From Ceratodon purpureus (lineage: Eukaryota > Streptophyta > Bryopsida > Pseudoditrichales > Ditrichaceae), in NCBI GenBank assembly GCA_014871385.1, contig CM026430.1:3575040-3639039 (forward strand): DNA of 64,000 nt, given 5' to 3'. How positions within the stretch are numbered: the stretch's first letter is position 1; each line of letters begins with the position of its first letter. Shown piece by piece: positions 1 through 64,000 of the stretch. Position numbers and translations under genes: made by a program. Under the pieces are notes generated by a model. That model ran no database searches and had not been told where the DNA came from. It saw only the letters and a list, made by a program, of their open reading frames with translations.

Positions 1-786
1 TTGCCATAGATTTGAGAATTATTACTTGGTTCGTTGACTGCAAATATTTTGTAGCACGTTTTTTACTGTTACTTAGTTGTCATTTTCCTCTCCCATTAAT
101 TGCACCTGCCTCGACACACGTGTGGGTTTAGATGAGCCGCCATTGAAGAAAATGTGCATAATTTGCAAATATATTCCTACAATCTATTATGAGTTTTAAG
201 AATAAAATTTAAATATTTTCACACTGTTAGTGAAATTGTGCACTGATTTGTAGTAGTTTAAGGTTCTAAATTTTTATGGAATAGTGCTTAAAAGACATTT
301 TGAATATAGATTGTTGGTACTTTGGAGTTAAATACAGTCATAAAACTATTTCTAATAAAACAACCTTTAAGTATAAGTTTGCTTAACATCCTCTCAAGAT
401 CACATTGGTGTTGAAAATTTGCAAAAAAAACATCAAAGTATCTGAAATTTGCCTTGCAATGTAAAAATAATGCCCAAATTTACAAAACAAAAAGAGTTTG
501 AAACAAGATCTCTTTGTACTAAAATGCTTATTTAACTATGACATCGTTTTGGATTGCGCTAAGATTTTAACTATGAAAACTAGAATTTAATTGGAAACCT
601 AACATATTTTATCAAAGAATGAATCAAAATCAAGGAGAAACAGTTTCTAAAAATTTCAGTTCATTCAAAAAGCTCTATTTATTGCTCTGGCACACTTAAG
701 GATTATTAAAATATCATCAATGTAGAGTTAAAAGTATTATTGAATGAATACTATCCAGTTCATTTTTTTAAAATTGTGAATCACAT
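1..786. other. AT-rich intergenic spacer, no gene seen
   Basis: AT-rich sequence with no long open frame, no splice-consistent coding segment and no RNA gene that I recognise. It ends at the left arm of the foldback element at 787. Confidence 0.6.
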
Positions 787-1144
787 TAGAGTTATTTGTA
801 AAGGCATCCGGTATTTGACTTAGATACCATGAGTTTTGCGTTATTGTATAAATTTTTTTTACTCCAAATAGTTGGGAGGCATGGAGAACTTTGTGGTTTC
901 ACTAAATTCGGTGTGTAAAAGCTTGGTGGTCTCTAAACTCAAAAAAAACTAGTTTTGCCGTCATTCCATCCTTCAAAACTAGTTTTCTTTGAGTTTAGAG
1001 ACCACCAAGCTTTTACACACCGAATTTAGTGAAACGACAAAGTTCTCCATGCCTCCCAACTATTTGGAGTAAAAAAAATTTATACAATAACGCAAAACTC
1101 ATGGTATCTAAGTCAAATACCGGATGCCTTTACAAATAACTCTA
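787..1144. repeat. Foldback (inverted-repeat) element, 171-bp arms
   Basis: The left arm (787-957) is the near-perfect reverse complement of the right arm (974-1144), with a 16-base loop at 958-973. Outer ends read TAGAGTTATTTG and CAAATAACTCTA. The few differences are single-base insertions, for example in the A-run near 945. I see no target-site duplication. It may be a foldback MITE, or a recent inverted duplication able to make a hairpin RNA. Confidence 0.9.
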
Positions 1145-2250
1145 TTGACTCCGGAAACAGTACACAGGTTGGAAATTATATATATTATATTTAGGTGTAG
1201 TGGTGTTTACATATAAAAACCACTCAGAAGCTGACATTTGTAAGTAATTTAATTGATAGTAATTTACATCCAAATTACTTATAGCTTCAACAACTTATGG
1301 CATCATGTTTCTTTCATACACATACTAGTATGTAGGACCCGTGTCCCCCGGATACACCAAAAAAAGGTGTCTTCTTTTAGTCTTTTTGCTTTCTATTCCA
1401 AATTTAGATCTAACTCATAGATTTTCCTATCCTTTACTCCTAAATTTGGAGTAAATTTATCTCATTACCATCTAGATACGTGAATTCCAATGCATTTTGT
1501 CAATTTCAATGCATTTCGTCAATTTCAATGCATTTCAAAACACTTCAACTTTTTGGCTCTCAAAGGGGAGCTTTGAGCTTTCTCATCAGCCCGTCAAGAA
1601 CCAAAAAATTCACCCAAATAGATTCTATTACAGATATAGATCTAGATACCAATAAACCATCCCTAATCAAATCATCTTTAACCAAAGACTCATCCTCTAA
1701 ATAAAATCAGTAACACCTGAACCATCTTTTAGAAAAAACATTCAAAAAGCCTAAATATCACAACAATATTTTCCCATCTAATCTCCTCCCCTCCCCTGGT
1801 TCCCCCTACAACTAATTCTTCCCTTCCTAGAACGCATCACCAGCTGTAGTAGCATCACCAATGCACCTGTCATCTCCATCTCCATCAAAACTCACCTTGT
1901 CAAAACACTGTTCCCACATTCCAACACAAACCAAGCAGCCTAATTACACTCCAATTCTCTCTAATCTAGTGTATGACATATTCATATAAACTTTTCACAA
2001 AGTCCAAGTCTATTAGAGGCTGATAACAGATATTTCAAAATACTTAACACATGTGGCACCTCTCCAAGACCTTATCTGCATTACCATATATTGTTTTCCA
2101 TATTGAATTGCACATGCACAACAGTGTTTACAACCGTAATTCTTTCCTTCAACTCAGCTTGATACAAGTTTAATCAATCATCTGCAGTCATTTCACAGTT
2201 CCTCCGAAATATATACTCCGAAGATTCATTCACGTAAGACCAGGCTCGTC
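1145..2250. other. Spacer, becoming C/A-rich toward the next gene
   Basis: There is no coding evidence; the 74-residue frame at 1480-1704 lies over a short tandem repeat and is low complexity. From about 1700 to 2200 the plus strand is clearly C- and A-rich, which matches the stretch upstream of the composition switch seen at other genes in this window. Confidence 0.5.
1483..1539 (+). repeat. Tandem repeat, 3 x 19 bp
   Basis: Three adjacent copies of a 19-bp unit of the form AATTTCAATGCATTTCGTC start at 1483, 1502 and 1521. The last copy diverges at its end. Confidence 0.85.
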
Positions 2251-3400
2251 CATCGATTGTTATGTGATTGTCAACTTGTGGACTTGTAAATCGTCTTCTC
2301 CGAATTCAACTTGCAGTATGTCGGTAAGGACCAAGTTGCATCTTCCAGTTGCTGAAGGTAGTCTAGGTTGTATCATCCTGAAGTTGCATCTTCCAGTGGC
2401 TGAAGGTGGTCTAGGTTGTATCATCTTTTGGGTGCTGTATGATCATCAGGTTTTCCATCAAAGAGGAGGAGTTTAAGAGCAGCCTGAATCGATCAAGAGA
2501 CTGAAGTGGGTTGAGGTATAGAGTACTCCGGCGTTGTGATCTAGATACCACTTGCTAGTACCATTAATGTCGACTTTGCTCCGAGATGGAGTTCGTGATT
2601 CGAAGGTAAACAGTTGGTGACCAGCGGCTTGTTTCTAGAATTTTGTCTGCTTGGACGAGGTGTTTGGATGGTGGTGTGGGAAGGATAGGGAGATAAGAGG
2701 AAGCTCAAGAGGAGAGACAGCGGAAAGGCACGTCGACGAGTGAGGTGATGTGATTTTGGACTGGAGGAGGATGTGGTAGAGATAGCTATCAATCATTTTC
2801 TATGAATGATTCATTTTTCGGAAAGTGGAAAAAAGTTTTCTAGATATGGAGGTAGAAAGTGGAAAAAGGAGCAGCAGCGCTTTCGAAGTGGAGGAATGAG
2901 AAATAATGTTTATCTAGTTGCAGAGGATAATATGTCTGTCTGACTGTCGGAGGATTCGTAGTCACAGAAGTGGAATGCTGTTTCGTGCTGCAGCGGGTCG
3001 AAGTAAGGTACAGTTTTTGTAGGGTCAACTTGTCAGCTGAAACTGTTTTTCGTTTTCTGATGGTGCGTGGATGCTTCCGGATGTATTGTTTTTTTAATAC
3101 TTCGGTGAACTGAGAGTCCTGCAAATGGTATTTCGTGTAGTATCCTGGTGAAGTAGATGTTTCTCGCCGAGGCAACAGAATGTGTGACCGGAGTCCGTAA
3201 ACATACCGCAACGCATTGGAGATGCATTCGTAACGGATGGACCAGGTTTTCCGGTAGTGTTTTCGCCGTGGCTCACCTGCTCATTAAAATAATGATTTAT
3301 TTTTCTGTGGAACAGGTCAATCCAGCAGCACGAAGCACGGCACCGCAGTCGCATGCTAAGTACTCCGGAGTATATAATTCATCGCTTACCAAGAGCGCGC
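2250..3400 (+). promoter_or_regulatory. Predicted promoter/leader of phosphatase gene, marked by a skew switch
   Basis: The plus strand changes from C/A-rich (about 1700-2200) to G-rich (about 2480-3350) before the ATG at 3401. I infer the transcription start to be near the switch and the G-rich stretch to be leader or a 5' intron. No clear TATA box was found. Confidence 0.35.
2333..2428 (+). repeat. Tandem duplication, 2 x 48 bp
   Basis: Two copies, 2333-2380 and 2381-2428, both begin AAGTTGCATCTTCCAGT and differ at only a few positions. They lie close to the C/A to G/T composition switch upstream of the phosphatase gene. Confidence 0.85.
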
Positions 3401-6400
3401 ATGGAGAACAACACCATGGCTGGGCTTAACAGTACTAACTCGGAGACCAGTTCTCACATTTCAATGTATACTTTACTGGTACCTTGGCAGCTTGTCATCG
3501 TTGGTGCGATCATTATCTCGGTGCTTATTGCTATGATCACGGCCCCTGCTAAGCATTTCCGGGCATTAGTGCAACCATTTGTGCTTCGACATGTAGAGAG
3601 CGGAGTGCCGGTGATCCTTGCAATTCAGGTAATATCCATGTCTGAAGCAGCTGAGCTCCAGCAAATTCTTGTTGAAGGAGGTCATCTTACCTTGGTTTGA
3701 GCTCCATAAAAAGCTGATTTTGTCATGGAACACCATGAATGCGTGCAATTGGGTCATCTAGTTGCAAGGACTCTCGTTACTGAAGTGAAATTTACTTAAG
3801 TTCATTTAGATTGTTGTAGGTATATTTTTTGAGGAATGGTTTCTCAAGTGCTGACATCAGTTCCACCTTTGTCTGCTGTAGAAATATAGGCATCCATGGC
3901 TCGATTCCTTCTTCGGTGTCATTGCGACTGTGGTATCTGTGCCCTTCTATTCCTTGGTGCTGCCTTTGTTCTTTTGGGTACGTTTCGCAGTACTAACCTC
4001 AAAAGTTCCATGTTTTCCGTTTGTTGTAATATACGGATGTTGTTGAAGTGGCCCCTTCACCATGAGAATGTACAGTCCTGTTATCATTACTCAGGTCACA
4101 AGATTATGGCTGTCATGCTGGCCTGGTAGGTTTTAGGAAACTATTTTTCTCACCATTATCATCCCTTCAAGCATGAGGAGGTGATAACCCTTGTGTATAA
4201 TGGTGTTTCTGCAGCATGGACAACCAAAACTCGGAAGGCAACTGACACTGTTAATTGCAACATGCGTCTATGTGGGAAACTCTGCAAAGGTAAATTACTT
4301 AGCAAAGCAGCTATCCATTGAAAGGATCATTAAATTTCAAATTGCAGAATCTGAGTTAGTGTGTGTTCTATCGTTAATAGGCAGTAGTCCCTATTTGTGC
4401 AAGGAATTCTCATTGGCCTTGAGAGAGAACATTCCAAAGAGAGTCTCCAGTGGGTTGATACCTGAAAACATTTATCAATTTGAACAGGAACCGGTGGCCA
4501 AACTTTAATTTTCTGAAATTGCCCGTGAAATTGTCTGCTGGTATTTTTATGCGAGGCTAAGCGTGAAGCTCACAATTACAGACAGGATGTTTCTTTCAGA
4601 TCTCTTGAGAAGGTCAAAATTCTTAACTTGTAGTCTGTGTGCAGGACTTGGTCTGTGCACAAAGACCACCACCGCCTGTATGCAGAGTAGTTTCATCAGA
4701 ATCTGAGGCAAAAGGCTCGGAAGAGTATGGGCTACCTTCTTCTCATTCTATCAACACAATATGCTTTGCAGGGTAAGAAAGAAACAAGTTGTGTGTATTG
4801 CTCCACTGCATGTGCAAATTGGTGAAGCATTGCTTATATCTTAATCAAAAGTGTAAATTAATCTTAAATGTGATATAAGGATTCTAGATGTTCTGTGATT
4901 TTTTTTCCCCTTCGGTACTTGCAACAGTCGAATGCAGGTGTAGTAGCCTCGTTCTCTCAAATTGAGACTAAATTGGTGACAGTGGGTGTGTCAGGTATGT
5001 GCTATATTATCTTACGGGCCAGCAAATTGAGCTCAGCACTCTTCTGATCACCACAGCCCTCCTTACTACACTTGTAACCTTGGTCATTTTCGGTAAAGTC
5101 ACTACCATAAACACATTTCATGAGCCTGCGGTCAGACTCAGAATCAATTTAGGATGTACACACATGTGCTGGTAGCATAAATATGATACTTCAAATCTGA
5201 TTGACATATCGTTAACTATCTTTGATACAGGAAGATTATACTTAGGGATGCATTCCCCAATAGACATAGCAGCTGGATGTGCAATCGGAGCGACCTTACT
5301 TCTTGTTTGGTGCAATATTAACGAATATTTGGATGGCTTCGTCACTGGTGGCAAAAACGGTAGGTCACAAGCACAAGAGTAGCTGATTTATGAAAAAATT
5401 CTCTTTAAAGCGTCCATGCTATGCATCAGGTTCCAATTGTTGTACGTACTTCCCTGATTATTAAACGATAAGGCTTTGTGTTTGTCCTAAATGTTATGTC
5501 CAGTTGAAGTGTAGTTTTGAATACCAATTACTGCCAAAATAAAATGCAGACAGCCTTGGAGAGATGACATATTTGAGATTGTTTTTGCTGCAGTTGTTAT
5601 ATTCTGGACAACTATAGCCATCCTTGGTTTACACGCGTATCCAACTCCAGAGTCGCCAACGCCCTCTTTTGAAGATCACACGGCTTTCAGCGGAGTTGCT
5701 CTGGGCGTGGTTAGTTTACCTATCATCTCGCATATATCATACATTTTTTGACAGGGTTTGCTCTGCTTCTCTTCTGCTGATCAGATCCAAAAAATTCCTG
5801 TTTTGACATTTTTGGACACTAGTTGACAAGATATGGTTGCATCTCCTAAACCTGTCTTTTGCTTTTTGTCTAGTAAGACATCTTCCACATTTTATACTCT
5901 TGACTGGTTTGATAGGGCACATGGGTCTCCACAAGTAAGAATATGTAATATCTCTAAATGCATTTCTTTGAAAATACTATGGAATTGGTTTTAACATTAT
6001 AAGAGGATGTCACTCGTACCAAAATACTGAATCTTGTCCTTATCATGCAGGTGAGTGGAGTGCATCGAACATTTATGCTTTTTCATTCCGGAGTTCTATC
6101 ACCAGCGTCGCTCACTCTTGCACATATTGGTATGAAGACGGCACTTGGTATGGCTACAGCTTTTACTGCCAAAGAAGGGAGCAAGTATCTTGCAAAACTT
6201 TCTCTTCCGTTGATCTGTTATGTACCAGAGTTGCTACTGGGATTCCGTTTCCATTCGTCTTCCTACGTAAAATCTATGAAGAAAGAGATTCAGGATGATT
6301 TGGAAGCTCCAAAGTTATGTGGTGTTCTCGAGCCGTGTTATAGAATTCATGGTTCCGTCGATGTTGACACTGGGATTAGATTTGTTCAATATGCTGCATT

Positions 6401-6455
6401 AGGATGGGCAGTTGTAGAGTTAGCCCCACGAATCTTTTTTCTCTTGGGTTTGTAA
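3401..6455 (+). CDS. Sphingoid long-chain-base/lipid phosphate phosphatase (PAP2 family)
   Basis: Eight exons join in frame: 3401-3628, 3882-3977, 4215-4289, 4645-4772, 4995-5092, 5231-5359, 5594-5709 and 6051-6455, giving 424 residues. That is close to the plant sphingosine-1-phosphate phosphatase length as I recall it (about 415). The three PAP2 catalytic motifs are present: KDLVCAQRP (about 133-141), PSSH (about 164-167) and GRLYLGMHSPID (about 209-220). Several hydrophobic segments and a conserved end (VDTGIRFVQYAALGW) fit an ER membrane enzyme removing phosphate from sphingoid-base 1-phosphates. The start at 3401 is chosen because the frame runs straight into the family's N-terminus; an ATG at 3416 is an alternative. 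All introns are GT..AG. A polyadenylation-like AATAAA lies near 6625. Substrate is inferred from the family. Confidence 0.93.
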
Positions 6456-7564
6456 CTCCACACGGACGTTCCAAAATCTGATACAGTTCTTACAGCATAC
6501 AAGGTTTAAATTCCGTTGAGCTGAGCAAATGTGAATTTCTGTCTTGTAAAATGCCTTGTAAAATGTTTTGTAAAATGTGTAAAATTTCTGTAGTGAATCT
6601 CACTATACTACACAGAAAGATAGCAATAAATTTGACAGCGCGAAGGCTTGAAACAGTTTCAACTCAATCAAAACTGTCATGTCAAAGGAAATGCTTGCGA
6701 ATCTGACCTCGGTGCCTCAAGTTAACACCACCACGCTCCTTACAAAACCTTACAATTAATGCCTCAATGAATCCGGTGATTTCTATTTTGTAAAGACAGC
6801 AGACAAAATTCTGACATTTGTTGCAGGCAGTATTTGAAACCTTTCAAAAGACAACCAGCTTGCAAACGACGGAAGTTCGATCGGTGCTGAACAAAATACA
6901 CCAACAGTCCAAGCAATCTCTACACCATCAGCATCATTTTGAGTGTCATTTATACCTCAATTCTTACCGCGAGCATGAAATCCTTTTGAAGAGTCGACTC
7001 ACTCTTCAATTGGTAGAACGATATTGATTTCCTCTCACTTCACTACTGCACATATTCAAATGCATGTTGTATCATACTCAATGGGAATATGAGATGGCCG
7101 AGGCCGGAAACAGTCTCATCTAAATTTTGGAGAATGAGAGAAATTGAAGTCGGCGCTTGGTGCCGTGATCTCCTTTCGCAAGCTGCCTAGACGAGATACG
7201 TACGAATTAAGGAAATCAAAGTATTCAAGCATATGCAGGCTTTACTCTGATATTCACTGAAACAAAATGTCTTTTCCAAAGCAAAAGGCGCATCGTGTTA
7301 TATATGTGCATCAGGTTGTGGATGCAAATACATAACACGATCGTCAGCACCAAGACATTGCACGATGATCAAGTTGGGCATGTACAGAAGCAATGGAAAC
7401 CATAATTTCTAATCAACTGATGAGAGGCTGTCTAGGTTTTAGGATTTATGTTCTACAGGAAAAAATTGTTTCATAAGATTGGTATATTAATGAGACATGG
7501 CTCGGGCCGTAGATTTGCAGGAATTATGTGTACCATGGCCAAAAGAGCAACTACCTGAAGCTAG
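6456..7564. other. 3' flank between convergent genes
   Basis: This is the shared downstream region of the plus-strand phosphatase and the minus-strand F-box gene. It holds AATAAA-like sequence near 6625 and no convincing coding segment; the 69-residue frame at 6818-7027 has no splice or family support. Confidence 0.5.
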
Positions 7565-9876
7565 TTAGACTGGAGCATCCAGCCGGGGACTAAAAGGGAA
7601 GCCAATAGTTGATCTATAATCCTCGATGTCGGTGAGCAAGGGGCAGCTAGGCACCCAGCGCCATGACCGTTTCGAGAAGTCATAGATCAAGGCGTGCGGG
7701 CACTTGTAACTAGTGAGGCAAATGAGATCGTTATGGCCAACACACATGAAGTCGCCGTTCCTTGAATCCTTCAGGAACCGCTTACAAAGAGTGTGTGGCA
7801 TACGAACAACTTCAACCCAATTCATTGTACTTTGTTCAAGTTCCCATATCCTGATGTTCTTCGGAATGGCGTGTTTCTTCAATCCGCCCACCATGAGGAG
7901 ACGCCGTTGGCATCCCACAAGGTGAGGCGAGGTGAGGAAGGAGGGCATGGGAGCCCTCACCACACTCCACACTCCATGTTGCATATTAAAAGCTATGACC
8001 CCGTATGGATCCCGAGTGACCCAGAAATGGAAGCCATTGCAAAAGGCATTACGGAGCGTGTAATTTGCAATTGGCAGATGGTTTCCAGTTATACGCCAGG
8101 TGTTAGATGTGGAGTCATAGACTTCCGTCCTGACATTATCTTCATAGTAGTCACCAGCGACCACAATCTTGTAGGCTCGTGTCATTGGATCGACCACCAT
8201 GCCTACGAGATTTGGGAACCGCTTGTGTAACATGGGAGGCAATTCCCTCCATCTAATGACAAAAGACTCCTAGGTTAAGGCTCATATCAAATTTATGTAG
8301 ACATGACCAACACAGACTTCAGATCCGAAGTCTCTTCATGGGAAAATATGCAAGAAAGACTTGCCCATGTATATGAAATGTTTAATAATGCACACATGCT
8401 TCCTGCCACAACTACCAGCTCTACATTCTGGTCGGTGCAGGATAACCATTCTAAAGTACGGCTAACCAAAAACCTCTGCCCATCGCTATGTACCCATATA
8501 ATGTAGTGCACATAAACCATCACGGATCACCACTGCGGGAAGCTAACAGATATTGTATCTTACAATGTTACAGGCTTTCCTCATCTCAGGGAAGTTATAT
8601 CACATCAACAGAAACTACCGTCTAATGGAACATCGCCGACCAAGCCGAGTGTACATAAAGAGACAGAAGCGTGTCCCCCATAATACCTCCAGGCTCTCGA
8701 AGAACAATTGTTCTTCAAGAGCCTGAGCTTCTTGTCTGATCAGCTGTCATGCAACTTTCATACAACACCAAGCAAAATAGTAGCAACAATATAACAATGT
8801 CTACAATCACGCAGAGACCAGAGCGAAACAGAAAGCATTATGAATACATGAGGACGTTGAAAGCAGGGTTTATGATTTAGGGTTTAGGGGTGATACCTGC
8901 GGGTCAAGGGATTGCAGACCGACAAGCTGGGGTAGGCACTCACACCACAAAAACAGAGCAAACCTCCAGCTGCAGCGCATGGGAACTTGGTCTCATAGTG
9001 GAAAAATGTGAAAGGAATCCGGTGCCAGCGATTAGACGACGGGTTGTAGACAGAGCACATGCTACGATCCTTGGCCTCAAACATTAAGAAACATGGTTCC
9101 GGTGATGGGACTCGACGGTACATCTCCAGGAAGCTGTGAGAGTACATTACAGAGTTCCACCTGAAAGAATCACACATCACAAATCCAAGCCAGTTGGTTA
9201 GAGCGGTTTCCCATTCTCAGCTGCATCGGATAACATACCCTTCCAAGACCGTAACCAAGTGTCACATATCAATTTTGAACTACACGCAGCAGAATTCAAG
9301 AACATGTGACCTAATCAGGAATCTATTGCTTGTGAAGGATTGGAAGAAGATTTGGAGATTCTGCATCCTGCTTCCATGAAGAGTGAAAGTGCTTCAAACA
9401 TTCATAAGCGCACTTTTATGTCTGAGCCATCAGTAACACGAAGGAATTTAAGAACTGCAATCAAATTTGATGAGATGAAAATTAGCAACAAACCTAAGAA
9501 AAATTGCCACCCTAAAAACCTATAATTTTAAAAAAGCGTACCGCTTGCAAACTGTACAAGCTCGAGCAAACGCAGGGAACGGCAGCCACGCCAGGATCCG
9601 GTCCTGCAGGTCTTCAGGGAGCGACCCCCACAACTCCCCATCCAGCTGCGCCGTATCACCCTGGTCAGCATCCATCTGCATGGTCCCTGCCGCCGCGGCG
9701 CCATCCTCATCCCCCCTCCCATCATCTGAAACCGCCGCTGCCTGTGAATCCCCAATCGAGGCCCGCCCATGACTGCTCCCCTCCAAATACAATCCTTGCG
9801 ACGTACTACTCATGGCGCTACTCCGCAACTGCTGTACATACTTCCATATTCCTAACCTCTTCCGTTTCGTCGCCAC
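7565..9876 (-). CDS. F-box/kelch-repeat protein
   Basis: Three exons on the minus strand: 9876-9542, 9160-8897 and 8252-7565, total 428 residues with phases that agree (CG|G and AG|A junctions). The F-box lies at about residues 82-112 (WGSLPEDLQDRILAWLP, then VCKRWNS across the first junction). Downstream are kelch/galactose-oxidase-like motifs: VYNPSSNRWHRIP, VCNPLTRRWRELPPM, VYDSTSNTWRITG and a later MVGG segment. Such proteins are substrate receptors of SCF E3 ubiquitin ligases, the F-box binding SKP1 and the kelch part binding the target, which is unknown here. An acidic, Ala/Asp-rich linker precedes the F-box. The ATG at 9876 is the first of several; MSSTSQG further in is a possible alternative. 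Confidence 0.92.
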
Positions 9877-10140
9877 AACCTCTCACACCCTACCCCTCTC
9901 ATGCATGGCCCAGTCCCCACTATCCACCAAACACCATCCCAACGCCCACTCTACCGCTCACCACTATCCTCCCACACATTCTTCCGATCCAACTCTAGTC
10001 ACCTCAAACCTCAACCTCCTGTACCCCACTTCTCTACTCCACATGGAATCCATCCCATGCACGCCGCAATCCTCACAGCCAACATGACAATTCATACCAC
10101 TCTCATCTTCAACGTCTCTTCCTCAATATTCAATCCCATA
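9877..10140 (-). promoter_or_regulatory. Predicted leader of F-box gene with skew switch
   Basis: On the gene's sense (minus) strand this stretch is G-rich. Beyond about 10140 the composition reverses, because the minisatellite is G/T-rich on the plus strand. By analogy with the other genes the transcription start is inferred near 10.1 kb. Confidence 0.3.
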
Positions 10141-10158
10141 TATTCCAGAGTCAATCAT

Positions 10159-10672
10159 GTTCGATCAGTTCGATCAGACTCGATCAAGTTGATCAGATTC
10201 AATCGGGTCGATCAGGTTGGATCAGGTTCGATCAGGCTGATCAAGTTGAATATACTGGTTGGACCAGGTTGGATATACTGGTTCGATCAGGTTCGATCAG
10301 GTTCGATTAGGTTGATCAGGTTGGACCAGGTTGAATCAGATTCGATCAGGTTGGATAAACAGATTGCATCAGGTTGTTCGATCAGGTTGGACCAGGTTGA
10401 ATCAGGTTTGATCAGGTGATCAGGTTCGATCAGGCTGGATATACAGATTGCATCAGGTTGGATCAGGTTGGACATACAGATTGCATCAGGTTGGATCAGG
10501 TTCGATCAGGTTGATCAGGTTGGATCAGGTTCGATGAGGTTGATCAGGTTGGATCAGGTTCGATGAGGTTGATCAGGTTGGATCAAGTTCGATCAGGTTG
10601 GATATACAGATTGCATCAGGTTGATCGGGTTCGATCAGGTTGATCAGGTTGGATCAGGTTCGATGAGGTTGC
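10159..10672 (+). repeat. GATCAGGTT minisatellite
   Basis: About 510 bp built from a 9-11-bp motif (GATCAGGTTG / GATCAGGTTC), with higher-order units about 29 bp long that add GATGAGG, and an interspersed GGATATACAGATTGCATCAG variant occurring several times. It is strongly G/T-biased on the plus strand. Long open frames across it (for example 9901-10419) only reflect the repeat. Confidence 0.95.
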
Positions 10673-10986
10673 CGGATGAGGTAAGTCATCACTGGTGGAG
10701 TTGAGGCATGAGTTTGAGATCGGATTAATATGTTGACATGATAAGTCGACAGAGGAGAGGAGGAGGTGAGAGGGAGGGGGAATGGAGGGATTGATGAGGC
10801 AGGGGTGATTGGAGAGGCGATGGTGCGGCAGTTGGGGAGGGGGGGAAGGGAGGAGGGGGATCAGAGAATGAGGGAAAAGGGGAGAGTGACGAAGGGGCGT
10901 AGTCTGTAATGAGAGGGAGGCAGTTGGGTGCCCAACAGGCGCATCAAAAGGGCGCCGTTCATGGTTTTCTTATCCACGCCCAGCCG
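10673..10986 (+). other. G-rich purine stretch, no gene seen
   Basis: About 10740-10900 is very rich in GAGG and GGGG runs on the plus strand. This continues the upstream skew of the divergent F-box gene. No coding segment is supported. Confidence 0.5.
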
Positions 10987-11571
10987 TTACGTCTCAGTAT
11001 GTTGATGAGTAGATGAGAGATTTGAGTTCCAGTGTGAGGTTTTAAGAGGTTTTAGAGTGAAATAAGGAGTTCAACTTCGAATTGAACTTCATTCATAGGT
11101 CAAAAGTAGCTAGATTTGTAATTCCCCACCCCGGTCAAAGAGAAAATGAGTAGGTCAAAAGTAGCTAGACTACTCATGTGATTGGAAGAGAAATCCAAGA
11201 AAGTAGAAAGCCCTCATAGAATTAGAGTTAAAATGACACAAGTCATTGTTGCTTTAAATATATGTACCCAAGTTTAAATCAGTAGTTTTGAAACCATTGG
11301 TTACATCTTAGTATGTGATTATATGAGTAGATGAGTGAGTTCCAATGTGAGTTTAAAGCGGAAATCCAGAGTGAAGATAAAGGAGTTACTTCGAATTCAA
11401 ATTACTCCATTCATAGGTCAAAAGTAGCTAGAGTGTACTCATGTAATTGGAAAAGAAATCCAAGAAAGTAGAGAGTCGTCATAGAATTAGGATTAGAAAT
11501 GACACAAGTCATTGTCGCTTTAAATATCCACACCCGAGTTTAAACGAGTAGTTCTGAAACCATTGGTTGAG
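10987..11571 (+). repeat. Direct tandem duplication, about 314 + 271 bp
   Basis: Unit 1 (about 10987-11300) and unit 2 (about 11301-11571) share CATTCATAGGTCAAAAGTAG, GAAATCCAAGAAAGTAGA, ATGACACAAGTCATTG and the closing GAAACCATTGG in the same order. Unit 1 has an internal extra copy of the GGTCAAAAGTAGCTAGA segment. This is an old duplication; no coding capacity. Confidence 0.88.
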
Positions 11572-13003
11572 GAGGAAGTGGAGTTATTCCGTTAGAAGGT
11601 CAAAGTAGCTTGACTAGTATGTGATAAGAGAGAGAAAGAGAGAGAGAGGGTAGTGAGAAGTAGAGAGGATTCATAAAGTGAGGGTTATAAGCGAATAGAA
11701 ATTCTCAACTTTGTATTTGTGAAGACTCAGTTTAATCATGCCTTAAATGGCATATCCATACCTAAATTGAAGGAAATTGTTTTATTCATAACTGCATTTA
11801 GAAGGTGTTAGGGTGCCCTTACCATGTAGAGTGAAAGGGGGGAAGCACAATAAAGTGGACCAAAAAAGTGCTTAACTATTTGACAATTTCAGCCCGTTGT
11901 GTAAACATGCGAGACAGTGACATCTAAAACTTCTTGATGGGAAATTAAGTTTGGGATACGGAAAGTAGACTTGATCTACTACAACTTCCGAAATTTGCGT
12001 TGGTAGTTGTTGAGTTGAGACACCTCTACGAACATCACAAAGTTGAACAAAGTGAATGCAGTCATTTGGAAAAGTGGCCGTATTACATTGAAATCACTTA
12101 TGACTTCGCGGAGCCCTTCGTTTGTACATTACGCTTGTAGAAATGATCCGGGTGGCCGTGTTTGCAATCCTAGATTGGCGAGAAGTACCGTAGGGACGTT
12201 TTAAAAACACTGCTTTCCGCAAAACTTTTAGTGAGTTTTTTTCCATCAAACATTGTTTTTCAAATTGAAAAAAACATCCTCTAAAGACAATAGAGGGCCC
12301 CAAATGAAGAAATTAAGACTATGAAAAAGTTTATTTTCATGATTTAGAACTAGTAGTCAAATTAAGTTTCAATTGAAGATGTTTTTTTTAAGAGGATGCA
12401 TATAAAATACCTTGTAACACCCTAAGAAGTGACTAAAATGCTCAAAAACTACACCAAAATGCTCGAAATCAGCTTTGAGCTTTAAAAAACAGCACACTTC
12501 ATATTCACTTCCTAGTGATCACATGGTGCACTTTGTGGTCCACTTTATTGTGCTCTCACCCGAAAATAGAATGTAATTTTCTTGGTCAATGAAGAAAAAA
12601 GATGTATATGATGTTTCTACTTTCAGAGATAGGCGTTGTTTGATTGTAAGATGGGTGGATGATCATTTTTTTTGCTTTAGGTATAGAGTGGATGATGTAA
12701 ATAATCTTAAGCTGATGATAGGTAGCATGGCTTATTATTAAATAAAATAAAATAAACTTCTACTCTACTTGAAGAAAGTGATTTGGATTTTTTGTTTATA
12801 TTTGACTCAATTCACTTTCTTTAGACTACATTAAGTTTTGTAAATAGTATATGAAAACAAGAATTTATTCTTTGAATTCATCATGCTATGCCCTTATGGT
12901 TGATTTTGTAGATGACAAATGTTTGCAACATAACATGTTTAAATAGCATGCCTTCGAAGTACTATGCTTTGTAATGTTCATTCATGATAAATTACATGTG
13001 AAT
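11572..13003. other. AT-rich spacer, no gene seen
   Basis: A GA-rich microsatellite lies near 11630-11660. Otherwise it is AT-rich sequence without supported coding segments; the 69-residue frame at 12094-12303 (minus) has no family resemblance. Confidence 0.5.
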
Positions 13004-15969
13004 TTAATCCCTAAAGTACTTTGAGACCACATTGTGGTCATAGCATTTATGGGCGGCATGCTATTTTAAGCTCCTAGATTTTGAAATTTTCTAATATTTT
13101 TACTACACATATAGCTTTGATCATTGGCTTTTTAATGGCACAATTTTTGAAGCATATGAAGTAAGAATGCAAAAGTTATAAATTTTATAAGAACTTTTTT
13201 TGGTAGAGCAGCCATTTTCCAATTTCAATCTCCCATTTCCTACTTAAATTGCCCATCACTCAGAAGGGCAAAAAGTAACAAGACTAAATTTCAAAGGGTA
13301 GGTACTTGCAACACAATGTACCCAATAATTTTTCATCCATCACTAGTAGAAACCACACACAACTATACCAAAGTTTACACCAAAAAGGGATCTAAATTGG
13401 GCTTTTGAAAATGGTGTCCTCAAAGTTTTGTTTGGTGTAATTCAGCACTTGACATTGCTATTTCCGTGCAAGGAATTGAACTCGCGTGGCCCACGCTGCT
13501 TTAATCAAGCAGTAAATATGACGATTCGGTAATTTATTTCTCCAGCAATAAATCTGGCTATTTAGTAATTCATTTGTTCCGATAAAATTTTGGATGTTGA
13601 ATGGATGAATAGCATCCACTGGAAGGGAAATCATGGGAGGGTGAGATTTAGAGCATACTTAATTTGGTCCTTTACATTATCTAGATCACACTCTGTTGAG
13701 CTTCTAGATCTGCGTGTGTATGTATGAGAATGACTTAGCGTCTAAATACCCAGGGACTGAGGTTTGCAATGCAATGCATATGGGGACTTGTGAAAATTTC
13801 ATACTAGTAGTCTATATTACCAAGGTTGTAAGACTGGTTTTAACCTTTCCACATTTTTGTTGGAAGGCGGGTCCTCTGACATGCCCTAGAAAAGTAAACA
13901 CACACCATTGGTCGCGGAATGTGAGGTAACTTAGGCATATACAAAACTGAAATGGCACCCACAAGCTGCAAGAACGCACTACAAACACCAAAAAATCCTA
14001 CTGACCAATCAGCATCCTGTGTTTATAATAGATGGACACCATTGTGATTTTTGGGTGTTCTCTCATGGTGTAGTTGTATGATGTTTGCACTAGTGCATAC
14101 ACATTCTTGACATTTTTCATCTAGTGGATATTTTCATCTAATTATAGATTTCTATAGAGGGGTTGTTTTCATCTTCATCTAACTAACGAATACCATCTAT
14201 AGGTCCATTTTCATCCAATACATATTTTCATCCACAAAAACAATCCAATTGTCAATTTTCATCCAGCATTAATATACATCATTATAATTTTGTGATGTGG
14301 CAATAAATCTATCTACAAGACACATTATTCTTGAGATGCCCTTTTGAAATTATAAAAAATCATGTTGTTTGTACTTCAATAATTAGGAGAAATATTAATT
14401 TTACTCCAATTCCATTGAAATTTTTTAAAGTTCTTTTTCTTATTAACAATAACATAACTAATTTTTAGCACACCCTCAATGATTAAAACAAGGATTTTTT
14501 GCCCTTATTAAGAATGTATGAGCTCAAAGTTGGTGAGCATAAAGTTATGTGTTGAAAACATACTTCATACCTATAAGAATTGATGATCCTTTATCAATCA
14601 AATGTATTTGTAAAGTATACTTTTTTAGGCAATGCTAAAAATAAAATTATAGTATCTCGAAACCTTATGAGTTTCCAATTTGAATGTTGAATCATGCTAC
14701 GATTTGATATATACCTTTTAATACAAGGTAGGCTCAGAATCCTATACCTACAAATTTTATAAATTGTCTAATTGTAAAAATCAATAGGTTGCTACTGATA
14801 AGGGTCTGTTTTTGGGAGTTTTAACTCCAAAAACACCAAGAAATTTGAGGGGCTAAACCATTGTCTATGATTGGAATGTAGATTTTATTAGTGTCGCTAA
14901 AATAATTTTTATTATCTACTAGTATTACAAAATAAATATTGTATGCATTAAATGTAATAAAATATAAAAAACACCAAAGTTACTTTGTCCTATCAATAAA
15001 AAAACTAAATGTCCAAAAAAGAGCATAACTATTAAAGTTATTTTTTCTATCAATGAAAATTCCAAATGTCTAAAAGTGAGTATAATTTTTTGAAATACTA
15101 GTTTATGCAGTGACCTATCAACCATCACAAATCATTGGTGCTTGTAGGATAATGCAAATTCATTTCTATAAGTCATTATAAAACAATACAATAAAAAATA
15201 ACTTGACCATCTATTTTATCAAGGTGTTTTTGCATTGACAAAGTAGTATTATATTCCAAATAATTTATATTTGTTAGTCAAGAAAACTATAGCAATAATC
15301 AAATTGTACTTTTGTATTTTTGTTTAAATTAAAATTTCTTAATAAATTACAATATCATAATGTAATTTTGTTTTATTGGCCAAATTCAATTTGCCCGAGT
15401 CACTAGAGAAATCTGCACATCACAAATGCAAATTTGGTGTTTCTGTATCAATACTACAAAAACGGTATACATTATGTTGCAAGCCATAAACATCATGAGC
15501 AGCCCATACATTGACTGAATTCAATGGACATGACAGCATCATGGCTGTGACAAGCACTTCCACCTTGCAATGCCTTGTAGAGTACATTTCATGCTTGTTT
15601 TGGAGTCCGGACAGCCCCGAGGCATTTACATATGATAGTACCAGATTCGTCCATAAATAGTTCTAAAAATAGACACATAAAAAATTTACTGAGGCAAAAA
15701 AAAAAGAAAAAAAAAAAGAATTTTTTGTTACATTTTTTATTTCTGAGTTATTTAAGATCCCCTTTACTAATGTTTGCTAACCAGTGGGCATTGGTTCATT
15801 AACCATACGAACATACACTGTATTCACGCCGGCCCTTTTTGGATCCGGAGTTTTTATCTATCTATCTTTGCTAACCAAAAAAATTCAAGAAATTCTGTTT
15901 TTGAGAGGCAAACCTTATTTTATTTTATTTTATTTTAAATAAATATAGGTCCGAAATGACCCTAAACTA

Positions 15970-16115
15970 ATCAAGTGGGAGCATGGTGGTACCCAAAGCG
16001 AAACGCAGTGGTTGGCGGTTCAATTCCCGGAAGTGAAACCGCTCCCATGCTCGATGGGAAAATTTGCCGTGAGGGGGCAAACCCCCTCTTGTGTGTCAAA
16101 TAAAACTAAAAAATA
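15970..16115 (+). mobile_element. Possible tRNA-derived SINE fragment
   Basis: GGTTCAATTCCCGG at about 16017-16030 fits a polymerase III B box. CGCAGTGGTTGG just before it resembles an A box, but the spacing is far too short; GCATGGTGGTACC further upstream could be the A box instead. GAGCATGG and CCATGCTC flank the core as an 8-bp stem, and an A/T-rich tail follows. Weak call; it is nested inside the larger element. Confidence 0.3.
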
Positions 16116-16749
16116 AGGAAATAAAAATTCATTTACGAGGTGGCAAACTTGCTATATGGTGTTACGGTACCGCTTTTGCATTGCAATTGACTAGAGTTTG
16201 TCAACACCTCAGCAGTTTAGCAACAACAAAATGCCACTCCAAAGTACAGGATGGTCAGAAAGTGAATGTAATCTCACATAATACAGAGATTGACAGCTGT
16301 TGTAGATGAAATTGAAATCTTACAGCCAGGTTTGTCCATGGTGTAGTACATACCTAAAATACACAACATAGAATTGAATTGTGATCTTAAACATATATCT
16401 TAAATTTCTTTTCAATTGAAATTCAAATCCTTAATTGACCTACTTAGGTTTAGAGACAGTTTTTGTTACTAAGAGGACATAAAATTCTTTATAGGAAAAA
16501 TAAGAATTTTCTTTTTTAATTGTGAGCAAAAGGGAACACAAGTTTTGAATTTTTGTTTATCGAGATGTTGAAATATGTAGTTTTTGGTCCAAAGTTATTA
16601 GGTTTATAAATTTTTATGTTTGATATATTCAAAATCTTCAAATATATTTTATCTCTAAAGTTTCTTGTTGTTTTTGGAGCCAAAAATGTCATAAACAAGT
16701 TCTTACTAATTGCAACCTACTGTTTTCTAAAATAAAACATAATGCAATA

Positions 16750-16980
16750 TTAACGGTAGGATTTTGTACCTCCCTTATCCAAAAGGTGTATATAAAAGCT
16801 AAGTACAATCCACCATGCAAATTGAGAGATTATAAGTTTTGAAGTTACTGTAAAAGTTTTTTTGGCATTGCTCCAACATTTTACATTACTTTTGATGGCC
16901 AAAAAGTATACTTTGCAAACACATTTGATGTATGGACAATCATCAATTCTTGTAGATGTGCAAGTAAGGTGTACGCTCAC
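16750..16980 (-). pseudogene. Transposase remnant, possibly piggyBac-type DDE
   Basis: On the minus strand the frame contains IDDCPYIKCVCKVYFLAIK, and later WIVLSFYIHLLDKGG. A diverged parallel occurs in the related copy near 36360-36450 (KIDDFPWMKCLCKVYFLGI). The conserved IDD..K..CKVYF pattern in two copies, with different flanking decay, argues that it was once protein. It resembles the IDE..(F)KGR..Y.P.KP region of piggyBac transposases followed by the Y(T/L)GKG strand. The match is weak and no complete frame survives. Confidence 0.35.
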
Positions 16981-17808
16981 AAAGCTTTAGCCCCATATGT
17001 GCGTGGGAAGGGGAAAAAACCTTTGATTTTGTGGAAACAGGTGCATTGAAAATGCCTTACATTCTCCAAGTTTTAAATTACCAAAAAGGTAATCTAAACA
17101 TTTTCAATTGGAAATCCAAACAACACATATGCCCATGTCAATGAGAGAGAGAGAACTAGAAAAAAAATCAATACAATATGAGTGAAACTCAAATTTCTGA
17201 ATTTTTCTGTGAAGTGTAAATAGTATAAATTCCTTTAATTTTGAATGGTAGTTTTGATAATACTCTACTACGTCATATATACTAGATGAGGTATGTTAAG
17301 ACCAGATGAAAAATGAAGATTGGATCTAATATGTTCTATAGATGGAAAAAATATTTTTTGATGCAAACTGAGTTATGGATGATAATTTTCATTTAAATGA
17401 AAAAAGTCAAGATTGAAGACAACTCTTCTAAATGGAAATGGTTGGTTAGATGAAAATTGTCATCAATGTATATGGATGAAAAAGTATTTGGCCCATTATT
17501 TTGCAAGTGCCTATCTTTTGAAATTTAATCTTATCACTTTCTACCCTAGTGAATGACCATGAATCTAGGAAAAAAAATGGGAGATTTTGATTGGATACAT
17601 GCTATCCAAATTTATAGCAGCTTCTTCTAAAATCCATAACTTTTGCATCATAACTCCAAATGATTTGAAAATTGTGCCATTGGAAAGCTATCGTTGAAAA
17701 CTATGTTTAATAAACGTTTCCAAAAATACTTAAATTCAAGGACCTTAGAATAGCATGCCTAGAAGTGCTATGACCTATAATGTGGTCTCAACGAACTTTA
17801 GAGGTTAG

Positions 17809-19232
17809 TTGAGAATGGAATAAATATAAGTTCATCCAGGCACGTTTTCTATTCTATATATGAGATGTAACATACTTCTTTGTTGTAATATTAACCTTTA
17901 CCCAAATAATTAGATGTTATAATCTTTTATCATTGAAATTATTATAAATTATTTTGAACAAAATATACACAAAATATTAATATTAATTTTCTATTCTTAT
18001 ATGATTTTTTCTGGAAATTCACATAACTCAATTTATTCGTGTAGGTTGTTTATAAAGAAGATATTATATAGTGAAGTGTATGTTGTTTATAACGTTTATT
18101 ATATAAAATAAAATAAAAATTGTTTGGTTGGTGGCAAACCTGCTATGGTATTACGGTACTAGATTGCCTCATTTTTCAATTCCACGGACAAGAATTGCCA
18201 TCCATTGTAGAATATCCACATTATTTCCTTGAAAAATATGCCATGGTGAGGATTTAAGGAGATTGTAAGATAGTCAATGTGACAAGGTCAAAAGCTGGAA
18301 CATGTGTCTCGAGCTCAGTTCCCAATTTTCCCAATTTTACCAATTTCTTGATCATAAAGATTTTTTTAAATATATAAATTGTCTCTGCCTTGTAAAAATT
18401 ATAATCAACTGTGAAGATACTAGTATGGAATGGTGTTGAATCTCCTCAGAACATTCCATTTCTCAGTACCATGCCCGCAAGGTTGTATCACCAGTCACAA
18501 GCACCATGATACCGAGGCAGAGGTCTAGCAGACTGGCACTCTGTGCAAAGCCTCAAAGAATTTGTCCCACTGAACCGTGAGCCTATCCTCTTGTACCCTC
18601 TATTGGTATAAGCTAAGTATCCAATGTACCCACAGAACTCTGGCAAATACCATATTGGTAATGCAGTTGTCTACTGTACTGTACTGCAATTGCACGGACT
18701 GGTGTACACAACAGTAAGTGCATCCCCCGAGGCTTTGGTTTCTTCTCAAGTGTCAGGTACTCGGAACTCTGGAGACGTCTGAACAGATTTTGTGATTTGA
18801 CTGCTTCAAACTTGACATGAGTGCGAGTCATAGATGTACAATTACTCCTCTTCTCGAACAAATCTTAGCTATGTGCACATGGCAAACCTCTAGTGTTTAC
18901 GTATGTAAGTCAGAAAAATTTGGAAAAGGATCATACCCTCCATTACATGTACTATGTGTAATTTGGCTGACCAAGACACATGGCTCCATGTACTTCTCAA
19001 ATTTACACAAGAAAATATATTACATGCCTTACATGTCAAAGGCCACTATAAAAACCATTTGGAAAATTTATACAACTACTGATCTTTTAAAAATATTACA
19101 ATGCTATCTCCTCATGAATGTGGGTACTTTTACACCTTCATGACCTACCATAAGAGATCAAAATGTTACTAGTGGTTATGACCACTTTATCTTGTCATAT
19201 CATGGACTTGTTGTCTGTTAGAACATTTTTAC
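17809..19232. other. AT-rich spacer with dispersed repeat fragments
   Basis: About 18105-18175 is similar to 16118-16190 (GGTGGCAAAC..TGCTAT..GTATTACGGTAC), a dispersed repeat. No gene is supported; frames at 18613-19143 lack family or splice support. Confidence 0.5.
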
Positions 19233-19561
19233 TACTCCCTCTGTTTCACAAAGAAACCATGGTTTCCACAAAGTCTTTGTTTCACAAAGAAACCATGGTT
19301 TCCACAAAGTTTTTGTTTCACAAAGAAACCATGGTTTCATTATTATCAGGAAGTCCACCGTCAAGAATTCAAAGGAGGAAACTGTGTTCAGCCAAATGGT
19401 ACTTGAAAACCGTGCTAAGCCAAATGGCATTATGGCACTTGAAATATGTGTTAAGCCAAGTGGCACTTTCAATTAAAATTAACAAAATTCAAGGCGGTGT
19501 CACTGTGCTTAGTACTGGCCCGAAATGGAAACCATGGTTTCTTTCGGAAATAGAGGGAGTA
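19233..19561. mobile_element. Stowaway-like MITE (Tc1/mariner type)
   Basis: Ends read TACTCCCTCTGTTTC on the left and GAAATAGAGGGAGTA on the right, so CTCCCTC termini are flanked by a TA duplication (19233-19234 and 19560-19561). CTCCCTCYGT is the typical plant Stowaway terminus. The inverted similarity extends to AAAGAAACCATGG on both sides. It is non-autonomous, about 325 bp. The 170-residue frame crossing it is a by-product. Confidence 0.85.
19243..19345 (+). repeat. Tandem array, 3 x 36 bp, inside the MITE
   Basis: GTTTCACAAAGAAACCATGG begins at 19243, 19279 and 19315, an exact 36-bp period. Each unit carries the palindrome AAACCATGGTTT. Confidence 0.92.
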
Positions 19562-22130
19562 TCTATGATTGGTCACTTAGCATTGCGAAGCCACTACAAA
19601 TGGCTCAAACCGGAACTCCGGAACCTATCCGCACTCAATGCCGAGGTTACCTTGAGGTTACTGTATTCAAATTAGGTCAAAAGAACTTGATTGCTACTGT
19701 GAATGAACGAGAGCTCCGAGAGAAGTAAAGATTCTTTATAGGATTAGGGTTATAAATGGTGCAGAGTGTGTCCTCGCTTTATATACCCGTACCCCGGTTG
19801 AACTCCTCAAAGAACTTACCATAATGAGTTCATGATTTGACAAATCTTTTTTTTTTGCTATTATCAATTATCTGCTGCACATGGTTATGAATCATTGGTT
19901 ACAAGTCTACTCTGAAAAAGATGGAATAGTTCTATACTACTAACATTTACGGGGATATAAGAACGGAGTTGAACAAACAAACATTTAATCCACACTGACC
20001 TCCAGAGGAAATTAGAGTTTTTTCCCTTTTATGTAAGTCTCAACCACTTCAAAAGTTAGCTCTCAGCCAACAAATCTCGTCAAGTAAACTCATTTTCCCC
20101 TAAATTGTTTTAAAATGAAAATGAAGGTATCAGCAGGTGAAAATAGATAAATACTACGACTCTGCACAAGATAACAAAATTTACATGGATGTACTCTTCA
20201 AATGTGGGCGCAAATCACAAGCCATATCAATCTAAATGTATACTGCAGTTGGATATTGCACATGAAAATGAGCCAATTGGTTGCATTATTTCACACAGGA
20301 AATCCGCTTGCAAAGATAAGACGTTCAACAGTGTTCCAAATTACGAAGCCAATTGAGAATTTGCATGACTTTTGATACAATATTTCTTTGTTGGTACCAA
20401 GTAGCATCTACTGTGGACAACCTAGCAGAATGTGATAAATAACTAGTACTTCATTGTTTATCCTAGTCACAAGATTTAGAGGCAAGTTTGTCAATGACCT
20501 GAGTCAACATACAGTGTGAGTTGTTGATTCCAATGAGAAACTTCCGGCATTTTGAGTTTTGACACCTTGTAGAAAGTTCGCATGAGATATTTGAGAAACA
20601 GCTCAGGTATGGGTTGGCAACCACACCGCGTAGTAGTATCATCTACTCACTCCCATATGATACAATCTTGCTAAGCTGGGTTGTGGTAGATTCTCCTCTT
20701 GATTGCAACTTAGGAGTCGCGTAGTAGGTAATGCAGTGCCTAATGTATGGTCTCTACTGCGGCAACAAACCCATTTCTGGAAATTCTGGAAGTGCTGATG
20801 CAGCTCCATTCAACGTCCCAGGGAAAGGATTGTATGCGGAAGTTACAGGCTTCCGATTTATCAATGCTAATTTTCAAATTTTCAATTCTTCACAGAGCTT
20901 ACCAAGAGGTACTTCAGAAGTTCGTGGTGTAGTACTGTAGTCACTTTCTTTATTTTTGGTTCCCTACTCACACTGTAATCTCTGTAAATTTCCCTGTAAC
21001 GTATCTCCTACCCCAACTTATGTAATTTTTTAAACTCTACTGGAGACAGTAGGCCACCTGACATTAAACATGGCACACTTTTGGGTTTTTATAGTTTTGT
21101 ACTTCTTGTTTCAAGAGAAACCACTCTTCTAAATTTGAACAAATGCTGCTTTTATCACATTCCTACTGCCTTACATTTCCCTCCTTCCTTGATTCATGCC
21201 AAGCCTGCCTTCCAACTTTACTTGCTTGGAACCACACCTGGCACATGATCCAGCAATTCTTGTGGACTGCTGTAATTACAAAGGAGTCCCTTTTGCGGAG
21301 AAAATCCACTGCATTCTGGGGGAGGTCAATAATTTCAAACCTACTCTGCCCAAATTTTTAGAAAATGCTGCTCTTGTAATTTTTGGTCCAATTTTTTTGA
21401 GTCTTATTTGAACTATGTCAACCATTATACTTTTAAAATAAACAAAGAATTCAAGCATATATACATGTTTCATACACAATTATTGACATCGTACTGAAAA
21501 GAAGTACACACCACAACCAAAGCACACATCAACCCTTCCACAGAACACAACCCCCCATGTCACCATCCAGTCCACGCTCCACAACCAGTCCAATCCCTTC
21601 CCATATTCCATCCCATCTTACCATTTTGCCGCCCACCCACATTCTTTACACATAAACATCCCAACACCCAAATATTCCCCCAGCACAATCCAACACAATA
21701 TACTCACTCATAACCAAAACAAAGACACCACCATCCCATAAACACAGGTGAAAAAAAGCACAACTCCCAACACTCTACACGCACAAAATCAAAGGCCGGA
21801 GACCCGTACCACGTATCCCCCAACACTCCAACAAAAAACTGAAAAAAAAAGAGACCGAGTTCCGCGAAGGACAATTGGGTGTTATGACTTTCTTGCAGTA
21901 AAGTAGTGCGTTCTTTTGGTATCCGGAAAAAAATAAGAAAAAATAAAGAAATGTTCCCACCAAATAGCCCATTCAAATGGTGATGGAATGGCCCCAGTCA
22001 CATGCCCTCATAACCCCCACAAACAGCGTCCTAGTTTGTAGTCTTCCTGATTTCCAGCCCTCCAGTGATTTCCAGCTGGTTATTTGCGTACTCCGTGCAA
22101 GCCCATCCAGAGGAGCCTCCCCAAACGCGT
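19562..22130. other. Spacer, no gene supported; C/A-rich from about 21.5 kb
   Basis: Several short frames (20731-20940, 21143-21411, 21704-21976) show no recognised family and no paired splice sites. From about 21480 the plus strand is A/C-rich, the upstream side of the composition switch of the following gene. Confidence 0.45.
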
Positions 22131-22940
22131 CGCCCCGTCACCGCGCCCTACCCTTAAACCACCACCACCCGCATCTACACCGGAACCACATCTCTGAACC
22201 CCAGATCTACAAAACATCTAGATTGTATCATTTCCACGGTTGTGGGTTACCAACCCCCACAAAGGAACGCAAAACCGCAACGAGGCCACGACATTGCACC
22301 TAACACAGTCCCATGAACCTGAAACCATCACATTTATCTACATCGAAACCAGATCAGTAATCCCTAAATCTATAAAAGATGTTCATAGTATAAAATCCAC
22401 GTAAGATAACGGTTTAGGGGTCCGATAGAAACCAACAGTCCGAGATCACGACTAAACTCAGAAACACATCACCAGAAACCATCACATCAGTGAAAAACCA
22501 TTATCATCTACAGAATATATACATTTAGTGATTTCAAATCTACGAGATATGACGGTTTTGAGTGATGTTGCGGTGGGAGGGAATTGACGGAGGAAGCGCC
22601 GGAAATTCAGACGGCTGACAAGAAGCGACGAACGCCCGAGGATGGGAACGAACGAAGAAAGATGGGAACAAAACGCTCCCAGAGAGAAATGTTTTTAGAT
22701 TGACGAACGGAGACTTGGGAACATGGATTGGGAACAGACGCGGAGGGGCTCGGGAACAGACGCGCGGAATGAGGCGGCTGGCGAGCCGCGACGAACCTGC
22801 GCGCGAGGCGAGCCTTCCATCCCCCCAAACCCGTCACCGCACCCAAAACCCACCACCATCTACCACCATCACAGAGCTTCACCACACAAATCTACGAAAT
22901 CCGTAGACAATGTCGCCTTTACGTATAGTGACGGGTTTGG
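22130..22940 (+). repeat. Degenerate tandem repeats upstream of GDPDL gene
   Basis: Four loosely similar blocks (about 22140-22270, 22315-22425, 22470-22570 and 22830-22940) share the order ACCATC or ACCACC, CATCTAC, GAAACCA-like, AATCTA(C/T)(A/G)A, and an ending like GACGGTTT or GACGGGTTT. The last block is the left arm of the hairpin below. The blocks are too diverged to define a precise unit. Confidence 0.45.
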
Positions 22941-23396
22941 ATTGATAGGTCTCCCTATGCGGTCGCATAGGGACTCCTAACACGGAAACCCGTCACTGTA
23001 CGTAAAGGCGGCATTGTCTACGAATTTCGTAGATTTGTGTGGTGAAGCTCTGTGATGGTGGTAGATGGTGGTGGGTTTTGGGTGTGGTAACGGGTTTGGG
23101 GGGATGGGAGGCCGGAAGCGAGGCGACGCCTTGAAGCGCGCTGTTTGGGCAGCGTTGCAGCGGCTTCTAGACAGGCAGAGTTCTCGAGAGAGAGCTTGCA
23201 AATTGCTCAAAACCAGTGGGCTATGGAAGCTGAGCTCCAGGAGCAGGAGCACCAGGACCAGACCAGGGAAGGACGATCCACACCGGTGTAGCTGAACACC
23301 ACATCACACCACTCCAGGCCTCGGAGGAGACATCATCATCGACATCGACGCATTGGGCCATCAGGTTGTTCAGCTCGGCGTTTTGTCGAGGAAGAG
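22560..23396 (+). promoter_or_regulatory. Predicted promoter/leader of GDPDL gene, skew switch
   Basis: C/A-rich plus-strand sequence (21480-22560) gives way to G-rich sequence that continues, strongly G/T-biased, through the first intron (23482 to about 24150). The transcription start is inferred between about 22560 and 23390. No TATA box was recognised. Confidence 0.35.
22812..23112. repeat. Large inverted repeat, 127-bp arms, 47-base loop
   Basis: The left arm (22812-22938) and right arm (22986-23112) are reverse complements with only about seven mismatches. The loop (22939-22985) contains its own palindrome, CCCTATGCGGTCGCATAGGG. It lies in the presumed promoter or leader of the GDPDL gene, about 290 bp before its ATG. 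If transcribed it would form a long, nearly perfect hairpin. Confidence 0.92.
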
Positions 23397-26300
23397 ATGA
23401 AGATCATGGTTTTGCTGCTGCTCGTCACGCTGCCGGCTTGCCTTGCGTACAATGCGACTCTGGGATGGCAGACGCTGCTCCGTAAGTAGCTCAGGAACTG
23501 GCCTATGTGGAGAGATTGTGAGGGAGCCGATCTTCGCGGTGCGGTGAGGACAGTGGGTGGAGAGGGTGGGGAGAGTGGGAAAGGTGGTGGATTGGGTGGA
23601 TTTTCGCAATGTGGGGTGGATTGGGATGTGACGGTGGTGAGGTAGTGTATGGTGTGTAGTTGTAACGATGTTTTTGTTATGTTTTGGTGAAGTTTTGGGG
23701 AAGTTTTGGTGTTGTAGGGTGGGTTGGAGTTTTGAGGTAATGTGGGGGTGGTTTGGAGTACTGGAGGAGAGTGGTTGTTTTGAGGAGGGTGGAGTGATGG
23801 TGTTTGATGGTTAGGAGGAGAGTTTCGTGTTGGTTCTGCTAAGTGGATTCGAGGTTGAGCTAAGGCGTTACTGGTTCTGTGGTTTAGAGTTTCGAGGTAG
23901 CTGTACTTCATCGGTGACATTCACGTGTTTGGTTAGGGTGGTGTTTAGTTTTGCGTCAATTCGGGGTTCATTGTTAGAAATGTCGTCTCTTCAATTTGAT
24001 ATATGTGGTGATGTGTCGGGTTTCGTTGGAGTGTTTTGGAGCGGTTTGTTGAAGTGAGTAGGTTTGAGTAGGTGTGAGTGATGTGGTTGTAGTTTGGAAT
24101 TCGCTTGTTGACTGGAGTTGGGAGGTGTTTGGTAGTCGGATCATGGTCTTGTAGTGTAAGTAGGGGAATTGTGGGTAGTCGTGTTAAGTTTTTGTTTTCG
24201 GTGCTGGTGGTTAGAGCTTAGGTCATATCTCCAGAGATGTTGGTTTGCTCGGTTTTGCTATCATTGGGAGTGTCCTACTGTTGCGGAGAAAATTAAGGGG
24301 TTCTACTGTTCGGTGTTCGGTGCACTGTTTCTAGCATTCTTGCCTTCTGAGGAAGACTGTGAGTGGGACTGACTTGCCACCCCATAGGATGAGAGAGGAA
24401 TGTGATGTGGGATCGTTATGATGACAAATTTCAGGCTTAATTTGTGTAGAATTCGATATTTTGGGTCTGTTGGGACGGTTGATTACATATGGTTAGTGCT
24501 GATTATTATGTTACCGATTTTCGGCATATTAATGGTTAGGATTTGTTTTCTGTCGGTCTCTTATTTAGGCACCGCCTCTGCTCTTCATTGGATGTGTTTG
24601 TTTGACATTTTGCTTCGCTTGTCCAACTGGAGAAATGTCATTTTGTCATCTATATGTTGGTTCTGGTACTGTTTGCAGATCGTAACGTCTAGTCTGCTAT
24701 GTTGCGGATATTTCCATTGTGTTGGTTTTTTAGTTAGCAAGCAATTGATGATAGCTCTTTCGATGCAGAGTTGCTGAATACTTTCTTACAGTCTAGAATT
24801 ACAATGGTGAATGTTGTAGTTCTACGTAGTTTATTTTTGCAGCATTTTTGTGCCGATTTTACCGGTTCTCGATCTTCAGGTGTAGTTGGCTGGTGGGAAT
24901 TGAACCCATTGCTGGTAGTGAGTTTACTATACGTGAGACCAAATTCTATGAATCAAGGTGCTTGCTTTACTGTTATTGTTCGCTGTTCATCTCTTTCACT
25001 GACCCGATTTATATTATCTGGTGTTGGTTGCAGAGGGCCCACCTTTGATCATAGCAAATGGCGGCTCTTCAGGCATGTTCCCAGATCAAACAGATCCTGC
25101 TTATTATGATGCTGCCAACAGCTCCAAAATTCCTCTGGCTATGTTATGTGACTTGCAGTTGACCAAGGACAATTTAGGAGTTTGCCGCACTGGCTGGAAT
25201 TTGAGTGCTTCAACCAATCTGACAAATATCTTGACTAATACATCCGTCCCGAGCACTTATGTGATCCAAGGAGTGTCGCGGACTGGATTTTTTTCAGTTG
25301 ATTTCAATCTTACGGAGCTCAACCAAACCACAGGTAAATCGCTAGCTGCAGTATGAGTACTCAACATGAACGAAGCATATTGTGTTGTCATAAATCTTGA
25401 GATATGTCTTTCGGCATTTCCAGAATGGCATACAGTGGTCAAAGTACCCAACCTCAGGGCAACTTCCGTATACGAGTTGTTGGCCATATTCATATGTTGA
25501 TATTCTTTTTCTCTGGTGCAGCTGCTTGTTTCATTGTCATTCTGTGTCACAGGAGTTAAATTTTAAGTTTTAAATAATTTCCCTACCAAAATTTCTTTGC
25601 TTTGTCAGTTTTGTTACTGCTTAGCGATTTAAGTGTGCGAATTAAGCATCTGATCACTTTCTCTTCACAAGTTTCCACTATTTTTTGTCGTCATTGCTGA
25701 GTAGCACTTCAGCAGTGCTCTCACATGAATCGTTGTTATCATTAACGTTTGTATCTGGGCTGAATTGATTCAACTACTGTACTAAGTTCATGTTCGTCTG
25801 TGCAGCAATTCAGCAGAATCCAGCACGCTCACCAGATAGTGATGGAATATACCCTATTTTGACACCTGAGTATATTGCGGGCGGAGCGAACAATGCAATA
25901 GGCTTATTCTTCTGGTTAAATGTCGAGGTACATGCTCAGTAGCATTGATTTTTTTTTAAACCCATACAACTTTGAACACCGGTCTGCTCCACCTGTAGCT
26001 GTAGCAATCTGTTGTTTGAAACTTGTTCAACTCTTTGTTGAGAAGCTTGTGTATGCTGCATCTAGTGGATTTTTAATGCTCCCAATCTGCCAATTTTTTG
26101 CAGTATCCTTCTTTCTACCAACAGCATCCTGGGAAGAACAGTCTGGCCAGTTATCTGACGACTTTCCTCAAGGCCTATAAACCAGCGTATGTGTCAGCCA
26201 CGGAGGTTGGCATACTGAAATTGCTTCAACTCACTGCCACCAGGACTCAGACATATCTTGTTCTTAAGTTTTTGGATAAGACTGCAGTTGAGGAGAGCAC

Positions 26301-29300
26301 CAACACAACATATGGAGCAATTCTTAGTAATTTGGCAGACGTTGCAACCTATGCCAGTGGAATTTTAGTTCCTAAGAGTTACATCTATGCGACGAGAGTG
26401 ACTCCTGCAACTACCGGCTCCGAGTTCGGGTACTTTGTAGACGGTGCTTCTACTCTTGTACAAGAGGCACACAAAGCTAATCTGGAAGTTTTTGTTTACG
26501 GATTTGCCAACGATGTCTTCCCTTCAAGCTACAACTACAGTTTTGACCCTGTTTTTGACTCCTTGAGCTACATTGGAAACTCCTTCCAGATAGATGGGTT
26601 TTTAACAGACTTTCCTAATACTGCGTCTGAAGCAATAAGTGAGTGTTTACGACCAACTCCTTGGTTTGTTGCGCATTATTCCTAACAGTTCTGTTGTTCG
26701 TGTGGCTGAATATCTTCCTCACTAACTGGACTCTTGAGGAAATTATTATCCTATTATTTCTGTGTTCTGGATTTGTTTTGGTTATTGAAAATAGCATCAT
26801 TGTCGACTGAGGACTATTCTAGTCTTTCGTTATCCCTGATCGGCTGGTTTTACTAATATTCGAATTTCTCGCGCAGATTGCTACCCCGAAGGTTATGTGA
26901 AAGCTCCATTGGCCAGTAGAGGTATATTGTCTCCTCTCTTTTAGGAGGTGTTTGATGTATTCTTGCAGTTCTATTTGCAACCTTTAGGACTTTTAATACG
27001 TACGTGAAATCACCAAAAACTGTGGGCCAGGCTAAAATCTTGACTTCAACTAGTGTGGCTAAAGTTACTGAAATATCATCAGCAGAGGGTAAAGTTGTTT
27101 TCAGATGGACGAGATTGTTTTCAAGTAATGAAAATCTTAGTAGTAATTAAAATTTTCTCCGCAGATTGTTGATGGTCCAAATGTATAATGGTTCCTACAC
27201 TGTTCATTTGCGCAGGTGCTTCTAAATCAGTGAAGAATCCAGTTATTATTTCACACAATGGTGCTAGTGGAGACTTCCCGGGATGCACCATGGCTGCATA
27301 TGTGGCGGCTATCAACGACGGGGCTGACTACATCGACTGCTCCGTACAGATTACAAGCGATGGAGTAGCCATCTGCCGAGAAAATGTGGACCTTCTGCCG
27401 AACACGAACATATTCTCTAATCAGGCGTTATACCAGCAATATGTAGCAACTTATCCTGAATTGCAGGCGACGCCGGGTGTCTTCTCCTTTAACCTCTCCT
27501 ATGCAGACGTCTCGACATTGAAAGGTAAGTCATATTGTGTCAAGTTGTGCAATTTTCTTTATAGTTCCTAGTCTAACTGTCGGTCCTAGTGTGCAGTTTC
27601 AAGTGTTTGGGTTTTCTAGGCTGCTTCTGTAGACATTTCGAGGGTGATATCTTCCTAGTAACACCTGGTTGCAGTATTTTATTTATGCATGATTGCATTC
27701 AAGATTTTTTTTTACAACTTGAAGGGTGTGGCCTGTGATTCAACCTTGTAACAGTTCGAACATGCAATAACATGCTCAGGTCTAGGTTGTTGGAGAGTAA
27801 TGTGTGTGATTGTGTCCCTGGAACTACTGGTAATTAGTGAATTTTCTTGATTAATAATATTTATTACTGATCCAAATTAGTGTTGTTATTGCCTAACTTT
27901 TTAACACTGATTATGTGAGCAGCCGTTATGTATAGTCCCTGGGGAAAATACTTGGTCAGCCGCGATCCTTCGAATGATGGCGTAGAAAACATTTTGACTT
28001 TAGACGATTTTCTCTCGTTTGCCAAGAACAATTCTGGAATTGGGATATATGTGAATCTACAGGTGAGATTTCTTCTCAAAGTACTTTGCAAGGCTGTATG
28101 ATACTAAAGTGACAATCAGTTTCTCTTCTCCTACATGTGTAAGTTGTTTTAGGTCGACTGAAGCTCATACGTTTCTCTGCACCCATTTCTTGACTGGTGT
28201 CATGGTTTTGTATCTCAGAATGCCTACTACCTCCGTACCGTACACAACCTAGATTTGGTGGATGCGGTTGTGACTTCCCTCACTAAAGCCAATCTCACAA
28301 ATGCTAGTGACAAAGTGTTTGTTGCTTCGGAAGACAGTTCTGCTTTGGCCGCACTTCAAAATTTGATGCCTGCAGTAAAGACCGTGTACGTCGTTCCATA
28401 CTCGGCTGCTAATCCATACTCGGTTACGCCAGCAGTGCTTCAGGTACGTTAAATATCAAATGATCCTCGAACTTCTTGGCTTAGACTTTGTTATGTACCT
28501 TGACTGTTGATGCATTCGATTCAAGGAAGTATCTTGATGTAAGTGTAATCCTGATGCTAGATTAGTACCCTGAATGATTCGGAAAACTGTTATTTTTTGG
28601 ATCGGTTTTAGATTTTTGATGAATGCGGAAGCACCTGAACACCATCTTATTGTTGGCTGTTGTTTTCGCTTCAGGAAATCAAGCAGTACGCAAATACCGT
28701 CTCTATCGATTGGAGGCTTATTGATCCTCTCGATACGTTTAGCGGTTTCCTGCTTCAAAAAACATCTGTGGTTAGCGCTGCCCAGGCCCTCAACATGACA
28801 GTGTTCTACTCTTTCTTGTCGAACGAATTCGTCGCCTATGCCCGCGACTACAGATCTGACCCAATTCTTCAAATCTATTCTCTCATAAGCGAATTCAAAT
28901 TAGATGGATTAATCACCGATTTTCCGTCCACGCTATACAATTTCCTCAATAGTAAGTGTTCACCCTTAAATCTCAGCTCCTCTGTTTATGCTTTTGGTTA
29001 TCTATCTTGTCTGTACGATGTGTTGTCTGCCTTTCGAGTTTAGATTCAGGTGAAAAATTTGTCACTCAAGCAATCCACATGCTCTGTGCTGATACCGATT
29101 ATTATTGTTCTTACAGAGAACTACTGCTATCAATCAGTGGGAGGCCAGAACATCAGTATGTCAACGCAAAATTACCCTATTTTCCCCGTGGCTCCAGTAT
29201 CTCCCTTTGCCATGGCGCCAAGTCCTGCATTGTCCGTTGCCGAGCCTCCAGTTTCTTACTTGGTTCCCACGACAAGCCCTGGTGGCCCAAGCATTGCCCC

Positions 29301-29394
29301 TGGACCCTCTGCAAACCCGAGCTCGGCCACAAAGCTTCCCGTTAGCCTCGTCGCCACCGTGGCTCTCATCCTCATTTTAACCTTCATTTTGTAA
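23397..29394 (+). CDS. GPI-anchored glycerophosphodiester phosphodiesterase-like protein (SHV3/GDPDL family)
   Basis: Ten exons: 23397-23481, 25034-25333, 25806-25927, 26104-26638, 26877-26921, 27216-27524, 27923-28062, 28219-28443, 28675-28951 and 29117-29394. They join in phase to 771 residues, the usual SHV3-like size. A signal peptide (MKIMVLLLLVTLPACLA) leads into WQTL and a first GDPD-like domain (about 33-350: PPLIIANGGSSGMFPD, DGFLTDFP). A second domain follows (about 366-690: NPVIISHNGASGDFPG, DGLITDFP). The tail is Pro/Ser-rich and ends in a hydrophobic segment (LVATVALILILTFIL), as for GPI anchoring. Many NxS/T sites fit a secreted glycoprotein. Plant relatives act at the cell wall/plasma membrane in cellulose and pectin organisation; true diesterase activity is uncertain. 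The first domain has N in place of the usual catalytic-region H (ANGG), the second keeps H (SHNG). The first intron is long (1552 bp) and G/T-rich. Confidence 0.95.
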
Positions 29395-30650
29395 TGGAGT
29401 CAGCGACAATTAGACCCCTCTTAGAAGCAACTTAGTACTGTTTTCCTATAACCTACTTAATTCCTTTGTCTTTTTCTCCTAGGACTGCTGTTTTTAGGTA
29501 GACAGAATCAAATGTCACATAGGTCTTATGCAGAATTTCAGTCTCCACAATTCTAGAGATTGGGGTCATTTTTTAAGAAGAGCACTAATTCTAATGGTCT
29601 CTCCCTGACCATGACCATGGTTGGTGTGAACTCTTCTGTGTAAATGTAATGCAGTGAATCTCACATTGAGTTCTTGTCCACCTTTGTATAATTTCTTCTC
29701 CAAACTCTCACTGAACTCTCTCATGCCCACACTACTCACTCATCACAATCACAGTTACAATACCAACACAGAACCTTATCCTGTCAACTACATACTGAAA
29801 AAGGATAACACCTCGGAGATAAACGACACAAACTTGAATTCCTCCATCCCATGTTCCAGAGCTTTCTCAAATAACTACACATTCTCATGAACACTCATCT
29901 ACACTATTACAGCATCCTGTAAATTTGCAGAACGACAAAAAATTCGAACTACGGAGAAGGATATTCGCACCGACACCAGGGAGATTACCGCTAGACTACC
30001 ACCAGAGCATATAATCATTCCGCCTCCCCACTCAATCCCTGTTGCATCCCTGAAACCTTTACTATTCTGCCCCCACTGAATTGCGTTGCAAGTTGCAACT
30101 TTAGCAGAGCGACAGGAAGCTGAGAATAAACAGACCTTAATTAACGAGCGCGATGAGTTTAGCAATGTCAAAGTTCGGCTCCACCCCGAGTGGCAACTGA
30201 CAGGACCAGAGGCGAGCGAATCTTCGCCCTGTCCTCGACTCGGCGGCGCTCGGGCCATGCCAAAATCAGCCCCGATGCCAGGCCGGCAATTCTTTCTAGT
30301 GGGCCAGACGCGCTTATTTAGCTGGCGAGCGCTGCAGTACGGCCCCTAGAACCAGCCAATCCATCGCCTCCGGTAACCCGATGCATGTCGCGACGCTCGC
30401 CTTTCCTGGCTCCCATGGCGGGCCCCCAGCCTCAGCTTCCGCCCTCGCAGCTCTCGAATTTTCCAGCACCACCCTGGGCTCCGTGTTCGGAATCGGCGTC
30501 TCAGTTGCCACTCATGAGAATGAGAATCAATCCTTCCATGTCCCTCATCTTGTCACCATCCCCCATCCTCGCTTAATTCCTCATTCCTCCTCCAGCTCTC
30601 GAGCTCGGAGACGAATCCCAGGGTGATGTGATCAATCACCTGGACTTGAA
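29395..30650. other. 3' flank of GDPDL and C/A-rich upstream region of next gene
   Basis: The first part is 3' UTR-like. From about 29660 to 30620 the plus strand is C/A-rich and the local GC content rises. The frames here (for example 29899-30258 minus) show no family. No gene is called. Confidence 0.45.
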
Positions 30651-31142
30651 TCCAATCTGTTTTCTTCGAACAAGGTTTCTGATGGAAAGATGTTATCGAC
30701 GATTTTCTCGCTGGTGAGTATTGAAGAGTCCTTGTGAGGACTAAGTACTGCGGTGGCTGGAGGATTGTTGGTTTCTAAGGGAGTTGGTGGAAGAGGACTC
30801 GGCTCTGGAATGCACAGAGTGATATCGCAGGCAAGAGTCGTGGTGCGTGTATTGTATGGTTTCTGGATCCGGAGCTGCATTCCTCATGTTTTAGTGAGTG
30901 AGTTCGCGTGGCAGAGTATCCGAGTTCAGATTCGTTCGAGCTCGTGTTGAGGTTTGGATCGAGTTATGATGGCGCGGGAGCTAGCAATGAGGGATGTGTT
31001 TGGAGGGTTAAGGTATGTTGAATTCTCGGCGCCGACCATGTTTTGGATCTTCGGTTGGGGTTGATGGTGGGAGGAGGGGACTGAGTGTGTTGGATTTTGG
31101 TTGTGTTGTTGATGGTGCAGGAGGAGAGCGGGGTTGAAGGGA
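30650..31142 (+). promoter_or_regulatory. Predicted leader with 5'-UTR intron, skew switch
   Basis: Composition changes to G/T-rich at about 30650. GGTTAAG|GTATGTTG near 31008-31015 is a plausible donor, and GATGGTGCAG at 31111-31120 a plausible acceptor, so an intron of about 105 bp probably interrupts the 5' UTR just before the ATG at 31143. Confidence 0.4.
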
Positions 31143-32378
31143 ATGGTTCCGAGGGAGAGACGCAGCCAAAGGAATGTGATTCTTGTGTTGTCTTTATTGC
31201 TGGGGCTGTTGCAGCTCGTGTCTGCGCGGCAGTATGACATTGCGTATGAGAAGCCGTTGTGTGATGACGCGCATACATGCTTCCAGACTCGTGAGATAGC
31301 GCCCAACATCTGGGGGTTCATTGTGACGATGCTGTGTTTAACAACCGATGCGTGGGGATTCGCGTCGTCTTCGCAGTTCGCATGGCGTCTGCTGCTTGTC
31401 TTCGTGGCCGGGCCGATCATGCCGGTGTGGAGTTTGATCGAGGTTCTGGGGAAAGCGTTCGTGGGAATGAGACTCACGGAGAAGCTGGGGAAGTCGACCA
31501 TGACGGTCGCCAAGAGCAACTCTGCGAATATCATTGCTCAGTGTGATGTGCTCCTGGGGATGAGTGAGGACGCCGCGACGCGGTTCCCCGTGATGCATAC
31601 CGAGCAGAACTACAGCATTGACGTGCTACTGACGCCGCTTGAGGTCGGTAACCGGCGAGAGAGCGAGGCATTGGTGCTGCTCAACGACAGAGGCAAAGAG
31701 GCGCTTCTCCGCGCTAATGTACTGCCCAAGTACGAGCAGTTGCGGTTCCTTCACGGTTACAGCGGACTAGCCATTGCCGTATCCGCCGCGCAAGCGCTTG
31801 GATACATCTTCGGAGTAATCTCGCGTGCGGCTCAGACCCTGAACGTGACGCCCATTGAGAGAATCTGCATGGATCTTAGCTTCATCGTGTTGGTGAAAGC
31901 AGGGTTGTACACGATTGCCAGCAGTTGCCATCACCCACTCCTACTCCACGTCTCGGCCGAGCACGAAGAGAGTGTCCTGGAGGCCTGCAAGGATACTAAG
32001 TACAACGAGCATGATGAATTCATGGTGGAGATCAAAACTCTTATCTCCACGGAGATCGTGCTGCTGATTCTCCTCGGAATCAGTTGCGTTGGAATTTGGC
32101 ATGTGGCGTCGTTCAAAATTTTCGACGCTCTTCCCAGCTGCTTCTTCGCCATCGGCCTCTTCCTGCAGATGATCATCGCCCTACTCATGTTCGGAAAGTC
32201 TGTTCGAATTCCGAGCTTGCTCCGGACGAAGTTCTGCTCCATCTTCATCGTCGCCATCTGCTCGATGGTGAATGTCACAGCCTACGTGCTCGCCATCATC
32301 GCCACGTTCAGGAATTGGCATTCTAGTGGCTTCAGCTTCAAGGGCTACCTCGCAAACTCTCTTCCTCACATCGGCTGA
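31143..32378 (+). CDS. Multi-pass membrane protein of unknown function
   Basis: A single uninterrupted coding exon of 411 residues, unusual beside its intron-rich neighbours. The frame is open upstream of 31143, but the first ATG is there. A basic N-terminus (MVPRERRSQRNV) and a hydrophobic run ending LLQLVSA look like a signal peptide or anchor. About seven further hydrophobic stretches follow, for example FIVTMLCLTTDAWGF, LLLVFVAGPIMPVWSLI, IVLLILLGISCVGIW, CFFAIGLFLQMIIALLMFG and FIVAICSMVNVTAYVLAII. A soluble loop of about 90 residues between the second and third stretches (EKLGKSTMTVAKSNSANIIA..) is polar. I recognise no domain or catalytic motif. It is probably a lineage-specific family; transport or signalling roles would be guesses. 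Codon use is GC-rich compared with the flanking spacer. Confidence 0.75.
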   Translation: MVPRERRSQRNVILVLSLLLGLLQLVSARQYDIAYEKPLCDDAHTCFQTREIAPNIWGFIVTMLCLTTDAWGFASSSQFAWRLLLVFVAGPIMPVWSLIEVLGKAFVGMRLTEKLGKSTMTVAKSNSANIIAQCDVLLGMSEDAATRFPVMHTEQNYSIDVLLTPLEVGNRRESEALVLLNDRGKEALLRANVLPKYEQLRFLHGYSGLAIAVSAAQALGYIFGVISRAAQTLNVTPIERICMDLSFIVLVKAGLYTIASSCHHPLLLHVSAEHEESVLEACKDTKYNEHDEFMVEIKTLISTEIVLLILLGISCVGIWHVASFKIFDALPSCFFAIGLFLQMIIALLMFGKSVRIPSLLRTKFCSIFIVAICSMVNVTAYVLAIIATFRNWHSSGFSFKGYLANSLPHIG

Positions 32379-33485
32379 GATCTCGGTCGACTGCATCGAA
32401 ATGGCGATTGAGGCCCAAATTATATCTTCAGTAACTTCTCTTTTGCTCATGATTCCTTTTATCATATGTCATGTGGAAATTGAAGCTCATGTGCAGTGTT
32501 CTCCCTTGCAAGCAACTGTAGGACGTGGTTACCAGATAAGAATCGGAAACTGCTGACGTTTCTTCGGCCAAGCATGAAGAAGTTGGAACCATTGTAGCAT
32601 CGTGTAGAGTCTAGGGGAGCAGAGTTAGGATTTTTTTCATGAACCAAGAATGGTTTAAAATTGTATCCTATGTCAAGAAACCATCATTATTGAATGCAAC
32701 ACCAAATTTTCGTCTCATTATTGAACTCAGATTCTGAATATTGCCAAAATTTCGTGCTGAACTTCACTCGGAATGTATCTCCGACAGTGCTTCGCAGGTT
32801 TCCTCATGCTTACATATATCTACAGTACAGTTTAATAGTTGTTTTAACATGCGTGGTGGACGAAATGATGACCAGGTCAGCGGGTACAGATACTGTTCAA
32901 CTATATTTTGATGACGGTGCTTCTTATTATCCTTGATTTGTGCAGAAAACCAATGCTCGTGCTCTAATGGTCTTTGGTATGATTGCAGCAGCGCTACCTT
33001 TCTTGTCTGTTCAACAATTTGCTTGTTTACTTTGAGACTTTGTTCGTTAGCTACCGTTGTTAATTTGCCCCATCTTTGAAAATTCGCAACTTTGTGACTT
33101 TTTGCAATCACCGCAGGATTCCGATGATGTGGGCCAGTACACAGTACGTGATAGTCTCGTCAAAGGTGGTCTCCCCACAACAACCTTATCCGGCGGTTGT
33201 GCAGAGGTATGTCCTGCCTTCATGCACTGGGTGCCATTTGGAAATGAGAAGTCCACTTAGATGGACTTTTCTGCTCGCTACTGTGTACTCCTGACCAAAT
33301 TTCTTGCAGTATAAATCCGGAGCCTAGACTCCAACTTTTCAGAGGTAAATCGAGCTCTAGGGCCCATCCGGAACCTCCTCATCATCTAGTTTCTGTTTCG
33401 CGATCGCATCATTAGATTTCAGTTTGAGTCTCATCCTTGCTTTCGGTTTGAGTCTCGTCGTTTTCTTTTCCAATATCCGGCTGCG
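32379..33485. other. 3' flank and spacer before the lipocalin gene
   Basis: It holds 3' UTR-like sequence of the membrane-protein gene, then an AT-rich spacer and a T-rich stretch with repeated TTTCGGTTTGAGTCTC-like segments near 33420-33460. No gene is supported. Confidence 0.5.
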
Positions 33486-33495
33486 TTTATATAAG
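33486..33495 (+). promoter_or_regulatory. TATA box of lipocalin gene
   Basis: TTTATATAAG lies about 50 bp before the ATG at 33543, so the leader is short. This gene lacks the C/A to G/T composition switch of its neighbours. Confidence 0.6.
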
Positions 33496-33542
33496 ATCTC
33501 CTCGGAGTTCTCCTTTGCCTAAGAATCTTACAATCCAATAAA

Positions 33543-34840
33543 ATGGGACGGGTTTCAGCTCACGTACTATGGCTTTGTGCCGTGCTAGCGATGGTCGCCT
33601 GCTTCGGAGTGGGAGCACAAGCAGGGCGTACTCAGGCAGGGCGTACTCTTCTCCAGTCGGTGAGTCTCTTTCTACGCTACCATAGCATGCTCTTGTTAAA
33701 GACGCGGCGCAGGGCTAGTTTTTCTCTTGTCTATTTAATTGTCGGTATTCGTTTCACTTGCAACATCTAGCGAACATTTTTTTCTTGTTACATGATCTTG
33801 GGAGCACCAACTTCAAACTTCGAAGTGGTGTCTGCTTTGATCTGAGATATATGTTTCAGAGTTGATTGAGTAATTCTTGAACTTGGATCTGGATGAGGTC
33901 ACTTCAAGTATAGAGCCTTCTCACACTATTTAAAGAGGCCTCATCACGACACTCGAACCTGATCCCTTTGAATGAATTAGTGTCTAGATGCTCTAGATAT
34001 CTTCCTATTCCCGAATTCCGCCAATTGTGTCGCGAACCAGTTTCCTCCATTGATTAGTTGCGTTCATCCTAGTAAACACATGTCTGTACACAAAATTCTC
34101 CTTAGCTCAGATCTCGAATCATAGTTAAAGATACTTGGGAAGAATCCCCTAAGCTTTCAGAAGGCAGTTTCGCAGGATGGTTATCCTTCGAACGTTTACA
34201 TCGACATCGATGATCTGCTTCAATCCTGACTTTCCCCGGACAATTTTCTTCGAAGCTGTGCAGGTCGATTTCCCATTGAAACACAAGATTCTAACAATGA
34301 AAACCTTTTGTGCAGACATGCGCTAACCCGGCGCTACCCGACGTCAACCTGACAGCATACGCAGGAGTGTGGTACCAGATCGGAGCCACAGCGGTACAAA
34401 AGTCATTCACAGAGACAGACGCCGTGTGCATAAGCGGACGCTACTCCCTCATCACCTCCGGGCCCAACAACAACGCCATCCGCATCCGCCTCGACTCATA
34501 CAACACAAGCTCAGGCGACTACTCGGCCCTCATCGGCCTCCTGAACGTGAACGGCCGCTCCTTCAACCTCCAGTTCCCCGGCCTCCCAGCCAGCGACTAC
34601 CGCATCATCTACCTGAAAGGCGACCCCATCAAGGACAGGTACAAAACCGCCATGACATACAGCTGCACCACCGGCTCCACCCAGGCCATCAACATCCTGT
34701 CCCGCAAGCCCACTCTCGACGGTGATACCATCGCCGAGCTTGTTGCATATGCCCAGTCTCTTGGGATCACTCTTGAGGCCAACAACCAGATTGTTCTTAC
34801 TCCACAAGACGCCATCACTTGCGGCCGAAACGATGATTGA
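33543..34840 (+). CDS. Secreted lipocalin (apolipoprotein D-like)
   Basis: Two exons, 33543-33659 and 34316-34840, join at phase 0 to 213 residues. The first exon encodes a signal peptide (ending about ..GVGAQA, residue 27) and a small duplicated GRTQAGRT tract. Exon 2 carries the lipocalin fold: the GxW signature (YAGVWYQIGAT, W at about residue 58), FNLQFPG, a YRIIYL strand and the C-terminal helix region LSRKPTLDGDTIAELVAYAQSLG typical of ApoD/temperature-induced-lipocalin types. Cysteines near both ends (TCANP, AVCISG, YSCTTG, ITCGR) suggest disulfides in the secretory route. Plant lipocalins bind small hydrophobic ligands and protect membranes in heat, cold or oxidative stress; the ligand is unknown. 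The gene is TATA-driven, which fits inducible or cell-specific expression. Confidence 0.9.
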
Positions 34841-35015
34841 AGTGGTGATCGATGACCTTGCAGCTTGTTTCAGTTTGAGCTTTGGTCATCTAGATCTGCA
34901 AGTTATTTTTCAAGGAGAAGACAGACTTGTTTCTTTGTGAGTCTGGTCCATTTTGATTGAAGTGGTGATGACCTTGCAGCTTGTTTTAAGGAGTAGACAG
35001 ACTTATTTCTTTGAT
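34835..35015 (+). repeat. Duplicated segment in lipocalin 3' UTR
   Basis: GATTGAAGTGGTGAT, then GACCTTGCAGCTTGTTT, then AGACAGACTT.TTTCTTTG occurs twice (about 34835-34940 and 34955-35015). The second copy is shorter. The first copy begins at the stop codon. An AATAAA-type signal follows near 35060. Confidence 0.85.
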
Positions 35016-35379
35016 TGCCTGGAGACCAGGAAGGAGGAAAACTTTGTGGATTAATGGTGAATAAATGAATAGTGTTTTTGAGGACATTGGGATCTGAGAT
35101 GGAATATTTTCAATTGGGGTTGGTGTTTTGTATGTGTTTTTTTTTTTTAATCTGCACTGGCACGCAATAAAATCTATCTTGGTATGGTTTGTGTTTTGGT
35201 GTTGTGCATGGTTGTGTTTGGAGTGTGGTGATGTTTTGGAAGCATGGGAAGTGTCTGGGTTGAAACAGTGAGATGGAGTATTTGGTATATAAGTAATGAC
35301 AAAGTGCCAAGACACTGTCAAGTGGAATGAGTGTGATATACTAGATTTTGGTGAGTTGTCCTGTGTTGGTACGACTTTG

Positions 35380-36932
35380 TTAACCCTTAAACGCTGGGCC
35401 TATGGCCATGGATTCAGAATGGTCATAGGGTGTTTTGTTTTCTTTATTTTTTACTCAAATTGAGAATTTGAGTGATATTATTTTGGAAATATTTTTCCTA
35501 AATGAAACCTTACATTTTCTATGTACAGTGATTTTTTCCGTTAAAAATAAATAAAAATGAAACTACTATGTTTATTTAAAGGAAATCCTTAAGAAATTTA
35601 ATATAGATTAGAAAATATATTCAAAAATTTGAATTTGTTTTCCATAGGTTTGGCTTACATAAGAGTACATAATGGTGAATGAAAATCATCCACAGCTCTA
35701 AAATTTTTATAAGGTACCTTCATGATAATAAGTGATGAACTTGCAATTTGTATAAAATACTTAATTTTAGCAAATTTAAAACATCTTTCTTATTTTTATC
35801 AATTGAGTATAGTATATAAAGACATATGACTTGTTGAAATTATATTATCATAAATATTTAATTAAATTGAACATAACAAATTGAAAGATTATAAAATTTA
35901 ATGGATTTTTTTTCTATCTCTTTAAAACAAAATCAACAAATTTTGATTTCTTTGGTGTCAATTATTTATGTTACAAAAGATCTAAATATTTTATTAGTAA
36001 GGTGTACATGATGTTACTTTCTTCTACACCAAATTTTAAAGGTAGCATAAGGGCATACATTATGAAGAAAATCTTACAAGTAACATGGATTAATATTATC
36101 CTTGGTTCCTGTAGAATATTATCCTTTAAAGTTTCTTGGTTTTTTGAGAGCCATAACTGCCAAAAATAAACCCTTATCAATAGCAACCTAATGATTTCTA
36201 AAATTAGACATCGCATAGAATTTGTAACACTAAGTTCTTGTATCTACCTTGTATAAAAAGGTGTATACAAAATTGGATCATGATTTATTAAACAAATTGG
36301 AAGATTATAAGGATAGAAATCACTATTAAGTTTTTCCTTTATGTTGTCCGGTAGTGTACCTAAATTATGATGCCCAAAAAGTATACTTTGCAAAGACATT
36401 TCATCCATGGAAAGTCATCAATTTTTGTTGGTATAGAAGTTAGCTTTACACTCACCAAGTTTGAACCCGATACATACTTGGAAAGAAAAAATTCTTTGTT
36501 TTGGGATCATTTGAGATGTGCTGAAATTCCATTACATTCTCCAAATTCAAAACATCCAAAAGAATAATCCAAGCATGTCAAACTAAATAATTTCAAGAAA
36601 ATTGGAGTAAAACTTGAATTGAAGCAATTTTTTGAAGCACAAATGATATGATTATAAAATTAAAAATTAAAAATTCTAATATTATAAAGTATAAATTACA
36701 AATTTTGAAATTTTGAAAAAGCAGCTTTGTAGTAGTGGGTCTTGTGGATAAACTCTCTACCACGTCATAAAAAATGGATGATATATTATTGCCTGATGAA
36801 AACTAAAGGCTAAATATAAACGTCCATATGGATGAAAACTGAAAATGGCCCTTCATCTGGTAGTTGCATACTGGATAGCCTATTCACATATGCTACAACC
36901 ACAATGTGGTCTCAAAGATCTTTAGGGATTAA
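35380..36932. mobile_element. Second, shorter relative of the TTAA element (1.55 kb)
   Basis: The right end (CTCAAAGATCTTTAGGGATTAA, ending 36932) matches the ends of the 13.0-17.8 kb element. The interior (about 36100-36550) aligns with 16620-17050, including AAAGTTTCTTG, CAAAAAGTATACTTTGCAAA and TTACATTCTCCAA. The left boundary is proposed at TTAACCCTTAAACGC (35380), which is similar but not identical to the inverted right end. The right end is well supported and the left is tentative. Confidence 0.55.
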
Positions 36933-37330
36933 TCTAAATAGTTAAAAAAAAAAAATTACTTTTCTTTGAAGTTGAAAAAGAATAGAGAAAGAAAATTTAA
37001 AAATCTCTATTTTTGATGTACGGTAATAAAAAACAAACAGATTGGATTAGAAGACAAAAGGATCCATCTCAGCATTGTTTCATCTTTTACAATGTACAGT
37101 ACATTCAGTGGCCACCTGACTTCCTGATCAAATAGAAAATAAGGAAGACCATTCTCTGATATACACATGCTCAAAATCACCCTACACAAGTCCTTAAAAC
37201 TGTTCTTTCAAAGATTACATTTTTTCCAAAGTTCAAAATTTCTTAGAAACTGTTTTCACCTACTTTCATGTTGATAAGAAAGCCTACCACGGTGCAAAAA
37301 AACAAAAACAAAACATGACATCTTTCACAA
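36933..37330. other. 3' flank of OSCA-type gene
   Basis: AT-rich sequence downstream of the minus-strand stop at 37331; it probably contains the 3' UTR. No other gene seen. Confidence 0.5.
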
Positions 37331-40300
37331 TCAGAGGGCATACAAATCCTCTGTATTGTTAGAGTTGTGAATCTCAGAGTCTGATCTGGAAACCGATCTA
37401 GAACCAATACTAGACGCAGCATCTTCAAACTTATCACTGTCTTCATAAACAGCCTCTTCGCTGAGGAGACACTCCGGTGTGTAGGCCTCCACCACCTTGC
37501 GCAAGGGTGGAGACTCCTTGCAATCCTCGCTGGCTATGGCGAGAGAGGTGACCTGGAAGGACGGGTAATAGTTCATCTTGCACATGGATGCGAAGAAGAT
37601 TGTGAAGAGAGGCAGGATGAGCACCAGCACTGCGTATGGGAACTTCTTGATGCCGAAGTAGCCCATCATTGTTATCTGTCCTATGAATAACGCTACCACG
37701 ATTCGGGCATGGATATGGGGCCACATTCTTCCTCCGCTCTCAAAATCTGGGACATACACATTCAAAGCCTGCCAAAAAAGCATCAACAACAATTCCTTGT
37801 CATGCAAATTAGCCTGTAAGTTGTGGTAATCAAGCATTTCATTGAGTTTCCTTTAGGACATGGCAATAAAATGTGATGTGTTGATGACCCAAGTACGTTA
37901 GAAAAAGTTTTTAGCATTTATTTCTTGGAGAACAGATTAATAAGAAGCCTGCGCTTGTGTGATATGTGTTGGATCTAACTCCGAATGTGTTTTCTTTTTA
38001 AGTAGAAGAGAATTTGGATTGAATACTGGTCATGTGATTTAACTGACCTGGTTACGGAGTACAACGTAGCCGATGGCGTAGTAGAGTATGGCAAACAAGA
38101 GAATTATTGGAGCAATGACAGAGTATGCCATGGAGATCATCAAAATGAGAATGTCAGCTGGGACCAAAGTCTCGTAAGTGAATGGGCCCGGTGCCCATGC
38201 TTCCTCCAGTTCCTTCTCTGTTTTGCAGAGAAACCGTTTCTTCAGGTGGTATACCACAAGTGGGATGACACGCGACAGTTCCAACCCATAACCAACAAAA
38301 AACCTGGCAAACAACAAAATGTGTTAGTTTAGGGAAAAAAAGGGAAACAATTTGCAAACGTTGTCAGCAAAGGTCTAGGAAAAGTAGGAATCTACTCTAA
38401 TTCAATGATTCAGCTTAGTGCATGAGTTTCACAGTTTAGAGAATTTGAGGAAGTTATGGCTTACTGAAGGGCCACGTAGGTTATGAAGTAAGCCGCGACA
38501 GGGGGCAGCTTGCTTCCGAAGAGGGTCACAACACTGCTGATAGAGAATTTACTTGAGTTGAGAAGCTCTTTAAATCCAGCTAGAGAAGAGAAGATGGTTC
38601 CGAATAGAGTGACCCCAAGGAACACGTTGAATACAATAAAATAGAAGTACTTTCCAGAAGCTGCTCGAACTAAGTGGCTTTTGGAGGGGATTCCTTCCAT
38701 TCGTGAGAACGCCATCAAGAGAGATGGCAGCAGGCTCATGAAAACGATGAGAGCAAGCTGAGGCAAGAAGGCCTGCAAAACCAAATCGAACTTTCAATAT
38801 TTTTATTTTTTTGGACACATAATGAAAGAACAACTTCCAATTTTCCACGATGAATATTATTCTATTGCAAATCTATACCCTCTCAAAATATAATTCATGC
38901 TGAAATATTTGAGGTAATGGAGCTCACCTGCAGGACTGTGTTGATGGGGGGATAGTTGACGATGATTTTGAGGAAGGGGAGGATCTTGACAAGGTTGTCG
39001 AGAGTGGTCAAAGATGAGATGAGAGCAATAGGAATCATGTAAAAGACCACAGTCATGAATACCGCGAAGTAGACAAGACCTTGACGAACCAGTCGCACAT
39101 GAACAGTCTTGGCTAAGTTGTTCCATTCAACCTCTCGCGGCTCTGGAGCAGGAAACACTTGCCATTGCATAGCATATGGAGCATGTACAGCCTGAAGAAA
39201 TCAAGACATAGAGAAGAATTCAGATCCAACAAGAAGCAGATTGCATGATAAAGCTGGAAATTAAATGTAATTGGTGAATAAAAATGAAAATCATGGGCCC
39301 AGTATAAGCCCATGTTTATGGCTACTTAGAAACCAAATTATTTCAAAACTGGAAGTGCTGTCGGACCAAAACTTACCTGTGAGGCTTCAGCAGCTGCTTT
39401 GCGGTTGTTGAAAAACACAAAAGCGGCAGGAAGCTCTTCTTCCTTCAAAGTTCGCTGCCGTTCGGCCTCTACTAAGAGTGCCAAATCTTTCACTAATTCT
39501 ACATAAAAGTTGATTGAGTCTACCTTGGCACCAAACAGTCCAAGGAATCCCTTTTTGTGCAATGGGCGAGTTCCTTCAGGCTTCTCTGTTGTCTTAGATT
39601 GTTCATACACAGCTTCAGCACGCTCCAGTTTCTTTTTGGTGGCCTGGTACTTCCCCCATAGTTTCATCAACTGTTGCCAAAACACAATCCACAACAAGCT
39701 GATCACTTTCATGTGCATGCGATGTCAGATTGTTTGTTCTGAACGGAAGGGCCTGGAATTTGATTCTTTACCTTCTTTACGTTTGTTACTATCAGGCAGG
39801 TTTCGTAGGAGTCAGGGTGAATCTTCCGGAAGAAAGCGTTCACTTGCTGCGCTCTGGACATGTGCTTGGGCGGAGCTGGAATGTCACGAATTAGACACGC
39901 GAATTGCTGAGGCGTGGCCTTTTCATGCGCTTGCTCTTTCCCTCTTAAGTGAATCATTTTCTTGTAATGTTTCACTAAAACATAGTATGTCACACATGAT
40001 ACCCAGTAGGTGCCCAAAAGAAACGCCCAAAGCTTCGTAGTTCCTTCCTGGTAAAAAATCAAGCCACCATTCAATTAATTAACAGCCAATCCGGCTGCAA
40101 TCAAAATATACATAACGAACGTAACTGATAATTTAATGGATTATATACCAAGTACAGAAAATGAGCTGCGTACCTCAACATTGCCCATGGCCAGGTTGTC
40201 AAAACCTTCATAAGTCTGGTTAGGATCCAGTTTGAAGGCTACTGCATTGTGATTGCTCGTGACTGCGATGGGAATGAGCACAGGAATGCAAAACAAAGCC

Positions 40301-40865
40301 GAGTAGCTGAAAATCTCCAGAACTAATCACCCGAGCACAGCCCAAATCAGCATCTGGAAATCCCCATGTTAACTGAACATGCTTTTTTTGCGTAAAATAC
40401 TTAGAGTCAAGAACCTCTCAACAAGCCTACCGCTGGTTGCAATTCATTAGTTTTCCATTGAAGTTTTGGGTGCACTGATATTAAACCAAAATACAGAAGA
40501 TTCCGTTAACGTTTCAAATGAGACCCTTGCCAGGACAATGCAACCGTTAGAGGATTTTGGGCTATGGGTATGGGTGAGGAGGAGCTTCACTCACCGGCGG
40601 CGAAGAAGTTGACATAGATGGCGGCGTCCAAGCCAGCGATACGGACAAGCTCCGCCTCAGGCGTCATGATAGCCTCCTTCATCCATGCGAAAGGGTTGCG
40701 CTGCTTGGCGGACCTCGTCGGCCCGATGCCCGCCAGCATGCGCGACGAGTAGTAGATGTTGTGGTTGATCTTCCATTTCGACAAGATACAGAAGGCGAGG
40801 ACGAGGCCACAGAAGATGGCGAACGAGGTCAGGAGCGACGTTACGAACGCGCTCGTTGCCGTCAT
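37331..40865 (-). CDS. Hyperosmolality-gated calcium-permeable channel (OSCA/CSC1-like, DUF221)
   Basis: Eight exons on the minus strand: 40865-40595, 40322-40174, 40047-39772, 39670-39377, 39191-38928, 38772-38465, 38303-38048 and 37768-37331. They join in phase to 751 residues, normal for OSCA channels. The order fits the family: TM0 near the N-terminus (MTATSAFVTSLLTSFAIF), AELVRIAGLDAAIYVNFF, TM1-2, a cytosolic loop (FACLIRDIPAPPKHMS, AFFRKIHPDSYETCLIV, coiled-coil KKKLERAEAVYEQSK), then the pore-domain helices after PAPEPREVEWNNLAK. The C-terminus is Ser/Asp/Glu-rich. These dimeric mechanosensitive channels sit in the plasma membrane and admit calcium on osmotic stress. The fifth exon end is GEN..NTVLQ, followed by AFLPQLALIVFMSLLP, a well conserved block. 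The start is the first ATG of the frame. Confidence 0.95.
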
Positions 40866-41900
40866 GGTGGCACCTCCACTTCGTCTCCCCCTTCAAACTT
40901 CAGCTACTGCAATAGCCCGCCCTTCTCACAGCCCCCCTTTCACAGACACCCTAACACCCCGCATTCCACAGGCCACGCCATAGCTACCAAATTCTCGCCA
41001 GACTCTCCAAAACTCCCCAAAACATCGCAAGACCCTCCAAAACATCCCTCGTCCCAAGAGCTCATGGTGCCATGAACCTCACACTGATCATGCGCGCATC
41101 AATGTCTTCCAAACCATACATCTCCTAACCGTTACTTCCATCCTGGAAATGCTAGCATCACCAATTTCATAACGGTTTGATTTCCTTCGCGCGGTGTTCG
41201 ACCAGACCAAAGCTTCAAGTGGTTGAGAGAGAAATTGATCTGAAGTAGTGCAATGCAACAGTGGCTACTCTGCAACCATCACCCATTGATCCACCAGACA
41301 TCACCATTTAATCCACTCCCTGCTCAGCCCTGCAATGACCACGCTCATTTCAGAAACCAACACTCACTCCTCATGACAACAACAGCGCTTCCGTTACCCC
41401 TTCTGCACCGAGACCGGTAGACTCATCGCACCCGAATAGCACCACCCTCAGTTCCGGAAAAGTGACCACTTGTCTAATATCCGACGCAAAATGCGCACAA
41501 ACATCAACCTTAGACAGGACTCAAAAGCTCATTCTTTGATAAAACCACACACCGACGCCCAAATTCCAAATACTACCGACCACACAAGCAGGTTCACCTC
41601 CGAAGCAGTACCTCCGAAAACATCAGCAATAGTACTAGTCACAACTGTAGCTAGCCGCACCAAGAAACGCAATCTGGTCCCTGAAAGCAGGTGCAAGATC
41701 TCCTCCACCTGACACAAAGTACAGCTGCATGAGTCCATGACCATACATGTGTGCATCTAGAAAACGCAGACTCGTCGCTAGCAAACCAGGACAGTTACCC
41801 TGCAAGTTGGAATGTTTCTGGTGGAGGTGATGAGCTAGCAATATCCTCCGAAACGATCTGATCTAGACGACCCGGAGAGTCGGAGACTCGGAGACCATGC
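40866..41900 (-). promoter_or_regulatory. Predicted leader/5' intron of OSCA-type gene, skew switch
   Basis: From 40870 to about 41750 the plus strand is C/A-rich, so the sense strand is G/T-rich. Beyond about 41900 the bias reverses. The transcription start is inferred near 41.8-41.9 kb, making this stretch leader and probably intron, as in the GDPDL gene. Confidence 0.35.
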
Positions 41901-44476
41901 TCAAGGTTCCTGAAGAGCTCCGGCACTGTTTGTGATCTCAGAGTCGAGCTCTGACATGGTCATTATATGGAAACTAGAAGTGCCGGCCTGGGACCGATGG
42001 TCCTACTCATCACCATTTGTGAGGCGCTTGCAGTGTGGATCGATGGGGAGAGATGTACCGTTGCAGGCCCTTGTGGCGTCGACGATCAGCCCTGCATCAC
42101 ATCCTGCCGCATAGCTCAGAGCTTGAGTGGTACCTCGACAGGAGCTACGTCGGTGCGGCGCTGATCATCTCTTTGTCTTTCTTATCGGCTCTGTCTACGC
42201 TTCTCTTTTTCACTTTTGTTTTCTGTTTTGATCTTTTCTGATGCAGATGAAGATAAGTTTCGTTGCAAGGTATGATAGAAACTGTTTGGTTGTGTGTTCA
42301 ATCGGAGTGATGGTCGGCCATGATGGTGTTGAAACCGGTGTGTAGGGAAGTACAGTTAAGTTTGTTTTAATTATGTTTTAGTTTCTGTTTTAGTTTCTGT
42401 TTTAATTTCTGTTTTAATTTCTGGTTTAATTTCTGTAATGAAACTGGATTAGAAACCGAGTTATTATTGTTGTAGGTTGAGAGGAGCTGGTACAGTACTG
42501 ATCCTGGAACTTGGAAGCCTGGAGACATTTATCAGAGCTGACTCCTTTGGTGACATTATACATTCATGATCTGAGCTGATTTGTTCCCAACAGTGCAGTG
42601 GTTGAAAGCTTGAGGAAACTTGAATGGAATGCCCATTTTGGATTTTGGGGGAAAGAATGAGTTCAAGGATAGGTTGCCCTGTTTAGAAAAAGAGCACAGG
42701 GTCAGCACAATTCATTTTGAAAAAAATTAAGCAAAATAAGTTAGAGGGATACCGGTGCTAGAGCCCACAAGGAACTGCTCATTTGTGAATAAAAAGAAAC
42801 CATTTGTTGAGGTCTTAAGGTAGCAATATCCATAAGCATGACTTTAAGAATTTTGAGCATGTTTTCTATTTATATTATATTCAAATTTATTGGACTAGAT
42901 TAGCAAGACAAAACAATCTTGATGTACTTTAGAATGCATTATTTGGGTAATGTATGGATGAGTTATGAATTTTTCAAGGGCATACCAACGACACACCAAA
43001 TGCAGACCCTAAGGTTTGATGTTCCGAGGAGAAATCATCTAAACAGGTGAATGCATTCACAACAATTATGCACCCGCAGTAAATGATGACTTTAGTGGGT
43101 ATACCCTGCATGGGACCATATCATGTGTGGCATGTAAAAATTGGTTTCTAACCAGCTGGGGTTTGGGTTTCAGGGAGAGTACAGTGGCATGTGCCATAAT
43201 ATTCACTGCACTCTAAAGCTCATTTGAATTGCATGAATTACCTCTAGATTGACCAGCGCTTGAACATAATTTACAGGCAGGACTGAATTTGGGGCTCATT
43301 GTACCTTAGAGTGTACACTGTGAGACTCCAGTGTACTAATATTTCCACATTAAGTACTTGTAAATGCAAAGTTCACTCTCCTGCCGTCATTTTTATATTT
43401 CCATATCATTTTCAAAAAATTGCCTGATGGAACAGAGAGGCTAGGAAAGAAGGCTTTTATTACACTTATGAGGATTATGCATGGATGGTAAGTACCGTAC
43501 CTTGATAGCAGGTTCATTCACCTTTGAACAAATATTTATATGATTTGGAAAAATAAGATTTGTCTTCCAAAAAATTTAGTTTTTCAGTTTTTGTTTTTAA
43601 TTATTTAAAACAACCATTAGATGGATTTAAATAGATAAATATTACATAAATGAGTTCTCATATTTTTGTTTTTCCATCCTTAAATTATTATTTTTTATTT
43701 TATTTTCCTATTCTTAGAAATATTTATGAACGAACCTGCTATTGATGTACTATGTGTGTGCACATGAGACAAGGAGATCACCCTGCAGCAATGTTGTTCA
43801 TTACAACTGAACCACCGCTGCTGGGCCACTGGAAAATGCACAGGCCAGGGAAGATAAGCATTGTATGAAGTTGGTGCATCACTGAGGATGGCCATAGTCA
43901 ACTACATCCTCTTGGAATTTGCGTTGAATATGCTGCTAGTTTGTAGTTTGCTTGAAACTTCAGAGGTGCAGAGCCTGCAGGCTTCTAGAGTTCCAAGGGC
44001 CTTTGGATAAGGGCTCAAAACCACATGAAGGACAGACTCCAGAGCTCATCACAGGCTGGTCCTCGTAACCTCTGTAAGAACATATGGGAGTCTGCAATTT
44101 AATGAGCACCTTTTGGTCCATTATCTCTATTGACACTAACTTGTTAGACATTATTTCTCAATGACTATTTCACAAAGACAAGTGAAAAAAAAATACTAGA
44201 CAATCCAAGCTCAGTTTTCTTCTAAACTGTACGAAGCAATATTATTCATCCATAACTCATGTGCACTAAGCAATACTGTGATTAGTTACTCATGTGATTT
44301 TGCAGATATTAACTTTCCTTAAAAATGTGGTTTGCAAACTCCCAAATTAAACCTTTATGACTAATAATTATGCCTTGCACATCTTTCTGTGGCTTACATT
44401 TTTCATCAGCAAATACTCTTTGGGATAAAATTAATGATGTGACTCATGTTTGGGGTAAAATATAGGGACGCCAAAG
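41901..44476. other. Spacer, no gene supported
   Basis: G/T-rich on the plus strand to about 42500, then AT-rich. The frames at 41932-42245 overlap and show no family. Contains the 12-bp repeat array noted separately. Confidence 0.5.
42375..42434 (+). repeat. Tandem repeat, 5 x 12 bp
   Basis: Five consecutive units of GTTTTARTTTCT, the last beginning GG instead of GT. Confidence 0.9.
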
Positions 44477-45417
44477 TTTAACCCCTAAAGGTTCAAGCCG
44501 TTTTTGGACCTCCAAAACCAAAAACTGTGATTTTTGACGACCTTGTAGAAGTCGAAGTATGATTCTTAATTTTTTTATTTTTTTGATACATCCAACCGTA
44601 AGATCTTAAACCTAACTACCTGCACTAATACCATGTTAAATTTCAACGGTTGGATCTTTACCATTTGTGAGATTATAACGTTCAAAGTTTATTGTTTTTT
44701 TTTTTTTTTGGCTTTGCGGAAAAGGCATACTCTAAATGGTGCCAAGGGAGACTTGATTATTGTTACCTCAAACATTTTGCTCATATTTTTTTCCATGTAG
44801 GTAACTAAGTTAAGCACCTTCAATCAAAATTTTAGAGTCTCATTACAGTTTTTTGGCCTTCATGCAAATTAATTTCCACAAGAAGGTGCAAAAACCACAA
44901 TATGGTAAAACCTAAATGACGTGAAATACTTTTGGTTTTTTAAAAAAGTGAACGGTTAAAAGTTATGTCCATGATTTTTTGAATTATTGGAAAAAAAAAA
45001 TTTGAAAAATTCCTAGATCTCAAATTTTGACAAATTTTGAAAGAAAAAATTGTAAAATTACCAAAATCTGAGAAGGTTGTTTCTGTGATTTTTGGAGGCT
45101 GCCCTTCTAAAACTGGTAAGCTTTTTGACATAGGCCACTTTGGATTTTGAGTACTGAATTGGTTATGAACACATTTCCAAAAAAAAATTCTAAAAAAACC
45201 TAATTTTAAACTGCCCGTTTTGGACTTGAAACCTAAAATTCCTAGATGAAGGTTCTAAAAGTAAAATTTGGCGTCGAAATTTTTACCACATACACTTTGC
45301 TGTATGACGAGCATCCAGTAAAATTCTTAGGCAAAAATATTACTTTTAACCCCTTCATCTAGGCTGCCCGAAACAACCGAGAGCCATTTTGGATTTCCAG
45401 AACCTTTAGGGGTTAAA
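44477..45417. mobile_element. Non-autonomous TTAA-flanked DNA transposon, copy A
   Basis: Perfect 18-bp terminal inverted repeats, TTTAACCCCTAAAGGTTC at 44477-44494 and its reverse complement at 45400-45417, with TTAA at each border (44478-44481, 45413-45416). It aligns end to end, in the same direction, with copy B at 48031-48970. Shared interior landmarks are GTGATTTTTGACBACCTTGT, ACATCCARCCGTA, GGCTGCCCTTCTAAAA and CTGCCCGTTTTGGACTTG. No coding capacity. Confidence 0.85.
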
Positions 45418-45703
45418 TCATAGAGAAGAGTCAGTTCATTTTTAGAAATACTTTGGTGATTTTTTTATTCCATGGCAGTAGATAACATGCACATGGGACA
45501 GTTTTACAAATCATATCAAGCGGTATGATGAGGAGTTTGTTGCAGTTTCCCCTTGAAAGAAGACCTGGGCTTACTCCACATCCTCCAATATGGTCTTTCA
45601 GTTAGGATTTATTCAAAAGTTGGGGTAGTTTATTCACAACTTTGAATTTACACACGGGAAAATCATTGTTTTCTGTCAGTAGGTAGTTTTCTGTCACTTT
45701 GGC

Positions 45704-45986
45704 AGGACATCCCCCAGGCTGGGACTTACCAAGTGCTACGAGCGTTTTTCTGAGGGGCAGGGTTGATGAGCCCTTAGTTTTTGGTTTTTTATTTTAAAAT
45801 TCCTATGAGGGACTCTCTAGAGTAATTTGAGGCCGTAGGCCCCATTTTTGAATTCAAAATTACCAAAAATGGCCTTGGGGGGTCCAAATTGAAAATTTCA
45901 GGGTTTTGGAAGAAAAAAGCCAACCAATGGGAGTGGCTCCTAAAAACGCTCGTAGCACTAGGTAAGTCCAAGCCTGGGGGATGTCC
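45704..45986. mobile_element. MITE with 46-bp inverted repeats, flanked by 19-bp direct repeats
   Basis: The left end starts AGGACATCCCCCAGGCTGGG and the right end is its reverse complement (..CCTGGGGGATGTCCT) with about two mismatches over 46 bp. GTTTTCTGTCAGTAGGTAG occurs on both sides (45668-45686 and 45997-46015) but not adjacent to the inverted repeats. The superfamily is not clear. Confidence 0.8.
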
Positions 45987-46015
45987 TATCCACGCCGTTT
46001 TCTGTCAGTAGGTAG

Positions 46016-46770
46016 GGATGCCTAGCTACTTGGCTTCACGGTGGCGCTTTGTATTTCTCTTTTTTTAGTGTGGAAATAAAAGGTTCCAGTTGTTTCAAAA
46101 ATAAAAAATAAAAATAAAAATCATTGTGCCTGAACTAATTAGTTGGTACCAAATTCCAAGAAAATAGTTTAGAATTACACAAGTGGTTGTTCTTGTGTAG
46201 TTCATATACTAGCTAACAATAAGGCAACCATGAATTCATGGACTTTCCACCTTGTCACATTGCAGCATACATAAAAATTAAGCGATTCAAGAATAAATAT
46301 TGTACATTATATTCTATGGCAATAGGAACTATTTATCTTGACTTGGGAATAGGTAGAAAGAAAAGAAATCATTGTATTGTTTTTCTTAGGATCCATGTGG
46401 TAGTTTTAGAAGAGCCATGATGAAAAGTTTAGAAACCATCAAAGAATTAAAAAACAAGGTGGAATTAGTTCTCTTGGAATAAGATTTATCCAGTTTTTAC
46501 ATGTTAGACAGTCTCATTTAATTTTCAATCATTCAATCAAAAATATATATAATTTTATATGTTACAAGTCAAAAGTATGTTACAAATATACCATGAATAT
46601 TCTTCCTATAGGTAGAATGTTCTTTTATTCATCTCTCCACAAGAGTATCCTTTGAATACATATGGTTTTTTATCCATAAATAATATCTTTACTATTTAAG
46701 CACCAAAGGTACAAATGAAAAAGAGGTATATAAACCTCAAGTTATAATTTTGTTATATACTTGCTATATA
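46016..46770. other. AT-rich spacer, no gene seen
   Basis: Low-complexity AT-rich sequence between two transposon insertions. The 60-residue frame at 46238-46420 has no support. Confidence 0.5.
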
Positions 46771-47927
46771 GAGCCTCTACAAAAGTTTACGTACTAGTCA
46801 AGTTTTGGTGCCAAGGTGCAAGAAACAAAAAGTGAAACAAAAACCCTATTTTAAAAAAAATTGATGTTTGTACTTGCAAATGTATGTATTAATATGTTTG
46901 TCAACATCTCTTCTCTTAATCAAACCCTCAATAACTGAGTTGAAGCAAAAATTATGATAAAAAAAAAAACCCCAAAAATCACCAATGTGTGTAGCTACCC
47001 CTCGCTGCAAGAATAGCTTTGATTCTTTATAACATGGACGCTGCTAGTAAAAAAATTAAGTTTGTTTCGTGAAATAGCCATCTACTATATTCCTTCCACA
47101 GGACCACATTCACCTACATCTTAGTCTGATTCTTGGGCCTACATTTATGTTGCATATTGTTTTCAAACACTTTCTAAACATTCTCAATGGTATTCAAGTC
47201 CAGCAAATTTAGAGGCCACACAAGTTACTCAATATTGTGATTCTCTCTCTAAGTCGCTAGAGTGATACTTGTATGCACAAGAGCACCATCTTCTACAAGC
47301 ATCAACCTACAAGCATCCTCTTGTGCATCTAAAAACAAACCTAGAACTCCATCATATACAATCTCAAGAAAATCTATGGCAGTTTGCCTCTTTGGAGGCA
47401 TTGTAATCAAAGGAATCTTGTAGGTGACTACAAATATTCCCCAAATCTTTTGCATCTATGAGCATCATTCAAGAGACTTCTTTTGTGCTATTCTATTGTG
47501 AAAATCAACCTCATACAAACCCTTTCTAATAGTCCAAAGACTCACATCAAGGCAAGATTGATTTGTGTTGTTTACAAGGATTTGCCTTTGATTTGCTACA
47601 AAATCATGCGTACAACTCCAAGGCTACATTCTGACAATTTTTGTGGACGGCGAGTCCACTTTTCAACTTCCACTATCCCACGACTCTAAAACATTTTCAT
47701 AACAATATAGACAATTATTTTTGGATGACCTAACTTGGTTACGATTTCTACCTCTTTTGCACGAGCTTTGTGCATTCTAAGAATATTCCTCACTGCTCAA
47801 GCAACAAGTCTTCATTTTCAGCACAAATTCTAGCCAACAAAGCAAACACAGTCTTGAGCAAATAGAAAAGAGAAACTCTGCACATGAGAGGCACCAATAG
47901 AGAAAGTATGTAAACTTTCTCAGGGAT
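46771..47927 (-). mobile_element. Tc1-like DNA transposon, decayed
   Basis: Imperfect terminal inverted repeats of about 40 bp share AAAGTTTACRTACT and end inward with TTGGTGCC (left about 46771-46812, right about 47890-47927). TA precedes the left end. It contains a nearly full-span but broken transposase on the minus strand. Confidence 0.65.
46990..47790 (-). pseudogene. Tc1-type (DD34E) transposase pseudogene
   Basis: Read on the minus strand, the pieces follow the Tc1 order. Helix-turn-helix-like start with TRRPQKLS (GRPxKLS). VSLWTIRKGLYEVDFHNRIA and QKKSLLNDAHRCKRF (the TIRRxL..RIAxKKPLL..HR region). IWGIFVV..IPLITMP. LMLVEDGALVHTS with a catalytic D. WPLNLLDLNTIENV with the catalytic E. 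Finally AASML.RIKAILAARGSYTHW. D and E are separated by exactly 34 residues in one frame. There are in-frame stops, including IENV*K where the family has W, and a few frameshifts. It is non-functional. This DD34E type is better known from animals and fungi than from plants. Confidence 0.8.
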
Positions 47928-48030
47928 ACTACACATGATGAAGATCAAATTTTGATCTTATAAAACCCAATAGATGTATGTATGTGCCAAAAAAAAGTAT
48001 GATTACAATAAACCTTAATCCCAACTCTTG

Positions 48031-48970
48031 TTTTAACCCCTAAGTGCCCAAGCATGTTTTGGGTCTCAAAACCTCAAAAACAGTGATTTTTGACCACCTT
48101 GTAGAAACGACAATTTGAACCAAACAAATTTGCTTTTTTTAGACATCCAGCCGTAGGATCTTGTACTTAACCTTCTTCTAAAGTACTGATAAATTTTTCA
48201 GCCGTTGGATGTTTACCATCTTAGAGATTGTAATATTCAAAGTTGCAGCAAAACTTTTTTTGGGCATTGGCTGAATGACATAGTCAAAATGGTGCAAAGG
48301 GGGAGTTGAAGATTGTTACCCCAAACATTTTTCCCATATTTTTTTCCATGTGGGTAATCAGGTTGAGTACCTCCATGGAAAATTTGAGAGACTCATTCCT
48401 TTTTTTGGCTCTCATAAAAATTGTTTTCTAGAAGCAGGTCTGAAAACGTTGATATAGTAAAACATGCATGACGTCACGTATATTTGGTTTTAGAAAAATC
48501 TGAACGGTGGTTAGGTGCCTTTATAAGTTTTTGATTTTTGAAAGAAATTATTTTTGAAAAACATCAAAATATCAAATTTTGACGAATTTTGAAAGAAGTA
48601 ATTCAAAAATTACTGAAAATATTGAAGCTTGTCTTTGTAATTTTTAGAGGCTGCCCTTCTAAAATTGGTAAACTTTTTGGCTTAGGTCACTTTGGATTTT
48701 GAGTAATGATTTGGTTATGAACATACATTTAAAAAACAAATTGAAAAAAAGCCTAATTTTAAGCTGCCCGTTTTGGACTTGAAACCTGAAATTTCTAGAT
48801 GAAGGTCTTAAAATTGGAATTTGGCTTTGCAAATTTTACCACATACACTTTGCAGTACAAGGAGCATCCAGTAAAAATATTAGGCAAAAATAACAATTTT
48901 AACCCCTTTATCTAGACTGACCGAAACAGCAAAAAGCCATTTCAGCTTTCCTGGGCACTTAGGGGTTAAA
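48031..48970. mobile_element. Non-autonomous TTAA-flanked DNA transposon, copy B
   Basis: Perfect 20-bp terminal inverted repeats, TTTTAACCCCTAAGTGCCCA at 48031-48050 and its reverse complement at 48951-48970, with TTAA at 48033-48036 and 48966-48969. Same length class and orientation as copy A. The inner bases of the termini differ from copy A, yet stay complementary within each copy. Confidence 0.85.
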
Positions 48971-50336
48971 AACTAGAGACTTCAAAACCGGAGTATCTCT
49001 CACAACCACAAAATTTTAGATTCTCTCATATCATTCACCCACATCCGACAATATATGATGAATTTAATATACTTAAATGTTTTTGAGTCAATTTGACTTA
49101 CCACTTCAGTTTCAGATGATGGGTTTGACTCTTGTTGACACTCATGAATCTAAGGTAGAGACACCTAAAACCACCAACTTAAGGATTTTGAGCCTTTTTT
49201 TTCAGGGTTATTTTTGGGGTGTAATTTTTACTTGTTGAAAAATAGGTTTCTCATAGAATGCAAAAAATTTCAAAATTTTCTTCCCAATATTGAAATAGAT
49301 ACAAATTGTTAAACACAAAAGTACTTCATGACCCAAAACTGATATGTAGACTTTTCCATTGTCACACCTAGCTTGTACTAATTTCCACTCATGATCCGAC
49401 CCAAAACCACCAGCTTTTTGAGTGTTTTGATTGATCAGCTTGAATTGAGTGGTCTGACAATGCTAGTTCAGCTTATTGGCGGTTCTGGGGAGGCCTACAG
49501 GTTGGTCATGGGGGCGGTGGTGGTTTTCGGTACCTCTACCTTACACTGTTGGCCACATGTGAAATATACAAAAGTGAGACTGGTTTACCTTTAGCAATCA
49601 ACAGCCGTGACTGTGGGCCATGAAACAAACGAGTACATCGCCATTTGACTTAAAAATAAAATTATAAAATAAAATTATAAAATAAAATTAAAAAAAAAAA
49701 AAAACAAAAACAAAAACAAACAAACGAGTACACAATCCTGAACCAGTGTGAAGCCAGATTAGTTTTTTCACACCTGAGTAAACATCCTCAGGTTCTCCAC
49801 ACCTGTTTCCAGTAGGAACTTTTGGCAACTGATTACGGTACCATAAGGTTTTCTTATTATTCACTTGCATCTATGGGCCATTTTACAATACAGTAAAGAA
49901 TTGCACATGTTGGTTGAGAATTTTTGCCCAAGGCATGTCAAAGGATGAGATGCCAGAGAAGATGTCAAATATAAAAAAATCTTAAGAGTATTTGACTGGT
50001 CATTGTGTAATCACAAAATGAAGAAGTCTACTGACAATTTACTTTAAACTACAACCAAAAATGCGTTCAAAACTCCTTGAAATAGCATTCAAGGAAGGCA
50101 GCACATGGGAGGGCATTATGTTGGCAAGGGTAAAAAAGAGAGGTAGAAAATCCGAAATGCACTCAAAGGTCTTGAAAATGGCTGCTTGATTAAGAAATGA
50201 CAATACATTAAAGGAGGTAAAAACATGAGTATTAGAAGAATTTTTTTAAATGAAGTTGGAGTTCTTTACATGCTTAGTTTCTTGCCGAAGGCTTTGAGTC
50301 ACCCAAGAAACTTGACCTCTAAGGTAGGTTGTCATG
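48971..50336. other. AT-rich spacer with A-rich simple repeat
   Basis: A run of AAAATAAAATTAT units and poly-A/AAAAC lies at about 49650-49725. No supported gene. Confidence 0.5.
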
Positions 50337-50661
50337 TATGGTAGAACGACCAAAAATGGCGCAAATTTCAGCCTGGTGAATCTACTCCGAAATTAACAAT
50401 GCAAATAATTTTCATGCATGGGGAAACTAATTAAAAAGTTGGAGCAAGTAGAATCATCATTTTTGGATTCTTCTACATTTAGTTATGAATTTTTGAAGAT
50501 GGATTCATAGGTGTTTCTAAAATGGTGCCCTAAAATGGCACCCTATAACGTTTTCCATCAGTACATCGTACTGTTGGGTGGGGAAGCTATTATGCACCTC
50601 TCAAGGAAGATGACTAGAGCTCCATTTTCGGCACTGCGCCATTTTTGGTCGTTCTACCATA
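50337..50661. mobile_element. TA-flanked MITE, 27-bp inverted repeats
   Basis: TATGGTAGAACGACCAAAAA begins the left terminus and its exact 27-bp reverse complement closes the right (ends at 50661). TA at both borders suggests a Tc1/mariner-type duplication. GGTTG outside both ends extends the similarity loosely. Confidence 0.8.
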
Positions 50662-52122
50662 TTAACCAACCACTCAAGCAATCTGACCTATATTTGGCAG
50701 TAGTAAATTCAAAAGAAAAACTATGACTGCTTTTGAAATAGGATTTCATGAGGATTGCCAAAAATTGCAACAAGAAATATGCATTTCTCAATTCTCTAAA
50801 GAATTCCAAAGTGCAAAGTAACCTCTGACCCAATTCTGATCACATGCTCTAATGTACACATGAGGTTCATCTGTTTTTCAAAATCTAGGAATTAGGCCTA
50901 ATCGGTTTTGGCAAATCTACTGGTTGATTTTGGTTGGTATTAGGACAACCAACCTTAAGGCCCCTTCCCACTCGGAGGTCCAGGGTAGTTAAGGACGTAG
51001 TTTCAGCATAGTTATGGACTGAGGCATTCACACCAGTAGAAGTAGTTAGTGCCGGAACCTAGTCACCGGCCAATGTGGCAGGGGAGAGGTAAGAGTTTAG
51101 CGACGGTGGCAAGACATTGTCAAGACGGTGGCACAAAGGTGGTCTGGAACTTGTTCACTTTCCATTCATAGTAGATTTCCAGAATTACACGCGGAGGTAT
51201 GGACAACCTTAAAGGGACGGCTAGTAAGTGGGTGCTAAGAACTGATTTTTTATCGCGGTCACCAAAGAGCTACGGCATGTTTTACGGTGCCCGGGGTGCC
51301 TGCCCACGAGTGCTGCCCCTAACCTGGTTTTTTTTACGGCGACATAAGGAGCTCATCTACAAGAAGTACTGTTCATTTTTCACTGTGACTCTCAATTTTC
51401 TAGTCTATCACAATGTATTCTGGATCCTATCTAGTCATTACGATGGTTTTTTAGTACTTGGCTTGTTGCAGTATCTTGACTTCCCGCTCCATAGTTGAAT
51501 TCGTTCGCCTTCCACACACATCTTCAAATGGCGGCCTCCTAAACGAACCTGCCAACCGAGGCTGTGCCAGAAAGTGAGTTCCTGTACTCAATGTTTCCTT
51601 CTTCTTTTCGTGCATGCATTCGTATAAACAGTAGAGGGTTCCATGATAATTAAGGTAAGAATGCATGCATTTATGCTTCCATGGAAGGGTTTTAGTGTAA
51701 AATGTAGGGGTTCGTGACTTATTTGTTACAATAGTCTATGTGCATTTTGGTTTCGGGTCTCTTTGCGTGCGGGCTGGACGCTCAGCCGCGGGGGTTCGTC
51801 CTCCTGCACAACCATCCCATCACCCCTCCGACGGTCAAGTGAGTCACGGCAGATTTATTAGAAGAAAGCCACAAAATAATTAAATTGTCACGAGGGCTCG
51901 GACTTCAGCATGGGTAGTCCACGAATTGAGTCTAGACTGCTACAGTACCATGCAATGTAATTGTAGAACATGTGAAGTATTCTGCAGGCATTCGGTTAGT
52001 TTGAAACAGATTCCTTGCATGATGAACCGCTGCTTAAGTTCATGTTAGAGTGTTCGGTGTGTAAAATCTTCCTACTCATTTCTTCACCTGCACCCCGTCC
52101 GTCAAAACAGTCCTGCACACAC
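50662..52122. other. Spacer upstream of the trihelix-like gene
   Basis: No coding segment could be tied to a family. An upstream exon of the following gene may lie here but could not be fixed. The frame at 51199-51498 is unsupported. Confidence 0.4.
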
Positions 52123-52401
52123 CAGGGTTGTCATAACGGACGGACATGGGCCAAATCTGGCGGACCGGACGGCACTTCGGACGGATAGACGGACCGGTCT
52201 GTCCCATTTATCGGACATAGCGGTCCCCTAGAAAAAAATTAATAGGTATATATCTTCAATACGTGCAAGATAATCTTCAATATATGCAAGTTTGGGACGG
52301 TCAACCCTAAGTCTTGGTCAAACGGACCTTCCCTGACCCCTAACGAATAGACGAGCAGACCGGACGGTCTTTCGGACGGGGAGGTCCTATGAACAACCAT
52401 G
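52123..52401. mobile_element. hAT-like MITE with 8-bp target duplication
   Basis: GCACACAC occurs immediately before (52115-52122) and after (52402-52409) a 279-bp segment. Its ends are CAGGGTTGTCATA and, inverted, CATGGTTGTTCATA. An 8-bp duplication plus CARGG termini is the hAT pattern. The interior has many CGGACGG motifs. Confidence 0.75.
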
Positions 52402-52550
52402 GCACACACGTAAGAAAACCCTCCGATGCTCAAGTTAGAATCCTTCAAAGATAAAATGGACAACGTCTAACAAAACTGACATGAGCATGTGTCGCAGATA
52501 GCCAGAATTCATAGGGCTCTCACCCACGACGCCCGCTTGCAAGAGGACAG

Positions 52551-53965
52551 AAGCGGACCAGAGTGACCGAGGATGATGCAGGTCCATCAAACAAGAAGGA
52601 CCGCGACCCAAATTGGTCGAATGCCGAGATCCTGGCCGTCATAGAGGCCAAGAGGACCGAATACATGGATGAGCTAAGTGTCCAGGACGCTCGGGAATTA
52701 ATGATCCCGAAGTTGGGGAAATGGGGCAAAATTGCCCACATATTCAACGCAGGAAAGGGAGATGGGGATGTTATCAGGGATTGTAATGCCTGCAAGTACA
52801 AATGGAGTACATTGCTAGGGGACTTCAAGAAGATATGGGATTACCACTCCCGCACTGGAATGAATGAGGAGGAGTACTTCAAGGGGATCTCAGCCGAGGA
52901 GAAAAAACTACACAAGCTGCCTAAATCATTCCACGCAGTTGTTTACAGGAATATGGCTGAGTGGATGAGGACCAAGGCGACACTGAACCCTCCACATGGG
53001 CGAGATACAATGGATCCTAACGACAGGAATTACTACCCCCCCCGGACTCACGAGAATGCCCCGTACCTGGATGACCACGACGGAGTGGCGGAGGAGTCGT
53101 GGCCTGCAGGGAACGGGGGCATCAACTCCCCAATCCCGCTGACATCGAACGACTCCCCCGCGGTGTCTGCAGCACAGAGCCAGCAGGGGCAGACTACGAG
53201 AGGCCAGGAGAGGGAGTTCTCCCATCAACCCCCCCATACTACCTCCCATGTGGACGTCGGGGGAACGAGTTTTCCATTCCGCAGCCCGCGACGGGTTATG
53301 GAGGAGATGGACCTGAACGCCCCGCCCTCGGGGGGCAGCTGCACCCCTCATCAACAGCCAGCAGGCCACCCACCCACTTCGACAAGGCAGGGAGTGCATT
53401 CCTCAGCAGGGGTCTCGGCACCCACGGGTTCAATACCGCCTGTGTCTCGACAGGGTAGGCGACCGGATGAAATACATGTGCTCTCGAGCACTGCAACTTC
53501 TCAGCTGCGAAACTCAGGAAAAATATGGGCAGTACAGGACACAAGAAAAAACGCACAGTGGAGACAGGTATGTTAGCTGAGGGGGTTACGAAGAGCGCTG
53601 AGAAAATGGTCCAAGTACTGAAAGACATTAATGACACACAACGAGAAACGGAGAAAGAAAAATTGGATGTGCACACCCGACATTTTGAAGAACAGCTCGA
53701 GTACAAGCGGGAGAGGGACCGCCAACAACTGGAGAACACACGGATTGCACATGAACACACAAGGCTAGGCCTAATGAATCAACAGATGGTAGTGCAAGCT
53801 ATTGCGAAATTAGCTACAGCCTTTTCTCGCAGCTTCGTCACTACAGCCGCATCGAATCCTCCTACTATGACCCCGCCTGCTGCATCGCAAGGCACTCATC
53901 CCTCCACTGCGACCCCATCAACGACGGAGGGAGATACCGATCCTGCAAAGGCAGACCCACCATGA
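52551..53965 (+). CDS. Trihelix/Myb-SANT-like DNA-binding protein with C-terminal coiled coil
   Basis: Two segments, 52551-53454 and 53505-53965. They are joined by a proposed 50-bp intron with phase 1 (CAG G|GTAGGC ... CTTCTCAG|CT), which keeps the frame into RKNMGSTGHKKKR. The N-terminal trihelix-like domain runs from DRDPNWSNAEILAVIEAKR through IPKLGKWGKIA, CKYKWSTLLGDFKKIWDY and the YFKGISAEEKKLHKLPKSF extension. A low-complexity Pro/Ser/Gln region follows. The end is a charged coiled coil (EEQLEYKRERDRQQLENTR) and a helix MVVQAIAKLATAF. There is no ATG before the domain; the frame is open back to 52515, so a first exon is probably missing and 52551 (after GAGGACAG) is a guessed acceptor. 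It may be a transcription factor or a transposon-associated Myb-like protein. A 50-bp intron is unusually short here, so a frameshift is the alternative. Confidence 0.7.
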
Positions 53966-55693
53966 GGAGGTCAGAAAGGATGGAGTCATCAATGGATTTT
54001 GCACATGGTGGACACATCGAATACCATGCTGTCTACTACAGCATCAACTGTCGATGGTTTTCTTTTGTTTGTTAAATGTCTCTGTACGTTACCTTTACCT
54101 CCCCACACACTAGTAGAATTCTTGTCCTTTGGAGCCAAACAGGAAATGACTCTCTGTCCGCCTTATGTCTTTAATGACTTGGGAAATGACTGTTCTCCTT
54201 TTCAGGAGTGAACGGAGTTGTCTGCAGTTACGTGGCTGCTCCTTTGAGTCCCGAAGGTAATTCCTACAACCGAGTTCGATGGATTTTCACCCTAGCTAAG
54301 TTACCTAGCATACGAGATGTAAGGCGTGGGGACATATGACTGACATCTTTGTTACGCTCGTCTCCAATGTCTGAATCGTTTTTTTATAGATTTTGTGGCA
54401 TATCAGTGCACTGAAGCACATTTACGCGAATCTGCCAATTAAGTAGACTTTGATCATTTCAAAGTCCCCGCAGCTTCATTAGTGTAGCCTACAGCGGGAC
54501 GGATCTCACAGGCAACGTGTAACCCTTTTGAGCTCTGTCACAATCTTCTTCGCCCTGATTCCTTCTGGCCCTCTTAGTTGACGGAGAACATGTACAAATC
54601 AAGTAAGATCATTTGAATAAAAACCCTACAAATTCAGAAAATTGTCTCCACCAACGAAGACCAGAATTATAGAATTCTCCATATCACCTAGGTTTCCAAC
54701 GACCATCACTGCAAGAAAATAAAGAGAATTACAGATAAATATCCACAAAGCATCAACAGGACAAATCATACAAATTATTCACCCCAGTCTCCAAGTAATG
54801 GCAAAACATTCCATTCACATCTCTCTCTGAGTTAATACACTGAATATCCCCACACAATCCCTTGCACACTTTAGGAGTGACATTTTCACTCCTCTCAATC
54901 AGGCAAAGAAGACACGGAAACGCTTTAAAAACTAGGAAATCTTTTAAATGTTAAACTGTAAGGGGTAGCAAGAACATTAGGTTAACTGAACATGAACGTG
55001 AAAAACTCTGTGTACAATAATATCTATTTCTATTGAACGCCTATCAGTATGTAATACTCTAACTCCGACAGATACATGCTGCTCTGGAACATATGAGACA
55101 CATCATTCTAAAGGCGCTCCACCTAGAATGCTTTCAAGTATTTTCCCGATTACACTCCTTGATCTCTTCATTGTGTCTCTGCAGTGGGAACCAACGAGCT
55201 TCAAAATGTCAAGAACTTCACATTTCATAATAATGGGACAGAATACATGTTTTAAAATGAATAATGAAAAGACTTCAGGAAGCATAGTTCCGACTTAACT
55301 GAAGTGGAGAAACAAGGCTTTTACCTACGTTCAGAGATCCCCTGGTTTATGTTTACACATCCAGTTCGGGAGTACTCGGCATTTCATCCATTTGCATGTA
55401 CAGCCTCTACGTTGCTGTCGTACTGCAGCGTCCAAACTTGTAAAACGATTCACCAATAGTGGACAAGTGCAGGGGGGTGTAAGGCTACCATATCTGTCGA
55501 AGCAACAACTTTGCACGTGCAATCACAAATCCTCCCAATTTTGGAACATATATGTCGTTCCTGGTACAAAAAATCATTTCACATGGATTAGTATAACCAT
55601 TTTTCATGTCGATATGAATTGGTAATGGTCAGACGATCCCACATACGAGAGAGGTAAAAAAATTTCGCCGAAAACATACAAATCTGTACTTAC
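53966..55693. other. Spacer; possible unplaced exons on the minus strand
   Basis: Two minus-strand segments look somewhat coding: 55331-55522 (Cys-rich, GCTCKWMKCRVLPNWMC) and 55103-55230 (VLDILKLVGSHCRDTMKRS to GGAPLE, stop). I could not link them to each other or to the frame at 55694-56170 in phase. Confidence 0.35.
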
Positions 55694-56170
55694 TATTTGA
55701 CGGTTCGACGAACTTCCCATGTTGCCAGTCTTTGTATCTTCCTTCCGGTAGGATTCTTTATGTGAGTCTGTCCCCAAGTGGAGTCTGTCCTGTGCTCCCG
55801 ACTGTGACACCAACTCCCCTCGGCATTCAATTATGTTGTCTCCACTGCTACTGCCCTGGGTGTATTTTCCTGACCTCAGCAGCATCCCCTTGCCTTTATC
55901 CTCTTCAGCAGAACCTATTTCCCGACTTGGAAATTTCCTAGCGACTGTATCACTAAAAGCCTCCAGGTGATCACTATTGTCCAATGATAGACCGCAGGAC
56001 CTCGATACTCGTGATCTCCTGCCGACGACGCTTCGGCTGAGAGCACCGTCTCCAGTGGAAGATGTTCCACGCTGCTTAGCAGTCGTCCCCTCCGTGACGG
56101 CAGTCTTCTCCTCGCACTCCGAAAGATCCTTCTCTCCCTCTGTCCACTCCGTGGCATCTCTGTCTGCCAT
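55694..56170 (-). CDS. Hypothetical protein exon, polar, Ser/Glu-rich
   Basis: A 159-residue open exon starts at ATG 56170 in a good context (ACAATGG) and ends at a strong donor (ATA|GTAAGT at 55694/55693). It is charged and low in hydrophobics (MADRDATEWTEGEKD.., SVVGRRSRVSRS, MLLRSGKYTQGSSSG), so probably disordered. I recognise no family. Downstream exons are not resolved. It might instead be a chance open frame. Confidence 0.3.
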
Positions 56171-56223
56171 TGTCTCTTAGTAGCTATTGTCTACTCCCGG
56201 AGCAGAAAACAAATAATGCGTTC

Positions 56224-57583
56224 TTAGACCATAACCAAGAAACCTCGGCTTGAGTAATTATAGTCTGAAGAGAATTGAACATGCAAAACTTTTAGTAACG
56301 TTACAAGATTAGATGTACTGTAGACAACATCTTCATTGTGCATTCCTTCCACTCACTACTAGAGATCCATACTTTTGGCAGGTGGTACACAATATGGCTT
56401 ACTTGAGACAACTGAACAGTCAAAGAAATTAACTGCTGTGACGACTTCAGATAACAGTACTCTCACTGTAGATATCCCCCCTACGATTCGGAGTAAAATA
56501 AATTCAACTCACCTGAGAACATTCCGGAATGATTCGTTGAGGTATCCCACAATCGAAAGATATAGTTTCCGTTGGATGACCTCTCATACACCATACCACC
56601 TTCAGTTTCAATATTAAACCAATTACCCAGGTCCTTCAATCCGCCAGTGGTGTAGTCGTATGGCTCCACCTTCTCGTCCTTGCGACGGTACAGCTCGTTC
56701 CGGATGATGGCGTCCTGCGCCGACTCCACTGCGAGTTGTTTACTCAACATCTGCATGCACTCCAATGCCCCATGATCAATGCCCAAAGCATCATTATTTC
56801 ACATAATTATATAATTCCATTAAGCACCGTCTCGGTTGATAAGATGCGGTATTTAGTACGTCCTAAAATAAAACATTTCTCGAGCTAGTATAACGTTTCT
56901 GAAAATAAAGATGAGAAGGTTGGCAAAATAACGTATCTGTGCTTAGCAATATGGCAGATTCGCCGATGATGTCTACACTGGCACCGACATACGTGACGAG
57001 GCCAACGTGGGGGATGGAGAACGCTGACAGAAGGTAGTTCAAACTATTGGCGAATGGGTCAAACCCAGGATTCAGCTCCTGGCCAACTGCCCTGTTCATG
57101 GCGCTGCCAAACATCTCCACGCTCAGGTTCATCAGGGGCCGAGGGATATCGTACTCGGCCCCTATACTCGCCTTTATGATCCTGCACACATATTATTCCA
57201 TCACCAACTGCAAATTATGATTCTACAGGTCGAGAATGAAGCACCAGTATGCCGGATACAGCGCTCGCTTTCACGGTTCATTCATTCAAGCTGCTGGCCC
57301 CACGTACAAGAAAATTAACCAGGCCTAATTATGTTGGTGCTACAGCCATCGATCTACTAGTATCAAAATACTTACAGTGCCAGCAGGAACACATACAACC
57401 ATGATTCTGAAACCGCAGAACAAGTGGTCCTCACCTGTGATGGCCGACTTCCTGCAGGCTAAGATACGTGAAGAAATCGTTGTAGTAAGGACCCAGGTTG
57501 GCCTTTCTGACGCCCATAGGAGGGGGGCCGCCTAGCGACATCCCGGGATACAGTTCGTCCAGACCGTGCTCTATTACCAACCT
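56224..57583 (-). CDS. Desiccation-related protein, PCC13-62 type (ferritin-like), N-terminus not found
   Basis: Minus-strand exons: 57583-57435 (EHGLDELYPG, GGPPPMGVRKANL, LQEVGHHR); 57181 to about 56985 or 56933 (IIKASIG, PRPLMNLSVEMFGSAM, GFDPFANSLNYLLSAFSIPHVGLVTYVGA); 56750-56513 (SKQLAVESAQDAIIRNELY, VEPYDYTTGGLKDLG); and a possible last exon 56264-56224. This is the order of the PCC13-62/Rds1 ferritin-like family, induced by drying in resurrection plants. The first helix (family form NLEYLEAEFF) should precede EHGLDEL, but no such exon is seen up to 58030. The preceding frame (KHSVEVHSYEFPKDRREVYGD) does not resemble it and joins poorly. The donor of the second exon is ambiguous: only GT after GCCAGT keeps phase. 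It could be a truncated gene or have a distant exon. Biochemical role unknown. Confidence 0.65.
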
Positions 57584-58020
57584 CTATATATACTTTTATC
57601 CATCAACATTGTCACCCATATATGAATCCAGACCAACAACAAAAGTAACTCACCAAAATCCCCATACACCTCACGCCGATCTTTCGGAAACTCATAAGAA
57701 TGCACCTCCACAGAGTGCTTGCCCCCCCTGCTCATAGCTCCAACACCTTCCAACCGAAACTCCAAAAAATCTGAAGCTAATCGTGGTCAAACAGCAATTG
57801 ATCTCAACTCCCTTGAACCCACATCCCCAAACCTCTTCTCACTCCAAAACGCTCACCAAACCTTACACAACTTCAAAACACGTAGAACCACCATTCCCAA
57901 CCTCACTCCCCCAAAAAATTCCAGTATACGCTATTGGAACTCACAACACTGTGAATGCTGTGACATTAGAAACAAACATCACTACGTGGTGAATGGTAAT
58001 CCAGCGATCCAGCCGTAGAT
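57584..58020 (-). promoter_or_regulatory. G/T-rich leader region of the desiccation-related gene
   Basis: The plus strand is C/A-rich (sense strand G/T-rich) from about 57590 to 58010, then the bias ends. This matches the leader/first-intron signature of the other genes. ATG at about 57732 (MSRGGKHS) with a GTGAGT donor may be a first exon, but its phase does not fit the next exon. Confidence 0.3.
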
Positions 58021-58671
58021 ATAAAACAAGAATTCATCTTCCAAAATGAAGATCACATCGTTACTGGAATTGTATAACATTGGATCAAAGTTTACTTCGA
58101 ACAAATCATACAATTTTCGCCACTGAGAAAAATTAAACTGAATGGAGGAACATTACGAAAACTTGATTAACAGTACAATCACAAAAGGTGTAGCAGTATC
58201 GGCAACAACAAGAACAGTAGTGATTTATCATAACATCATCAATCCGATAGATTTTTACAGGACTTCACTGAAATGAAGTTATTAATTGTCTGGCCTAGAG
58301 CCTTATTGTGTAGAAAACAAAATTATTGACTGCTACAGATTCAAAATTAAATTGTTCTGAGGTTCGATCATCAGAAGAACACGGACCATGACAAAACTAA
58401 ATGTTCATTGTTACACAAAAAGACCACGCCCTATTTACAGTTTTAGCGTATTCCATTGTAGCAGCCGCTTCGCATGCATCTGTAATAGATACAAGAATAC
58501 CCTGTCAGGAACAGAATACACTTACACATTTATTCAAGATGGTATTGCAAGAAAAAATTATACTAAAATAAAATAACGTATTTGAAAGCAGTCGGGGGGC
58601 TAAGCAGGGAGTAATGATTTAGAGCGACAAAAAATACATGGACAACGAAAAGGAATTGAAATTGGGTACCT
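58021..58671. other. AT-rich spacer, no gene seen
   Basis: No supported coding segment. It includes the 3' flank of the minus-strand gene ending at 58672. Confidence 0.5.
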
Positions 58672-59223
58672 TCACACGGTCTTCGCGCGCTGTGCTGGAG
58701 TTACCCATGTGGTGTCAAGCTTCTCCTGACCATCTCCAGGCTTCACTATCACTGCGAGGATCCATCCGCTGGAGAGTAGAGTAAGCAAAGAGGATAGCTC
58801 CACGTTCGACAGATCACCCAAGGGCGCCGTCCTCAATCTCATTGGCACAGGTTTTGTGAGACTCCAGGACTTCGAGAAAACGCTGACAGCCCTGTCGAAG
58901 TCTCCCAATGGGTTGGAGCCAGGTCGACGCAGCCAATGGGTATTCCAGAATCTGTTCTTGTTCAGAGACGACGCAGCTCGAAGAGCGGCGTACTCCACCC
59001 TGGAACGCATTGCCGCATTCCACGCCTTGGACAGGCATGCGAGTCGCGGAATGAGTTCCATAAGTGCTTGCCTGTCCATGTGCAGTCGATCCACGCTAAT
59101 CCAGAAATCCGCAGGCTCACAGGCGAAATCGAACACATGGTCGATGAGAACGTGCTGTGCCACCATCTCGAATCGCCCTTTCTTCAATTCGCTAAACTGC
59201 GCTGTCCACCGGAGATCCGACAT
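58672..59223 (-). CDS. Small hypothetical protein, possibly F-box-like
   Basis: One coding exon of 183 residues on the minus strand, ATG at 59223 preceded by CTTTCTCAGA. The part LMELIPRLACLSKAWNAAMRS resembles the second half of an F-box (RLxxVCKxWNxxIRS), with VLIDHVFDFA ahead as a poor first half. No kelch or LRR repeats follow, and the C-terminus ends after WVTPAQRAKTV. A TATA box lies about 150 bp upstream. CCAAG|GTAAGG (near 59359) and CTCTTCAG (near 59236) suggest a 5'-UTR intron. The function call is weak; that it is a gene is moderately supported by promoter, UTR intron signals and frame length. Confidence 0.5.
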   Translation of the reverse strand: MSDLRWTAQFSELKKGRFEMVAQHVLIDHVFDFACEPADFWISVDRLHMDRQALMELIPRLACLSKAWNAAMRSRVEYAALRAASSLNKNRFWNTHWLRRPGSNPLGDFDRAVSVFSKSWSLTKPVPMRLRTAPLGDLSNVELSSLLTLLSSGWILAVIVKPGDGQEKLDTTWVTPAQRAKTV

Positions 59224-59370
59224 TCTGAGAAAGACTGAAGAGCGAGTAACACACGGACAAGGAAGAAGAAAGCGCGCTCAGTGACTGAGCGGATGCGAGC
59301 GCAAGCAGAAAACGGGGAAGATGCAGATACACAATGGAGAAGGAGGAGCGCCTTACCTTGGATTTTGAGA

Positions 59371-59380
59371 GTTTTATAGG
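59371..59380 (-). promoter_or_regulatory. TATA box of the 58.7-kb gene
   Basis: On the minus strand CCTATAAAAC lies about 150 bp before the ATG, with an apparent 5'-UTR intron between. Confidence 0.5.
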
Positions 59381-59422
59381 TGGTCGGGTTCAAGGAGATG
59401 ATAATTACCGGCCTGTCAGCCG

Positions 59423-59544
59423 CCAATCAACCGACATCAGCCCACTTCCCTCGAGTCATCATGATCCTTCATGATGTTAATTTCCAATCAACCGACAGCA
59501 GCCCACCTCCCTCGAGTCATCATGGTCCTTCATGACGTTAATTT
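59423..59544 (+). repeat. Tandem duplication, 2 x 61 bp, in promoter
   Basis: CCAATCAACCGACAKCAGCC starts both copies (59423 and 59484), and each contains CCCTCGAGTCATCATG and CCTTCATGAYGTTAATTT. It lies just upstream of the TATA box of the minus-strand gene and includes a CATCATGATCCTTCATGATG hairpin. Confidence 0.9.
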
Positions 59545-60039
59545 CACCTCCAGCCATCTCGCGTCACATGTGTGACAGAAAAACCCTGATTAGAGTGAAT
59601 TAGGTAGTAATCATATTGTGCATGGTTATCATGGTAGTACCACTATGCTCCATCGCGACCCCATCGATTTATCAATCATGTCTTTTGAGTTGACGTCAAC
59701 CCATCACATCAGCTCTCACATTTGAGCTCTTTTGAGTACTGAGTCCTAAAACCGTGTTTTTTTAGAAATCTGTTAGAAAGCTGCAACACGTCGGTCATTG
59801 TTTGAGCTTCAGAACATGCAAATTCACAGCAATGTGCAAACAGTATTCTCTATCCAAGATTCTTGTTCCAGCATCCAACCATGCTGGCGTAATAAGCAGA
59901 AGAAAAGAAACGAGGCAGCTATTCTGTAATTGTACCTCGCTGACGTTCCTTCACTGCACTGATTCCTCATTTCTTGATCAGAATCATAATCAATAGCATG
60001 GAGGTTCATGAAAATCTAGATATCCTGAGATGGAAACAC

Positions 60040-60994
60040 TTGCCAGATAATCAGCAGCAGCTCCCCGTTCCATGCAAGACTACCCCCGTAGGAAACCTCT
60101 TCCTACCCCTTCCACCAGCAATGCTGCAATCCCACAGATATAATCTCAAAGCACATCCTTCCAAATATGCTACTGCTTGGATTCTACTTTTATCAGGAAT
60201 ACAATCACTTCTAATGACCACAATCTGCATGCATCAGCTAACTCACATTGGGAACTAGACGAAGGAGCTCATCAGGTGCGGAATCATGAGCTGCAGCTTG
60301 TGCGCCCTTGGCCACTACCCTATCTGTAGAAAGGGGTTCGAAGGTGTCATTGCTGAAGTTCACAATTGGCAAGCAGGAGAGTATGAATCGAGAATCATCG
60401 ACAATCTGAAAGGTTCCAAGTAAAAGGTTCAAAGCATCGTATATCATCCTCCCAGCAGAAAGTTCAGTTGGTGGAACTCAGAATGCCCGATTGTTTTATA
60501 CACATACCACATCAGGAGTAATGTATCCCGCAGGGTCCCCAATTTCGTAGAAAAGCTGTTGAGTACATGTGGCAACACTGAGCTCCCCTCCACTATTCTC
60601 TTCCTTGCCCCCGCCATCCCATGTCACATCGGCATACGGTAGCGATGCATGGTAAAGTTGTTCAGCGGAAAAGGACCGCTAAGGATCAGCTGTCCACCAA
60701 AACAACAGACTAGCAAGTCACGCTTAAAACTTCTGAGTGACCTTTGAGAGGGTACACTATCAACATGGCCGACTTACAATGCAAGCATAGACATTGCTTT
60801 CTTAGTACTGAAACCAATGCATGTGTTATAAGTTAGAGAGGATTGCTTGAGAAATAGAATTTGAAAAAATGAGTGCTTACCAGGGTGCATGAGGTATCCA
60901 CCAGTCAACTGACACCTGCATTCAAGGAGATGGCCTGCAAGTGTTCCTTGGGCTAGATACTCCCAATCTTCCTCGCCTGCTACTTCTGTCATCA
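60040..60994 (-). pseudogene. AtuA/DUF1446-like (acyclic terpene utilisation family) pseudogene
   Basis: Minus-strand exons keep splice sites. 60994-60881: EYLAQGTLAGHLLECRCQL and TGGYLMHP. 60689-60508: RSFSAEQLYHASLPYADVTW and ATCTQQLFYEIGDPAGYITP. 60405-60247: FEPLSTDRVVAKGAQ and SAPDELLRLVPN. A decayed piece (about 60125-60046): WWKG.EEVSYGG, then a frameshift, then MERGAAADYL. This is the AtuA/DUF1446 order. In phase, exon 2 reads DP*RSFS with TAG at 60681-60679 where a sense codon (probably CAG) stood. In the last piece a TAG replaces a Trp. Upstream exons encoding the first half are not found. A cryptic acceptor ending at the same TAG would skip that stop but breaks the phase. It is non-functional as read. 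Confidence 0.75.
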
Positions 60995-62167
60995 CTGTAA
61001 AAAAACAAGAAAATAGTAATACCGAAAACTTTCAACGAAATAGTCTTCCGATTTTACATATGTTCAGAATCAAAGATTATCTTCACAGAGAACAAAGTCA
61101 CACCGTAGTAGTCTCTGGCTTCAAGATATCCTCCTCCTTACAAAATGAAAGACCTCCACATAAAATGGAAAACTGGAGAGACGTCCCTCATCAGAATGAA
61201 AAAGAGAAACCTTCACTGCAATGCAATAGCCTATTATTACCAGTACAAGGGCGTCGTAGTGTATTACTGTAAATTATCAAGCAAATGAAATATCTTGATT
61301 TCCTTATGACATTACTGTTGCTCACATGTATATTTTCCAATATTTCACACATTGCTGCAGCACTTTTACATTATTTAAAATTTGATAGGTTTCAAAGAAT
61401 AAGAAGAATCCAAATTCATTTCCAATATGGTTCTGCAAATATGCCATGTATTAAAAGGAATGAAGTGTAAATCACAAAACATGAAGGAATTACCAAATTT
61501 GGATTATGTAGTTCGTAAAGTTTGAGAACGGGATTTAATTATTTGTGTTTTGATGGTTCGGCTACACAAGATTTTTTATCTCAATTATGATATCTTCTAG
61601 ATAACTAAAGAAAGAGGTCACCTGGTAAAATGATGCCAGTGATTAGTTCCGAAAAGAGGACAGTAGTCTTCAGTTCAGAATTTCTATGAATTTCTATGAA
61701 TTTCTATGAATTTCTATTAAAATCCTCAAATGACTTAGTCCCCCTTTGGCAATCCATATGTATACGTTCGGAGTTCATACAAATACTTCATCGGATATAT
61801 TAAGATGAAGGGTCGAAGACGATATACTTACAGTTATAGATATGTAGAGCGCCGTTTCATTCGACACCCAGGCGACCTAGAAGCCGATGTTCGTAACTCA
61901 TGTGGAATTATTTTTCTTGCTGCTCGCTTCTCTCGAGTCACCAAAACCATCTTCCGTAACCATCCTTCCATCTTCGCATATATCAAGCACACGGACCAAT
62001 TCATTACATTATGGGTAATATACATTGAGGGTGAAATACGTTCCCCGACGACAGACCTGCAACTACAGTTGACCTCCATTAGCAGTAAATTGTGCATGCA
62101 TCCAAATAAGGTCTACAAAGTGGCTTACAATATTTAACATCTACTTCGATGATTGTGGGGAAAGTGG
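60995..62167. other. Spacer, no gene resolved
   Basis: Overlapping opposite frames at 61805-62137 (+) and 61834-62097 (-) have no recognised family. Missing 5' exons of the AtuA pseudogene were sought here and not found. Confidence 0.4.
61679..61717 (+). repeat. Tandem repeat, about 4 x 10 bp
   Basis: The unit AATTTCTATG is repeated four times, the last one diverging. Confidence 0.9.
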
Positions 62168-62377
62168 CACTAATTTTTCAAATACATAACATTTGTCTCA
62201 CCTATGATACAAAGGACATTTTTGACCAGGAAATCCCTGGTTGCAAACAGTGAAAAAGAATATAGAAGTGAAAATCAATACCTTATCATTAAGATGAGTA
62301 TACTTTACGTAGTATTCAGTCAACCAAGAGTCGCCACAGTTATGTACGTGTCGCCAGCCCTTCTTCCGCCTAGAGAG

Positions 62378-64000
62378 TTAGCTTTCCCTGACCTTCCTTT
62401 TCCGAATGACACTCTTTTCGAAACCTTGTAACGCGATTGCGTTTTCAGTGTCATTCAGCACTATCGCCCCTGTTAGATTAGGTTCACTCGGTTGATTTAA
62501 CAACTCAGCATTTAGATTGTTGGATGTACAGGCCTCCGTCGTGGTGATGAAGAGGTCATCGTCTTCCTCTACCATACGCCGGGACCTGGCTTCTTTTCTT
62601 AGCACAACAGTCCAAAAGGACCCAGGTGGGTGAAGATCGTCAGGTGAAAAGAAATCTGCGTACACTGAGATGGGAATACATATGGATCAATTGATTTCGG
62701 AAGGTTGTGCTTGAAATTAACTACGAGAAATCCATCCTCATCTCGAATGTACGTCTCCCTGTTCCTGTTATCAACACGTTTCTTCCACTGACATGAGAAT
62801 ATTATAACAGGTGTCTTCAAATCACCATAGTCAGGAACAAGTATGTCCTGAAGAATTCCTACATAATCCTTTCCCGTGCCAGCAGATTGTTCATTAGCCT
62901 CAAAACAGGCCACACCGCAATCGAATGTCTTCATTGACCTGCCCGTGTCATCATCAACCCTCCAATGATTGCCGTAGGCTTTCATCTTAGCATACCGTCG
63001 GCATTGCAAAGAAGGTGGGTTCGATAACAGTACCAAGTCCGATTCGTTTGGATCTGCCATGTCCAAATTCGTGGAATGTATCTTCTGCTGCATCCAGGTC
63101 TCCAAGGGAGCGACAACAGTCCCGAACAGGTCCCTCTCCGACTCCCACTCGCTACATCAATTATATCAAAGGGAATAAAGGTGCTTTGGTTAGACTTACT
63201 TCATCTGAGCTATTCTGGGAATGTTCATACGTTACTGTTATATACAAATGGACTGATTTACATCAATGAAAAAAAAACAGTCAACTGGATTCAAAATTTA
63301 TTCAACGAAGATAACCATAACATGAAAACAGAGGCTGTAGGAGCGGTATCTCTACGCTGTTCACCAAAGTCAATACTGGATTGACACCGTTATGTACCAT
63401 GATAACTCAAAACAATAACGTACCTGTAGTAAGGAGCGGTGAGTGTGCTATTCCGGAGCACAAACCTGTGGATACTGTCGCGTTGTGACCGCGGAAGCGA
63501 GAACTCCACAGCTGCTCCTTCGAGGACCTCAAACTCGGCGGAGTCCTCTGGGTCAGCGTCCCAAACTCTTCTTCTCACCACATCGAAGCCGTGCATATAG
63601 GACGTAGCATATCCCATGGTCTCCTCCAACAAGTATCCATGAGCTATTGATGCCTCCGGTCTTGCGCGGTTTTTTACATGATTCTTAAGCATCATCATTG
63701 TGCGTTCAATTGGATACATCCAACGAACTTGTGTAGGACCTAAAATTATCAACTCTCCAACGAGGTGGAGGGGCAAATGTGACATCACATCAAAAAACGT
63801 AGGAGGAAATGTTATTTCCATCAAACAAAGGGTCACAGCTGCATCCTCAAGTAGGTTTTCGGAATGTGAGGGGTCCCACACTTTGCAACAGATCCTCCGA
63901 AATAGACGACAGCATCTCATGATTGCATTCCTTGTGTTGGTCTCCATCAACCCCCTTAAGGCAAGAGGTATTAGTGTTTGCATCAGAATATGGTAATCAT
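62378..64000 (-). pseudogene. CACTA (En/Spm) transposase, 3' part, frameshifted, runs off window
   Basis: Minus strand, 5' part beyond 64000. The exon from the window edge to 63424 opens with DYHILMQTLIPLALR and carries the DUF4218 domain (FPPTFFDVMSHLPLHL, RWMYPIERTMMMLKNHV, ARPEASIAHGYLLEE). The exon from 63151 joins in phase (AG|C: EWESERDLFGTVV). It holds the DUF4216 domain (MKAYGNHWRVDDD, TFDCGVACFEANEQ, ILVPDYGDLKTPVIIF, DGFLVVNFKHNLP, YVFPSQ). At about 62666 the frame breaks: the family continues in the next frame (YADFFSPDDLHPPGSFWTVV) to a stop at 62378, as if one G were lost. A CACTA motif at 62168-62172 could be the element's terminus. Plant CACTA elements use this TNP2-DUF4218-DUF4216 protein to transpose. 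Confidence 0.85.

Follow-up and report, generated by a model that had tools for sequence, protein, structure and literature searches.

Probable non-autonomous piggyBac relics with TTAA borders in Ceratodon purpureus, a moss whose genome carries many full piggyBac elements

The segment at positions 13004-17808 of the window (the whole 64,000-nucleotide stretch of Ceratodon purpureus DNA analysed here) very probably contains two non-autonomous, TTAA-bordered piggyBac relics, in a genome that carries many full piggyBac elements. Counting a third copy at 36119-36932 and two copies of a second family, the window would hold at least five. The evidence consists of the ends and copies themselves, a TTAA empty site at a nested relative, and transposase genes that lie within TTAACCCCTAA-ended elements. 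Since the genome encodes PF13843 elements, family C shares its terminal sequence with one of them and a TTAA empty site was recovered, we interpret these sequences as piggyBac elements of a plant, together with their miniatures.

Anatomy of the 4.8-kb segment

The features of the window are as follows.

13004-14856, plus strand: A1, a non-autonomous copy of family A, with TTAATCCCTAAAG as outer end and CTAA as inner end (TTAGCCCC on the minus strand); split by a CACTA-type insertion
13341-14095, plus strand: CACTA-type miniature of 755 bp nested in A1; ends CACTAGT...ACTAGTG, with 3-bp CAT direct repeats outside
14857-16647, no strand: spacer of 1.8 kb between A1 and A2, outside the termini of both copies
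16648-17808, minus strand: A2, a family A copy of 1161 bp, with TTTA at 16648 and TTAG at 17808
about 36119-36932, minus strand: a third copy of family A with an internal deletion, about 814 bp long and bordered by TTAT and TTAA (inner edge set at 36121 in computations)
44478-45416, plus strand: non-autonomous family C element of 939 bp, in which perfect inverted ends of 13 bp, CCCCTAAAGGTTC, follow TTAA
48033-48969, plus strand: another family C copy, of 937 bp and with 77% identity to the one above; TTAA at both ends

A preliminary description of this DNA had reported a 4.8-kb element bounded by oppositely oriented ends, with a TTAA left border at 13004 and a related copy ending in TTAA at 36932. 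The border observation is confirmed, as TTAATCCCTAAAG is found without mismatch at 13004, and this 13-mer recurs without mismatch on the minus strand at 36932. The inverted end regions are also real, with 13005-13340 and 17472-17807 aligning over 345 columns at 72% identity (E about 4e-44), and the border at 17808 reads TTAG rather than TTAA. The single element did not survive alignment of ten A copies, in which each arm proved to be one member of a ~1.18-kb family and to have its own second end. This inner end (of the ...GTTTTTGGAGCC type) lies at 14856 on the minus strand for A1 and at 16648 on the plus strand for A2, and we read the TTTA and TTAG ends of A2 as probably degraded TTAA. The segment is therefore two old, gene-less family A copies facing each other and not one transposon.

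It is very improbable that the segment moved as a unit, as one large foldback or long-inverted-repeat transposon. The arms are indeed inverted over more than 300 bp and there are inner inverted matches too, but the arms are ~1.2-kb copies with their own second TTAA-type end, like five single copies elsewhere, and A copies also occur side by side in the same orientation. The one other pair of similar size that we examined, of 4.9 kb (C1:1594845-1599722), likewise consists of two separate A copies in the same orientation; it had been considered as a longer A copy and was rejected as a tandem pair with no transposase match inside. Under the two-copy reading, the apparent 4.8-kb element arises because two family A copies inserted near each other in opposite orientation; they would have landed about 1.8 kb apart, with the CACTA-type insertion entering one of them later. 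The inserted stretch, whose ends we take to be those of a CACTA element from the hallmark of that group, is a gap in the nine other A copies in the alignment blocks listed. By eye, the spacer contains a tRNA-like or SINE-like stretch near 15960-16110.

The minus-strand stretch IDD..K..CKVYF, followed by FYIHLLDKGG, had been proposed as a conserved piggyBac-like remnant, which the translated sequence does not bear out. Neither this stretch nor its third-copy counterpart matched Pfam at E values up to 10 in the four frames searched. Its length differs among the ten aligned A copies, in part by numbers of bases not divisible by three, and its frame is interrupted by at least two stops in seven of the ten (one stop in A2 and in L012, none in L025). 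In addition, nine transposase frames of the genome, searched by tblastn at E 1e-3, matched nothing in the window.

Family A across the genome

When the genome was searched with the 397 bases from 13004 onward, 40 matches were scored (the best 40 of 714 candidates, the query itself among them); 30 of these, again counting the query, begin where the query does, on the T that opens TTAA. Single A copies of 1,163-1,192 bp are found at L017 (two), L026, L014 and L025, and three further left ends pair with right ends at about 1,151-1,187 bp (on C4, C2 and C15). The A copies show 66-85% identity, so the family is old. TTAA stands at both ends in six of 11 A copies (the two at L017, L026, L011, L014 and L025); the remainder read TTAA/CTAA (A1), TTTA/TTAG (A2), TTAT/TTAA (the copy at 36.9 kb), TTAA/TTTA (L028) and AATA/ATAA (L012). 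Among the 13 complete copies counted for the TTAACCC-ended elements as a whole, 11 have TTAA at both ends, or 11 of 16 when L012, A1 and the 36.9-kb copy are added; these ends were located by scanning for TTAACCCC-like sequence, a procedure that favours TTAA.

Beyond the TTAA, comparison of the outer flanks of these 13 copies gave agreement at 27 of 104 positions for k=8 and at 31 of 117 for k=9 (~26%), which we estimate to be about the expectation from base composition. This bears on whether the elements could be MULE or hAT transposons with an 8-9-bp duplication. Long terminal similarity does recall MULEs, but given this flank agreement and the precise TTAA empty site of a relative described below, that reading is contradicted and has a very small probability. 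With no 8-9-bp duplication outside TTAA and with a TTAA empty site, the outcomes that the preliminary description had named as speaking against piggyBac (such a duplication, or a MULE or hAT transposase) are therefore absent; the transposases of the elements with TTAACCCCTAA ends carry PF13843.

An autonomous parent sharing the long subterminal sequence of family A was not found, either with A-end queries of the genome or by blastn against autonomous sequences. The A queries gave no match near any listed PF13843 match in the genome, as compared by eye. Six A copies had no blastn match to nine autonomous sequences at E 1e-3, nor did A copies match the complete element L037 at E 1e-2; against L042 there was one 22-bp match (E 0.001). 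The short termini are shared: the 14-base sequence TTAACCCCTAAAGG exactly ends A copies in L014 and L017 as well as the L042 element. It occurs at 2,843 exact sites genome-wide, with two for the reversed control, and 15 of 100 sites listed open a plus/minus pair spanning 924-939 bp.

Kolobok, Sola3 and mariner-type superfamilies also have TTAA (or TA) targets. Family A, and only family A, might thus belong to another TTAA-inserting superfamily (Kolobok, Sola3) or to a TA-inserting mariner group preferring TTAA, resembling piggyBac in its terminus only. The missing parent and the lack of blastn matches to the autonomous elements compared are in keeping with this, as is a pogo/Tc5-type transposase fragment (DDE_1 plus HTH_Tnp_Tc5) present in L023. 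Set against it are the exact 14-mer common to A copies and the PF13843-bearing L042, and a right-end motif, GTTTTTGGAGC..CAAAAAC, that by eye is common to family A and L037; we consider this alternative unlikely. The shared short termini, the TTAA borders and the right-end motif instead suggest that family A belongs to the piggyBac superfamily. The superfamily assignment of the preliminary description thus holds for the elements of the genome, with their PF13843 domain, D-D-D triad, Cys-rich motif and TTAA empty site, and probably extends to family A through its termini and borders.

Autonomous elements, family C and the empty site

A DDE_Tnp_1_7 profile search of the genome returned at least 116 PF13843 matches (all 116 scored, from 998 candidates, were above the cut-off), the window itself showing no transposase sequence. 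The matched stretch is stop-free in 93 of the 116, and the longest open frame reaches 1,207 codons. Both element ends were located in two cases. The element at L037 (523-6644) is complete at 6,122 bp, with a 923-codon open frame (PF13843 E 2.1e-76) and ends that share 17 of their first 19 bases, including all of the first 12, TTAACCCCTAAA. Its protein matches piggyBat (9c0f, E 3.8e-27) and piggyBac (6x67, E 4.6e-25), the only two distinct PDB sequences matching it at E values up to 0.001. A second complete element, on C2 (L040, L032 and L041 combined), measures 5,802 bp, has TTAACCCCTAA(t/a)CGGCCAT ends and contains a 993-codon open frame. Further PF13843 frames lie in L035 (E 2.3e-81), L029 (4.7e-85), L042 (6.1e-77) and L021 (4.5e-73).

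L038, the sister of L037 on another contig, is 99.2% identical to it over 3,164 bp and 82-94% identical over the remaining three main blocks; the similarity starts exactly at TTAA and the flanks differ. The three catalytic aspartates are present in all nine aligned transposase frames and the C-terminal Cys motif in eight of nine (L030 is frame-shifted there, and the final His is not in the L029 frame). The transposases of the two complete elements have both features, for which an alignment to piggyBat was also drawn on. dN/dS was 0.41, 0.26, 0.42 and 0.04 in the four pairs tested, the last with saturated dS.

Family C connects the miniatures to these elements. Its ends are a clean TTAA-CCCCTAAAGG, and bases 1-230 of the first copy align at 72% identity (E 3.5e-28) with the terminal 230 bp of L037, and no alignment resulted for a reversed-sequence control; bases 778-872 of the second copy match the other side of L037 (E 1.5e-7). 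By these alignments, the family C termini are homologous to those of the autonomous piggyBac element L037 523-6644.

The check for TTAA empty sites that had been proposed yielded a precise one, at L020 2450-2811 as compared with L021. When this nested 362-bp element is removed and one TTAA kept, the sequence aligns without gaps over 123 bp to family C copies whose site is unoccupied; the site reads TTAA in L021 and TTAG in the window copy. For two more unoccupied family C-like copies (L020 and L041), the alignment spans the empty site with 90 columns, but the site itself is not TTAA. Taken alone, a TTAA empty site looks the same for a TTAA duplication and for a TA duplication in TTAA context. 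Over its first 83 bp, the nested element matches the end of L042, an element with a PF13843 frame, at 87% identity (E 1e-23), and sequence comparison shows the nested element to be homologous to autonomous ends. The screen covered 92 candidate end pairs in the retrieved sequence, and seven alignments crossed a junction: three at L020 2450-2811, which were used, three at L027:492-7330 and one at L011:2012-2342, dropped because its displayed matches were poly-T. Searches with joined flanks found no empty site at L037, where both rows were the L037 flanks themselves, or at the L021 family C copy. For the latter, 39 of the 40 rows listed (one being itself) cover the right side only and 29 of these 39 begin on the T that opens TTAA; the right neighbour of this copy is the end of another TTAA family.

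These observations suggest a mechanism in which a transposase encoded elsewhere in the genome, with its DDE_Tnp_1_7 core, three aspartates and C-terminal Cys-rich domain, would recognise CCCCTAAAG-type inverted ends, excise the element and insert it into TTAA, leaving one TTAA on each side. Miniatures with ends and no gene would be moved in trans. We infer from the sequences that the piggyBac transposases of this genome may be active and may mobilise the family A and C miniatures in this way.

Significance and comparison with known systems

The piggyBac group appears to be abundant and recently active in the Ceratodon purpureus genome. There is an even chance that this moss holds several concurrently young, apparently functional piggyBac lineages together with thousands of miniatures, in which case piggyBac would be a major DNA transposon in a land plant, possibly one that is active to this day. 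If so, this would contrast with papers that give small counts, MITEs or a bare mention of plant piggyBac. At least 93 stop-free transposase matches, a 99%-identical 3.2-kb pair and abundant miniatures would allow a direct test of plant piggyBac activity and origin, and this large TTAA element class is worth including in the repeat annotation of moss genomes.

Knowledge of piggyBac comes mostly from animals. The plant record consulted is thin, with small counts in one fern and one grass genome and general statements of presence in plants. For angiosperms, the portion of PMC10004981 consulted reports piggyBac-type MITEs. No paper on piggyBac elements in mosses was among the matches listed from the open-licence PMC literature; one moss paper (PMC10619864) was discarded, since 'piggybac' there is the word piggybacking.

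The CACTA miniature at 13341-14095, with its own ends and 3-bp direct repeat, is unrelated to the TTAA elements and merely interrupts A1. As in the angiosperm MITEs, going by the same portion of that source, gene-less elements are here assigned to PiggyBac; in contrast to them, homologous termini link family C with autonomous elements within one genome, where the terminus recurs thousands of times. With the piggyBac superfamily as known from piggyBac (6x67/6x68) and piggyBat (9c0f), the moss elements share PF13843, three aspartates, a C-terminal Cys-rich domain, the TTAA target and CCC-type inverted ends. They differ in their moss host, in long open frames with N-terminal parts that by eye are of low complexity, and in the 5.8 and 6.1 kb of their complete elements. 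The Ceratodon purpureus elements are thus an added member of a known superfamily, notable for their scale and intactness.

Two neighbouring insertions at 13004-17808

The preliminary description presented 13004-17808 as one 4.8-kb candidate piggyBac-superfamily element bounded by oppositely oriented arms. The arms were recovered by alignment within the window, and the TTAA-type borders at 13004 and 36932 are both exact matches to the border sequence, which with up to two mismatches occurs seven times in the window against 2.25 expected (seven was reached by 2 of 100 shuffles). The single element did not hold. In an alignment of A1, A2, a third copy at ~36119-36932 (minus strand) and seven copies from other loci, all ten form one family of ~1.18 kb, family A, and A1 and A2 each possess their own second end; the segment is therefore two neighbouring family A insertions.

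Features of the window
13004-14856, family A copy A1, opposite in direction to A2
13341-14095, 755-bp CACTA-type miniature element nested in A1, with CAT 3-bp repeats on either side
16648-17808, family A copy A2, opposite in direction to A1
44478-45416, family C copy 1, 939 bp, inverted ends adjoining TTAA
48033-48969, family C copy 2, 937 bp, inverted ends adjoining TTAA

A comparable family A pair on contig C1 likewise consists of two copies, locus L017 carries two in the same orientation, and left-end and right-end matches pair at 1,185 bp (contig C4), 1,187 bp (C2) and ~1,151 bp (C15). Compared in pairs, the ten copies are 66-85% identical, so family A is old. Within the alignment blocks displayed, the nested 755 bp are a gap in the nine other copies; the insertion opens CACTAGTAGAAACC and closes ...TTTGCACTAGTG, ends which, with the flanking CAT repeats, are the signature of a CACTA element. 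By eye, the spacer between A1 and A2 includes a tRNA-like stretch at 15960-16110 that contains GGTTCAATTCCC, which resembles a B box; the stretch may be a SINE, and ARAGORN did not call a tRNA in it.

A transposase remnant had also been proposed within family A, and this reading found no support. Pfam matched none of the four minus-strand frames scanned at E up to 10, and across the ten copies the length differences of the stretch are not all divisible by three. Seven of the ten have at least two stops in the remnant frame, A2 and the L012 copy one each, and the L025 copy none. Nine transposase frames of this genome gave no tblastn match (1e-3) in the window; among loci other than those chosen as transposase loci, the same search gave a single match, in L021.

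Borders and target site

A 397-base left-end query from 13004 was run against the genome (362,488,568 bases; window at C10:3575040-3639039) and gave 40 scored matches including itself, the other 39 being 73-77% identical. In 30 of the 40 (tallied by hand) the match opens on the first T of TTAA, and many of the alignments run only as far as query base 337, which corresponds to window 13340, immediately ahead of the nested insertion at 13341. A right-end query taken from L017 behaved likewise: 36 of its 40 scored matches (self included, tallied by hand) begin at its first base. When 25 ends were set side by side, 20 opened with TTAA and the flanks appeared by eye to be unrelated. Assembled by eye, the left end is TTAAYCCCTAAAGGCCTTTGAGACCACATTGTGG; the right end, in the inward direction, is TTAACCCCTAAAGGCCCTTGGTGTTTTTGGAGCC. 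Next to the third copy, at 35380, stands another TTAA-type end, TTAACCCTTAAACGC, for which no partner was identified.

TTAA stands at both ends of 11 of 13 complete copies, or of 11 of 16 when the L012 copy, A1 and the third copy, which do not have it at both ends, are added; the count leans towards TTAA because ends were sought by a TTAACCCC-like pattern. Outside TTAA, the flanks agree at 7/39 (3 bp), 22/65 (5 bp), 27/104 (8 bp) and 31/117 (9 bp) positions. The proposed search for TTAA empty sites gave one clean case, a 362-bp element (L020 2450-2811) that lies within a family C copy; the first 83 bp of the element match the end of L042 at 87% identity. With the element's flanks joined around one TTAA, an ungapped 123-bp alignment is obtained to two sites that lack the insertion, reading TTAA in L021 and TTAG in the window. 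Two other copies, in L020 and L041, can be aligned across the empty site over 90 columns, and neither has TTAA at that point. A TTAA empty site alone is compatible with TA duplication in a TTAA context; the transposases decide between the two.

Transposases and the elements that carry them

A genome search with PF13843, the piggyBac transposase domain, gave at least 116 scored matches drawn from 998 first-look candidates, all above the cut-off (best E 5.3e-84), and none in 14 control genomes of unspecified kind. Pfam scans of single frames agree with this search, and 93 of the 116 matched stretches contain no stop (tallied by hand). Against the PDB, at E up to 0.001, the L037 protein matches piggyBat (9c0f) and piggyBac (6x67) only. 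The DE, DN and VD aspartates are kept in all nine aligned frames and the C-x2-C...C-x2-C...C...C motif in eight, L030 being frame-shifted there; a catalytic triad and Cys-rich domain are given as typical of piggyBac-related transposases in PMC8086355. Four frame pairs gave dN/dS of 0.41, 0.26, 0.42 (a pair including the frame-shifted L030 tail) and 0.04 (saturated dS).

Elements joining ends to a transposase frame
L037 523-6644, autonomous-type element, 6,122 bp, TTAACCCCTAAA on both sides, 923-codon open frame
Contig C2, second element, 5,802 bp, bounded by TTAACCCCTAATCGGCCAT and by inverted TTAACCCCTAAACGGCCAT, 993-codon open frame

The ends of the L037 element share 17 of their first 19 bases. 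A copy on a different contig, L038, matches this element at 99.2% identity along 3,164 bp and at 82-94% across the remaining main blocks, and the similarity starts exactly at TTAA at the one L038 end covered. L042 joins a TTAACCCCTAAAGG end to an 822-codon PF13843 frame; no second end was found within the stretch examined. Upstream of the L037 transposase frame, on the same strand, lie frames of 147 and 159 codons (4582-5022 and 5698-6174), which have no Pfam match at E 0.01 and could represent either 5' exons or accessory sequence.

Family C, the second non-autonomous family of the window, is homologous to the L037 termini (72% over 232 columns, E 3.5e-28; the other side matches too), and reversed control sequences gave no match. 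The exact 14-mer TTAACCCCTAAAGG has 1,399 forward and 1,444 reverse sites genome-wide; its reversed control has 0 and 2. Of the 100 sites listed, 21 have an opposite partner following them within 8 kb. Fifteen of these pairs span 924-939 bp, which is family C's size; the outward arrangement was seen three times. A family C copy in L021 (89% identity) directly abuts, at 3097, a TTAA that also ends another TTAA family, and a 1,009-codon PF13843 frame lies downstream (5610-8636).

Elements of other kinds were also seen. A pogo/Tc5-like transposase fragment at L023 4846-5670, with DDE_1 and HTH_Tnp_Tc5 matches, shows that the genome also contains DNA transposons of other superfamilies. An uninterrupted 1,452-codon frame at L011 3883-8238, with endonuclease, RVT_1 and zf-RVT matches, is by its domains a non-LTR retrotransposon.

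Assignment of family A and the known record

No autonomous parent of family A was found, and blastn of its copies against autonomous elements of this genome gave no match in two comparisons and one 22-bp match to L042. The family probably belongs to piggyBac, as judged from the shared 14-base terminus, TTAA at both borders in six of the 11 copies examined, and a short right-end motif common, by eye, to family A and L037. That it belongs to another superfamily using TTAA or TA seems improbable.

In the literature consulted, PMC8086355 and PMC10813416 mention PiggyBac for plants generally, PMC10004981 reports it as MITEs of angiosperms, PMC4438587 places it with the superfamilies present in all groups studied, and PMC6890710 and PMC8319324 give small counts for a fern and a grass. 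No paper on piggyBac in mosses was among the open-licence papers listed. The superfamily itself is already known; what appears notable here is how many copies a land plant carries and how intact they are.
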